64,000 bases of DNA from Heterotrichella gracilis (Eukaryota; Sar; Xanthophyceae; Tribonematales; Xanthonemataceae), in contig JAULBX010004332.1 of assembly GCA_032358255.1 (NCBI GenBank), positions 62,001 to 126,000 of the forward strand, in the 5' to 3' direction. The translations under genes and the position numbers were made by a program. Below the pieces are notes generated by a model, which worked only from the letters and a program-made list of their open reading frames with translations, searched no databases and was not told the DNA's origin. Positions 1 through 64,000 of the stretch are shown here, piece after piece (the stretch's first letter is position 1; each line of letters starts with the position of its first letter).

Positions 1-260
1 TTTGGCGGGACGCACATGGTGTGGTGAAACCATCAAGGCATGCATGATCACAAAGTGGAGCGTACACTTCACCCATCCATAAGACTATTCACTAGGCCAT
101 CTTTGTTGATTAAGCTGCCCCCATGCAGTAGCCACAATGGGTTGAACCGTCATGCAGGGCTGGCAACTTGCCTTCAAAGATATGGCAATATGCAGCGAAA
201 GGAGTGAACATGCAAGGCCTGTGCATGCGCATGTGCCAACCCCCGGTGTGCATTGCTTGC

Positions 261-3069
261 CTTTGCCATCTGTCCCACATCTTGGATGCGGGACAGTCGT
301 GCGTATGTGAGCAGCTGCGTGGGCATGCGGTCCTCAAAGATGGGGAACTCCTGCGCCAGGTACACAATCACAGTTATTGCTTTTCTTTTGATCGCGAAAA
401 CACACGGAGAAATCCTACGCAGGGGACACACCAGCACAGTCACAATTACAATCCTCCACCATGCCATCGCACTCATAAACGATGAGCAGATCCTGTGGCC
501 AGGTCACACAATCAATTTGCCTCAACATTTTGCTGTTATTGTAATCACCGGCCTCGCCACAAAAGTTTGCAACCAAAATCCAAACCCTCCCCCAACCTGC
601 CCCATCCAACCCCCTCATGCTCCACCCACCCACCCACTGCGCCACCTATTCCCCACTCCCCACCCCCCACCTGCTCCGCACCGAACCCCTCCTGCTCCAC
701 CACCGCCTTCTTCATGGAGTACATGCGGTCGGCAGCCACCAGCGACACCCTCAGGCTGAGGCAGTCAGACAGGTTGTCGGGCTCCACCCAGCCTGTGGCA
801 AGCAGCAGCTCGCCGCTGGGCCGCCCATCGTACAGGGTCACCTCCTGGCCCTCCCTGGGGTGGGGGGGTGGGGGTAGCAAGGTGAGGTGTGAATGGGGTG
901 GGACAGGGTGGGGTGACTCATAGCTAGGGTGTGTGAGGAGTTGACACATGGTCAGCTGAGGGGCCTCCATTGGGTGGGAGGTTTGGGCTATACGCTGAAG
1001 GAACAGGTTACAAAGTGTTGAGCATGCTCTGCATCCTGAGCACCTAACTAGGGTGTTATTAGGGTCTCTGCACCCTGAAGCACCTATATAACCCTAGGGT
1101 ATGATGTAAGGGTTTTGGAGCGTGCCTGTAGGGTCTTTGCGCCCTGAGCACCACCGCGCTCCTCTCCGTGTCATAGTCCAGGACCGCCCCCTTGTCGTTG
1201 CCCGTCTTGCGCACCCCGTTCACCAGGGGGAGCAGCGCAAAGCATTGCGCTGAGGGGAGGTAGAAGCTGTTGGCAAACACCAGGCACACTGTGTTCATGA
1301 AGTTGGCCTCGGTGTACACACCTGGTGGTCGGGGTGCAGAGGGGGTGAGAGAGGTGTTGGGGGGCATGGATGCATGTATGTGCACCGCAAAAGTGGTAGA
1401 GCAACCAGAACAAGGCCAATAATTGGGGTCATGGGAATTGGGGCATTTCCATGTACCTTCCTACATAGAACTGCCCCAATTTCCATGGCCCCAATTCTTG
1501 GCCTTGCACGTGGGCCTACCAGCCCAGCCTTCATCCCAACCTCCCCATGTCCTTCGAGATTATTGCTGCCCATCCTACGTACAGGATGAGTGCTCCCTGG
1601 ATTTTGCCAAACCCTGGCAAAAAGCACCCCATGGTCCCCACCATGACCCTCCCCACCACCACCCCGCTTACTTGACGAGTATTTCCCGGGGTTTGCCTCC
1701 ACTGCCTGTGCGATGCTGGCCCACTCCTGGCGCAGCGCCGCCTCCCGCTGCCGCGCCTCGGTCAGTGTGGGTGAGCCAAGCAGCAGGTTTGCGCGCAGCT
1801 CGTCGGCCCACAGTATGGGTGTACGGGTGGTGTTTGGCAGCGTGTGGAGCAGGTTGCGCCACTCAGACAGCGCGCTCTGCAGGTGCGGGGTGGAGATGTT
1901 ACATATATGGCCACATAGTCATTTGCACTCCAAGAGTACCGCCGTTTTGGCCTCCAGTCCTGTGTTTTGAGTGGCGCAACCCATAATTTCCCATGCCATG
2001 AGCTCATGCAACCCCATGTCATTGCATGATACCTGTGTTTGCTGTGTCAATGCAAATGAATTGATGACATCTGATGCAAACCTTATCAAACCATTTGCCC
2101 CACATTCCTCGTGCCGCTGGCTGCATCAGCCACTCGCAAATAAACAACCGAAGTTAGTACATAACTATACCCCTGCCTGCATCAGCCACTGCCTGCATCA
2201 GCCACAAATACACTAACATACGAGCTTAGTACACCACCGCCTGCCTTCACCCACCTTTGCGCGCTCCGCCATCACCCACAGCGCCAGCCCCACCAGCTCG
2301 CTACGCCCGTGCGCCAGCTCAGCAACTGTGTCATGCTTGGCCACGTCGTAGCTGGTCACGGCTAGGAGATCGGGGATTTGGACCAGGATCTGTGGCAGGT
2401 GGGGACAGTGAGGGTGGGTGGGTGTTGCTGCCGGGAGGGGTGGAACCCATTGGTGGCCAAGCATGGGATGATGTGCATGGGATGATGCACGTGGGATGTG
2501 TGCATGGGCGGTGTCATGCCATCAGCCGTGGGTGGCTGGGGAGGGATGCAGCATGCGCTTGTGCTAACCAGTGCAGTGTAGTCTGTGGTGATGCCCTGCA
2601 GGAAATCGTGCATGGAATAGCATGAGGGCGCCATTCTTGGGCGATGTAACGTGGCCACACTGGCAATGCATACCTGGTTCTCAGCAACGTCCTGCGTGGT
2701 GACGAACCCAACCCGCGGTCCCAGCTGGGACTTGAACTCTGCTGGCTTGATGACTTGCAGCTGGAGTAGGTTAGACTGCACCAGCTGGGTGTCTAGCTCC
2801 TCGAAGGCATCGCAGCTGCCAGGCTCGGATGACGTCGCTGCTGCGGATACTAGCTGCGCTTTGCGGCCTGATGAGGTGAATCCTGAGGAGATGTTATGCC
2901 TAGAGCTTGTGCTTCCGTTGAGGAGTGGTGTGGCTAGTCGGCCAGCTAGGCGGGAGTGGTGATGGGCGTTCAAGGGTGCTGAACACGAGGTGCCTGGGTT
3001 GACCAACCGAGGGGCCTGTCCACTGCTGCAAGGCAACGATGAACATCGCGTCAACGCCACGAACGCCAT
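261..3069 (-). CDS. Rubisco LSMT-like SET-domain protein, 3' end beyond the window
   Basis: Exons (minus strand): 3069-2674, 2389-2255, 1876-1672, 1321-1126, 854-671, 350-261; 402 codons are visible and the last part lies left of base 1. Phases agree throughout. The start at 3069 opens a Ser/Arg-rich stretch that looks like a chloroplast transit peptide. The SET part is split: PRVGFVTTQDV, then IPDLLAVTS in exon 2, NFMNTVCLVFANSF in exon 4, and VTLYDGRPSGELLLATGWVEPDN in two pieces across exon 5, the last being the typical LSMT substrate/cofactor end motif (YGxxSxxELLLxxGFV). Exon 6 looks like the start of the C-terminal LSMT substrate-binding domain. Such enzymes methylate lysines of plastid proteins (Rubisco, aldolase). 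Oddity: where SET proteins usually carry an Asn-His pair this one reads PLVNGV, so activity is uncertain. Donors of exons 4 and 6 look like GC rather than GT. Divergent from the MMtag gene. Confidence 0.75.
1021..1165. repeat. Exon-edge copies in LSMT-like intron 4
   Basis: The minus-strand exon 4 edge (about 1131-1155) has two diverged copies in the intron at about 1061-1087 and 1027-1047. Each contains a version of tctgcaYcctgagcacc. The copies are separated by tagggt/aaccctaggg tracts. Confidence 0.6.
1411..1505. repeat. Long imperfect inverted repeat (hairpin) in LSMT-like intron 3
   Basis: The left arm from 1411 (starting caaggccaat) pairs with the right arm ending at 1505 (ending cttggccttg). 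The first 35 bases of each arm have about three mismatches. The stem then continues inward with a few mismatches for about ten more pairs to a six-base loop (ccttcc). It lies in the intron between exons at 1672 and 1321. The shape fits a foldback element or a small-RNA precursor; which of these cannot be decided from sequence. Confidence 0.7.
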
Positions 3070-3935
3070 CTCTCAGGCTCAGACAGTGCGGAAGTGGGTG
3101 ATGGGTCTAAGTGACATGCCCACATGCACGCGCCGAGAAAGCTAGGCACCCTCCTTCCTTGGCGTTGAGAGCTTGTATTCGTTGCGTCGTTTGCTATGAA
3201 ATGCAAGGTATGTTACACAACGCCAATTCTTGTTGTGGTCGAAGGGCGTGGTGGTGCTTGGTCTTTATGCATGCATTATCTGCTCCCCGTGTGGATAGGG
3301 TCCCAGCCCCCCTTGTCCGAGTTAGAGTTGTTTTGGGCAAACCAGGTTTAATGAACACGGCTCCGGGGTTTGGCGCAATGTTAATGCTGTTACTTGCCTC
3401 CGGCGCATTGCTTTCAACCTTTACTCATTGCACTCTGGTCCAGCCTTGGATGGCCACCCCAACCTTTGTCAGCGAGTCAGTGGCATAGTTTCGCCCCCAG
3501 CTGTGCGCTCCAGCAATAAGCAAAAACACCGCCTGAATGCATATCATTATTGCTGCCAGCTAACTGGGGAGTTTCGCAACTATTGTGTTCAATATAAATC
3601 AAGGTATGGCTGCCTATATGCATGCATAATAGGTGCATCCCATATGCATATGGTTGTTGCGCCCACCCAGCCATCCGTGCGTGACACAATGCGCCTGCAA
3701 CATATATGAGGAGGATCCGTAACTTCCAACCGCCATACCTGCACTTCGTGCCATCGTGTTGGTGACACCAACCCCACACGGTGATGTCACAGACCAATCA
3801 GATCCACTATCAGGTGGCAACTTCAACAATTGACTGTACGCAGACCGCAGCCAGAGGGATATCATACCACCTTGAAGTCGAGTCACCTCTTTCACTTAAC
3901 AGCAGTGGCCTGCATAGCCCCTCCTAACCGCCAGT
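3070..3935. promoter_or_regulatory. Shared intergenic region between two divergent genes
   Basis: These 866 bases separate the start codons of the LSMT-like gene (minus) and the MMtag gene (plus), so they must hold both promoters and 5' leaders. I see no convincing coding potential and no clear TATA box or other motif. Confidence 0.45.
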
Positions 3936-6900
3936 ATGAGCCTGTACAACGGGCCTCCTAGGGGGGGTACCCGAGGGGGAGCTGACCAATTCAGCTGGGA
4001 CAACATAAAGGGGGACAAGGACAGGTAGGTTCAAGCACTGCGGTTAAGCAAGTGAAAAGCAGGTGTGCACTTGTGTGGACTATTGCATGGTGGCCAAAAC
4101 CCTCCGAAAACCCCACATTACCCTCCCACCCTGTGGACGCTGCGCAGCTGGGGCACTGTGGAACCTTGAGCCGCAAGGGAATACGCAAGATGTGCATTCA
4201 TTGCAAAGCGCATCTTGCATTCACGGGTTTCACTGCCACCCTTGCACATTGTGCTGACCTGCACATGCTGCCCACATGGCACACACCAAGGCCTGTGCCT
4301 ATCCCCCCCGTGCACCTGCTCACCCCTTACTGCCCCTTCCCCTCGTGTTCCCGCAGGACGTACTACCTTGGCCACAGCGTGAAGGCGCCAGCTGGCAGGT
4401 GGCAGAAAGGTGCGGGCCAGGGTGCAATGAGCAACGGGGAATGTACGAGGGTGCGGGTGGGGCTCCCTTAGTACATGTGGGTGCATCGCCACATGGTCAT
4501 ATCGGTGATGGCCACACCGCAGACTGTTTCTAGTATCACCCTCTGCCACAGTGTGGGCCATACTGCATGGACGTGGATGGGATGTTTGTGCGGGATCATG
4601 CTGCAATGGACGTGGATGTGTGTGTTGGCCATGCTGCATGGACGTGGATGGGATGTTTGCATGGGATCATGCTGCAATGGTCATCGCAGGATGCACAGCG
4701 TGTTATCAGTTGCTTGGTGCCACACATTCTAGCAGTGTAGCCAGGTCAGCAGTCAGCCTTGCACACTGTGGACACACATCGCTCTCTTGACAAGCCCGTG
4801 TGCATTTCCCCATGTTGTTGGGGCTCTACGGAGCTGCCATCTGGCAGTGCCGCCTTCGTAGGACTGGGTGTCTGGCGTGTGGGCCAATGTTGGAAGCATC
4901 CCAGCTGATGCGTGCATGTCACTGTGACTGGGGTTCCATGCAGTGGCAGAAAGCGGTTTCATGATTGCATGCAGCATACAGTGGCAGCCTCATTTTGTAC
5001 CAACCATTAGGCAACCGATTTCATCACCGAACAATGTAAATCCAATTTACCATCCGGTATGTCATCCCCGTGTCCATTCAACCATTTTTCACCCACCCAT
5101 CCCGCTGTAGGCAAGGACCTGCTTTGGTACACCAAGGGGGGCGAGGATGGTGGTGGTGCTGCGGCTGACGAGCTGGCTGCTGTGAGGCAGCGGGAGGAGG
5201 ACCTCATGGCAGAGGTGGGTGGGTGGGTTGGTGGTGGCGGTGATGGTGGCAGCATTGATGTTGTTTGTGTTGTCGGTGATAGTGGATGGGGCGCACGTAT
5301 CACTGCGAAGCCTATGTGGTGACGGTGGGTGGTGGCGCGCATTGGCACATCATGCTCAAAGACATAACTAGGCGTGGGAATCAAATTCTTATAACCTACA
5401 AACCTTGGAGACCATCCCAAAAACCCTATCGTCCCCCTTGCAGGCCCTGGGGATCAAGCCCAAGATGATCAAGCGCGAGGTGCAGGCCAAGCTTGAGAAG
5501 CACGAGCTGGCGGCGCTGCTGCAGGGGGGAAATCACGAGGAGGAGGGGGACGGGGAGGGGGGGGGAGGGGCCACCGCTGGGCTCACTGAGGCGGACCGCA
5601 TGAAGGGGCTGGGATACGCACCGTACGTGTGGGGATTGGGGATTAGGGCCGGGGACAGGCGGTAGTGCGCAGGGAGAGCTGCTGGTTAGGCATACTTTCA
5701 GCCTCATCTGGATGGCAACTAGCCCCACATATGCTGTTGCAATGTACATCACATATTCCATTAAAAAGGGCACTGCACCGAGGGGATCGGGGTCCTCCTG
5801 GGTTGGTTGCACATTCCCTCATCCAATGCAAATCCCACGGATGCAGTGCGCTGCAGTGCGCCTCCCACGCTTTACCCACCCCTTGCCATGCACAGGAACG
5901 CCATGGCGGGCACCACCGCTGGCCACGAAACCCTAGCTGGGGTTGGCAACCTGTCCGCCCTTCCCCCGCCTCCACCTCCACGTGGCGGCCCCACAGGCGC
6001 CCTGCCCGGCCCTCCCGCCAGGGGTGTGGCCAGCTTGAGCGAGAGGGATTTGAAAAAGCTGCTCAAGATCCAGCGCAAGTCGGAGCGCAAGGAGAAGCGC
6101 AGGGAGAAGAGGAAGGCGAAGAAGGTGGGGAGGGAGTCGTGAGAGCCCGTGTTTGGGGGGTTAATTTGGTCGGATCTGGGCCAGAGTATGGTTGTTGGCA
6201 GGCTTGTCTGCCTGAGAACAGGGTTTTGGTGTATTGTTGGGCCCCAAGATGAGGTGTAGGGTTCACGCTAGGGTATTGATGTATAGTTCCAAGGTGAGGT
6301 GCAGGTCTCACGCTAGGGTTTGTCCTGCAGGCCAAGAAGGCGGCCAAGAAAGCAGCCAAGGAGAAGCGAACGGACAAGGACAAGCAGGTTGAGGAGGGGG
6401 CCAAAAAGCACGAGGAGAAAGGCAAGCGCAGACAGCGGGAGTCATCCAGCAGCAGCAGCTCTGACTCAGGTGTGTGTGCTCTTGGTTTTAGGTGGGGCGG
6501 TTGCCAGCTAGGGGACAACTGGGCACTTACATAAACCCCGGCACGTGTTGGGGCACTACTTGCATTGCGGTGCCAGATGATGGACTCCACGTACATACTG
6601 GAGGGTTTGATCAAAGTGCCGCGAGGGTGCGCGTACTGGGTGGATTGGACCCTGGAAAAAAACCCTGACCAAAGTATACGTAGACTTCCTGTGCACCCAA
6701 ATGTTGTGTACCCCATGCACTGTCACACATCGGATGGACCAAGCAGAGTGGCGCCGCCCCCCACCATGCCCCCGCATGTTCACAGGTGCCAGCGACAGCG
6801 GGTCAGACAGCGACGCCAGCGGCGAGCCTGTGGCCTGCAAGCGCACGCGGCATGGCAGCCCTGCAGCCTCGCCGCCGCCACCCAGGCAAGGCGGCAGGGG

Positions 6901-7225
6901 CGCCACTGATGCGCGTGACGCAGTCGAGGAGGGGAGGGGGAGGGGTGGTCAGGGGGAGGAGGGGAGGACTGCCAGGAGGGGCAGCGCCAGCCCTGAGGAC
7001 CGGCGGGTGCAGCGCCATGACCGGGACCGTGGTGGGGATGATGGGCGCCCCCGGGATGGCAGATATTGCGCACGTGATGGGGATAGGAGGCGGCATGATG
7101 GGGAAGAGAGGAGGCGCGGCTGGGATGAGCGGCATGGCAGGGATCGAAACGGGGATGAGGGGGGCCGCAGTCGGCATCGCAGCCCGCAGCAAGAACGTCG
7201 CGCACGGAGCAGTGATGGGCGGTGA
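3936..7225 (+). CDS. MMtag-domain protein (multiple myeloma tumor-associated protein 2-like)
   Basis: Exons: 3936-4024, 4357-4409, 5111-5214, 5444-5628, 5896-6124, 6331-6469, 6786-7225; 412 aa with all phases consistent. The first 60 residues carry the MMtag signature: MSLYNGPPRGGTRGG, then DQFSWDNIKGDKDR, YYLGHSVKAPAGRW and QKGKDLLWYTKG, matching the conserved N-terminus of the eukaryotic family. The middle has a proline run, then a Lys/Arg-rich coiled segment; the C-terminal 150 residues are Ser-rich then Arg/Asp-rich like splicing-associated RS/RD proteins. The family is nuclear and a kinase substrate; its exact job is unsettled. The start at 3936 is fixed by the family N-terminus. The exon 4 donor is taken as TACGT|GTGGGG because only that keeps the frame. 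Function in RNA processing is inference from composition. Confidence 0.85.
4556..4680. repeat. Tandem direct repeat in MMtag intron 2
   Basis: Two 54-base copies at 4556-4609 and 4627-4680, starts 71 bases apart, differ at about four positions. Each begins ggccat and ends gctgcaatgg. They lie inside the intron between exons ending 4409 and starting 5111. Confidence 0.85.
6246..6319. repeat. Short direct repeat with tagggt tracts in MMtag intron 5
   Basis: Copies at 6246-6274 and 6291-6319 share the pattern aagRtgaggtgYagg...cacgctagggt. The second copy sits just before the exon 6 acceptor at 6330. It is the same style of junction-adjacent repeat seen in other genes here. Confidence 0.6.
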
Positions 7226-8007
7226 TGGTGTAGCACATGAATGGTGGTACCTCTGGCCCTGCATTTCCTGCTTCAAGCTTGCCCAGCTGCGCCGGGCAGG
7301 AAGCTCTAGGACACAGCGGCAGCCTACACCCATCATGGCTCACAATCAATCATGACAGCTGCCATGACATGTATGCTTGAACATTGCCATAATGATTGGA
7401 GCAATTACCGGTATGATGTTCCATCTCATAAACCCTTGCAGTACCGTTATCCCACTTACGGTAGTCTAGTGCTGCTCAATATCTTACCGTTGAATGGCAT
7501 AGCGCCATGTCCCCGCTGTATTCTTTATTTTGAAGGTTACACCGGCTGAAAAGACAAACTCCTGTCAACTGAGAGCAGAATCTGATAGAAACTCAGTTTC
7601 CATTTAGAGGTGCTGCTACGATTGTGACCCAAGCTTTTACAGACTGTGTAACTTACACCTTAAAGGAATACACGCGGCATCTGGCAAATTGCGTGATTGA
7701 ATCAGGCATCACTCAAGTGTCGTCCGGGACAATGTATCGTGTACGCGTCAATTCAATTCAGTGACTTCGAATTGAGAGGACTGCTACTGTGTGGCAACTC
7801 AGTGCAACAGTGATGTGCTAAGCAAGTCGCTGCTCAAGAGACAATTTAACAACATCCAATGTTGGTGCGCTTTGTCCGTGCTGGTGCACTACGGCACACA
7901 GGAGTAACCCTAGGCACCCATGCAAAAGACCCCCCAAAACACTGCAAAAATCTTGCTCAACGCCAGCGCCATGCCTGCACGCTGCACATCAGGGTTCATG
8001 ATGGCTT
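7226..8007. other. Convergent intergenic region
   Basis: This stretch separates the stop codons of the MMtag gene (plus) and the unknown minus-strand gene. It should hold both 3' UTRs. A TGTAA, the usual chlorophyte poly(A) signal, occurs near 7637 on the plus strand. No coding potential is recognised. Confidence 0.4.
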
Positions 8008-10392
8008 TCACCACGGCCGATGGCTGACCTCTGTCAGCAAATGGCACCCCCTCAGCACCGCCCCGCCCTGTGTGCCGCCATCCCCGCTGGACGCGGCCGG
8101 CAAGCCCGTGGCGCATGCCGCTGCCTGTGTGGCCGCCTCGGCGTCTGCACAGTGGATGCGCATCATGGCGATCTCAGCTGCCTGCCATGCGGGCAGCACC
8201 GCCTTGATGTGGCGCGGCGTGGAGGCGCCAGGTGGCATGCCGAAGCGCATCATGGCCAGCGCATCCACAGCGGCGCGCATGGCAGTTGACAGGCAGTCCT
8301 TGAAGGGATAGGTGCACACAGAGGGGGCTGCGGAGAAAGCGGGTGGTGCAGCTGCCGCCGGGGCGCGTGGGGCGGGTGGCGGGAGGGAGGCTGTGGCTGC
8401 GCGGCATTTGCGGGCGGCGGCGAGTGGCGGGTGGCTGGCTGGTACTGGTGCTGCTGCTGGTGGAGCGGGTTGCTGTGGAGGTGTGGCAATAGCCACCCGC
8501 AGTACCTGTGGGTTGCGGCGGTGCTCCCGACGCATGGAGCTGCGCGGCTTGGTGGGGTGGGGTTTCACCTGCGGGCGAGATGCAGGGGGGAGAGTCAGAG
8601 CAACACCTTTGCAGTGCGTATTCAGCCTGCTGGGGCGCATTGTAACTAATCGCACTGGGCTACACACTGCGGCTGAAAGTAGCCCATATGCAAAAGTCAA
8701 CATGCAAAAATCTGTAAATATCTCCCACAGATTTGAGACAAGCCTCACCCCCCAAGATAAACCTGTCAGGCACGCAGCTGCCGCAGTAAGCAATAAACCA
8801 CACCAGGCACCAACCCTTGAGCACTCACCAGCGACTCCGCCCCAGGCGCAGCTGGCTCACTCTCCGGAGAGTCCACCCACAGCGAGGGGGGGAGGGTGCG
8901 CGCCACCTTCAAACCCCGCTCAAGCCCCACATCCTCAGCAGGGCCAGACAGAGGGCTGGGGCCAGGCCCGCCCAAGGGCCGCCTGCGCTTGCGAATCGTG
9001 GTGGGCGCCGCGTGCTTCATGCCGCTGGCCTCCTCTGCAAACAGCTGCATGGCCACCTCCCTGACCGCGGTTTGGGGGGTGGAGTCGGTGGGCCTCAAGG
9101 GGAGGAGGGTGGATGGCGGTGGGGGGATTCGCGTGGCTGCGCCCTCGGGAAGGGTGGTCATCCTGCATGGCAAGGCAGGCGAATCAGGCGGGTGGTCTCC
9201 AATCCCACGCAATGTACCGTCACGCAGCGCTTGCTTGTGAGGCCAAATGCACTAGAAACTGCCACCATATGCATCACTAGCGGCAGTCATCACAAGGAAC
9301 CAAGTGTGCTTTCCATGTGGTAGCGGCATCCAAATGATGCACACTGTGATGATCCAACATGTGGCAGCCTGTATGAACAGCAGTGTGGAATCAAATGCCA
9401 TCAAGCAACGCACTTGGACATTGCCAGTTGTGGCGCCAGCACTGAAGGGGTGTAGGGTCCCGCTGTGGCGGGCGTGGCAGCCCCCACCGCCACTTCCACA
9501 TCCACAGCTGAACTATGCGGCGCATCGGAATCTGTGCCACTCGCTTTCTGTGTGCAATCATCCCCTTGTCCCTGCCCATGCTGCCCCACAGCCCCGCTGA
9601 AACGCCGTTCTGCCCACTTGTCTGGTGCGGATCCTGCAGGCTCTGCTTCAGCCACATCCGCATCGTCGCACATGGCGCTACCCCCGTGAGCTTCATCTGC
9701 CAAGCAGTCCTGTGAGGAAGGTTCCTGTGCACTGTTATGCGCCCCAGCTCCAGCCTCCTCCTGACGAGCTGTGCAGTCCTGAGCCAGTGGCGGTCGCTGC
9801 TGGTGCTGCTGGTCTCCATCTGTCACAGTGGAGCCCTCCAGGGGTGCCCGCACAGGGTAATGCTGCTGATGCTGCTTGTACTCTGGGCGTGGGGCCGTTT
9901 TGTGCCCCGCTTCCGCCTCCTGCAGGTGCACAGGGCCTGAGTCAGCGACCTGGCAGGCTTAGGCGGGGTGCTGCAATTGAATGGCAATTCATGCTGTGCG
10001 AGTGGCCAACATTAACGGAAGCAATGTGTGTTCCATCGTTGCGCCATGCTAGAGTGCAATTGTGTAGATAGGAGCAGGAGCAGGCCCACCAGCGCCCTGC
10101 GATAACCCCGCACCTGGTGGCCCCTGCAGTTCTCCTTGTCACGCTGCGCGCTCTCCTCACTCCCCTGACTTGCCTCACCAGGCGGCGCGGTCACTACATG
10201 CGCCGCACGCGTGGCCTCCCCCGCTGGCGGGCCCTCGCTCCCCTTGCGCCCCGGCCGCTGCCAGTTGAAGATGTCCTCAAAGTCGCGCAGGGCGGCTTGG
10301 CCGGGGGGGTGCAGGTCCACCCGACTGTCCCAGGTCCAGGGGAGGAGGTTGCGCAGCTCCTTCAGCTGGCGGGGCTCCCTGGCTTTGGACAT
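8008..10392 (-). CDS. Unknown protein, Pro/Ala/Gln-rich, probably nuclear
   Basis: Exons (minus): 10392-10114, 9919-9414, 9162-8829, 8568-8008; 559 aa, phases 0, 2 and 0 agree. I do not recognise the family. The N-terminal 50 residues are the best-ordered part and include LRNLLPWTWDSRVDL and DFEDIFNWQRPGRK, aromatic and acidic. The middle (about 95-370) is low-complexity Gln/Glu/Ala/Pro, with a basic TTIRKRRRPLGGP patch that could be a nuclear localisation signal. A second ordered segment lies near the C-terminus (PFKDCLSTAMRAAVDALAMM onward), Ala/Met-rich and probably helical. There is no signal peptide or membrane span in the spliced product. The start at 10392 is the first ATG of the open frame. 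The 3' end is tentative: the stop at 8008 follows a possible donor. An adaptor or chromatin protein is possible, but that is only a guess. Confidence 0.55.
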
Positions 10393-12496
10393 GGCTACTG
10401 GCGCCCTGCGGGGTTGGGAACAAGTGGGTCAACATACCATAGAATTAACATCAAAGCTGGTGTTGAGGAGGGAAAAGGCGGTGCCAGGCATCGTGCGGCT
10501 GGTGCCAATAGCAGGGTGGGTGTTGGGTGCAACACTTGGGCAGTTTTTGCTGGGTTATTGGTAAGCTGCCTATGCAAACAGGTTGATAATGCGATGTTTC
10601 TCCTCCAAATTGAACCCAGGATGGACATATGAGGACCATTGCATGCCCGTGAAGCTTCTGGAGAACCGATCATCAGGTCACGTGTCTAGGCATGTCAAAA
10701 TGAGATGGCATGGTGTGGTCCAAACGCCAGCACTGGCCGACTTCACAGGTGTTGGTGTATTGCCTGCTTTATCAAAGGTAACATGGGTGTCTAATATATC
10801 CACAAGCTAGGAAGAAATACACGCTTCAGGAGCACGCCAGGAACTACTATCCAGGCCAGCCCATACATAACTGCTACACGGCAGACGGTCAATGGATGCA
10901 GAGAATGCATCGTATCGGGCGCAGCAGACTGCCTGAAACGCACCACAAAAACTAAAATCCACCAAAGCTTCCAACGTAACACCCAACTTTCACTGAACAC
11001 CGCTTCTGCACGGCACGGCTGCGTACTTCCGACAGTGCGATGGGCAGTCAATGACCTTGATAAATCTGCTCAGTTGTGTTTCGGTGCCGTACCCTCCGCA
11101 GATATAAACCCTCTTTCAGCCAGTAAAACAAACAATATCCTGCAACGCCCAGCTCGCTCCTTATCAGCCAATGGGAAACGCTTCACATGGACATGAGATA
11201 CGCACCAACCCACGTCAACGATGTGCGATGCGTTTCAACTGCAACATCCGTCCATCACGACGGTCGAAGCACACCATATTACCGTGCAGTTTGGGAGTTG
11301 GCCTGTCGTACCTTCAGTCACACCTCCTGTAAAGCTGAGCTCAACACGCCTCCGCGACGATGATGGTGTCGACAGGTCAGCTGCACCTGACTTTTCAACG
11401 CAAAAGTAATTTAATCACTTCAGATGAAGCGAACCACAAGCAAATCTGCTCCATACGTCTGATTGCTGCAGCATATGGCCGTCGTCGCTGCGTTTCACCC
11501 ACACTTGTACAAGTCAAGCCACCAGGCAGGTCCCGCCTCGCCGCCTCTCAAAATTCAAATTGGGCAGGGACAGCCAACAGGTGAAGACAATATACTGGGA
11601 GGACGGGGATAAATGATCAGCACCAGTGGTGGTAATTGCAATTGGAATTGGAATCACAAATCACAGGCTGTTGGTGAAACCCATACTTTCACCACCAACC
11701 TTGACTAATAACCTGTGATGAACCAGATGAACATGCAACCTGGGTAAGTAAGGTTTTGTGCTTGCCATGCCATGAAGTGCCATTCCATGCCGTCCCAATG
11801 GTGTTGTACGCGGCGCGCTGGCACTTTGAGCCTTAGAACCCCCTCTTAGAACTAGGGCGCAAACACTTTCTCCATTAATATATTACTCGCTGCAAGGAGG
11901 AGGGTTGAGCATGTTTGCAAAGCGGTGGGCACCGCAACAGCCACACCATACAATTGCCAGCGGTTGGTCACCCATGCGCGCTTCTACTGAAGTGCTTAAA
12001 TTGTCAGAACTAGGAAGGGCAATAGTTAACCATCAACTGCTGTTCTCTAGTACTCTATATGAATCAAACAATACTTTGTGCCATCCCAACCAGCGAGCAC
12101 CACGGTCATCTAAAGTGCCGAATAAGAAATTTCTCAAACCTAGATTTGTATGGTGTTCAAAACAATATCACTAGAAAAGTTATCTAGCCAAAAATGAGGT
12201 GTGAACAGCACAAAGCATCAGCTTTTCTGCAAGGACTAAGAAGGAAGGGGGCTTGAGATGACTATAAAAGCTGCAAAATTCCAATCATAAATAGAACCAG
12301 AGGGTGGTCAGGAACACGTTATGCTGTGCCAAGTACCCAAAACTTGTTACTGTACCTCCCATCTCCGGATATCCTCAACACTGTTAACCAGGGATGTGTT
12401 TGCCAGCACTTGATCACGGCGCGTGGTAATGCGTGACAGGACTAAAACTCTGCGCGCACCACACCCTGCCGTGCTGCACCCTGCACGCCCGCCGCC
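10393..12496. other. Intergenic region, about 2.1 kb
   Basis: It lies between the start of the unknown minus-strand gene (10392) and the stop of the GT2-like gene (12497). It holds the promoter of the former and the 3' UTR of the latter. Local AT-rich patches occur near 11590-12300. Open frames are short and show no family signature or splice-consistent extension. Confidence 0.4.
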
Positions 12497-14029
12497 TCAA
12501 GCAATCTGCAGCCGCTCCAGCACGCGCTTGCGGTGCTCGGGGTCAAGCTCCCAGTAGGCCACCGACACATTGGGCATGTTGTAGGGCGTCTCAAAGGGGC
12601 ACGTCAGCACCCATGCCGCGGGGCTGCTGTAGTCAATGCACCCCCACTTGCGCGTCACATACTCCATGGCCAGGCCAGTGGTGGACTGGATGGTGCTGCC
12701 CGCCACGCGCGTCTCGGACTGCATGCCCGCCGCCACCATGCCCCCAGTGCTGAAGGCGCCGCTGTCGCCCACCGGCACGCCGTGAAGCACCATGACGTCG
12801 TTGTAGCAGCGCAGGTGGATCTCGTGGCCCTGCACCATCAGGCGCCGCACGCGCAGCAGGTACTCGGTGTCCTCATAGTAGGCGGGGTAGATGTTCTCGT
12901 CCCAGCGCCCCGCAAGCTCCAGCATAGCCTTGGTGTGCACAAACACATTGTGCCAGCCACACAGCTGCACGCCCACGTAATTCACATAGCCGATGTGCAC
13001 CTTCCCCGCCTGCAGGTCCCGCCACACGTGGTGCGCCAGGCGCCGCAGGTGCCCGCGCGCAAACTGCACGTCGATCGCCACCACCAGCCGCCACGGCGCG
13101 TCCGGCGCGGCGTCCACGATCGCGTTCCACGTCTCCGTTACGCCCAGCCACGGCGTGTCCAGGCGCACCACGCTGACCTGGCGGAACGCGGGCGCGCGCT
13201 GCACGTGGCGCAGCTCCTTCTCCAGGGCTTCGTCGTTGCCGTTGGCTGCGACCACGATCACGATGTGCTGCACAGGGAAGTCGATGGAGTAGATGAGGGA
13301 GAGGAGGGTGAAGCCGGGGTCAGCGGGGACCCCCACGCCAAGCACTGGGATTGCAAGGCGCTCGTCCTGCGGCCGCAGCTGGTACATGTGGCGCTCCTTC
13401 CATTCGCGCACCGCGTCCATGGTCTCCGGTTTGTCATGACCGGGCTGGTGGATGGAGCCAACCTGTGGAGGAGTGCGGCGCATGGGGTCAGCCTACACCC
13501 TGGATTTAGTGCCGAACCAGGCAGCATGACCTGACAAGCCCATGTGAATGTTTTTCAGTGCGTGCCACCAGGGCTGGTGACGTTACCAACACAATAGAAA
13601 GCTTGGTGCCCGTGTTACCAAGGTTCTGAATCTTGACCTGAAAACAGACACTTACTGAATCCCGACAGAAGTTTGGTACTTGTAGGTTGGGATAGAGCTT
13701 GTGCTGGTTATAATACGCCTTATTGGACGTGAGTATGGCTGCCCTGATAGACCTAAACCCTTAATTCTAAGCCCTACCTGCTCTATGAAGCATGGCAGCG
13801 GGTCGTCAGGGCCCCCTAGTCCAAACTGCGTTTGCGTGCCACAAACCACCTCTGGTTGTGACACAACATGCAGGTGGGCGTGCTCTTCCCCGCCGTTCTC
13901 ACCAGCAGCTGTGCTTGGCTCAGCATCGGGTTGGGTGTGCACGCGCCCATGCCCGCTCCACAGCAGCAGCAGAAGCAAGCACTGTGCCACGCTGTGGGTT
14001 ACCAGTGCAGGTTTGAGTGGCTGCGGCAT
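12497..14029 (-). CDS. GT2-like (GT-A fold) glycosyltransferase, N-terminally anchored
   Basis: Two exons (minus): 14029-13778 and 13462-12497; 405 aa, phase 0. The start is the ATG at 14029; the GTG codon before it is not needed. Residues about 10-28 (LVTHSVAQCLLLLLLWSG) form a signal anchor, fitting a type II Golgi/ER enzyme or a secreted one. The catalytic domain starts near residue 120: IPVLGVGVPADPGFT, the strand HIVIVVAANGNDEAL, then WRLVVAIDVQF with Asp215 where GT-A enzymes place their metal/nucleotide Asp, and YPAYYEDTEYLLRVRR with Glu281-Asp282 as the likely catalytic-base motif of GT2 enzymes such as rhamnosyltransferases. The sugar and acceptor cannot be told from sequence. A 333-codon frame on the opposite strand is its GC-rich shadow. 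The plastid-protein gene follows on the same strand but with its own 1 kb spacer, so there is no sign of linkage. Confidence 0.75.
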
Positions 14030-15074
14030 CACAGCTGAAGCTTATACGGAAGCTTCACCGGCAGCCCCTGGCACCTGTGGGCATTCAGTGGTGGGCGTAT
14101 GAGCGAGTGTCACTTGGGGACAGAAGGGTCACCAGTGGGGTGTGTGTATATAGTAGATGAGAGAGACGGAACATAGAAAGCCAAACAAGCTGCAGGCAAA
14201 ACAGTGAGCACGACAAAGCACATGTCACCTTACCCAGTGGTGCTGAAGCAATCAGAGTGTGTCAACGAACGGCAGGGGTGTGTCACTGACACATGCTGCG
14301 CCAGCCATCTGGATCCCTCTGTTAGCATCTCCAAGTTGCGGTGTATTCTGACACAGAACCTGGATAACCTATCAGATCTGTACAGGCGTTGCCATCCAGG
14401 GCGGACCCATAGAAAGGAGGGAGTGACATCTCAACGAGTACTGATTATGGTTCGTGCACAGTCTGGCACCTAGGGCCCAGCTGAGAAGACAAATACAATG
14501 GGGTGTCGCATTTCGGATCTTGCCCAGGTTTCAAAGGACGGGATGGCTGTTCATGCGACAGAGTGCGCTTGACGTCGCCGTTGTGTTTTGTGTGTTTTGC
14601 GCGTATGCATGCATGCATAACAGGGGGTTTGGGAAACGGGCAAAATAAATCATTAAACATTTTTAAGAAACAACAGGCTTTCCAATCAGGTGCATCTCTT
14701 GGAATCTGACTTGCAAGTCCTATTCGCAGTCTACACCTGCCCCAGCATATCTCAGCCTGCACCCGCATATTTGGTGGTGAACACAACCTGCCGACTGGGC
14801 AGCAGGGCGCCACACCTGCTCAGGTGAGCCATCCCATCAGAAAGCGCAGGAGAAATGCGCAGAAAAATAGAGACAACTCTATCTACGCAAGCACAACCTT
14901 CTAATGGAAATGCTTTTGGGAGTTTGAGACTGGAATTTCTGCCATACTGTAGTCATCCTGCCACTGTCATACCAATAGTTATCATGCCTGCCAACAGGGC
15001 ATTCTTCCTATCCTCTTGTAATGCTGCATACATCCCAAGCACTGGTATGCAGGTACCGAAAGAACCCCCTGTCC
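14030..15074. other. Intergenic region between two minus-strand genes
   Basis: It holds the promoter and leader of the GT2-like gene and the 3' UTR of the plastid-protein gene. No coding unit is recognised. A tgcatgcatgcat run lies near 14604. Confidence 0.4.
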
Positions 15075-17916
15075 TCACTTCTTCCCCACCGCGGCCTCCA
15101 GCTGGCCATACAAGCCACTCACAAACTTGCCCGCGGGTGCCAACGCGGCTGCTGCCTCCTTGTTGTACTTGGTGGCCGCCAGCACCACGCCCACCTGCCC
15201 GACAATGACCAGAATCTCTGCGAGCCACAAGGGCAGGGGCCCCTGGCGCTTGCCAGACTTGGCTGGCACCGCCTTCTGCTCCACAGGCGCAGGTGGTGGT
15301 GGTGCTGGCTTGGGTGCTGGCGGTGGTGGCGCCTCCACTGCCTTCACCACAGGCGCTGGTGCCGGGGCGGGTGCCGGGGCGGGTGCCTGCACAGGTGTCG
15401 CGCATGGGTCACACAGGCCCGAAACCAAATGCAGACCACCAGGCCACGTTGCCACCTAGGCTGCGCCAACGAAAGCTGGTGTTGCTACCCATCTCTTCCT
15501 TGTGCAACGTGCCGCAACTGCCATGGGTGGCTACGGCTGTGCTGGTACTGCTGAAAATCACGCGACATACATGCCAGTGACACGTAAGGCACCATATCCA
15601 GGCAGCAAGGGGTCCCCTGAGCTGCACACACATGCACACACAACCCGCTGTCTGCATGTGGTCACATGGGTGCCCCATCCATGATCTTATCAGTGGGATG
15701 CCAGCCGGGATGCCACGCACAAACAAAATCCATTCGAATCTGGTATGCATGATGTCAAGCAGCAACCCTCATGGCAAGCGACAGGCCTCATTGCCCCACT
15801 TGTTGGCTTCAAACCCTAAGTGAAATCCTACGCATGCTTTCCATGCCCACCGGCATAGCCTGAGGCAGTACCAATCCGACGCAACAGGGACACGCCCTGC
15901 GCATGCACCCACCTTGGCTTCAGGCTTTGGCTTGGCGCTGTCCAGGTCATTGGTGAGGTCGTCCACCCGCTCCCACCATGGCCTCCCACCGCCACCGCCA
16001 CTGCTGCTGCTGCTGCTGCTGCTGGCAAAGGGGGCGGCGGTGGGCGCTGGGGCTGCTTTGGGCGCAGGTGCGGGAGCAGGTGTTGGCTCGTTCTGCGCAC
16101 GGAAAAAAGGGGTGAGCCATGGTGCGTGCTGAGGCGTCGAATGTCAATTGAGGCCTCGAGTGCAAGCTGCTTTACTCACTCGGCTGGTGGGGGCAGATGG
16201 AAGGGCACGCATGCGCCTCAGATCACTGGAGCACTGCGAAGAGAACGTAGCATGCACTGTGCACCCTTGCATGGTGCAAGTGAGGGCATTTGGCATTACA
16301 GCGATGTCTGTGACTACTTTATAAAGTCCCAGCAGCCCAGCAGCTAGACAAGGAACAATGCTAGCCCATGGTGGTACCGGTGAGAGCAGCACACACTTTC
16401 TTTCGACACCGCGCTTGCAACATGATGCAGTGGGGGTAGTTCAGCACACGCGCGATTGGTGTGCTGTGATTTGCTCAAGAATGACGCCGGGTGATTAGTG
16501 CGCGTATGGCGGATCGCCCCCATCCAGGCGCCAGCCCCTCACCTTGAAGTTGAACAGCGGCGAGGAGGCGGATGCAGGCGCAGGTGCCTCAGGTGTGGAG
16601 TCCATACTCCCCTTCTGCTCAGCTGTCTCGCGCCTGCACAGGGCGGCTAAGGTTTAAGGTTTAGGGATTAGGGTTTGCAGTCTCACGCCTGCATAGGTGG
16701 ATATATATATGGTGGGTAATTGAGCATGAACAAAGACCTGCATGCAAGTGCATTTTATGTACAGTATGGTGAGTTCCTGCATGAATATTACAGAATAGTA
16801 TGCGTGCTCAGCTGAAAGACATTGTGACACAGGCCGGGTAGACCTTGCAGCACAGTGCGGGTACTGTGGGTGGTAGCAGGATACATATGCTTTGGCATGT
16901 TTGCTGAGCAGGGTGGCTGTCCACAGCATGCAGGGACACGTACGCTTTGCCCAGGATGGCCTGCCTCCGAGCCTCCTTCTCCTGCAGCTTCTTCTGGTAA
17001 AGCGACAGGAACTGCACAGGACAATCAAGGGAAGTTGTTAGATACTTTGCGCCATGCCATGCAAAGAGGGGAGAAGCGCAAGCGGTGTCTGCGCACAGAG
17101 CTCCTGCAGGCGCATAGTTTGGCGGTTAACTTGCAACAAGGCAACTTGCTGTACTGTGAAGCTACAGACGGCCCCTTGCTGTGCTTGCAAACCACACTTT
17201 CAACGCGGCAAGCTTCATCCAGTGGATAGGGCGGGCCACTCCACTGATATCTGGCTGCCTTGCATGAGTAATAGTACACACCTCGTCCACTGCCTCCTCA
17301 GCACGGGCTGGTGGTGGTGCAACCAGTGGCGCGCTGATGCTGAGCCCCACTGCAATGGCAGCGGTCAGTGCCACAGCCTTGGAGGCCGCTGTGGACACCC
17401 AGGCCACCTACAGACAGGTGTGGAACAAAGTGTGGCTGCTGGGGCTTAGTCATTGGGACCTTGTAGTACTCAGATCAGGTGGCCCAGGTGCCATTAAAGG
17501 AAGCATTCTGTGTCGACTGGGTTTTAGACACTACAAGACTTAACGGCGCATTGGGTAATGGGCGGGAGCGTGGTGGGCGTTGAGCTTGCAGGTGGGGAAC
17601 CAGGGTTGGCTATGCAATAGTCACGTAGTAGGATGTATTTGGGACACAGGAAGGGTGTCCAGAACTGGGCCCAAAGAGCACGCAACTGTCCAGTAAAGTG
17701 CAAGTCTGATATGAAACTAGGACACACGGCAATCAAGGTCTTTGCTGAGCAATAGGAGGCCACTACCTCCTTGACATCCATCCTGGCCGAGCACCGAGTT
17801 GTGGGTTGGCGTGAGGAGAACGCCCGCCTCTGCACCCGGTTGCCACCAAGTGCCTGGCACCTGTTGTTGGTGGAAACAACAGGTCTTGGTAACTCCAAAG
17901 AAGCCATAACGGTCAT
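15075..17916 (-). CDS. Plastid-targeted Pro/Ala-rich membrane protein of unknown function
   Basis: Seven exons (minus): 17916-17767, 17407-17282, 17011-16944, 16633-16543, 16233-16180, 16092-15913, 15386-15075; 326 aa, every phase agrees. I do not recognise the family. The start at 17916 gives MTVMASLELPRPVV and then Arg/Ser/Thr-rich sequence, a good chloroplast transit peptide; a second ATG nine bases on is possible. Residues about 60-86 form a hydrophobic segment ending APPPARAEE, which looks like a thylakoid-transfer or cleavage signal (AxA). A basic helix follows (LYQKKLQEKEARRQ). Residues 135-265 are Ala/Pro/Ser low complexity, with eight consecutive Ser and KPAPPPPAP runs. Near the C-terminus LPLWLAEILVIVGQVGVV (about 274-293) is a membrane span, followed by a short amphipathic tail ending GKK. 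A tail-anchored plastid-envelope or thylakoid protein with a flexible stalk is my inference. Confidence 0.6.
16625..16697. repeat. Acceptor-edge copy upstream of exon 4 of the plastid-protein gene
   Basis: The exon 4 edge with its splice acceptor (gtctcgcgcctgcacagg, 16625-16642) recurs as gtctcacgcctgcatagg at 16680-16697. The two are separated by ggtttaaggtttagggattagggttt, a telomere-repeat-like linker. Confidence 0.75.
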
Positions 17917-18698
17917 TGTACTTCGGCAAGCCACGCCTTCTGTTGGTCTGTGTCAGTATGTCTCGTACGAAGAGGCTTAGTCAGGTAGCGAGCAACAGTT
18001 AGTGTGGGCTATGTGGGCAGGTTCACGGCTACTTTTCTCTATCGGACTCTAGTAATGACGTACTGCATGCGCCCAGTTAACCTTTGCGCCTGTGCATCGG
18101 GAGGTGCATCGTGCGTCTCTGAGCGTTTTTGGAGAGCCCCCTCGGCTGCCATCTTCAGCTTTTAAATCTTTTTTATTATCGCAGGGGGATTTGTGCATGA
18201 ACATGAACGAGGAGTTCACATATGTATGCATGTGCAGGCTTAAAGCATGCAGCCTAGGTTTTGAGCTAAACAATACACATGTAAGCTGCCGTTTACCCCT
18301 TAATCGTCTGCTGTGCTGTACGCCCCTGCACGTCTCTCATGCTCCTGTCCAACCCCTGTTCCAGAAGCGCCCATTGAACGAGGCAGCAACCAAGGGTGCA
18401 AGTATACCCACCTCCAGCGTAAAACTCCTTCACACAAGCAATAGGCGCCTAACCACAAATCCATTTTAGGCACATAGCTCCCGCCAGGCAGTTGCGGCAA
18501 AGCAAGGGCACCTCATGGCGTCCTGTACAGCAGCATGACCACCCGCAGCAGCCAGCTCTGGCTGGATAGGACCACTGAAGTACAACCCGCCTCCCTCCCA
18601 ACCACCACACGTCTGCCACCTCCCTTGACCCACCAGCATACACCCGCCCGCTCGCCAGCCACCACCAGCCGCACCACCACCCCACTCCAGGCGCAGCC
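17917..18698. promoter_or_regulatory. Intergenic region between divergent genes
   Basis: About 780 bases lie between the starts of the plastid-protein gene (minus) and the first GT90 gene (plus). Both promoters must lie here. No core promoter motif is obvious to me. Confidence 0.4.
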
Positions 18699-21178
18699 AT
18701 GCCCCCGCACATCCTGTCCGCCCAGCAGCCTCCACCCTTTCAGCGGAGGGTGGTCAGGGCTGGCGCACTGGCCCTGTTTGCGCTGCTGAGCCTGCTGTGC
18801 ACATACACGGTGTACCACGTCACCTACACAAGCACCTGCCGCGAGGCGAGCAGTCGAGTGCAGCCCGCTGCCTTCAATGGCGAGGGAGGTGACGCTGCAC
18901 AGGTGCGGAATGTAACCTCCCATTGGTAGGACACCCCCATGTGCATCAACCAGGCCATGGCCATGTACCATGCAACAGTGGACCACTCTGGGCAAGGCAT
19001 GTGGTTCTCTGCAGGAGTGGCAACGAGGGTTTTGTTAGGGTATGGCAGTTGGCCATGGGTATGTGCCATGACACCGATCGTCGTGCAAGGTGATAGCCAC
19101 TCCCATTAGCACTCACGCCAAGCCTCATAATCAGTGCGCAACAGCTGTGGCACCACCACCCTTCCACCACCCTCCACCCCACCTGCACGGCTAGCCCCCA
19201 TTTGTGCTTGGCATTGCCAACAGCAATTGGCCTCCATGGCCACACTCTGCCACCTCCACTGCTGAATGGGTTACCCTCACAAAGAAAACACATCATGCAC
19301 CACGCCGCTGCGTGTGCACCTCTATATTTACTCCCCATTGCCCTGTCCCAATCACACAGGAGGTGGCTAGCCGCATCGCAGCCTACAATCTGCCCCCTGA
19401 CTACACCCCCCCCTCCTGCCCCCCGCCCCCCGACACCACCTCCACCCCAGAGGCAGCGTCCTGGGCCGACCTGATCCAAAAAAACCTGGAGGTGGATTTC
19501 AAGTCCTGGCCCCAGGGGTTCACCCGCGGGGACATCAATGCCACCGCGGACCGATTCCCAGAAAGCGACACCACACTACTGGTGCGCATCCATGGCAATC
19601 GGCTCTTCCTCCCCCGGCGCCCTGATGGCGTTGCGTGTGAGGGGTGCAACGCGCACGCCCTGGACATCGTCCGCGCCTTTGATGAAGCCCTGGTGCGCGG
19701 GGAGGTGGCTTTCCCAGACGTGACCTTCGTTCTCAACGTGTGGGACTGGCCCATTTGCCGCGGAAGGGACGAGCCCTGCGCCGCGCCTGTGCTCAGCCTC
19801 CTTAAGGAGGCCATTGACACAGATGTGCTGGTGCCGGAGCTGCTTGTCCCCAACATGATGGTTGGCGCTATGGACCATCCCTGGGATGAGAAGGAGGAGG
19901 TGGCGTTCTGGCGGGGATCGCGCTTCTGCAACGATGACGGGGACGAGGGGCACTACATTAATGGGAGGCAGGTGGACTGCTCACGGTGAGGAGGCAGAAT
20001 TCTAGTTAAGGAGGGGGAGGGGGTCAATCATGTGGCATGGGTATTGGCATGTGCATGGAATGGCGGTCACATGTTTGGGAGTTAAGAGTGGAAAAGTGAG
20101 TTCATTGTTTCTGACCCATGTATACATGCATGCCTGTTGTTCAGATCCTTCTCAGAATGGGGGTTATGGGATCCATTTTGCTCCTGGCTTTGCATCACAC
20201 AAGACCATTGACCACGTATCTCACCCATGAAGCCACACCACCTGGCATTATACCTGTGAATTGGAACTGCAATTTGAACCGCACCCACCCACCCACTTTC
20301 AGCCTGTACTGTCTCTATCCTCAGCACCTTTCCCCCCATCCTGTCCTACCTCTCCATCCTCATATGTGCCCCCCCCCTTGCAGCACCTTCATCCCCATAC
20401 TGTCGTACTTCTACCCCGACATGATCAACGCCTCCTGCCCCGCCTTCACGCGCCAGCCCTTTGTGCCTGTGCCCGACCACTCCTTGTACAAGTACCTGCT
20501 CAACCTGGATGGCTACTCGGCTTCCAACCGCTTTGGCAAGCTGCTGCACACCAACTCCCTGGTCATGAAGCAGCAGTCAATCCATATAGAGTTCTACTAC
20601 AGGTGGGTGAGGCGCAAGCCCTGTTTTTTTGGGGTTTTGGCAGCGAGCGAGGATATGTTGGGCACACCCGCAGGGCAGGGATGGTGACCAAGGTTAGGGC
20701 TCAGGCTCACCACTTCCAACGCAGACACGTGTGGCGGCGGCTTCACCAAGGCATATCAATCGATGGTGACAAATCACTCACGTTTGCAACACAAAATTTC
20801 TTGCCTCACTCCCTCCTGCAGCACCACGGGGGTGTAGATTGCAGCAGGATTGGTGCCTACCTCCCCTCCCCGTCCTTACCCAGACACCCCACCTCACCCC
20901 CTGCACCCACTCCCTCCTCCCTGCATGCACTAATCCCTTTGATCCTCTCCCCCTTTGGGCCCAGGTCAATCCTCCCTTGTGTACACTACCTGCCCATCTG
21001 GGAGTCACATGAGCTTGACGTGCTGGATGCGGTGCGGTGGGCAAGGAAACACGACGCACACGCCCGCCAGATTGCGGCCAACGGCCAGGCGTTTGCGCTG
21101 CGCCATCTGGGCAAGAAGGCGAGGTTGCGCTACTGGGAGAAGGTGCTGCACACGTATGCAAGCCTGGTGAGGAATTGA
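18699..21178 (+). CDS. GT90/CAP10-family glycosyltransferase, copy A
   Basis: Four exons: 18699-18902, 19360-19985, 20384-20602, 20965-21178; 420 aa, phases 0, 2, 2. Residues about 20-40 (AGALALFALLSLLCTYTVYH) are a single signal anchor, giving a type II Golgi/ER topology. The lumenal part carries CAP10/KDEL-type (GT90) motifs: VTFVLNVWDWPICRGRD with the PVLSLLK strand, EVAFWRGSRFC, and the family hallmark KYLLNLDGYSASNRFGKLL followed by LLHTNSLVMKQ; then the C-terminal PCVHYLPIWE and QAFALRHLGK. GT90 enzymes include protein O-glucosyl/xylosyltransferases and fungal capsule xylosyltransferases, so a UDP-sugar-dependent wall or glycoprotein role is likely, but the sugar is unknown. Copy B lies 2 kb downstream on the same strand. 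This copy lacks the two extra exons of copy B. A TGTAA at about 21448 may end the mRNA. Confidence 0.85.
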
Positions 21179-23164
21179 GGCAGCAAAGAGGGCGTGAGTT
21201 GTTGCCTCCTGGCCTGCCAGTGTGTATGGGGCTATGCGAAGATTGCCATGTTGCGTTATGTACATGCATGCCACGGCGCTGATGCCTTTTCTTCATTTGC
21301 AGCCGCTTCCAATTTTTTTATTTCATTTTATTTATCGGAATATATGGTGTCTTATGACGTGGCTATGGTGTGGAGCACACCTTGGTCCGCCTCAATCCTA
21401 ATAATATATTCATTGTCTCTGTTCTAATTACCTATCGCGTCTCTTTTTGTAACCTACCTGTATAGGACTTGCTGTCCCAGGAGGGTACTCTTAGGTTAAA
21501 TTATTGACCTTTTCTCATATCTAGCCGCGCTGCTGCGAAAGCTTGCTGGTGTCTAGGCCCTGTCAGGACAGTGCCTGGTTTCAACATAGCATAGTGTATT
21601 GTTAAGTTACGCTGTGCTACGCCGTGCTGTGTATCGCACGCTTGGACTAGTTGCGCCCGCTGTTGTCATCTGGATGTGTAGGGTTTGGGCAGAGGGCACC
21701 TATACACCCAGCTCAGGTAGCTGCACTGCTGGGCTGGCTGCCACTGATAGGAGCTTCTTCTCGGTACAGAGCAACCCGTTGGTGCAACTATACAGGGACC
21801 TGTGCGTGCCAACTGCTTTTGCTGTTTTAGTGTAGTGACCTCCCAATTGGGCATACTATGACTTTCACAGCGAGGCAGTGAAACAAGGTTCTATTAATTG
21901 ACGTCCTTAGCTTGTTGACATCACTACAACTTGTAGTATAAGGGCGTCAATACAAAGTAAGTAGGGTGTTTGATCCCCAGCACCCCTGTCCAAGTATATG
22001 GTACAGTAGTGAAGAGACAAAATGTCGTCAAGCATCTGTGAGAATCGTCCAAATACACATGGGCATCTCCTGCAGCGGACCTGTACAGGTTGGCACCACG
22101 GGGAAAGCATTTATCCCCTCTGAGGTGCGCAGAACAGCACTGATGGCGTCATACTTGTGTGTGTGTTGTTGTGCGTCGTTAGTGCTGTGTAATTGGGCTG
22201 TTACCCTTTCCTGTCGTGCTCACAACCACCGAGTGCTCCAGCGTTTTCAAAACTACATGCACCACCGTATCACTTTCGCCACACAACGAACACAAAAGTA
22301 TATTCAAAGGATCAAATAAATAGGATGGGGAGTCACAGCTATTTTTTCACCAGTTTTCGTGTTCAGTTGCATGTATTGTGATGGATATGCATGCATCGTC
22401 ACATGCATGCATGCGCCACCGTTACCCGGTCGCCACACCCTGTTCCCAGACTCGGTGCACCGACCCATTGTTATTCTGATATCAACAGGTTACGTCGCAT
22501 CTGAAGAACACCCGTGGAACTAGGCATACCAGAAGCACTACCTGGCATGTCAAACAAAGTACAGTCAAAGTGAGGCACAGTGCGCTATACAAGGGAGCAA
22601 AACAGCACCACATCGCCTGCCAGGGATACCTTCACCCGCGCCTTGCTCAAATACTCGTCAGCTTCCATCTGGATTTGGCGAAACCCTCCCACTCAGCGCA
22701 ACACAGCACCCACACCGGTCAGACCCTACACGCACCAGCACCAAAACTGTAACCACAGCAAGCGGATGTAGCCTTCCGTCAGCAACCAGGCAGCAGAAAC
22801 CCATCCTCCAGAGGCACTGTTGCGATTCTGGGATGTATCAGTGCTTCAGCCCCCACCTTGCCACAGCCGGCTCCTGCCACTCAGGTGCACCCCCTTGACC
22901 ACAGCCCGTGGCAGGCCTAACCACAGCAACCATATCAAAATACACCTGCTCCTCAGCCGTCCATCACAACGTAGGCTTTGACAAATAAGCCTGTGCCTGA
23001 CTCAGCTTGGCGGTACAGCCACCCATGCAACAGCAGTTGGCGGTGCAACAAGGAGCCGATCAGGGCGTCGGGTTTTGCCAGTGTAATAGGGGTTTGGCCA
23101 GTGCAATAGAGCCTATAAGCACAGCAGCCACTGAAGGCACGTCGCAGCTGCGTAGCCAGGGCCC
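21179..23164. other. Intergenic region between tandem GT90 genes
   Basis: About 2 kb. It holds the 3' UTR of copy A and the promoter of copy B. The part from 21290 to 22350 is AT-richer. No coding unit or remnant of a third GT90 copy is recognised. Confidence 0.4.
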
Positions 23165-26004
23165 ATGGCGCAGAGGCTGCCCACCATCCAGCACGCGCAC
23201 CGCAACGGGCCATCCCCCGCCGCAGCAGTCACCCTGTGCGCGCTAGCTGGCCTCCTATACACATGGCTTTTGTACCACGTGGCATACAAGAGCAGCTGCG
23301 CCAAGCAGATCAACAAGGTGGGGCACTCAAATTCTAAGGGTTCTGAAACCCCACACGCCTTGCAACAAATCTCCATTTGAAAATGGGCATACAACTCCAC
23401 ACCTCACATCCACTTGACCTTACATTTTGCATGCATGTCAAGAGCAGGCCTACATGCATTCAATCTCCATGACACTCTGACCCTCATCCCTAACCCCATC
23501 CTTATGGTATTCCGCAGGCCCAGGGGCAGGCACTGGAGTATCTCAACCGCCACATGGCGGTGCCAGGTGATGCGGCCACCCTGCAGCACCTCATGACCCG
23601 GACACCCAACGCCACAGCAACTGGCAAGGCATGTGTGCGCGCCTCCCGTGTGGCCCCCTGCCCAGTGCATGTGTGAAGTTCCCTAGCATGGGTTGCACCA
23701 CCCACTACCATTGGTGGTCAAATGCACATGCGTCCACACCTGCCCGTCCCCTGATGATGATTAGGCAATGCCTCTCATCATGATGGGGTCATCACTGCCG
23801 ATCACTGACAATAACCAGCGCATTACCCACCATATGGATCACTCATCACAACCGGCGCGTCACTCAACATCACAGACCATCACTCCTCATCATTGGTGAT
23901 CATATATCCATCACCTGGCCATTCCCTGCCCATCAATCTCCACCACTTGATGGTAATGTGCTTGCTGCCCATCAACAAGGGTCACCACCCACCACGCTCC
24001 GCCCACCCTCCGCCCCCTTCCCCCTTGCTAACACCCTCCCCCACTGGCTCCTGCAGCTGTGCCCTGTGTGCGTAGGTCCCACCTCAGCCAGCCCAGCCTG
24101 CAACTGCCCGGACGCTGCAGCCGACCCTCGGACCTCCCTGGCCCAGGTGGGACCCATGATGTACCCAGCATGCCTTTTGTCCACAGCTCATTGATTTTGC
24201 ATGTGGCATGGCTTCCTTTCATGCGCATACCCATCGTGATAGTTGCATGACTTCGCCTCTCTGCATATTGTCCGCATCTCTCCTTCAGTTTGATTGCTGC
24301 TACCCACAGCCATTAGGGAGGCGGTTCAGCACATCTAGGCACATTTCCTCCCCTTCTGGTGACACCCTACATCTACACCCCGAACCGTAAAACCCTAACC
24401 CCCATTGCCGCAGGAGGTGGCTCAACACATCCAGGCGCATTCGCTCCCCCCTAGCTACAGCCCCCCCTCCTGCCCCCCACCCCCGGACACCACCACCACC
24501 ACAGAGGAAGCGTCCTGGACAGACCTGATGCAGAAAAACCTAGAGGTGGATTTTAATTTCTGGTCCCGAGGGTTCACCGGTGGGGACATTGACAAAATAG
24601 CGATGCAGGTTGTGGAAAGCGACACCCACCTGCTAGTTGCGATAGAGAGCAACCAGCTGAGCCTCCCCCGGCGCAAGGATGGCCTCGACTGCCATGGCTG
24701 CAATGACCACGCGGGGGATATCATTCGAGAGCTCAATGAGGCCCTCCAGGGGGGCCAAATAAGGGTCCCAAATATGAAATTCGTGCTCAATGTGGACAAT
24801 TGGCCGGTGTGCCGGCACCAGCATGCTCCCTGCGCTGCTCCGGTGCTGAGCCTCATCAAGGATGCTGGGGATGGGGATGTGTTGGTCCCCGAGCTGCATG
24901 CGGAAAACATGGTGGAGGGGGCTGTGGACTATCCCTGGGAGAGGAATTGGGAGGTGGCGTTTTGGCGGGGGGCGAAGTATTGCAACGACGGGGAGGAGGG
25001 GCATGCCATCCAGGGGCGCCGCGTGGAGTGCTCACGGTGAGGAGGTGGGGGGTGGGAGGCAAGGGACGTGGGGTTTCATGACAGGATGTAGGTGTGCAGT
25101 TCCTTATCTCTTCAATCCCGTGCGCAAATCTCAGTTCTGACTATCGCGGCACCCATCCCTCATTCCCTACCCATGCAGCACCAACTTGACCTTCAACTCC
25201 TAAATCCTGCAATCAAAATCAGAGCTATAATTTAAACCCTCATTTGAAAACCCTGATCGCTAAACCCTAACTTGCCACACCCTTGCCCCATGCAGCAACT
25301 ACCTTTCCTTCCTGTCCCACTTCTTCCCCGACACCCTGAACGTGACGTGCCGCCCCTGGGAGGACCCACCCACCTCCCTCCACGACCACTCCCGCTACAA
25401 GTACCTGCTCAACCTGGATGGCTACTCAGCCTCATCGGGACTAGGCAAGCTGCTGCACACCAACTCCCTGGTCATGAAGCAGGGGTCGAGCCACTTGGAG
25501 TTCTACTACAGGTATGCAGACCCTTGTTAGGGTTTAAACCCCAAATCTAAACCCTACATGAAGCAGGGGTCAAGCCACTTGGAGTTCTACAACACTGAGT
25601 GGGTGGGGCGCAGACCCTAATGAGGGTTTAATCCCCACCCTTAAACCCTACACACTGGTCATGAAGCAGGGTTCTGGCCACCTGGAGCTTAATGGCTTCT
25701 CCACAAATCCATTTGCAATGTGCATGATGCGGCACCGTCAGGATCGATGCCCTTCACCCACCCACCCCACCCAGCCCCCGTTGGCCCCAGGTCCCTGCTC
25801 CCCTGCGTGCACTACCTGCCCATCTGGGAGACCCACGAGCTGGATGTGCTGGATGCGGTGCGCTGGGCAAGGAAGCACGACGCACACGCGATGCAGCTGG
25901 CGGCCAATGGCCAGGCATTTGCGCTGCACCACCTCGGCAAGCGGGGGAGGTTGCGATACTGGGGGGAGGTGCTGACCAAGTATGCAAGCCTGGTGAAGGG
26001 GTGA
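23165..26004 (+). CDS. GT90/CAP10-family glycosyltransferase, copy B
   Basis: Six exons: 23165-23317, 23518-23628, 24057-24146, 24414-25036, 25296-25511, 25791-26004; 468 aa, phases agree. It is a clear paralogue of copy A: same anchor design (ALAGLLYTWLLYHVAYK), same intron positions in the catalytic part, and the hallmark KYLLNLDGYSASSGLGKLL followed by LLHTNSLVMKQ. It differs in having two extra exons between anchor and catalytic domain. The second extra exon carries LCPVCVGPTSASPACNCPD, four cysteines in two close pairs that could form lumenal disulfides or bind metal. Exon 2 ends CAAG|GCATGT, so its intron would be GC-AG; this is the only choice that keeps the frame into exon 3. The intron after exon 5 holds two degenerate copies of that exon's 3' edge. 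Divergence in the catalytic part is moderate, so the duplication is not recent. Confidence 0.82.
25471..25690 (+). repeat. Three copies of an exon 3' edge in GT90 copy B
   Basis: The exon 5 end (gtcatgaagcaggggtcgag onward, 25471-25511) recurs in the following intron at 25557-25590 and 25655-25690 with increasing divergence. Linkers contain taaaccctac and ttaaaccctac. The second copy keeps the codons up to TTCTAC but not the donor. Confidence 0.9.
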
Positions 26005-27976
26005 CTCCCTGTCATATGTAGTACAGCCACAAGGAAGGGTTCTCAATTGCTTGCTATGCGTAGTATCATCATGGTCATGAAAAAATTTTAAGACTGTGGT
26101 TTCAAGGAACCTTTTTTCTTTTGTGCTGCCCGAGGGCAATGAGTGACACTGGCAACTTGCCTGGCATGCTGTGGCAACTTGAACTTCAATTGGACTGTAA
26201 AGTTTGAAACTCGCGGCTTGGGCATGCCATGGTGCTATTATTGCTCCACGTGCCCAATCTGATAAGACTGGCATGGGCATTGCAGTGTGCACGATGATAT
26301 GCCGCGTTATGCACGCATTTGGCGTTCAACAGTATTTTCTTTTCTTTCCTAGAGCTAAAACTTTCTGTTTCGGTGAACAGAGTTCTCTCCACACAGAGTA
26401 TGGTGATCATTCATGAGTCATGATGAATTGTGGTGTAGACGTCTCACACGTATCAAATTGCCTGGCCGGCCCGGCAAAAGGGGGGGGGGCCCTCCAAAAG
26501 TTTTAGGTACTTCCTCCGAGGTCATTAGTGGCACATGCAGGCTGGCCAGCATTTTCCAGCTATCAGCTGTATGCGCACAGTGACTGCATAAAGGTGAACT
26601 TCACACATTCTGTTGTGGCCTGTTGGAGCAGTCTGACAGGCTCTTGAGTCACTCAAGCAAGTTGCTCAGCAGTAGTGATTGCACTTGTCAATACAGGTTA
26701 CAGGCTGCAGCCTCAAAGAGATCTGACGAGGATAATTGCGCAAATTGTAGTACAAAATTGCAATCATTGAATGACTTATTGTTCAGTGTACCGACGAGTG
26801 CTGCACTATGTCTACACAACATAACAGATCAATAAGGCAGGATCTATAGAGAAAGAAAAAAAAGGCTGGCTTTGCTGCATAAGAGACTGCCACTAAGGCT
26901 CAGCCAGCGCTAATTCCACCATCACGCTACGCCACAAATCCCAAGCCCTTCCCCCCCAAATGCTCCCTGCCATCGCCACCTCCCCAGAACCTCGTCCCAC
27001 CTTCACCTCCATCACCATCACACAGCACCAGCAGCCAGCCAAAGGCATGCCGGTACCTGTCACTACCATAGCTAGCCCAAAACAGGCTAATAAAGTGCAC
27101 ATTGGACAACAAAGTGCATGCCTCACAACCAATTTTTTTGTCGTTTTTTGGAAAGATGTGTTTGCCTGCTTGCAACAGCGGTCAAGCAGGGCGCAGCACA
27201 GGGCCAAGCCTGCCGGGGAAATGTCGTTCAAAGCATGGTGCTGCGTCAGGGCCTGCTCGAAAAGGATGGGTACTTTCACACGTGAGTGAGCAGCCCTGAT
27301 AGAAAAGGAAACCGTACCCAAAAACACACCATGGATGAACCTTGATTAGGTGCAAACAGCTGGTAGCCAGAAAATGGATGCTACCAACCAGAGAATAGGG
27401 TTGGTGTGACAGAACCTGCGCACGGATGGTGCCCAGGCCTGTATGCCGCGGTGCAGCTGAGGGCTCATATGTGTGTGGTGGCTCGGGGAGGCGGTGCGGT
27501 GCTCCAAACGCACCTCCCCCCCTTGCCTCCCTGTGTTGTTTCGGCTCGAGAAACTCATGTCTTGTGCCAGCGGGGCGATCAAACCCACTGGCACTGTGCG
27601 CTGTGCTAAACCCTAGGGTTTGCCAGCTGTGGCAGGAACGGGATGTGTTCATTCATAGTGCTAAAATTGCCATCTGCCTGTTGTTGGGCAGCTGCCCCAT
27701 GCTACCCACCCTCCAATACACCCCATACACCCTCAAAAAACCCTAACCAAAGCTACTGAGAGCCAAGTTCTGCGCTGGCCTGACTGCATGCCAAATAGTG
27801 TCCATTGTCAAGCTCCCAAATTCAGATACCCCCTTGCTTGTGCTGGCCCCACAGCCCCCCTCGCCCACTCCCACCCCCGTCATTGCCTCACTGCTGGATA
27901 AATGCCATTCACTGCTCATGCTGCGGCCTGGCAAGCTGGATGGCCCTTCCCATGGTTGCGCCGCCTGGCCTGCACC
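26005..27976. other. Convergent intergenic region
   Basis: About 2 kb between the stops of GT90 copy B (plus) and the SAMDC-ODC gene (minus). It should hold two 3' UTRs; a TGTAA lies near 26195 on the plus strand. A G-run of ten occurs at about 26480. Open frames of up to about 150 codons (for example minus 27652-27182) show no family signature. Confidence 0.4.
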
Positions 27977-30900
27977 CTACTTGTGCGAGTAGACGTAGAA
28001 GGTGTTGACATCCACTGCATTAATCCCGTTGAAGTTGGTGGCGCCCACGCGGCCATAGGCGCCCATGCGCGGGAAGGCCAGCCAGTCCCCATTGTCCAGC
28101 TCCGGCAGGGGGTAGTCCCTGAGGACGGTGTCCAGGCCATCGCATGTGGGGCCAAACACGGTGGAGGGCAGCAGCGGGCCGGCGCGCTCTGCCCCAGTGA
28201 GCATGGGGCGTGCGGCCAGTGTGGCGTGGTCGTACAGCACGCAGTTCATGGAGCCGTACAGGCCGTCTGCAAAGGGAAATGGGAGGGTTTAGAGGAGGGT
28301 TCAGGGGGGCGTGGATGGATGATGATCTCACTGTGTGTTGAAAGGTGCAGGTGAAGGCTGTTAAACAATGTGTCTGTTACTGCGCCATACAGCGCAATGC
28401 AGCACATGACACCCAGCCTGAGGTGTAAAATGGAATTGAACGAAGCCCCAAAGCAGGAGCAGCATGCGCACGACACATGGGACAGGAATTGCAGCCAGCA
28501 CCACAATATTAATCTGCACCCCACCTGTGATGTAGTAGTCCAGGATGCGCTTGCCCTCGCGGTCCACCTTGCGGTTGCCGAACACCTGGCAGTACAGGGT
28601 GGCGCAGGCCTCGGCAAAGTAGCGCCCAGGCTCGGCGATGATCTGCAGGGGGAGCGGCAGCACACAAGTCAGGTATGGGCAAGGGATCACCAAGCCGGCG
28701 GCATGCACTGTGCTGCACAACATTAGCACCCCCATCCCCCCCTACTTGAGTGCGAGCCAATGCTGGGGCGGGCAGGGCGCCATATTATTTTCCAATTTCA
28801 TCACAGCTGGGCCGCTCTAACCAACCCTGCTACTGCACATGCCCAGCTGCCACACTCAACCTACACCATGCCAATGCACCACTTCCCACCAGCAGTAATC
28901 CACCCCACACACACCATACCCCCACACACAGCCCCCCACCCACCTGCACGCCTGCCTCCTCAGGGAAGTACATATCCAGCGCGGCATTCACCGCAGCCGG
29001 CACGCCACCCAGGTCCACCTTGCCGCTGGGCCCAAACCTGCCCCCGCAGAACCCGCCCCCCAGGTCCAGCAGGCGCATGTCAAAGCCCATGCTGAGCCCC
29101 AGGTCAAAGGCCTGGCGCGCCAGCTGGATGGCCACCGAGAAGGCATTGGGGTTGGTGGCGCCCGAGCCCACGTGGAAAGAGACGCCCACCACGTTGATGC
29201 CCAGGCTGCGCGCGGTGAGGAGCAGGGCCAGCCAGGTGTCGGGCTCCGCGCCATACTTGTTGCCCAGCTGGCAGCGCGCGTCGGGGTCGTCGGCGCGGAT
29301 GCGCAGCACCGCCTGGGTGTCGGGGTGCCACTTGGACAGCTTCAGCAGCTCGCTCTCGGTGTCAAAGGTGGTAAGGGACACGCCGCGGCGCGCGGCGGCC
29401 TTAATGTCGCTCGGGCGCTTGCAGGCGTTGGCCAGGATGATGCGCGAGGTGGGAACCCCCAGGGACATGACCACATCCACCTCGGGGTCCGACGCGCAGT
29501 CAAAGCCCGCCCCGAGCGCCGCCAGCGTGGAGATGATGGCGCGGTCGGTGTTGCACTTGACCGCGTAGAAGGGGTGCACGCGGGGCATAGCCTCGCACCA
29601 GGCCTGGTACAGGCGAGTCACCACGCCCAGGTCGAGGACATAGAAGGTGTCGTCCAGTGCGCGCATCTTGACCATGGAGGCGGCGAAAGCGTCGGTGGTG
29701 GCCATGGCGCAATCGGGGACGGGCTGCACCGCCCAGGCGGACAGCAGGGCCAGGAAGCGCTCCTCTGTGTCTGCCTCCTGAGGAAGGGCCAGGATGGCGG
29801 CGTCGCCCAGTGGGGGGGTGGCGGGGCGGTCGGTGCCGGTGGACTCCTCGCCTGAGGGGGGGGGGAGCAGGGGCGGGGGTCAGGCAGGATAAGGATGTTG
29901 ATACTGGTGAATTGATGAGGTGTGGTGGTGCAAGCGAGCCAAAAGGATTGTTGATGAGACAATAAGCACTGTGATTGCAGCATAGCCTCAAATCAAACAG
30001 AGCTATCACTGCTGCAAAATATGCAGTAAAATGCTGGTAGACAAAATGCTGGTAAACAAAAATGCTCTATGTGAAGGCCATGCAAACCAAACGCACAGGC
30101 TACACCATAGCATGCTGCGCGTACCGTCAGACTCCGACATGAGCGCCCTGCTGGAGTAGAAGCTGGGCAGGTGCTTGAGGACGGAGCGGGGGCTGGGGGG
30201 CTGGGAGCCGGCCTTGGGCGCCTCCACGTGGGCGCAGGTCACGCAGGACCGGTTCTTCAGCAGCTGGGTGCACAGCCCGCTCACAGTGACGCCAGAGGCG
30301 GTCAAGTGAACCACGTCCAGGGCCCAGGATGGCGCCGCGGCGTCCGCTGACACGGTGATGCAGGTCTGGCCTGGGTGGAAGATCTCCATGGCCTGTGTGA
30401 TGGCGGCTGCCAGGTCCAGGCTGTTGGGGTCAAAGCCAAAGAACTCCACGCTGGCGTAGCTGAAGCCCGCCTCCGGGGTGATGTGGATGGTGATGTACGA
30501 GTCGCCGCGCATGCCGTTCATGGAGTAGCCGCAGGGGTCAAACACGTAGTCGTCGATGGCTGCGCCCGGGAGCAGGTTCATGATGCCGGTCTGCGCGGTC
30601 ACCTGGGCCGCGCTCACAAAGCCGGTGCCCCTGAAGAACTGCTGGGCCTTCTCGGGGTGCAGGTCCCGCATGCACAGCTCCAGGCCGTAGGTGCTGGCCC
30701 TGGTGCGGGGCCCAGCCTCCTCAGCCAGGAACACATGCCACTGGAGGCCTGTGTGGCTGTCACCCATCACATAGGCGGTGGGGCCGCCCCCCAGGTGCCC
30801 GAACAGGGGGGTCAGGAACTCCTTCTCGTCGTCAAAGTGGGTGTGAGGCGCAAGCTGCAGCAGGAGCACAAGCCAGTCAGATCACCCCTGAACATCGAAG

Positions 30901-31362
30901 CGTCGCCTGGCATGCGAGATGGACCAAAACTACAGCAGGGCACCGCAGGGTCGCACATTACGCGCAGTGGCCGTGAAAACCCCGCACCTGCTGCTCTGGG
31001 AAGAGGTAGGAAGCTCTGGAGAACTTGCAGTAGTTGGGGGCGCAGTCCAGCGACGCCGCCATCTCCAGGAGGCGTGGCACGCAGTTGAGCAGCTTGGTGG
31101 TGCCGCAGGTCTTGAGGATGAAGGTGGATGGGTAGACGAAGAGGGAGGACTCCGACAGCACGTATGCGTCAAAGTGGTCGTTGTGCCTGTCGGACACAAT
31201 GCAGCAGGCGGCAAGCTCCATGAGCTCATCGAGCTGCTGACGGCTGAGGGAGCGAAGCCCTTCGTGTGGAGCACAAGGGCCAAGCTGGAAGGTGATCTCG
31301 ATGCGCTTCTCGGAGCCTTCAAACACAGGGTTTGGGAAGACGGTGGGGCTGTTGCTGGCCAT
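27977..31362 (-). CDS. SAMDC-ODC: Bifunctional S-adenosylmethionine decarboxylase / ornithine decarboxylase
   Basis: Five exons (minus): 31362-30988, 30854-30125, 29851-28944, 28642-28525, 28266-27977; 806 aa, phases 0, 1, 0, 1 all agree. Residues 1-368 are a complete AdoMet[14 protein letters not shown] near the N-terminus, the self-cleavage site YVLSESSLF (Glu71-Ser72, Ser becoming pyruvoyl), KTCGTT with Cys86, PCGYSMNG and [18 protein letters not shown]. Residues 369-435 are a linker without stop. Residues 436-806 are a fold-III, PLP-dependent [18 protein letters not shown] with Lys467, SFHVGSGA with His595, [29 protein letters not shown] and FGPTCDGLD with the catalytic Cys753-Asp754. It makes putrescine from ornithine and decarboxylated AdoMet for spermidine synthase, in the cytosol. 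Alternative: two genes, with SAMDC reading into intron 2 to 30006 and ODC starting at the GCCATGGCC near 29705. The matching splice phases and the lack of promoter space favour fusion. A uORF precedes it. Confidence 0.85.
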
Positions 31363-31448
31363 CGTGCGTTGGCTGGCTGTGGGGGCTGGTCTGGAGGCGG
31401 GTCAAGCTGGGGATGTCGAGGTTCGAGGTGGTTTCCTTGTAGGCCCTG

Positions 31449-31700
31449 TTAGCTGGCGCCCTTCACGCACTGCACAGGGCACAGCGCTGCATCAGACAAA
31501 ACACACAGGCAAAACTGCAGGAAAACAACACAGGTTGAGATAGGACTTACGTCTGCGAAGGCAGCCGACCACTTGACAGTGCTGCCCCACGGCCGCACAT
31601 CCTCGACCAGAAGGGAGAGCGCCGGCTCAAACACCCTGGTGCTGCTATTGCTGCTGCCGGAACTCTTACAACTGCTGGGCATACTGGGTTTCTGTTCCAT
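31449..31700 (-). CDS. Conserved upstream ORF of SAMDC leader (polyamine-responsive type)
   Basis: Two small exons (minus): 31700-31551 and 31469-31449, joined across an 81-base GTAAGT...CAG intron, encode a 56-residue peptide. It starts MEQKPSMPSS, has a Ser-rich N-terminus, then LSLLVEDVRPWGSTVKWSAAF, and after splicing ends ADCVKGAS. Land-plant SAMDC mRNAs carry a 48-55 residue uORF with the same plan: Ser-rich start, S(I/V)EDVRPxGG, KFxSAAYSNC and a short basic/Ser end. In plants the nascent peptide stalls ribosomes at high spermidine/spermine and shuts off SAMDC translation. The peptide ends 86 bases upstream of the main ATG, with no ATG between. The tiny uORF that overlaps the plant uORF by one base is not seen (CAATG precedes it). 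The frame stays open upstream to another ATG at 32075, so the true 5' end matters. Confidence 0.8.
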   Translation of the reverse strand: MEQKPSMPSSCKSSGSSNSSTRVFEPALSLLVEDVRPWGSTVKWSAAFADVSPISTCVVFLQFCLCVLSDAALCPVQCVKGAS

Positions 31701-33396
31701 TGGTGACCACGTATTCCGCCAGCTTTGCAAACCACGGGGCAACGGGCGGAGTGTCACGCGCTTCGAATGGAAGCGTGTTGGTTGGCTGTTGGACTCGACT
31801 CTGGAGAGAAGAACCAATGCTGGAAGGAGATTGTGGGCAAGCAAGCAGTGGCAGTTGAAAGCCTTTTCAAAGGCAGACGATGCGGGGTGGGCAGCAAAAG
31901 GAATTGTGAACCGCGAAACGTGAATGCGTGTCAGTGGGCTTCCTTGGAAGTATATCTGTGGAAGCGAAGCTGTGGGAAGCTTTTGGTGCTCTGAGGATTG
32001 CGGCGGGGACTCCCCCGTTCGCGAGATTCCACTGCCTCCCTTCCTCCCGCATGCATTGGTCTGCAAGTCTGACATGGATCAATCAAATGGCCTAGGGGCC
32101 CTTTAATTACCGTGGTGGTAGAACGCACCACACCTTTCTCAAAGGCGTCAGATGGCGCAGATTATCACGTACAACGGGCTCGCCAGACCTTCTCTTGACT
32201 TTAATCTGGAGGTTTGTCACTGCTGGTGTGTCCAGGCGGCCACTGGAAGGTAATCCAGCGCGTACCAGCACACAAACTGGTACCCTCTCTTTAGACACCA
32301 CCAAGGTCCCTGCGCAGGCCTCACCCCAACGTCTGCTCAGAGACACGACAATAGGAGCCATGGCAGCTCTTGAGGTGTGGCCACTGCCTTTTCCCTGCAC
32401 AGTACCTCCTGCTGGCGCTCCTGCTGCTGTGTACCTGTTGAGAACCCTCCACACGCTCCCTGAGCAGGAAAACCCCCACCCCACCAGATTTCCGCACCCA
32501 CGCAACGCCTGAAGGTGTTTTACAGCGTGGATAGCCTTTCTGTGCCCCTATGTCGCCCATCCCAGGCCATATAGCGTCGTTTAGGGCCCATTTGTCCACC
32601 TTTTTGGGCCAACCTCTGTTAACAACGTTGCAGGCAACTGGCGCTGGAGCTTGGTGGTAGGAGGTCTCAGGGCTTGCACAGCTGCTTTGCGTCTCCCTGG
32701 TTGCAGCACCAGAGGACAGGTTCGTTAAACCAGACTAGAGCAGCGCCGTCCTCCCTGCAGAGTGTCGCAGTTTGTGGGGATCAGAGGGAAATTGGCGTTG
32801 CCACGCTGGCATTTCAGGGGGGCTGCGTAACCCCCAACGTTGCCCACACTCAAGCTGCATCAGGGCCCCACAGGCTGCTCTGTTTCGCAACCAGGAGCTA
32901 TGAAACTTGCTATTTTTGGCTGATTTTCGGCAGTTTGCAGTGACTAACAAGAACCTTGTGCCATGCTTGCTGGCGCCCAGCAGGACCCCGTGCAGCGTGC
33001 TCTTTCGAGCCAGTTGCCTGCTGGGATCACTCGATAAGGTCGTACTGTAGCTCCTGTGTGCAACAGGGCCGCTACGTTGGGTTGCAAGTGGGTGAAAAGA
33101 TCCTTTCTAGAGGGGACCCGTGCCACAACCAGTCAGTGAGGTGCCCACCCCCCAGTACCTGCCAGATCCTCCTCAGCAGGCACCCATCCAACCCCACGAC
33201 ACGAGGTGAGCGTCCACGTTTGGCTTGTTTAACATTTTCAGCCATGCATGCGCCTCCCCAGCCCATCATCTTGCTTGCCAAATGGCACTTCTTGCCTGGA
33301 TGCACCCATTCATGCTGGGGACATCAGGCTCATACCCTCATCTATCCTGCAGGAGCATCCCTGTGGGACCACACACACACCATTGCCCCATACCTG
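31701..33396. promoter_or_regulatory. Divergent intergenic region of SAMDC-ODC and the JmjC gene
   Basis: It must hold the promoter and 5' leader of both genes. Near the right end, 33111-33205 looks like a Pro/Gln-rich exon ending in a good donor (ACGAG|GTGAGC at 33206). Read in the frame that splices correctly to 33353 it would extend the JmjC protein upstream. The reading frame that looks most like coding (VPQPVSEVPTPQ) does not match phase, so it may be untranslated. Confidence 0.4.
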
Positions 33397-36300
33397 ATGG
33401 TGCCCCAAGAGGGGCAGGCCCAGTGTGGGCCGGGCACCGCAACTGTGGCCATTCCGGTAGAGGTGGCCCCCGCGCAGGCCACCATCGCACAGCAGCAGGC
33501 GCAGGGGCTTTTCCTGACGACGCCACCAATCATGCCACCCGTACAAAGCCTGAGTGTGCTACCGGTACGTGATGCCCATCCCCATCACCTGGCACGTGGT
33601 TGTGTATGCATGCATGCATCCATGGTGTCTATGTGTGAAGCAGCACCTGCCCTCTGTCACCCTCTGCTGCATGAAAGCAAAGGACGAAATACTTGCATCC
33701 TTCAAGCCATTATAACCCATACCGACTGGGGTAGCCTTTGCACTTTGCCGCTTGCTCACCCACCCATCCCCCTCCCCCCTTCGCAGCAGCAGCCCTGTGG
33801 AGCCGCAGGCCAAATACCTACAACCACACCAGCCGCAGCAACAGCAACAGCAACAGCCACACAGTCAGCTTGCGCCACCAGTGCCTTGGCGCAGGTTGCC
33901 GCTGCCCTGAAGCAACAGCAGCTGGCCAACCTGACCGCTGCCCACGCGCAGCCCGGGCAGCACCAGAACACCATGTTTGCGCTGGTGCTGCACGACAGCA
34001 ACGGCCAGGCACGCATGGTGATGCCGGCGGGGCAGGGCGGGCAGCAGGGCGGGGGTAAGCTCACCGCCTCCTCAATGTTCTCGCTCACACCCGCCCTCGC
34101 CCAGGCGATACTGCAGCAACAGCACCTGCTGGCAGCGGCAAAGGCAAGGAACGACGCCAAGGCAGGGGTGGCAGTGACGGTGAACGGCAGCGGCGATAAG
34201 TCCCAAAGCAGCGTCATCCCAGCCAGCATCCAGGCCGCGGTAGAGGCCGCCGGCATCCCTGCGGACGTGCTTGCCGCCGCCATGCAGCCCGATGCACCCA
34301 CACGGCGCACGCGGCAGCAGAGCAAGGCAGTGGACCCACCCCCACGCACCGCAGCCAGGAACCAGGCGCCAGGCACAGGCGCAGCCCCACCCATCAGCCT
34401 CGTGGCGCAAGCAGCCAGGGCCAAGGCAGCCAAGCTGGCGGAGGTCTCCCCGGCACCTGCTGTAGCCACCCCAGCTGCAGAGCCCAAGGGGGTGAAGCGC
34501 AAGGAGGAGGAGGGGAGGGAGGGCCGCAGGGCCCCGTCCGCGGAGCCGACGACCTCCAAGGGGCTGAAGAGCATCAAAGTGGCAGGGGGAAGGCATGAGA
34601 AGGCAGGGAGTGGGGCGTCCACCCCCCGCAGCCAGGACACAACCCAGCGCCCCCGCCCCGCAGTGGCCCACCGCGTGGTGAAGCCAGACCGCCTGTATGG
34701 TTGCAAGGCCTGCGGGTTCAGGCAGGTGGGTGGCGCAGCTTGAGCAGGGGGGTAGGGGGCGGCTCCTGGGGTTCAGGCTACAATGAGGGTGTACCTCTTA
34801 TGTGTCAGGCACGAGGAGGCTGAGTGCGAGCAAATTGTTGCTGCAAAGAATAATCATACATGCACAGACTGCATCGCTCGGCCCTGACAAACCCCTATAC
34901 CATGTTTGGTATGGATTAGCCATATACCCGCATGTGTTGTCCTCTAGGGTTACGCGGCAGCTACTTTTGTCATACGCAATACTCAACATCGTATGGGTAT
35001 TATAGATCGCGCTTTACATCATAGTATCATTGTGTCTTGTATGCATATGGGCATGGATCACACAGGAGGCACCATGTGGCTGCACTTTGCTTCATCAACA
35101 ATGATTGTGTCATGTTCGTATCCCTGCGTCGCCCACGGCTGCCCACTCATCCGCAACAATCACCCATCTTCTGTGGCCCCCTAACCCGTCCCCCTGCCTG
35201 CAGCCTGGCTGCCCCCACTGCCAGCACCGGCCTGTGTGGGAACGCCCCAGCCACCTGCGCTGGCGCCCGCAGCTTGGCCGACCGCAGGAGGACATCCCCG
35301 AGGCCCCCACCTATTACCCCACCCTTGAGGAGTTTGCTGACCCACTAGCATACATCAACAAGATACGACCGGAGGCAGAGAGGTGCGTGCACTTGCAATG
35401 GGGGTGACCATATGGAAGTGGTTTGGATGGGATAGGGGTGGGTACAGTGGCTGGCTGAGCAAACACTTTGACTATGCAAATGCTGGTGCATGCATGCTGT
35501 TTGCCTGGCAAGGTGTGAGTAGGGTGGAGGGGCCAGGGAAGGCTGGCAGTGGTTGAGCCTTCAAGTGCTGCATGGGCACAGGGACCAGCCTTGAGCATGG
35601 ACTGCGCATCATGGCAGGGGTGCAGGAGGCAGGCCAGCACCCCTGCTTCCCGCCTCTGTACACTAATATACCCTGTTGCTGGTGCCAACATACCTCCAAA
35701 TACTTGGACGAACTGCTCCTTGATCAGTTGAACAGCATCAAGGCATGAAACTAGGAAAGCAGCTGTTGCCATGCACGCGCTGATCCCTCACCACCCCGCT
35801 TCCTCCCCTCAGGTCTGGCATCTGTGCCATCGTGCCCCCTGCCGGTTGGGACCCCCCCTTTGCGCTAGACAAGGGGACCAATGGTCAGGACGCAGCCAGC
35901 TTCCAGTTCCTCATACGCAAGCAGCTCACCAGCTCCCTGTGCATGCGCCCGCCCAACCCACTACCAGAGGGGGAGGAGGGAGCAGCGCCTGGGGGCGGCT
36001 GCGAGTTCAAGTACGGGCGCAACAAAGGCGGCCCGGGCGAGGCCGCGACAGTGAGCGATGGAGGAACGTTGTCACGGGAGTTTGGCTACGATACAATGGT
36101 GCGTTGAACTCTGAACTGCTAAACAAGAGAGTGTGGTGTCGTCGCTGCATACCTTGCTGGCAGCATCGAATGCTTGAATTGGTAGTGCTTGTGTCCACCA
36201 AATTGGAATTATTATATTGCATGACGTGGGGCCGCGTGGGTTGTGATAGCAATGCGAATCAACAGGATTGCATGGCCCTGGGGAATTGCAACGCACCCAC

Positions 36301-39300
36301 CACCTCCCCTGCCCGCATGCCACTGCACCCTCACCCCGCCCTCTCACCTCCTCCGCAGAGGCGCACCCACACCCTCCAGTCCTTCCAGGCCTATGCCGAC
36401 TGGGTGCGCCAGTGCCACTTCTCCCCCCTGCCACCTGACCCTGACGCGCCACCCACCAAGCGGCGCAGGGAGGCGGTGGAACCTACCGTGGAACAGGTGT
36501 GGCGGGAAGCACATGCGCATGCGCATGCCATTCCCATGCACGTTGTCCCCGAGCATGCGGCATTGAACCGACATTGACAAACTAGGGGCCTGTTGGCCGC
36601 GACCAGAGTTGACGCACACAGAAGGGGGGGTGTATTGTATTTAGAGTACTACTTTTCTGCTAAATTACTATTGCAAGAGTTGGTAGGGGATGGATCTGGT
36701 GTAAGAGGGTGCTTGCTATTTAGCCCTTTCTTCGTAATGTCCCCACCCCATTCACTCGTTTTGCCCTTTTCCCTCAGATCGAGGCCGAGTTCTGGCGCCT
36801 GGTTGAGACCCCTGAGGAGGTTGTGGAGTCGCTGTACGGCCAGGACCTGGACTCAGGGAAGCACGGATCAGGCTTCCCCCTGCCCCCATTCAGGCAGCAG
36901 CTGCTGGACGAGAAGCTGCGCGCGCGGATGGGTGGGGAGGAGGCGCGGCAGGGGGCCAAGGAGGGGGCGAGGCCAACTGGGGGCCCGGCGCGGCGGTCCA
37001 TGACTCGGGCAGGTGGGTTGGGTTTGGTGAGGCGTGGGAATTGTGTTCACACACTGCTGTGCACAACCTGCAGTGGTGGCGCTTGTGGGTGATCTGTTTG
37101 GCGAGCACATGGTTTGTCATCATGGGCCCTGGATGGACATGCGGTGCACCTTGAGACACACTTCAACCTACTTTTACCCAAGTCATGACCCACAGTGCTG
37201 ACCCCCCTGTTCCCCCCCACAGACACCCACGCCCTTGAGGAGGAGTACCGCGTGCACCCCTGGAACATCAACAACCTGCCGCGCGCGCCCGGCTCGGTGC
37301 TGCGCCACGTGATTGGGGACGACCTGGTGACAGGTGTCATGGTGCCCTGGCTGTACGTGGGCTCGCTGTTCTCTGCATTCTGCTGGCATGTGGAGGACCA
37401 TGCGCTCTACTCAATCAACTACCTGCACAGGGGGGCGGACAAGGTGGGTGGTGGGTGGTGGGAAGGCTGGCTTGGGCGTTGAGCCGGGGGCATGGGGAAC
37501 ACTTTGGTGTGTGACAGTGGGAGGCTCATGTGATGCTGGACATTGCGCGTACAAAGCAAGGGCATTGAGGGGATGGTTCTGCTTGTCTGCATGCACAGGC
37601 GGGCACTGTGGTGCAGTCCATTCTGGCATGCTGAGCGCCGCTGTTTACAACCTGCCGTGGTTATCATTGCCCACCCCACACAAGACCCTGTCCTGTATAC
37701 TGCCCCAGTGTCCACTCTGACCCCCGCTCCTTCCCTCACAGGTGTGGTACGGCGTGCCTTCCCACGCCAGCTCCGCCCTTGAGGACGCCATGCGTGACGC
37801 GGTGCCCCACCTGTTCCACACCTGCCCCAACCTCATGTACCAGCTGGTCACCATGCTGTCGCCCACGCAGCTCAAGGTAAGGCACAGGGGAGTTTGAGGA
37901 ACCAGTGGTGCTGATGCCGCATGAAATCCAACAGGTTCACCAAAACGCACTACCTGTGGCACTGTCACCGTTGCATTCTTCCTGCACACTCCCCCTCCCA
38001 CACCTCAGCCCTCCCTCGCTCAGCACACACATCGCCCTCAATCCTGGCACCATCTGTGCTGCCTCCCTTCTGGTCCCACTCCCCCATGCACCGCCACCTA
38101 CTCACTGTCCCCGCCACCCCCTCTCAGGCCCGCAACGTGCCCGTCTCCCGCCTGGTCCACCGCGAGGGCTCCTTCGTCATCACCTTCCCCAACAGCTACC
38201 ACGCAGGCTTCAACACGGGCTTCAACTGTGCCGAGGCCGTCAATTTTGCGCCGCCCGACTGGCTCCCGCACGGCAGCGACGTGACGGCAAAGTACCGCGC
38301 CTCCTGCAAGCCCATGACCATCAGCCACGACGCGCTGCTGGTGGCGCTCACTGCCGCAGCGGAGCAGGTGGGTGTGGTGCTGTGGGGATGCCATATGCTG
38401 CCTATGGCGGTTCTAGCGGGGTGGAATCTGATGGGGTGGTGCAATTTACCTGTTTGTTAGTTACATGTGGTTAAATTAATGTAGCCAATCTGCTGTTCAT
38501 GTGGCAGCCAGCTGTCTTATCCCTGCTGCTTCATGCCATGTCTGCATCTTGTGTTTGAATGAGGTATGGAGTGTGTAGCTGCCGTGCTGGATGTGATGCC
38601 AGCAGCAGTGGCCTGGGCATGCCCTGCCTCAATACCCCCTGCCCTGGCGCCTCTCCATGCTAACCCACATCCCCCTTCCAGGTGGCACAAGCCCAGGGCA
38701 GCACACCCACCCCCATGGACACATCCCCCTCCGCCCCCACTTCCCCGCCCCACGTCACCGTCACCCTCACCCCCTCCTCCTCCCCGACCCACCCGCTCCA
38801 CCTCCACCTGACCGTCCACAACGACACCCCTGTGGGCCTGCCGGAGTGGTGCCGCTGCTTCCTGTACCGGCTGCAGGACGTGAGCCTGGGCGAGGTCACG
38901 CCGCAGTCTGTGCGGGTGGCGGCGGGGGAGCTGGCGCTGAGGGCAGACGAGGAGAGGCGCAGGCTGGTGCTGGCGGAGAACACAGGTTGGTATTGTTTTG
39001 ATACCATGTAAGCTGCAAGGAAAGCATGAAGTACCGGCAGTACAGCCGGATCAGCAGGTTGCAAACGGGGTTGGCCAATGTTCAGTATTGTGCAGGCTGG
39101 CAAGAAGGATTAGGGATAACGTTTAATCCCAAGTGCATTTATCCTCATTAGGGTGCTGCTACTGGACGGTGGTTTGATCGGGCAGGGTGCATGGTGGCGG
39201 CACGGCATGCATGGTGCCTGGTCTTGTGGGGTTGCCTGGTGCCGTGTTGCTGTGTACAGTAGCGTGCACTCCACCCAGTAACCATCTCCCTACATTTATG

Positions 39301-40430
39301 ACCCCACCGAGCGCCTGTACCCACCCCCCCCTGTCGTCAACTGCCGCAGGCCCCATCCCCACCCGGCGCATGCACGGCCCTCCGCACAACACCGACCCAC
39401 AGGGCGTGCACACCAACACCGAGGACACAGACTGCGCCACATGCAACTGCGACCTCTTCCTGTCGGCAGTGGTCTCCACCCACTGCCCCGGGAAGTGCTA
39501 CTGCCCGGAGCATGCGTGCGACGCACCTGCCCCGCGCGAGTCGCTGGTGCTGCTGCAGCGCTACTCACCGGATGAGCTGGATGGGATGGTGGAGGCAGCT
39601 GTGCGGCTTGTGGACGGGACAGGGGAAGCGGTGGCGCATGCGCGGGGGCGTTGCCAGCGGAAGGAGGATGAGCGAGTGCAGGTGCGCGGAAGGGGGGAGT
39701 GCTCTTGTTGATGGGGGTATATGATGTGGTGTGGGGTGGACATGTGGTGATGCAGGTGGCCTGCATTTAACGCTGACGCACGTCCGCTCACACGCTGCCA
39801 TCCCTTGTCTCCCAGATTCGCAAGCTGGGACCGGTGTGCATCCCCAAGAAGCGGGGTCCCCCCACCATCGTCATCGGCACGCTCCCCCTGGACCCCAACA
39901 AGCCGCGCCCAGTGGCCCCACCCGCGCCCAAACCTGCGCCCAAGCGGGTGCGACCGCCTCCCTCTGCCACCCACTCCGCAGCAGGCTCTAGCGACAGAGA
40001 GGGCAAGAAGTTCAAGGCAGAGGCGAAACCTCCTACGCCACGTGGCACCGCCAGGACGCGCGCGCTTGCGGCAGCCGTGGGAGGCAAAAGCGAGGGGCAA
40101 GGTGAGCAGGAGATGCAGTGTTCCGGAGGGGAGGTGCAAGGGGAGGAGGCGCAGCAGTGCTCTGGAGAGGTGCAGCAAGGCAAGATGGAGACGAGGGAAG
40201 GGGAGGAGGAGATGTCTTGCCATGGGGCGCTACCTGTGGTCAAGGTGGAGGAGGTAGCAGGGGTTGCTGGCCCAGACAGCGTGTGGCTGCCACAGGCGGG
40301 GTGTGGCGCCGTGCTCCAGGGACAGGGCGATACAAGTGACGCAAGTGGGGAGGCTTCTGTGCCTGTGGCTGTCGCTGAGGTGATGGCGCAGCTGGTGCAG
40401 GCGGCGGTGGAGGTGGCGGTGGAGGGTTGA
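33397..40430 (+). CDS. JmjN/JmjC histone lysine demethylase with C5HC2 zinc finger (KDM5/JMJ14-like)
   Basis: Twelve coding exons: 33397-33564, 33787-34725, 35204-35382, 35813-36098, 36359-36496, 36778-37012, 37223-37443, 37742-37876, 38128-38367, 38682-38985, 39350-39681, 39816-40430; 1263 aa, all phases agree. Residues 1-350 are Ala/Gln-rich low complexity. A two-CxxC ribbon ([19 protein letters not shown], about 360) leads into JmjN ([19 protein letters not shown], about 400). JmjC spans about 650-830: HVEDH near 705 gives the first Fe(II) His and Glu, [12 protein letters not shown] the distal His792. C5HC2 follows ([23 protein letters not shown]). Together these mark the Fe(II)/2-oxoglutarate H3K4 demethylase group of plants and animals. 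No PHD, ARID or FYR domain is visible. The C-terminal 200 residues are charged and disordered. The start at 33397 is the first ATG in the frame after an acceptor; an upstream exon may exist. Confidence 0.85.
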
Positions 40431-41786
40431 AGGGCAACCCTCAGTGGTCCTTACCAGCAGAGTGGTTGTGCTGCTGGCATGCCTGATGTTGCTGGGCATG
40501 CAGAACGCAGTGGAGTTACTCTGTTTACGTTTAGCTTCGATGGCAGTGGTGCCTGTGTAACGGTCCCGCACGCCCCTGCCTACAGCAGCTGCTTTTCCCT
40601 TGACAATTATCAAACCAATATTGCAGGTTGTGTAATTTCCGCTTTGTTTTGCTTGGGTGCGATGGCTTACTGGGTCTGGATGCATCTTAGCCCAGCATGG
40701 TGGTCCTCCCTTTTTTTCCTAGCAGTCGTTCCTCCCTTTTATGATGTCGCTTGCGGTGTTTGCAAACAATTGCCCTGACAATTTGAAGTGATGCTGTCAG
40801 GGGCTAGGCCACGTGCTTAACCTGCACTGCACGCCGTCGCCACAGGGTGTCACCAAGACTTGAGAGGGATTTTATACCTGGCTTATAATTACTAAAAAAA
40901 TTGATGAATTTCATGTGTCCAACCAGCAACTCCTTGGAAGGTTGATGCGTCACAATTACAGCAATGCGCTTTGAGTCAGCTATGTCTTGCAAGTTACAGT
41001 ACATTGCATTATTTGGCTGCTCCTCTCTTTGTACAGCACAATACTTTTGCATCATGATAAGCATATGACTTGTGAATACAGGACCTGGTTGAGAAAAAAA
41101 TGCCATTCTTTCATTATCCAGCCAGGCCCTGGCAGCAGGCCCCCACCCTTGACTGGATGCGCCCCGCCCTATCCACATGCGCACACCCTGAAGGCTGCAA
41201 TCATTCTTTAGGTGCTGCTGGGAGGCTACCTGGTGCATCGCCCCCCCCCCCACACACCGGGTGGCCATGCCAGCTGCTGCAGTGCTGCACCTCGATGACA
41301 AACTGATGTCAACTGGCCCTCAACACCATATGCTGCTGCACACTCGCAGGCCACGCCTACCATGCCCCACTCAGGCTGGCAAAACCAAGCTGCATTGACC
41401 TACACCCTATCCTCGTACTGGGCTGCACCTCACCCCTCCTAGGCGGAACACCCTGGGCCTGGCGAGCGCTGTCCAGGGGCGTGGTGCCTCCACCCCACCC
41501 ACACATGCCTCTGCCAGGGCCCCGCAAATCCTGTCCATGAACCAACGAAGGGGTCGCAATGCCCTGCAGGTTCCCGCGCGCCACACATCCGCCGGGGCAT
41601 ACCCCTCGCCCTGCTCGGACCCCACATCGCTGCTCATAAAACCCTTTGAGAGGGTTTCAAGCCCACGCTGCATCTCCTCAGTTATGGTTCCCGCACGCCC
41701 AGCCATCCCCTTTGCCTTGACCATACCCGCCGCCTGGCACCAACCCACATGATTCCAGCGCTGCCCATCCGCCTCATGACAGCTCC
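40431..41786. other. Convergent intergenic region
   Basis: It separates the JmjC stop from the C1-FDX-like stop (minus). TGTAA motifs near 40555 and 40626 could end the JmjC mRNA. A minus-strand open frame (ATG 41724 to 41407) has no recognisable homology and is not called. Confidence 0.4.
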
Positions 41787-43497
41787 TTACAGCGACTTCC
41801 AGTTGCGCACCGGCCCCACCGCCACAGTTGCGCGGTGCAGGTCACGTGACAGCACAACCTTGCTGGCCAGGCGGGAGCTGCGGAGAGTGGGGGAACGCAG
41901 TGAGGGGCAACGAGGAGGTTGATGCTGTAGATGGAAGGAGGGGAGCACGCCAGCTGGGAGGTGAAACAGGTGTGGCATTCAAGGGCGCATGCCTGGCTCC
42001 AGCACGGACAAGGCTTCATTGCAGTGGACGGTGGGGCACCCTTGGCGCAGCACAAAGAGTGCGACGTAGGGTTTGGTTATGCATAAAAGTCCCCCACACC
42101 CTCGACAGCCGTACGTGCCACAGTAGGCTTTAAAACCCCAAACTACTGTGACCCCAGCAATAATCCAGGTTTCATACCTGAGCAGGGGGTGTGTGATACC
42201 CCGTGCGCTCGAGTTGAAAACACGTAGCTATTGAACACTCACTATGGCTTGACGGCGCGTAGCTGACCACACTTACTTTGGCTTGAGGTCCTCCGCCACC
42301 TCGTGCAGCCAGCGCTGGTCTGCTGCCTCTGGCGGGAGCCTGTCCAGGTACTCCTGGGGGATGAACACGTGGCTCTCAAGCAGGCCACGGCCCTCGGGGG
42401 AGAAGCACACAGCTGCGCGGGAGGGGAGGTGGGGGAGGTTGAGTATCAGCGGCAGGCGGTGGCGGTGGCGGTAGTGGTGGTGCGGGTAGTGGGGAGCAAG
42501 GGCGGGTAGGTGCTGGTGGTGCAGCAGGCAGTGGTGTGAGGGCTCCGCGGATGCATAGGGAGGGTGAATAGAGGGAGGTGGTTTGCGGTTGCGCATGCCC
42601 ATTCAAGGAGCAAGTGCAGCTGCAAGTGCAGCAAGGTGCTAAAGCAACGCAGTGCGCTGCCCAATGGCCGCTAGTAGGGTACAAGTGCGAGAAGGGTGCG
42701 GGTTGAAGTGGGCCATTTCAGGGTTGGGGTGTGGTCCTACCCTCCTCTCCCACTATGTCCTCATTGGCAGCAAACACGTCTGCCAGGGTTTGCCCCTCCA
42801 AGCCCCTGATGGTGTGCCGCCGCCCGTCCAGCCCCACCACAGTTAGCTCAACCCTGGGGGCAGGGAAACCAGCGGTCGGATGAGCACCGATACAGAGGTT
42901 GCTGCTACATGTGACAGGTTGTGCGCATTGGGCAAAGGGCATGATAAACCTGTGAGCCCAATTAACTAGAGGAGAGTCTTTAGAGGACTGGAACATAGTT
43001 GGTGAGAGAAGGGTTTTGCAGCAAGCTTTTCACCAAGGAGTGGACTGTGATGCAGGCCACCTGCCGCCCACTTGAGCAATGTGCGGGTAGGTCGCTGCAC
43101 GTGCAGTGAGACGGGCCATCAAGCGCGCAGCAGCTTTGGAAGGTAACATTCATGGACAGACTGTGTACATATGGTCGGTTTTGCAAGTGGTTGTGGCAGG
43201 TGCAGCGGTGAGCAAAATAGTACCCGTGTACATCTGCTCAGAAGTGGCAAACGCATCAATAGCCCGATCAGGGCATTACTGCCCATACTCACTACCTCTG
43301 AAGTGAGTGTAACTTCGTGACACTACAGGCAACCTGCAGCCCCCAAGTGGCGACTCAAGAACCAGGGTTTAAGGCAGTGTGTGCCAAGGCACTTACAGCT
43401 TGTCATATACTGTGGGAGACGAAAACGCCCGCCCTTGATGCGTTCCTGTAAGTCCAAATAGTCTAGAGCACTGACGAAGACTCCGTATCAAGGCCAT
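41787..43497 (-). CDS. Mitochondrial complex I ferredoxin-like protein (C1-FDX type)
   Basis: Four exons (minus): 43497-43397, 42853-42741, 42412-42277, 41877-41787; 146 aa, phases 2, 1, 2 all agree. The N-terminus MALIRSLRQCSRLFG ... RAFSS is a classic mitochondrial presequence. The mature part follows the adrenodoxin-like fold of plant C1-FDX: VELTVVGLDGRRHTIRGLEGQ, then VFIPQEYLDRLPPE, and NSRLASKVVLSRDL near the end. In plant and algal complex I this subunit sits at the bridge between the matrix and membrane arms. Canonical [2Fe-2S] ferredoxins have four cysteines; here the cluster loop (AVCFSPEGRGLLESH) keeps one only, so a [2Fe-2S] cluster is unlikely, as in land-plant C1-FDX homologues I know. 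The first exon lies over 500 bases from the second and was found by presequence and phase. The alternative is a diverged mitochondrial ferredoxin. Confidence 0.7.
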
Positions 43498-46385
43498 GTG
43501 GAAACGGTTGCACCTAGCTGTGGGGTTCGTGCTGTTGGGTGCCGACTGTGATGTCAGGGATACACAACGCTGTTGAGCACCCTGGGCAGACTAACTACAC
43601 AGTGATGACTGTGGCACCTTTTTGTATGGATACCGCCTGGTTGAGTGAGCTAACTGATACCAGGGTTTTGAGGGAAAGCACACGCAAACTTTTGAGGTGC
43701 AGGAACCTTGGTTGAAAAGCTCAGGATGTGAGTCAGTAGTTGTGCAACAGCATCCTGGAGTACAATCAACCGATAGGCAAGCAATGTTTACGTAGTAAAG
43801 ACCTTTTGCTCGGGTAGTGTGATATACTGTGTGCCTCGATGGCTTGGCCCCATAATCAATCGATGGACGGCATCCCCGTTCGATGTCGGCGTATACCACC
43901 CCTGGTACCACCAGCCAAACGCTAGGAGTTGCATCCTTGGCTCACAGCAGAGGGCCTCTGGATGTATACTCCTATAGGCAGCACCATCCTTCTGGGGTGC
44001 TTTCTTTAAGTGCAAACGTGGCCTTCCAGTTAGTCTGATGCTTGCACGCTTGCGTTGTATTCTGATACATCGGAACATGCGGCAAGCCCACAGTTTTGTA
44101 TACTCCGCCGTGCTGAAGTTTGGCTGGGAGTAGAGCGTGTTGATACAATTGTAAAATGCAAATTGGCCACTCTTCTGCATCTGCAAACAGTTTACTTAGT
44201 GGGCCCCTTTAGTTGGCGAAGACGAATGGCTTCTGTCGTCATGGCCTCTGAAACACATATCAAGGAAAATATATTTGGGGCAGATACAAGAGTACACAAC
44301 TGGCGTACGTCTACTGCTATGTCTAGGCGCACACGGGCGTGCGTCAGTGGCACTCGCCGTGCTTGCCCATGCATCGCCATGCCAACAGAAGTGTGCGGCT
44401 TACAGGCAGGTGACAACTGGCAGCTAACACTCGAGATTTCACAGGTGGCATTACAACACGATGCCATGTCAGCAACAAAATCTTTTGCAGCTCAGAAAAG
44501 CGCAGCTTTACTGGCCAAGGCACATCGGAGTGAGGGCTGGTCCAATCAGTCGCGGTTTCGGATTCCGGTGTTGTGCAAGAGAACCAACCAGGGTAGAGCG
44601 AGACGAGGGAAGCCCTGCGCCCACTGCTGTCGCTACAAAATCTTTTCAAACCCACACAAGACCGCGTCTCTTGAACGAGTTTCCCTGTCCTGCGCCAAAC
44701 GTGGTGCAGTCATGTCTCGTCGCCACTCCCTCAAGTGCCGAGCACAGTTACTGACCTGGTCGTTAAACGTGAGGGGCGATCCCACCCTGGACACACGGTT
44801 TCCTGTTAAATATATTTCCTCTGCCTTTTGGTAAACTCTCCCCCAGCAGTGAAGTGGGTGCAGGCAGTAGGTACAGCAGGCTGACGAATCTGGGGAGCAG
44901 ATCTCCGCATAGGTCTTGGATGCACGCCTTGGAGGGCCCCGGGTGAAGTGGGTTCCGTGTTCTGGCGGTGCTGAAAAGGGCGACAGACAGAGGTACGACA
45001 CGCAATAACTGGGCGCAGTTCAAACCGGTTCTTACAAGGGTTGTGCGGGGTAAAACGGTAAGATGGGTTTTTGGGGGAGCTGATTGCGTCGTCATGGCCG
45101 TGACGGTAAGACTTTTGGGGGTGCTGATCCTTTTCCCCAGATAAGACTTGTGGGCGTGAAAGCCAGGGCACGAACTGGGCACGAGGTTCCAGCACTTGCA
45201 CAGCACCTGGTTATTCCCTGAGTTTGAACTTAAAACTGGCACGCCCTGAAAGCCAAAGGAACTTGATGCTGTTTGCAAAGCTGGGTCCTTGCGCTCTCCT
45301 TACGGTCAGTTTCTTACATAGTGGAAGTGGCAGGGCTATCGCGTTTTTGCTAGGTTGCCCAGTTGCAGCGTCACCAATAGCTGTCGTATGAAACCGCATG
45401 TGAAGGGACAACGGCCCGGACCTGCTACCGATGCCTGTTAGTAAGGTGCCGCACCCCCCTTGCGTCGCTGTGCTACGAACCCTGTGCAAAGACCCATTGA
45501 GCAGGTGCTCGTCGCAGATCACTCCCGTTAGTGCGCAATACCATTGGTGAAATGCTTTTTCGGACGGAGTTCTTGGCCGGAACGAACATACATGGGTGGA
45601 CACCACCTGGCAGCTGTGGCCACCATACCCCCGTGTTCGACTGTCCCCGGTCCTCACTTGTTTCCTCACGGACCTTCCTTGTGCGAAGCACCCTGGGGCT
45701 CTGTTTGCGAGACCAACATATGCAGCCTCGTCTGCTTTGTGACTCAAGCGCTCGCTCTATAAGAAGCCTCTCGTGTCACTGTCTTTGCAAGAGTGGTGGA
45801 AACTGTTGCCGCCGTATAACCCACTTTACACACCTGCCCACCTGCACTGATATGTCTTTCTCTTAACTTGTCAACTTGGGTTGCCTCCGTTCACGGCATG
45901 CCATCCACCTGGCTCCTGGCTGTCAAAAGAAACTGAGTGAGACACCAACAACACTTGAAGTCGTGTCCCCTCCCGAAAACCTTTCCAACAGGAGTATTCT
46001 TGCTACGCGCAGGCGGCCATCCTTGGCAGTTTCTGGTTTTGAAAGCCCTCCCCCCCCAATCACCCGGGCCCAGCAGCATGTGAGATAAACAGCACCAGCG
46101 CGCCATGCCAGGGCCTTCAACCCACCACTGGCCTGTGTCTCCATAGTAAACATAGGTGACACGGCAGGGGGCAAACGCACAACGACATATACCCAGCCCA
46201 GCTCCCTCGTTCGCCAGTGTGCACACACACCCTTGCCCCCCCCCACACCCCCGTCAGCACACAAAGGCTCTCTCAACCCCAGCCGTGTGGCACCCATCGC
46301 TTGGGGTTGCCAGGAACCACCCCCATCCCCGCACAGCCCCTGGGGATGCACCAGCGGGCTAACCACAAGCACCACACAGCCTGGC
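43498..46385. other. Intergenic region, about 2.9 kb, divergent
   Basis: It lies between the starts of the C1-FDX-like gene (minus) and the LUX-like gene (plus). Both promoters and the LUX-like leader lie here. An open frame at 44226-44834 (plus, 202 codons from its first ATG) is basic and Cys-rich in parts but matches no family I know. Minus-strand frames at 44763-45747 are likewise unassigned. Confidence 0.35.
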
Positions 46386-49242
46386 ATGGCCTCACCAGGC
46401 AGTGACCACCCCGCACAACATGGCGCCAACCCGCCACCACACGAGGCGGGAGACGACGCAGCACAGCCACAGCCACAGCCACAGCCACAGCTGCATGCCC
46501 CCTCCAGCCCTGCAGGGTCACAGGTAGAGGGAGACGCCTCGCCCAGGCCAGGCGCATCCCCTGGACACCCATCCACAGCACCCGCATCACCACCGCCACA
46601 GCCATCATCGCCGCAGCCCGCCAGCCCCGGCACAGGAGAACATGTGCCGCCACCCGAGCCAGCCACCAGCGAACCCGCGGCCTCCGCCGATCAGGAAGAT
46701 GCCGCGTCCACTGGCGGCGGCGGAAACCAACCCGGGACCTCGGCGGGGCAGGGCGGTGGGGGGGGGAACCAAGTTCAAGTCCCCGCTGAGGCCCCGCCGC
46801 CCTCTCTCCCCTTAGCCATGGCAGCGATCGCCTCCATGCCGCTGTGGCCGTATGCCACCCATGGGCTCCCCATGGGCTACCCGTTCCCTCCGGGGTATGG
46901 CCATGTGGCGGAGGCAGGGGGCGCATTTGGAGGGGGCCTGGCAAGCGGAGGGATGGCTGCGGGGCCCTCGCTGGATACGCTACTGCGGGAGGGTGCTGGC
47001 GCCAGCGTGGGTGAAGGTGCGAGGTGCCACTAGGTGGTTGATATGCATGGGCTGCGGTGTGCGCGATGTGAGTGTGGAGTGCCGGGCAATTTCCATCACA
47101 ATTCACTATGAAATTCCATCACCTTCTCCACAGGCAGTGGGGATTGAGGGGTCCATTACTGCATGCCCTTGCTGCTCACATCCATGTTTGACTGTGGATA
47201 TCCCAGCACACATGCCACCCACATGCACTGAAACACATGGAAATTGCACGCCCTTGTTTAGGGTGCACGCAATCTCACACGTTTTCACGCCTCACCACCC
47301 TGCACCCTCTTCTGCAGGCCACACAGGTGGTGAGCCCAGTGGTACCTCTGCCCAGCCCAGCCATGCAGGGGAGGAGTGGCATGGCGACAGTGAAGGGGAC
47401 GGGGAGGGGGGGTCGCACTCCACACGCGCATCCAAGAAGCCCCGCCTGGTGTGGACCCCCGAGCTGCACGCGCGCTTCATGAACGCTGTCAACCACCTGG
47501 TAGGGTTGAGGGGAGGGCGATGGGATCAGAATTGGATCTCATGGTCCCGATGTAGTGGATCTATGATCCTGCACAACTTGTTTGTCAATTATAGGGGAGG
47601 CTTTTGCTGGATGTTTGTGGAGGGTTTTGTGGTATGGACATGTGTTTTTTACATGAGCTGGCAACGTTCCTATGGAACTGCAACTACCCTTGCCGCCCAT
47701 CTCCATCCTCACCCCTCTCATTTGACACAGCTCTCTCCCCGGACACACATCCTTGCCACCAATCTCCCCCTGCTTCCAATCGAATCCACCTCCCCTCCCT
47801 AACCCCCCTCCATATCCCTCCAGGGTGTGAAGAACGCCGTGCCCAAGACCATCCTCCAGCTGATGAACGTGGAGGGCATGACCAGGGAGAATGTGGCCAG
47901 CCACCTGCAGAAGTACCGCCTGTACCTCAAGAGGCTGGCGGGGTTCCCAGGCAGCGCCAAGGTGCCGCCGGACACCCTGCAGCGCGTGCAGCAGGTGAGG
48001 CAGAAACCCTAAACTAGGGATTAGCTTAAACCCTAATCCTGACCTGGTTCCATGAGAGCGCCAAGGTGCCGTAGGACACGCTGCAGCGCATGCAGCAGGT
48101 GAGGCAGAAACCCTAAACCCTAATGGGGGACGGAATTCCCGGTGCAACCACCTAGCCGTCAGTCAGCTCCATGCACTCCGCCAATGTGACCCAGAGTGGA
48201 GTCAGCCTTGCACATGCGGTGCCAAATAGTGCCGGTATATTGGCACTGTTTATCAACCGCTGGTCAATCTCCCGCAATGTGAGGGTCTGCGCCTGGTGAT
48301 CCACTTGCTCATGTACAGCCCTACAAGTTTAGATGTGTGTACACCCTGTTCCTGGGTGGCGCAAGCTTGCGCATGGCTGATTGCTGACCTGGCTTCTTGC
48401 CACAATGCATGTGATTACCTTTCAAATTACACCCTGATTCTTAAGTCTTGCACTGACCCGGTGCAGCAAGCCATGCAGCAGCTTGCGCAGCAGCAGGCCA
48501 TGCAGCGATCCATGGCGGCAACCTTCGGGGCCTCCACGTCGCAGCAGCCATTCCAGTTCCCCTCCCCTCCCGCGTACAGCGCAGCCCCTGACTACCAGCC
48601 CTACGGTGCGTGCTGACCGGCTATGGGGTGGTGGCACAGGTGGCTCTGTGTGTGGTGTATGATGCGTGTGTTCCCCCTCTTGGGGCTTGTGTTGGGGTCC
48701 TGTGATGTGAGGCGCACGTGGCAGTATGTTTGTTGGTTTGGTTTGAGGCAGCTGGGTGCCACCTTGGCAGCTGGCATGAGACGCACAGGTGGTGGCCTAG
48801 AAACTGTGTTGATGTGATGCATCATCATGTATCGTGTCAGACATCAGCTGACACGTGTACTTCTTTGATTGCCTGTGCATCTGGAGCATCCATTGCGCAC
48901 AATGGTGATCGCGCAACAATGCAACGCGTCCCTTTGTTCAACACACGCAATTGCAATGCGCTGACCTATGCATGCATGGTGCCCCTCAATCGTATGTACA
49001 CATTCCAGAACCGCCATGGCCAGCCCATCCCCGGATGTACCCTTGCCACTCCCGCACTCATGTTTACCCCGCCGTTCCCCCTCCTCTGCCCCACCAGGTG
49101 GCGCCACGCAGGTGGGCATGGGTGTGCCAGTGGGCATGGGCTACCCAGCCACCACCCCGCTGCAGCCACCACAGCCATCACAGCCACAGCCACAGCCACA
49201 GCCACCACCAGCACAGCCACCGTCGCCGCCGCCCCAGCCGCC

Positions 49243-49278
<36 letters not shown>

Positions 49279-49864
49279 CCCGGCATCCGAGGCGACAGCA
49301 GCGTACGACGCCGCGGCTGCGGCATCGACATTTGCCGCAGCCATGGCGGCGTACCCCGGGGCCTACATGCCAGTCTTTGTCCCAGGGATGCCGGGGATGT
49401 ACATGGGGATGATGCAGAGCGGCGCGGCGGGCGGCGCGGCGGCAGCGGGCGGGATGTATCCAGCAGGCGGGGCGCCGGTGGTGGGCGGCATGTACCCCGC
49501 GGGCGGCATGTACCCCATGGCTGGGATGGACCCTGGGCACATGGGGCCGCAGGCGGCTGCACCGCAGTCCGGGCACATGCCCGCCGCAGCGGATTTCGGC
49601 GGTATGGCGGGGTACGGCGTCCCGGGGATGGCTCCATGGGGATGGGGGTATGGGATGGGGATGGGGGCGGGGGCGGGAGCGGGGTATGATATAAATGCAG
49701 CCGCAGCTGTTGCTGCGCCTGCGCCATCTCCTCAATCTGGTGCGGCTGGTACCTCGGAAGGGGGCCTGGCAGCGGAGGCACATGCCGGCCAAGGGGGGGA
49801 ACCAGCGTTTGAGTTTGGTGCCCAATCTGGGCCCACCGGATCTTCTGAGGTTCACGGTTCGTAG
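46386..49864 (+). CDS. LUX/PCL1-type GARP transcription factor (circadian clock-like)
   Basis: Five exons: 46386-47016, 47318-47499, 47824-47994, 48467-48605, 49098-49864; 629 aa, phases 1, 0, 0, 1. The GARP/MYB-like DNA-binding domain covers residues about 250-309: [35 protein letters not shown], then [16 protein letters not shown]. This matches Arabidopsis LUX ARRHYTHMO/BOA and the Chlamydomonas ROC15/ROC75 group more closely than type-B response regulators, and no receiver domain is present. The flanks are low complexity: Pro/Gln/Ser/Gly in 1-240 including (QP)n from a cacagc repeat, then poly-Gln (about 11 Gln, 49246-49276) and Gly/Met/Ala repeats (GGMYPAGG) in the C-terminus. It acts in the nucleus. 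The start at 46386 has context ctggcATGgcc; the frame is open upstream without ATG. TGTAA at 50024 could end the mRNA. Confidence 0.85.
47938..48119 (+). repeat. Duplicated exon-3/donor segment in the LUX-like gene
   Basis: About 75 bases containing the end of exon 3, its donor and cagaaaccctaaac (47938-48013) recur at 48044-48119. The copy keeps gtgagg but has a stop in frame, so it is not a usable exon. The linker reads tagggattagcttaaaccctaatcc. Confidence 0.9.
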
Positions 49865-51955
49865 AGATGTGGTTGGCTGTGGTATGTGTGGTGTATTTTG
49901 TGGGTTAAGCTTACATCGGTTTTTTGTTTCCTTTTGTCGTTTAATAGTTAGCCTCGAATGCATGCCGTGGCCCCAGCATTGCTCACTTGTTTCTGGCAAT
50001 CCAAGCCAATAAAAGTGTACATGTGTAAATTACAAGGATTGCTACAAGAAGCCACAATATTAGGCGGTTATAACAAAACCCCGATCCAGCTAAGTTTTGG
50101 GGAAGTCCTGTTGCCAGCTGCATCATGTGTCATGCAGATTTCAGAACGTACTAGGGAGATAGGAAGACGCGAGACATGATTTGTACATGCATGTGTGTTT
50201 GGAGAAGCTGCCCGTGGGGATGTGGATATCGTGATCTGTTTTGTAGGCGTGGGGCAATCCCGCTGGGGATAATGGTGGTGCCTGTATCAAGGTGGGTTGA
50301 GAATGGTCCCTCAGTAGAATATGGTGGATTGTACTGCTTCATATTTAATGAGATCTGATGTGTGGGTTTTATGTCTCACGAGGTCTAGGCAGGCCGGTTG
50401 ATTTTTTTGTGAGGATCAACTCCATCAGCCGCAGTGCCCATCGTGTAGGCGTGCACAGTGGCTGGTGATCGATATGCTTTTACTTGGGGTGCCTAGGTGT
50501 ATACATGACGTGTTTTGCCAAGGACTGGGAATTCATTCCAATTAATTAAGGTGAACAAATGTGAATGTTGAGAAGATGAGATGCCGTGGTCTTGCGATTT
50601 TTTGCTAGGGATGCTCTCAAGCTGAGAAGATTCTTGTCGGTGACACTTGATAGGATGTATTGTTAGATGAAGCGCACTTTGGTCAGTCTGCTGGACAGGT
50701 GATGTTGGAATTGGGTGTTCCATGCATGCGTACAACATCGCAATGCTTCACAGCGGTCACTGTACACAGTATCATATGCGATAGCATCATTACGTTAGTA
50801 CTAAGTTTTACTGCACACTTTCAATGTTTACGAGGATAATATAAGGGCTCTATACCGTACCTTCAATGCTTATCTAGCAATGACTGAACGTATACTGGTT
50901 AGCCGCTATCATGCCACATTACACCAAGCAGTGAATCAGATAGCATAATGCACATGTCTATCAATCCATAAATTAAATCACTATTGTTACATATATATAC
51001 CACAGCCTGGGGACTCCCTATTAGCATTAACGCACGAGTTGCTACTGTTACAGCATTTTCAAACAGTGTTGTCTTATTTTGCCCACCAATTTTTATGGAT
51101 GCCATTAAGACTTGGTCGGCAAATAAAAGCACGCTCCGCTGGCCACAATGTATGTTGAAAGAGTCATTGCATTGTCTACAAGAAGAAAGAAGAAAGAAAG
51201 AAAGGGAACGCACAGAGGCGTAGTTAGGGGGCCACTGGCTCGCACCAGGGCACCACACCAGCCAGAACGGTTGGTCAAGGATTAGGCCTTGAGGCCTAAC
51301 TAGCCAATGCCCGCAGGCATGGCATGTAAAAGAGTTTGGCGTTTAGTGTACACAGCATAGGAGCCTTGAATAGCAAGGAGTTGCAACGCAGGGATCAGGT
51401 TGGCGATCATACGTGGGGCTAAGCCTACAACGCAGTAGCCAATCATGATGTGCAGGCAGATTTAATCCTGATGTGAGAGGCTCTCACATCAGGATTAAAT
51501 CAGACGGTCATCAGACGGTCTGATTCTGAGACGTCTGAGTGCTCCAGTGGCACTCAGTGGCGGCCAGTTCGGAACACTCATACATTGGGTCACAGCTGGA
51601 GGGTGCAAGTGCCATTCGGGATGAAAGCCAGGCTTGCACGAGCACTTCGACCTGAAATTCAAATCATCCCATGGGATTGCACGATTGGGATCCCGGCAAA
51701 TTGTATGGTGATCCTCGTGTCACCTACGATCATCGGTAAGCAGCAGCGGTGCAACCTGAGCGAAACTGCCGAGAGGGGCTGGATGAGGTGGCAAAGTTGC
51801 TCAGTGGGGTTCTTCATGCATACTATTAGTTGCATCCAAACCAACTACGCATGCAGCATTCACAGCTGGAGGCCCTCCGTTCGGAACGGAAACGAGCTAA
51901 AAAGCCCTCTGCAGCCAACGTCTCCCAATCCTATAAGCAATCGACACTTGCAGGC
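49865..51955. other. Intergenic region, about 2.1 kb
   Basis: It holds the 3' UTR of the LUX-like gene and the promoter of the next gene. The stretch 50740-51150 is AT-rich, with a purine run at about 51180-51210. A cluster of hairpins lies at 51460-51565. No coding unit is recognised. Confidence 0.4.
51460..51565. repeat. Perfect 20-bp palindrome followed by two smaller hairpins
   Basis: Arms 51460-51479 and 51481-51500 are perfect reverse complements around a single g. Immediately after lie the palindrome tcagacggtctga (about 51521) and a stem of gagtgc and gcactc (51537-51555). A direct repeat of cagacggtc links them. It resembles a small foldback element rather than a terminator. Confidence 0.85.
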
Positions 51956-54900
51956 ATGTTGAAGGCAACCGCTGCTGCAACCTCTCGCCTGTTGACGCAC
52001 TACACAACGCCCGCCACCAGCAGAGCCGTGCACGCCCTGATGCAAGGCACCTGCCGAACCATGCTGCCTGTCAGCGGTGCAGCAGCCTGCAGACCCGTCT
52101 GCTGCACACCGCGTGGGTCAACCGTGGGGCAGTGGGGGGCACCACTCGGTGGAGCGAGCAGTGTTTGGAATGGTGTTCCTTACACTCGAGACAAGGCTGC
52201 TGGAGCCCAGCAGGTATGGGCGTGTAACTACTAAGTTAGGGCCTAGCCTTGCCCTGCACAATGTCATGCCAGTGTTGCCTCCTTGACTCAATGAAGCACC
52301 ATGCAGACGTTTGCCAAACTTTGAGGCGGCAACAGCAGGCAATGCAGGTGGCCTGAGACTTGGGTCGTGGACTATTGTCTAAGCTTTACCGCGGAGCTTG
52401 CATGCATGCAAATTTAAACCTAGGTGGTCAACAACGGTTGACTCTAGAGACTCCAGCTGGCCGCCTGGTCTGGTATTGCACTTCAAGTGCAGTGTAGTCC
52501 AACTCAGGCTGAGGGACCTGGTTGCAGTATTCTTTGACTTTCAAGGGTTTTAGGGTTCACCATCACGCACCAAATTTCAATTTGTGCACCATCCCTCCAC
52601 TGGCTATGCACACTTGAAAATTGCGACAGCTTTTCCAGTAATGACCTTACGTTTGTTGTTTACGCAGCCCCGTGGGAGCAGCTTTGCCTCCCCCTCCACC
52701 AGCAGAGCATTCACCGGATCCAGCCTGAGGGGCATCTCTGTGCGGGACATGGCGCAGTTCAAGCACGGGACCAGGGTATGTGGTGCACCACCTGGGGTTC
52801 ACACACTTGCAACAAATGTGCATGGTGTGTACAGAACAGAGCCCCAGCTTGCGCATACCCTGATGGTTGTGAAAAGTACAAGAGCCTACACAGCGACTGC
52901 CGGGCGCTGCTGCTGCCACAGATCCTGTGTCACCGATTCCTGTATAGGAACCCCGTGAAATTTATCCTAAATAAATAATTAAATTTACTTAAGTCAAACA
53001 TTGCGCATTCAACAAAAGCACGTACTTTTGTTGAATGCGCAATGTTTAACTTCCTCATTGTACTACGGTAGTACAATCAATCCTAAATTAGATTAAATAT
53101 ATTGGGCAATTACTGTACTACTAAATAAACAGTTGAGCAGCGTCTAATCATTCAATTACCAATCATTCCATTTGGCAAATCGCATCCCAGAGGCACGTGA
53201 TGTGCTATCAACCCTGCCTCACTTGTGTATACCTTCCACCTGGGTGGCCACACATAGAATGTACATGGAATCAGCCTTGGTTGGTATTGCGAAATAGGCG
53301 CTGGTAGCTACTAGTGTTGGGGAAGGGCCGCCAAAAGGGTCTTATTTTGGACCATCAAGATGGACCTGCACTGGTTGTCTGCAAGTTCCCAAGGCACACA
53401 TACATGAGCGACCCTGTAGATGGAATTGACGACAACAATCGAGTGGCATTGTTGGTGAACATGCGCGCTGCCAGTCTGACACACACTGTGCCTGCAGGTT
53501 GCGCGCGCCGATGCATCCAGGAGCAACGTCCCAGCAGACAGCGGGGATGAGGAACCAAGGGGTAAGAAAAGAAGCTACATAACTCATACATTGTTATTGT
53601 GGTATATCAACTGATTTATTGTATGTATTTGGGTATCTCCCTTTGTTCTGCATCAGTTGTGTTGGCGCACAATGTGTTGGTCACGTGCAGTGGTACAATG
53701 CGTTCACTCAAATGCTGCACTACACCTTTACCTGACAGCATCCATTCTGCAGCCACAGAATGCATGCCTATCCCTAATGTCTCCTCTCACGACTGTGTCA
53801 CGCCCCTGCATTGTTCCGCCCCCTGTAATTACTGCAGAGTCCCAAGTACTGTCCCCCATGCATATGCTTGCTGCCAGCTGTTGGCAACCCATGCTCCACG
53901 ACAAGTCATGCCCGCCATCCTGCGTACATTTCACAGCATGCAGCTACACCTGTCCCTCTCTGCACATGCTTGGGGCACATTTCGATCTCAACAGAAGGTG
54001 CTCGATGCAGTGTGCCGCATTGCATTGTCCGCTGGCAATGCGTGCCCAGGGCCTAACAGACCATGCCCCTCCCCTCCCCCGCACGCCTGACCCCCACTGG
54101 CTCCGGCAACCCCTACGGACTGCTGGCACTGGCCCACCTGGGGCTGGCTGCATATGTAGGGCTGGCGCCACAGGCGGTGAGGCACTGCCACTGTACTCTG
54201 CTGTGCCGCGTTGTGGTATTAGCTGGTGTTTGTCAAGTGCAATAATAGTTTAGCTGGTCCTGACTCGACCACATTTTATGACCCTATTATTCAGCAATGC
54301 ATGCCTGGACGTACGCTGACTGCACATTGCCCTAAACCTGCTTTGCACTTCATAATGTTGTGCTGTTCTTGATGCATTTTGCATAACGTTTGAAGGACAA
54401 GAATGCATGGCATGTGGGCACTGCTGGTTCTGAAATAATACCTTTGTTCTCCACTATATGATAGAAGCAGTAACTAGTGTTCATGTACCTGAATGGGAGT
54501 GGCATATTGTTGGTCTCTCACCTCCTCGTCTCCTCCTCTCCTGTCCAGGCCGCGGATGTGCTGTTTGGAGCCACCACCCACTCGGTGCAGCACGAGCAGG
54601 TGATCCGTATCCTGGCTGCGGGTCTGGCGGGTGGATCGGCAACCGCATGGGCATTCAAGGTGCGAGGAAGGTCTTTTCAAGGGTGCAATTTGCAACATTC
54701 AGCCTGTAGGCTGAACCCAAACAAGGTCTGGTGTGTGTTTTGAGTATGTGTCCTGCCAGTGGCGCATGGATGCCAATCACTGTGTAGATACATTGCAATC
54801 ACAATCTGAGTCCCCCTGCGGGTACCTAAGTGATCACAGGCAGCTGTAGTGGCTTACAGCACCATGCCCAATAGGGACCCCCACCTTTCCACCTGCAACA

Positions 54901-57102
54901 AACTACCTAGTTACCTTTCCAAGCAACCCTTAGGGCAACCCATCCCCAACCAATTTCCCCCCAACCCGCAAATCCTAGGTGACATTTGCTTGCTAAACAG
55001 TACTGCAACCACCCGCCTGCAGCTGGTGCTGATGGCATTCTCCACACTGGCTGTCTATTTATCAGTGCATCAAAGATCACGCAGAGGATTATCATTACAC
55101 GCACACCAGCCACAAAGGCCAGAGCAGAGGATGAGTGTTGGCATATATCATTTCATTATAAGTTTGGTATCTTATCACAATGCGCTCCAGAGGTTACTTA
55201 CCTGCCCCCTCAACACGCAGAGCCTCGGCGACAATCGCTCCCTGAGCAGCCCCGCAGCCATCCGCCTGCAGCTGGCGCTCATGTCATTCTCAAGCCTGGC
55301 GCTGGCCACCCACCTCATGAACTTCGGCATGCTGACCACGCCGGGCCTGGCGGTGGGGGGAGCAGCCTTTGGAGCCACGCTGGCCATCCCCGCAGCGCAC
55401 TACGCGTCCTATTCTGGGAAGGGGCTATCCCCGGGACCCATTCTGTCGGTGCTTGGAGATGGAAATTGGCTGTGTGAACCACCCAATGTGGTACTGGTTC
55501 AAGTTGCTGCTGTGTACTCTGTTGATCTCGTACCAGCCCAGCAGGCGGGGGCCAGTCTCTACAGGCATGGCTCAACAGCCTACTGTGTGGGCTTGATATA
55601 GTCAGGGTTCTTGTGGTCTGTCCCACCGGGGCCCCTGGTAGGCTTGTTGGCCCCGTGGGAGAGACCTCAAGAAGCCTGATTTAATGAAGCCCGCATGGTA
55701 GGTTGTTGAGCCATCATGAGTCATAGTGCCCGGCTGTCCTCGCGACCCATGCTCACTAGTTGGGGATGGAAACGGCCATGATGCTGGGGCAAGTTGGGCA
55801 TGCCAGCGGCTGGGGACAGGGGAGGGGCCGCAGTAAGTAAATAAATTTAAATTTCCAGTATCAATTATGAATAACTATGCATTCATGCACGGTTTGGGCC
55901 GTGTGATTTAGGCATCTGTTCGAGTTGCTCTTGAGTCGAGGTGGGTGTAGTAGCGGGGATGCAATGTCCAACTAGGCTACAGCCAAAGGCTTTTGTGGAC
56001 AACTGCTTGCCATGTCCTTCTCAATGACTACCGTGTGCCAATCATTAGACTAGGGCCAGCCAGGCTGGAACGTATGCTAGGAAGTAGTATCAGCTGGGCT
56101 GAGCGATGGTCAGATGTAACCATAAATGTATGGTCAGGAGGCTATCCATGTCTGAAGTGACACCAGCGGTAAAGGTAGCATGCCCAATCGCTAACCCTAT
56201 CTCCATTGTGCAAACCCTGCCCCATTCTCCAATGTGTGGTGTGTGCACATGATCATCCAAAAGTTGTGGTGGACACTGATCACACTGTTGTTGTGTAGGG
56301 GATTTTGAGCGGTGCTGGCAACCTGCTTCGCTTGCCCCAGTTCAAGCCCACCAGCCTGGCATACGGCCTGCTGGCACCCGCGTTTGTGGCGGCTGGCCTG
56401 GGGTATGTGGTGGCACCAGCGCAGACCCTCGCCGGGGTTCTTGGCTCTGTGCAGGGCCCCGATACGCTGTTCCTGTGGCAGAACGTTGGTGCGGGGGTGG
56501 CGGCTGTGGCTGCACCCCTCGCCTACACTCTCAAGGTGAGTGCATTAGAAATGTGAATTCCACCAGTGTGGCACAACATGCCAAGCAGTGGCTGTTAAGA
56601 GGAACTTGTGGTGTGGCATGCACACCTGTCGCAAGGCTGTGGGCATCATCATCATCATCACCTCCATCGTTAGTGAGGTGGACTGATTAATCGATATCGA
56701 AGCAGCATGTATAAGTTGGGCAGTATTGTGATATTGATGTCATTGCACACCATGATGGGTTAGAGTACCACCATCTTCCACCCAGCACACTGCTGTACAC
56801 CACACCTGTGCAGTTGTGTGGCCAAGCCCTCTCCTTCCCCTCCCCCCCTTGAAACCCTGCCCCCTTGACCCCTGCAGGTAAAGTCCGACCAGGGCACCCT
56901 GGGTGACTGCGTGGGGGGCACCCTCAACGCCGCGCTGCTGCTGGCTGGCCTGGTGCACATCGCGGTGCTGTACCCCCTGTGGAGCGCGGGGGAGGGCGGG
57001 GGCCTGCTGCCGCTGGTGCTGGGCACATGGGTGGCGGCCACAGCTGCGGGGGGGGTGGGGCTGCTGTCGGCTAAGGCGCCAACCCTGCCAGGGTCTGGGT
57101 AG
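51956..57102 (+). CDS. Plastid-targeted multi-pass membrane protein with two homologous halves
   Basis: Modelled exons: 51956-52213, 52668-52775, 54060-54176, 54549-54659, 55221-55448, 56299-56535, 56878-57102; about 427 aa, all phase 0. The first 120 residues are Ser/Thr/Arg-rich and low in acid, like a transit peptide. The rest is hydrophobic, about eight spans in two halves: the first starts NPYGLLALAHLGLAAYVGLAP (two pieces), the second LAYGLLAPAFVAAGLGYVVAP. Each half has the same order of elements and an intron at the same place (WAFK|SLGD and YTLK|VKSD). I do not recognise the family; an inner-envelope or thylakoid protein is likely. Weak points: exon 6 must run to TCG|GTGCTT to find a donor, and a plausible small exon at 53498-53561 was left out because its phase does not fit. 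The start could be the ATG at 51830 instead. Confidence 0.6.
52996..53076. repeat. Perfect 23-bp inverted repeat plus a 9-bp hairpin
   Basis: Arms 52996-53018 and 53025-53047 are perfect reverse complements around cacgta. A second hairpin (53058-53066 with 53068-53076, one-base loop) follows, all in AT-rich DNA inside an intron of the plastid membrane-protein gene. The layout matches the hairpin cluster 1.5 kb upstream, suggesting related foldback/MITE-like elements. Confidence 0.85.
54972..55306 (+). repeat. Degenerate upstream copy of an exon in the plastid membrane-protein gene
   Basis: The start of the exon at 55221 (to about 55306) recurs at 54972-55055. Both read LGDxxxLxSxAxxRLQLxLMxFSxLA in the same frame. 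The upstream copy lacks a clear acceptor and diverges after FSTLA, so it is probably not used. Confidence 0.7.
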
Positions 57103-59624
57103 GCTGATGGATGGATCCATACTCAGTATGACGCATATGAGGTTTAATGGGTGTTTGATTTGAGGTGTCCTGGCAATGTGTCTGCAATTGCTCTTGCCAT
57201 AATGGCTAGTAGTTGTCACACCAAGTTGGTATGGTTTCAGCCCAAGGGGGGAAGTGGGTGGGTAGGCCTATGGACTGTCTCAAGGGCTGTCTGAGGCCTT
57301 TTTGAGGCCTTTTTGGGATTGCCAGTTGACCTTCAAGGTTTGTTACAATTTTGCAATATTGCCATGAAAAATTACATGATGTTAACAAGTAATTACATGA
57401 AGGTAATGATGTTTGCAGTGTTCATGAGGCTATTAGTATGCCATATGCACGCAGTGACTGTGATTCTTGGTGAAAATCCACGCTAAGAGGTAAATAACAA
57501 ACATTGGGCGTAAGAGGTAATAAACATTTAGTAATGCTCACTGAGCGTATTACAGTTGAACTTTTCAGTTTGGCCGCTGCTCGGAGCATACACGAGCTGG
57601 CAGCTAGCAAACATGCCATGCCACAGTTAGACTACAGATTTGCCACCGTGGCAGTGTTGCAACGATGAAATGTGTTTTGTTGTTTGTTTGTGAACACTGC
57701 AACGTTATCCCGGCAGTTGTAGTGTACTGTAGAGAGTACTACAACAGTACCAGTTTAGCAGAGCATGCAATGCGAGATTTGTGTACAGCTCACGAGGCCC
57801 TCATGATGATATCAAATTTAAATTTTCTGTTAATAACATATAATATACTAAACAACATTGGTATTACCATATCATGCATCTAGCTTGTTTTACAAGTCGC
57901 ATTTCGTACTGCAGCAAGTCATATCATAGCTGAGCATTTGCTGCAGCCACAGTGACTGCAAGTTGCCCTGGTCTTGATTAACAAACCCGGTATGCTGCTC
58001 TACAGCTAGTCAGCCTGGCGAAGACGACCATGTAGAATAGCTTGCCTGGGACCGTAGATGGGCCAGGCCAAACAGCTTGCACGTTCATCCCTTTACAAGG
58101 ATAGTGCGGGATGGCACTGAGGTGTGGCAAGCAAATGTAGTACAATGAACATACGTAAAAAAAAGCTAAGCTTGAAACTGGTATGGCTCGCAGCATGCAT
58201 GCATTTATCAGGCAGGCCCATTGACAACTAGGGTAAAGCCACTGGGTATACTGGTCACACATGCACAACAATCGCCAATCGTAGGAAAAATCTGATCCAG
58301 CAAGCACCAGTCCTGAGCATCGAGCAGGGACAATCTCCCCTCCCTACATGCGGATGGGGGCTTTGACAAAAACAAACCAAGGACGTAGGATACATGGCAA
58401 ACATGCAAAACGTGAACTCAAAACTACAATTCAGCAAATGTCGACAGCAGTCCTGTAGTAGAAAACTTGACCCCCGTACATACCCACATCCACGGCACAG
58501 CTCCAAGCCTGAGGAATATGTTCAGTGGTATGTGCGTGTGGAGCAATGCCTCATGCATATGGCCCTGCTTTGTGAAACACGAGGCACAGTATAAATGTGA
58601 AAGTCCACGGGGTACGCAACTACGGGAAAGGCTAGCACCGCCAGGGGGAGTGTACATCTGCAAGGGAAACACCGACCGCTATATGTATGTTCCAGCGGGT
58701 AGTAATATTAAAACCTTACCTAGCAATTCTGGAAAGAAGAGAAAACATCCTGATGCAGAGGGAGGCAAGCCACCTCCCCTTGCAAAACTCGAGAAAATAT
58801 GGAGCCAACGAGCATCTGCGGGGGGTATCAGTACCCACACACTACGCGGGTGCGACGCTGCCCTGGTGGCCCACCAGGTGCCAGGCAGGCCGCTGACACT
58901 AACGGGAAACCAACAAGCAATTTTGTGAATGCCCTGCGGGGCTATAGGACAGCAAAAGGGGCAGCTACATACCCCACACGCAAGAAAATAGTAGATAAGA
59001 GGTCCTGGACCCTGGCCCCTCATATGGGGCCAAGGTTTACAACGACAGCTTTTGGCACAAGTGGCCTCACGCACCCCCAGCAGCCCACCCACGACACGCC
59101 ACTTTCACCCCCCCACCTACATCCATCCGGCCCCACAACAACCCCGGCGTCACTGCAGAGCCCCTCCCTATACCTAGCCTGTGCAGGCTGCCACCCGCAC
59201 TCCCCTCCTTTGCGGCTGCCCACTCCCCTTGCCGCCAGCAGCCTTCATGCGGGTGACATGCCATTCAAGACGCTGCTGGGTCGCCGCCTGCAACCACGCC
59301 CCCGCTGATCTCTGCCAGGACGCCAACACAACCCACACCACGCTATCCCACCCCGGCGCTTGATCCACTGCCCTCCCCCGGCGCAGCAGGGCGGTACGCC
59401 CCCGCCAGGGTTTCTCCTGTGCGCCCCAGCATCCTCTCCCCCCACCCCTGGGGTTTAGGGTTCAGCGCATTTGGGTTCACAGCCGCCCTCCCACCTCCCC
59501 TCCCCACCGCAGGTGGCTGCCTCCTGGTGTGTCCAGTCCTACTGCTGAAATCCGTACGCAGCCGCCTCCTCTGGTGTGCCCTTCTCCTGGCATTTTTTTT
59601 AGCTGGCTCCTCCTGACCCCCTCC
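57103..59624. other. Convergent intergenic region, about 2.5 kb
   Basis: It lies between the stops of the plastid membrane-protein gene (plus) and the bZIP gene (minus). It is AT-rich from 57330 to 57960. Plus-strand open frames at 58467-59308 have no family signature and I see no matching splice partners, so they are not called. Confidence 0.4.
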
Positions 59625-62600
59625 TCACATGATCCCCAGCCCCGACAGGTCCTTGCCCGCCCCCTGCATGGCCGCCACCACCGCGTTGCACAGCCCCAGG
59701 GTGTCCCAGTGGTGCGGGTACGCCTCCACCAGGTACAGCGCAGACTGTATGGGCGACAGCACCTTGTTGGTGAGCAGGAACAGGTGCTCAACCATGAAGC
59801 GCAGCTCGCTCTGCAGGCTCTCGCGCATCTTTTGCAGCAGGACCTGGGTGGAAGGGGGTTGGGGGGATTTTAGGGTTTAGGGTTTTGTGTAGGGTTTAAA
59901 GTTTGGGGGAGAGCATATTTTGGAGAAGGACCTGGGGGGTGGCGGGAGGGGGGTTAAGAAGGACGGGGTTGGGGTGAGGGGAGTGCATGTGGTTCTTGTG
60001 TCACGCGCGAGTGCGCACCAGTCACATTTATTCCATGCAATAGCACATTCATCTCACATTAGCCGCACCCGGTACAACCTCGCCACCCCAGGATACATAA
60101 TCACACACGAATAAGTTCCTCATCCGCCCACCCCACCCCTGCCTGCCTTGAATGCATTGGCCATGACATACAATCTTCCGACGCACCAACCTCGACGGCC
60201 CCACATTGGCCAATGCGCCCCACACCACACTCTTGCTGCTCAAACGCGTGCCCCCCACCGCCACATCCCACCCACCCCACCCACCTGGTGCTCGAGGTTG
60301 TTGAGCGCCCCCGTGCCGTGCCCGCGGTTGCACAGCGTGGCAAAGGCGTCGTAGCCATAGCCGCCGCGCGCACCCCCCTCCGCAGCCGGCGGGCCCCCCG
60401 CCTGCACGTGCGCGAGCTCCTGTGCCACCCGCTCCCTTGCCGCGTACAGGTGGCGCAGCTTGACCAGGTACTCGGATCGGAACATGAGCACCTGGGTGTC
60501 CTGCTCCGGGATGAGCTTCAGCACCTGGGGATTGGGGAATAGGGATTAGGGACGAGCTGCAGCACCTTGGGGAGAGGGTTTTGAGGTGGTTTAGGGACAA
60601 TCTTCAGCATCAGGGTTTTAAGGGCTCAAGGTTTCCTATTCGAGGATGGCACCTTCAAGCAGCAAGTCCTTTCAAGCATATTGTATAAGTGGGATGGGCA
60701 AACGGTGTGGTAGAATGGCAGCCCACAGCATGTCATGTGCCCACACTGCACAGGTGACAAGAGTAGTGCAAGCTAGCTGGATCAATGAGACGAGGAGTGT
60801 GCTCCCCGATCCACCCATTCCCGCATCATTGCACGCACCTGGCGCACCCGCGCCCACTTCTCGCGCTCCCCTGCCTCCCCGCCGGTCATTGACGACAGCA
60901 GGGGCAGCAGCTGGACGGCATCGTCCTGCCAAAGGGGGAGGGGGGTTACGCCCTGGCCAGCAACTTGCCCAAGAGAGCATGGTTTGAATTGCACTGCCAA
61001 TGGCAGACGCAGCCAGCCACTTGCAAAGCCTGCCTTGGTAGGATAGACTACTGTTACAAAATTTGACTACATTTAATACACAATAAATATAAACTTAATC
61101 GACATTATTATCAGTTTTTATACTCAACTTTATGTACTTTCTATTACATTTGCTTCATTTTCAGCGAGCGGACCGTCCCCCAGGTTGCAGGCTCTTTCCC
61201 CCAGGCGAACATTACTGCACTGCGAATTCCAGCCTGGTAGGAAGCCACCCCAGCAACCACACCACCTGGCTCCTCCAACTGCCCCCCTTGCGCCTGCAAT
61301 GCCCTCTCCCCTCCCCTCCCCGTGGACCAGCCCCCTTCCCCACACCCACCTTTGCGAGCCGTTCGCACACCTCCACTGCCTCGCCCACCAGCATCATGAG
61401 GGTGCGCATGATGTCCTTAGGCACACCCAGGCCTGCGAGGAGGGGGGGTTGTAATGTGACAAGGGGAATGGGGGCGCCCCTCCAAAATGCCACGCTAGTA
61501 TCATGTTGCGCAGGTGCAGCAATCCTGGCCCCCCTCTTTCCCAGGCACACAGTGCTAGGGGACTCCTGCTCCAACGGCAACCCACCCCCGCCCCAGCTAC
61601 ATGAGCACTCGCACCGCTTTGCCCACCAACAACCCCACACCTTGCCGCCGCACATCCCCATCACAGCCCTTGCCAGCTGTGTTCCCCCACCCACTGAGCG
61701 GCTCTAGGGTATAGGGTTTCCGACTCACCGAGCGGGTGGAAGTTGCGTATGTTGACCATCTCCAGGTACACCTTGAGCTTCACCATGTGGCTCTGGAAGG
61801 CCGAGGGCAGGTCGGTGCGCTCCGCCATCTTGTCGCCACCCAGCGAGGCGGGGCCCTGGCTGCCCTGCAGCTTCAGGCGCTGCACCTCCTGCTCCTTGTC
61901 AAACAGCAGCTTCTCCATCTGGCCAACCTTGCCCTGCAGGGAACAGACGGGAAGGGTTTAGGGTTTTAGGTGCTGCACCTCCTGCTCCTTGTCAAACAGC
62001 AGCTTCTCCATCTGGCCGACCTTGCCCTGCAGGGGAAAGGCCGGCGGGGTTCAGGATTTAGAGGGTTAGGGCCTGCAGGGGCGTTGCGGGTTGGACCGCC
62101 ACATGCCATGCATGGGTGTGTATGTGCAGGCGTGCAGCGAACATGCAGGCATGCCTCAATATGCAGGCGTGATGGCAAGCGAGGCCTGCCCCATGCATGG
62201 ACAGTTGCCATCCAACTAGTGCCCAAGGCATAGGAGTGCAGGGCGAGATCCGTGGACCATGCCAGTGCCGGTGTGCCCTGGGGCTGTGCCGATTGGGTGC
62301 ATGACATTGCCGCCACCTCCTGCTCGCTGTACTCCTAAAGGTAGGGTTTACTAGGGTTTATAAGAGGGTTTTAGGGCCCACCTGCGGCTGCTCCAACTGC
62401 TGGCTGCACTCATTTGCCACCACTTCCACTCGCTATGTAATTGCTTCTAGGGTTTATATTAGGGTTTCAGGGCCCACCTGCAGCTGCTCCACCTGCTGGC
62501 TGCACGCATTTGCCACCACCTCCAGCTCGCTGTACTTCTGCTTGCGCTTCTCGCGGTACCGCTGCTGCGCCTGCTTGTTCATCAGCTTCTGGGCAGCGGA

Positions 62601-62840
62601 CCTGCGGCTCTTCTTCACAGGGTCCCCGCCAGCGCCCTCGGCGCCGTCCGAATCGCCGGAGCGGAGGCCCTGCTCGCTCTCATTGTGTGGCGCCAGGGGC
62701 ATCTCGCTGTCTCCTTCGGCCTTGGGGAGGGCGGCGGGGTGGGTGGGGGCGGCTTCGGTGGGGGTGGGGGTGGGGTGGGTATTGCTGGGGCTGGGTATCA
62801 ACTCCTGCACTTGGGCTGTGGTGGGCCCCTCGTCAGCCAT
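59625..62840 (-). CDS. bZIP transcription factor
   Basis: Six exons (minus): 62840-62478, 61933-61729, 61432-61350, 60925-60839, 60524-60285, 59843-59625; 398 aa, phases 0, 1, 0, 0, 0. The N-terminal 70 residues are acidic and Pro/Thr-rich (possible activation region). The basic region (about 76-100) has SRRSAAQKLMNKQAQQRYR, the bZIP N-x2-A-x2-R-x-R signature, followed by KRKQKYSELE and a zipper running through VEQLQGKVGQMEKLLFDKE with heptad hydrophobics into exon 2. The C-terminal 250 residues are helical (VLMFRSEYLVKLRHLY, HLFLLTNKVLSPIQSALY) and resemble long C-terminal regions of chlorophyte bZIP proteins; they may sense a ligand or dimerise, but this is inference. It is nuclear and binds DNA as a dimer. 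The gene's introns hold at least five partial exon-edge copies. Confidence 0.8.
59836..59945. repeat. Exon-edge copy in bZIP intron 5
   Basis: The acceptor edge of the last exon (cagcaggacctgggtgg, 59836-59852) recurs at about 59924-59942 as gagaaggacctggggggtgg. The linker holds ttttagggtttagggttttgtgtagggttt. Confidence 0.6.
60508..60616. repeat. Two exon-edge copies in bZIP intron 4
   Basis: The exon 5 acceptor edge (gggatgagcttcagcacctg, 60508-60531) recurs at 60549-60573 (gggacgagctgcagcacctt) and 60593-60616 (ttagggacaatcttcagcat). Linkers hold agggattagggac and ggtttaggga. Confidence 0.75.
61870..62033. repeat. Duplicated first part of bZIP exon 2 with its acceptor
   Basis: About 63 bases (61878-61940) encoding the start of exon 2 plus its acceptor recur almost identically at 61970-62033. 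The copies are separated by gggtttagggttttagg. The copy could serve as an alternative acceptor but would shift into the linker. Confidence 0.92.
62306..62540. repeat. Two copies of the bZIP exon 1 end in intron 1
   Basis: The exon 1 3' end with donor (62469-62540) recurs as a roughly 70-base copy at about 62373-62444. A shorter copy lies at 62306-62336. Between the copies lie agggtttactagggtttataagagggttttaggg-type tracts. Confidence 0.9.
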
Positions 62841-64000
62841 GGCTGCGCCTGCGGGGAGGGGTGAGACTCAATTACCACCACACGCAGGAATTCACGAAAG
62901 TGAAACAGGTCTGTACAAAAAGCCTGCTGAGATAACATGGCCACTGGTGCTATGCAGGAGCAGTGGCCGAGACTCTCAGTGCGTGGGGCCCAGGGGAAGG
63001 CTAGAGGCAGGGTGTGTGGGTTGGAGGTGGATGTACACAGGAAAGTGCCACAGTCAGGGAAAGGACGATGAGCAACCCCTTATGTAGCAGCAAAAGTGTG
63101 TGTGGGTGGGGGGTGGGGGGTGGGGGGGGGGGGTTGCGATATCTTTCCCTAGGGTTCACAAGGGAGGTTCTGGCCGCCTAGGGCAAAAGAGGCGGTGCCA
63201 GCTGGTGGGTACCCATGGCATAGTGGGTGCAAACAAGGTGGACCGGGGGCGAGCCGTGGTCAGCTGGTGCCCTCGCACGCTGTTCCTATGGGGCAATGCG
63301 GTGCGGTGGGGCAGGGCTGAGGAAACGGAGAACGAAGCCGAGTGCAACCCCCCACCGTGTTCTTTGGGCAAAGTGTGCCCACTGCAGGTGACGGCGCACT
63401 GGCAGGGGCAGGGTTTCGACACGCAAACCGACTGGTTTTCGAGGGTTTGTTCGGGTACCCTGCTGGTGATGGGACTTGTCGCATGGAAGGTGGCGTCGCC
63501 TGGGGAAACTTCTACAACATGCCAACAGCACAATGGCACGGCCTCATCGTGGACCCTCACACCGGTTGACGGTACTGCTTGCCCATGCCTTAGTAGGCGA
63601 CGGAAACGAGTGCGAAGGGTGGATGGGGTTGTAGCAAAAGTGACATAAGTCCAAGGGCCAAACCACGTCGTCGGGGTGCTTTTGTACAACGCAGTCGTAC
63701 ATGCCTTACGTGGGTGGGCAACCAACCGAACTGCGGGTGGTGTGGATGTCGGTGTACTGACCAAACACCAAAGGCAAGAGTTGCACGCCAACAAGGTCCA
63801 CCTACGGCTTCACGCGACATCGGGCGCCAAGCGGTTTGGGGAGACGTTGGAGTGGCCGTACCTTGCTCGTGTTGTTCTGGAACTAGCAGAGGTAATGACT
63901 TGGTCAACACGTGAGGTAGGGCGAGCGAGGGCGCGTTTGGCAGGCTACCGCTGTCACCCAACAACCAAGAATGCTCCTTAATCGCCGGAGGAGGTTCTGC
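62841..64000. other. Right-end region upstream of the bZIP gene
   Basis: It contains the bZIP promoter and leader. A long G-rich run at 63100-63134 could form a quadruplex. Open frames at 63100-63981 on the plus strand and 63794-63156 on the minus strand match no family I can name; a gene may continue beyond base 64000. Confidence 0.35.

Follow-up and report, generated by a model that had tools for sequence, protein, structure and literature searches.

Spermidine is made from two inputs, putrescine and decarboxylated AdoMet, which in most organisms are kept in balance by separate controls. In Plasmodium, AdoMet decarboxylase (AdoMetDC, or SAMDC) comes first and ornithine decarboxylase (ODC) second in a far longer protein that carries parasite inserts and a hinge. 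An AdoMetDC-ODC fusion was also reportedly described by Green et al. in 2011 (Mol Microbiol) in the green alga Micromonas, a mamiellophyte. The Plasmodium AdoMetDC/ODC is bifunctional and encoded in one reading frame, according to the available part of one account (PMC5004602), and a single Micromonas protein, XP_003057072.1, has been entered under both ODC and SAMDC (PMC6356823, Table 2). In plants, a leader peptide encoded by a small upstream open reading frame (uORF) represses translation of AdoMetDC at high polyamine levels, as stated in the accessible portions of two papers (PMC7503886, PMC2075485); within the same portions, this leader is also recorded from Ulva and Chlamydomonas (PMC2075485), and a dual circuit is described in which a tiny uORF overlaps the small uORF by one base (PMC7503886).

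Here we describe an AdoMetDC-ODC gene on the minus strand, at positions 31362-27977 of the window (the whole stretch of 64,000 nucleotides that was analyzed). We are highly confident that this gene encodes one bifunctional AdoMetDC-ODC precursor, which would cleave itself and is probably controlled by a leader; the fusion itself was most likely already present in the ancestor of green plants. As in Micromonas, both enzymes are contained in one protein of a green alga, but the ODC half described here groups with fusions from trebouxiophytes. The domain order is shared with the Plasmodium protein, which is long and carries inserts, whereas the protein encoded here has 806 amino acids and a short hinge (~109 residues).

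Gene model and leader peptide

When exons were joined and translated, five coding exons connected in phase to give a coding sequence of 2421 nt with one stop and 806 codons, interrupted by four introns (133, 273, 301, and 258 nt) that all have GT...AG ends. The exon coordinates and phase in the initial annotation were therefore correct. Its gene span, 27977..31362, holds for the coding exons but overlooked a uORF, and the recognized features extend to 31700, as follows.

31700-31551, minus strand: first part of the uORF, conserved AdoMetDC leader peptide
31550-31470, minus strand: intron of the uORF, GTAAGT...CAG, 81 nt
31469-31449, minus strand: last codons of the uORF, CVKGAS and stop
31362-30988, minus strand: coding exon 1, with start codon, AdoMetDC beta chain, cleavage site Glu71/Ser72, and KTCGTT
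31149-31147, minus strand: Ser72 codon, within coding exon 1
30854-30125, minus strand: coding exon 2, remainder of AdoMetDC (Ser236, His249, Glu253) and start of the hinge
30233-29634, minus strand: hinge, approximately residues 333-441 (~109 residues), split by intron 2 (30124-29852)
29851-28944, minus strand: coding exon 3, end of the hinge and ODC barrel (PLP Lys467, His595, GGG 633-635)
29558-29556, minus strand: PLP Lys467 codon, within coding exon 3
28642-28525, minus strand: coding exon 4, ODC (EPGRYF, Glu675, Arg678)
28266-27977, minus strand: coding exon 5, C-terminal part of ODC (Asp723, Cys752, Asp753, Tyr781) and stop codon

A Pfam scan of the 806-residue protein placed PF01536 (AdoMetDC) at residues 13-306 (E 3e-91) and the ODC families PF02784 and PF00278 at residues 445-681 (E 2.3e-71) and 442-779 (E 3.7e-19), respectively. 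The PF01536 match ended at profile position 308 of 343, leaving the last 35 AdoMetDC profile positions unmatched. By sequence, the nearest solved structures were potato and human AdoMetDC for the first half and mammalian ODC for the second. The gene model and these domains bear out the original proposal of one gene in which AdoMetDC precedes ODC. A fusion produced by chance or as an artefact of exon joining is ruled out by the Pfam scores and by the unbroken frame of a close homolog, which we discuss below; the gene is real, and it is nearly certain that it is an AdoMetDC-ODC fusion.

An AlphaFold model of a relative (P0011), built from 52 aligned database proteins (42 fused, 10 stand-alone), predicted two folded parts (mean pLDDT 89.8, pTM 0.73) and a single internal stretch with pLDDT below 50, residues 339-366, which would correspond to a disordered hinge between them. 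In a structure search with this model, all 50 matches listed were ODC or arginine decarboxylase chains and thus concerned the ODC half only, which in the model resembled solved ODCs and the arginine decarboxylase of a Chlorella virus (2nv9, 2nva).

The spliced uORF comprises 56 codons (MEQKPSMPSSCKSSGSSNSSTRVFEPALSLLVEDVRPWGSTVKWSAAFADCVKGAS), and its peptide matched PF08132, the AdoMetDC leader family, with 29.7 bits (cut-off 25, E 6e-7). When the whole genome was searched with PF08132 at E values up to 10, the uORF locus gave the single match, which without splicing scored 21.4 bits and fell below the cut-off. Predicted proteins from Chlorokybus (P0070, a fusion) and lupin (P0313) begin with the leader peptide and, as judged by eye, depart from it after AAYAD or AAYSN, at the position of the uORF intron. 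Stand-alone plant AdoMetDCs that have a PF08132 uORF (group 3 in the available part of PMC2075485) belong to class 2, as does the AdoMetDC here, and their small uORF peptides resemble this leader in having an EDVRP...SAA motif and a matching intron position. The plant leader precedes AdoMetDC alone, however, whereas the leader here precedes an AdoMetDC-ODC fusion and would therefore control two enzymes. A further difference is that the tiny uORF overlapping the leader frame by one base is absent, there being no ATG between 32052 and 31700, and the leader switch, if it works, must thus differ in its first step. By analogy with plants, a polyamine-sensing leader probably controls translation of both enzymes. 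A leader peptide in front of an AdoMetDC-ODC fusion seems to be new.

None of 10 flanking open reading frames that were scanned had a Pfam match. One of the frames without a match, of 599 codons (32944-34740, plus strand), adjoins the fusion gene.

Distribution and history of the fusion

The initial annotation treated this fusion as an exception, stating that plants and the algae familiar to it keep two separate genes. This was wrong, as the same fusion is widespread in both green divisions, with examples among chlorophytes and streptophyte algae as well as in a liverwort and in ferns. The search for further fusions that had been suggested was productive, yielding at least 120 homologs with both halves. 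In BLASTP, both halves were matched by 120 of the best 120 of 838 homologs, a tally of the top-scoring matches that gives no measure of how common green plants without the fusion are. Within these best 120 of 838, every named fused homolog is green, and all three Pfam domains were present in all but two proteins, P0001 (SAMDC end only) and P0062. AdoMetDC came first in 126 of the 126 two-half proteins collected, 110 of which contain long spans of both halves.

Chlorophyte fusions were found in Trebouxia, Micractinium, Coccomyxa, Myrmecia, Elliptochloris, Apatococcus, Auxenochlorella, Bryopsis, Tetraselmis, Nephroselmis, and Cymbomonas, and streptophyte fusions in Mesostigma, Chlorokybus, Mesotaenium, the liverwort Calypogeia, and the ferns Adiantum and Ceratopteris; some of these genus names are our reading of JGI gene prefixes. 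Stand-alone forms of both enzymes occur in Chlorophyceae, lycophytes, and seed plants, stand-alone ODCs in a moss and some trebouxiophytes, and stand-alone SAMDCs in ferns that also have the fusion, although some of the short stand-alone models may be incomplete gene predictions. Four green fusions or ODCs (P0004, P0012, P0060, P0208) are named 'Mitochondrial 2-oxoadipate and 2-oxoglutarate transporter' in their public source, a misnaming that we presume stems from a yeast carrier also called ODC1. In the open-licence literature, no title or abstract opening reported an AdoMetDC-ODC fusion across green plants. The gene described here belongs to a known but little-noticed kind.

We calculated a tree for each half, using mostly proteins that carry names. 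The ODC tree contained 28 of the 126 fused proteins, 22 of 107 ODC-only proteins, the gene described here, and two animal ODCs; the SAMDC tree contained 28 of the 126 fused proteins, 24 of 120 SAMDC-only proteins, the same gene, and human AdoMetDC. In the ODC tree, fused proteins were spread across both green divisions and surrounded the ODC half described here, which grouped with trebouxiophyte fusions (97/79; 74/76 in a tree with human ODC) and whose own placement had moderate support (98/77; 72/74 with human ODC). Stand-alone ODCs nested in several places, as a chlorophyte group (88/75), in Klebsormidium, and as a Mesostigma paralog, and those of a moss, lycophytes, and an angiosperm formed a stand-alone group (98/97). 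Fern and liverwort fusions made up one clade with Mesotaenium (100/97). Substitution of human ODC for a long nematode branch left this pattern unchanged, with a weak root (52/7). AU tests of two groupings chosen after the first ODC tree was known rejected both the grouping of all fused ODC halves into one clade (p 2.4e-34) and that of all stand-alone green ODCs (p 4.1e-5).

The SAMDC tree had one very long outgroup branch and a poorly resolved chlorophyte part; with this resolution, the five proteins nearest by path to the SAMDC half described here were stand-alone SAMDCs. Fern fusions were located among stand-alone SAMDCs of ferns and seed plants in this tree. Over 111 fused proteins, the distances of the two halves agreed (r 0.73, a value reached in 0 of 999 shuffles), the pattern that joint inheritance of the two halves would produce.

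Since fused enzymes enclose stand-alone green ones in the trees of the two halves, green plants probably had the fusion ancestrally and split it repeatedly, with the caveat that the roots are weak; a single ancestral fusion followed by repeated splits fits these sequences best. A more detailed scenario is evenly poised in our judgment. It holds that the ancestor of green plants had one AdoMetDC-ODC protein under a single polyamine-sensing leader, that the separate genes of Chlorophyceae, mosses, lycophytes, and seed plants reflect repeated fission, and that seed plants kept the leader on AdoMetDC alone, with ODC escaping its control.

Several green lineages might instead have started from separate genes and fused them independently in the same order, which we regard as unlikely but worth serious consideration. 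Parsimony required 4-5 changes on the ODC tree and 8 on the SAMDC tree, and room for repeated fusion is left because such counts cannot separate gain from loss; the weak roots and the position of fern fusions among stand-alone fern and seed-plant SAMDCs point the same way. Against repeated fusion, the fused proteins include those of Mesostigma, Chlorokybus, Cymbomonas, and Nephroselmis, all early-branching members of the two green divisions, and the ODC tree unites the fern and liverwort fusions with that of Mesotaenium. Somewhat less probable again is a single fusion, inherited or transferred, behind both the green and the apicomplexan proteins, an idea that draws on their common domain order. 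To look for a viral origin, viral contigs were scanned once with P0011, and no relative was found.

Predicted activity of the two halves and probable continuity of the transcript

For both halves, residues were compared with the human enzymes at looked-up positions (18 in AdoMetDC, 16 in ODC). The AdoMetDC half agreed at 15 of its 18 positions (human 7, 8, 11, 15, 67, 68, 80, 82, 113, 178, 223, 229, 243, 247, and 256), where Ser72 was counted as agreeing although the human chain used carries S68A, and it differed at human positions 111 (Lys113), 174 (Thr180), and 176 (Gly182). Ser72, Lys84, Cys86, Ser236, His249, and Glu253 are among the residues kept. The ODC half agreed at 16 of 16 positions, with human Lys69, His197, Glu274, Arg277, Asp332, Cys360, and Asp361 corresponding to residues 467, 595, 675, 678, 723, 752, and 753. 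The statement in the initial annotation that the catalytic residues are kept in both halves is thus supported, at the level of sequence, for the main ones. Across fused relatives, human-numbered Ser68, Lys80, Cys82, and His243 of AdoMetDC were present in 111 of 111 aligned proteins, Lys69 and His197 of ODC in 126 of 126, and Asp361 in 125 of 126.

Gly182, encoded in exon 2, is unusual. It occupies a putrescine-site position (human 176) that 106 of 111 fused relatives fill with Thr (85) or Ser (21). Human Asp174, part of the putrescine site, is replaced by Val in potato AdoMetDC, and potato His294 is replaced by Ser in the AdoMetDC half here; both positions bear on a possible stimulation of this AdoMetDC by putrescine.

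Like the ODC half, the Chlorella virus arginine decarboxylase and eukaryotic ODC are PLP enzymes of fold III. The chlorovirus enzyme provides a rule by which the residue at the place of human Asp332 separates ornithine from arginine use; the viral arginine decarboxylase has Glu at this position, whereas the ODC half has Asp, as in ODC, which favors ornithine rather than arginine as the substrate.

A search of the assembly (68.5 Mb, 903 contigs) found no second AdoMetDC, leaving the fusion gene as the sole AdoMetDC locus found. A second ODC elsewhere was rejected, as the remaining PF02784 loci resemble genes for diaminopimelate or arginine decarboxylases. Contig C321 (locus L002) carries a lysA gene that scored above the cut-off; C331 (L003) carries an intronless, arginine-decarboxylase-like gene that fell below the cut-off in the profile scan, and C369 (L006) one that by eye is very similar, intronless, and also arginine-decarboxylase-like. 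The PF02784 loci on C548 and C2 have their coding sequence divided into exons; their best matches, to arginine decarboxylase and lysA, were below the cut-offs, as exon pieces would be expected to score. Judged from these searches, the fusion gene is probably the only source of decarboxylated AdoMet and the only ODC of this alga. Spermidine-synthase-like matches were found on other contigs (C899, C758, C221). A search with PF02100 (antizyme) gave no match, nor did its controls.

The exon-split arginine decarboxylase-like gene on C548 (L004/L007) may offer the alga a second route to putrescine. The intronless genes on C321, C331, and C369 have neighbors that look bacterial by eye (aspartokinase-, agmatinase-, and MreB-type frames), so that some contigs of the assembly are probably of bacterial origin, two of which come from closely related sources.

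The unmatched end of the AdoMetDC profile and the three AdoMetDC positions unlike human raise the question of whether one half is dead or regulatory only. We find this improbable, as the residues for AdoMetDC self-cleavage and catalysis and all 16 ODC positions are kept and the genome search found no other AdoMetDC.

Slightly less credible still are two adjacent genes with separate transcripts, in which AdoMetDC would stop within intron 2 (~30006) and ODC would start at its own ATG (~29705). An ATG is indeed present near 29705, the frame of exon 2 continues to a stop in the intron, and other green organisms have stand-alone ODCs and AdoMetDCs. Three observations weigh against separate transcripts. 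First, the top match in the protein collection (P0001), a 529-residue open reading frame on a 1857-base contig with 81% identity, starts at residue 281 of the 806-residue protein, and so covers only the end of AdoMetDC, but continues through exon junctions 2, 3, and 4 without interruption; the hinge is part of this span and contains a stretch of 19 residues that is identical in the two proteins. The junction 30125/29851, which the initial annotation had singled out for testing, is thus crossed by the frame of this relative. Because introns of 273, 301, and 258 nt occupy the same region here, the intron-free contig, whose source type is unstated in the collection, points most simply to a transcript. 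Second, at least 15 of the best 120 of 838 homologs carry the names of transcript assemblies (8 MMETSP, 7 assembly-type from EukProt), and all are fused. Third, intron 2 contains neither TGTAA nor AATAAA. For the fusion gene as a whole, TGTAA is absent throughout 31362-27977, and the first one 3' of the stop codon lies only at 26702, more than 1.2 kb away, which, like the three AdoMetDC positions unlike human, the missing tiny uORF, the weak root of the ODC tree, and the path proximity of the SAMDC half to stand-alone SAMDCs, counts against our main reading.

Least tenable is a separate origin of the fusion in this alga or among its closest relatives, as implied by the initial annotation with its statement that plants and familiar algae keep two genes. 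For all the moderate support for the ODC placement and the path proximity of the SAMDC half to stand-alone SAMDCs, the domains come in the same order in 126 of the 126 proteins that have both halves, the named ones among them representing both green divisions; moreover, fused proteins surround the ODC half, and the distances of the two halves agree.

Proposed mechanism and its meaning

AdoMetDC must cut itself, here at Glu71/Ser72, and the resulting chain split is visible in PDB chains. Because of this self-cleavage, the mature enzyme would consist of two chains rather than one intact polypeptide. We propose that the precursor cleaves at Glu71/Ser72 to yield a beta chain of 71 residues and an alpha-ODC chain, the first residue of which would become the pyruvoyl cofactor and the C-terminal half of which would be ODC. 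If the ODC parts pair as known ODCs do, each dimer would contain two AdoMetDC and two ODC sites and would feed decarboxylated AdoMet and putrescine to a separately encoded spermidine synthase. At high polyamine levels, ribosomes would stall on the leader frame, and both activities would fall together. The stand-alone ODC and AdoMetDC genes of Chlorophyceae and many land plants would have arisen by splitting of the fusion or by loss of one half. A fixed ratio of putrescine to decarboxylated AdoMet flux from one protein, as initially suggested, was not adopted as a mechanism.

What makes this gene of wider interest is how far the fusion extends among green plants, together with a leader peptide that stands before both enzymes. 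With AdoMetDC and ODC fused behind a polyamine-sensing leader, a single feedback loop would be able to adjust the two inputs for spermidine at the same time. If the fusion is ancestral to green plants, then it is the familiar separate genes of plants that are derived, and the function of the fusion could readily be studied in ferns, liverworts, and algae.
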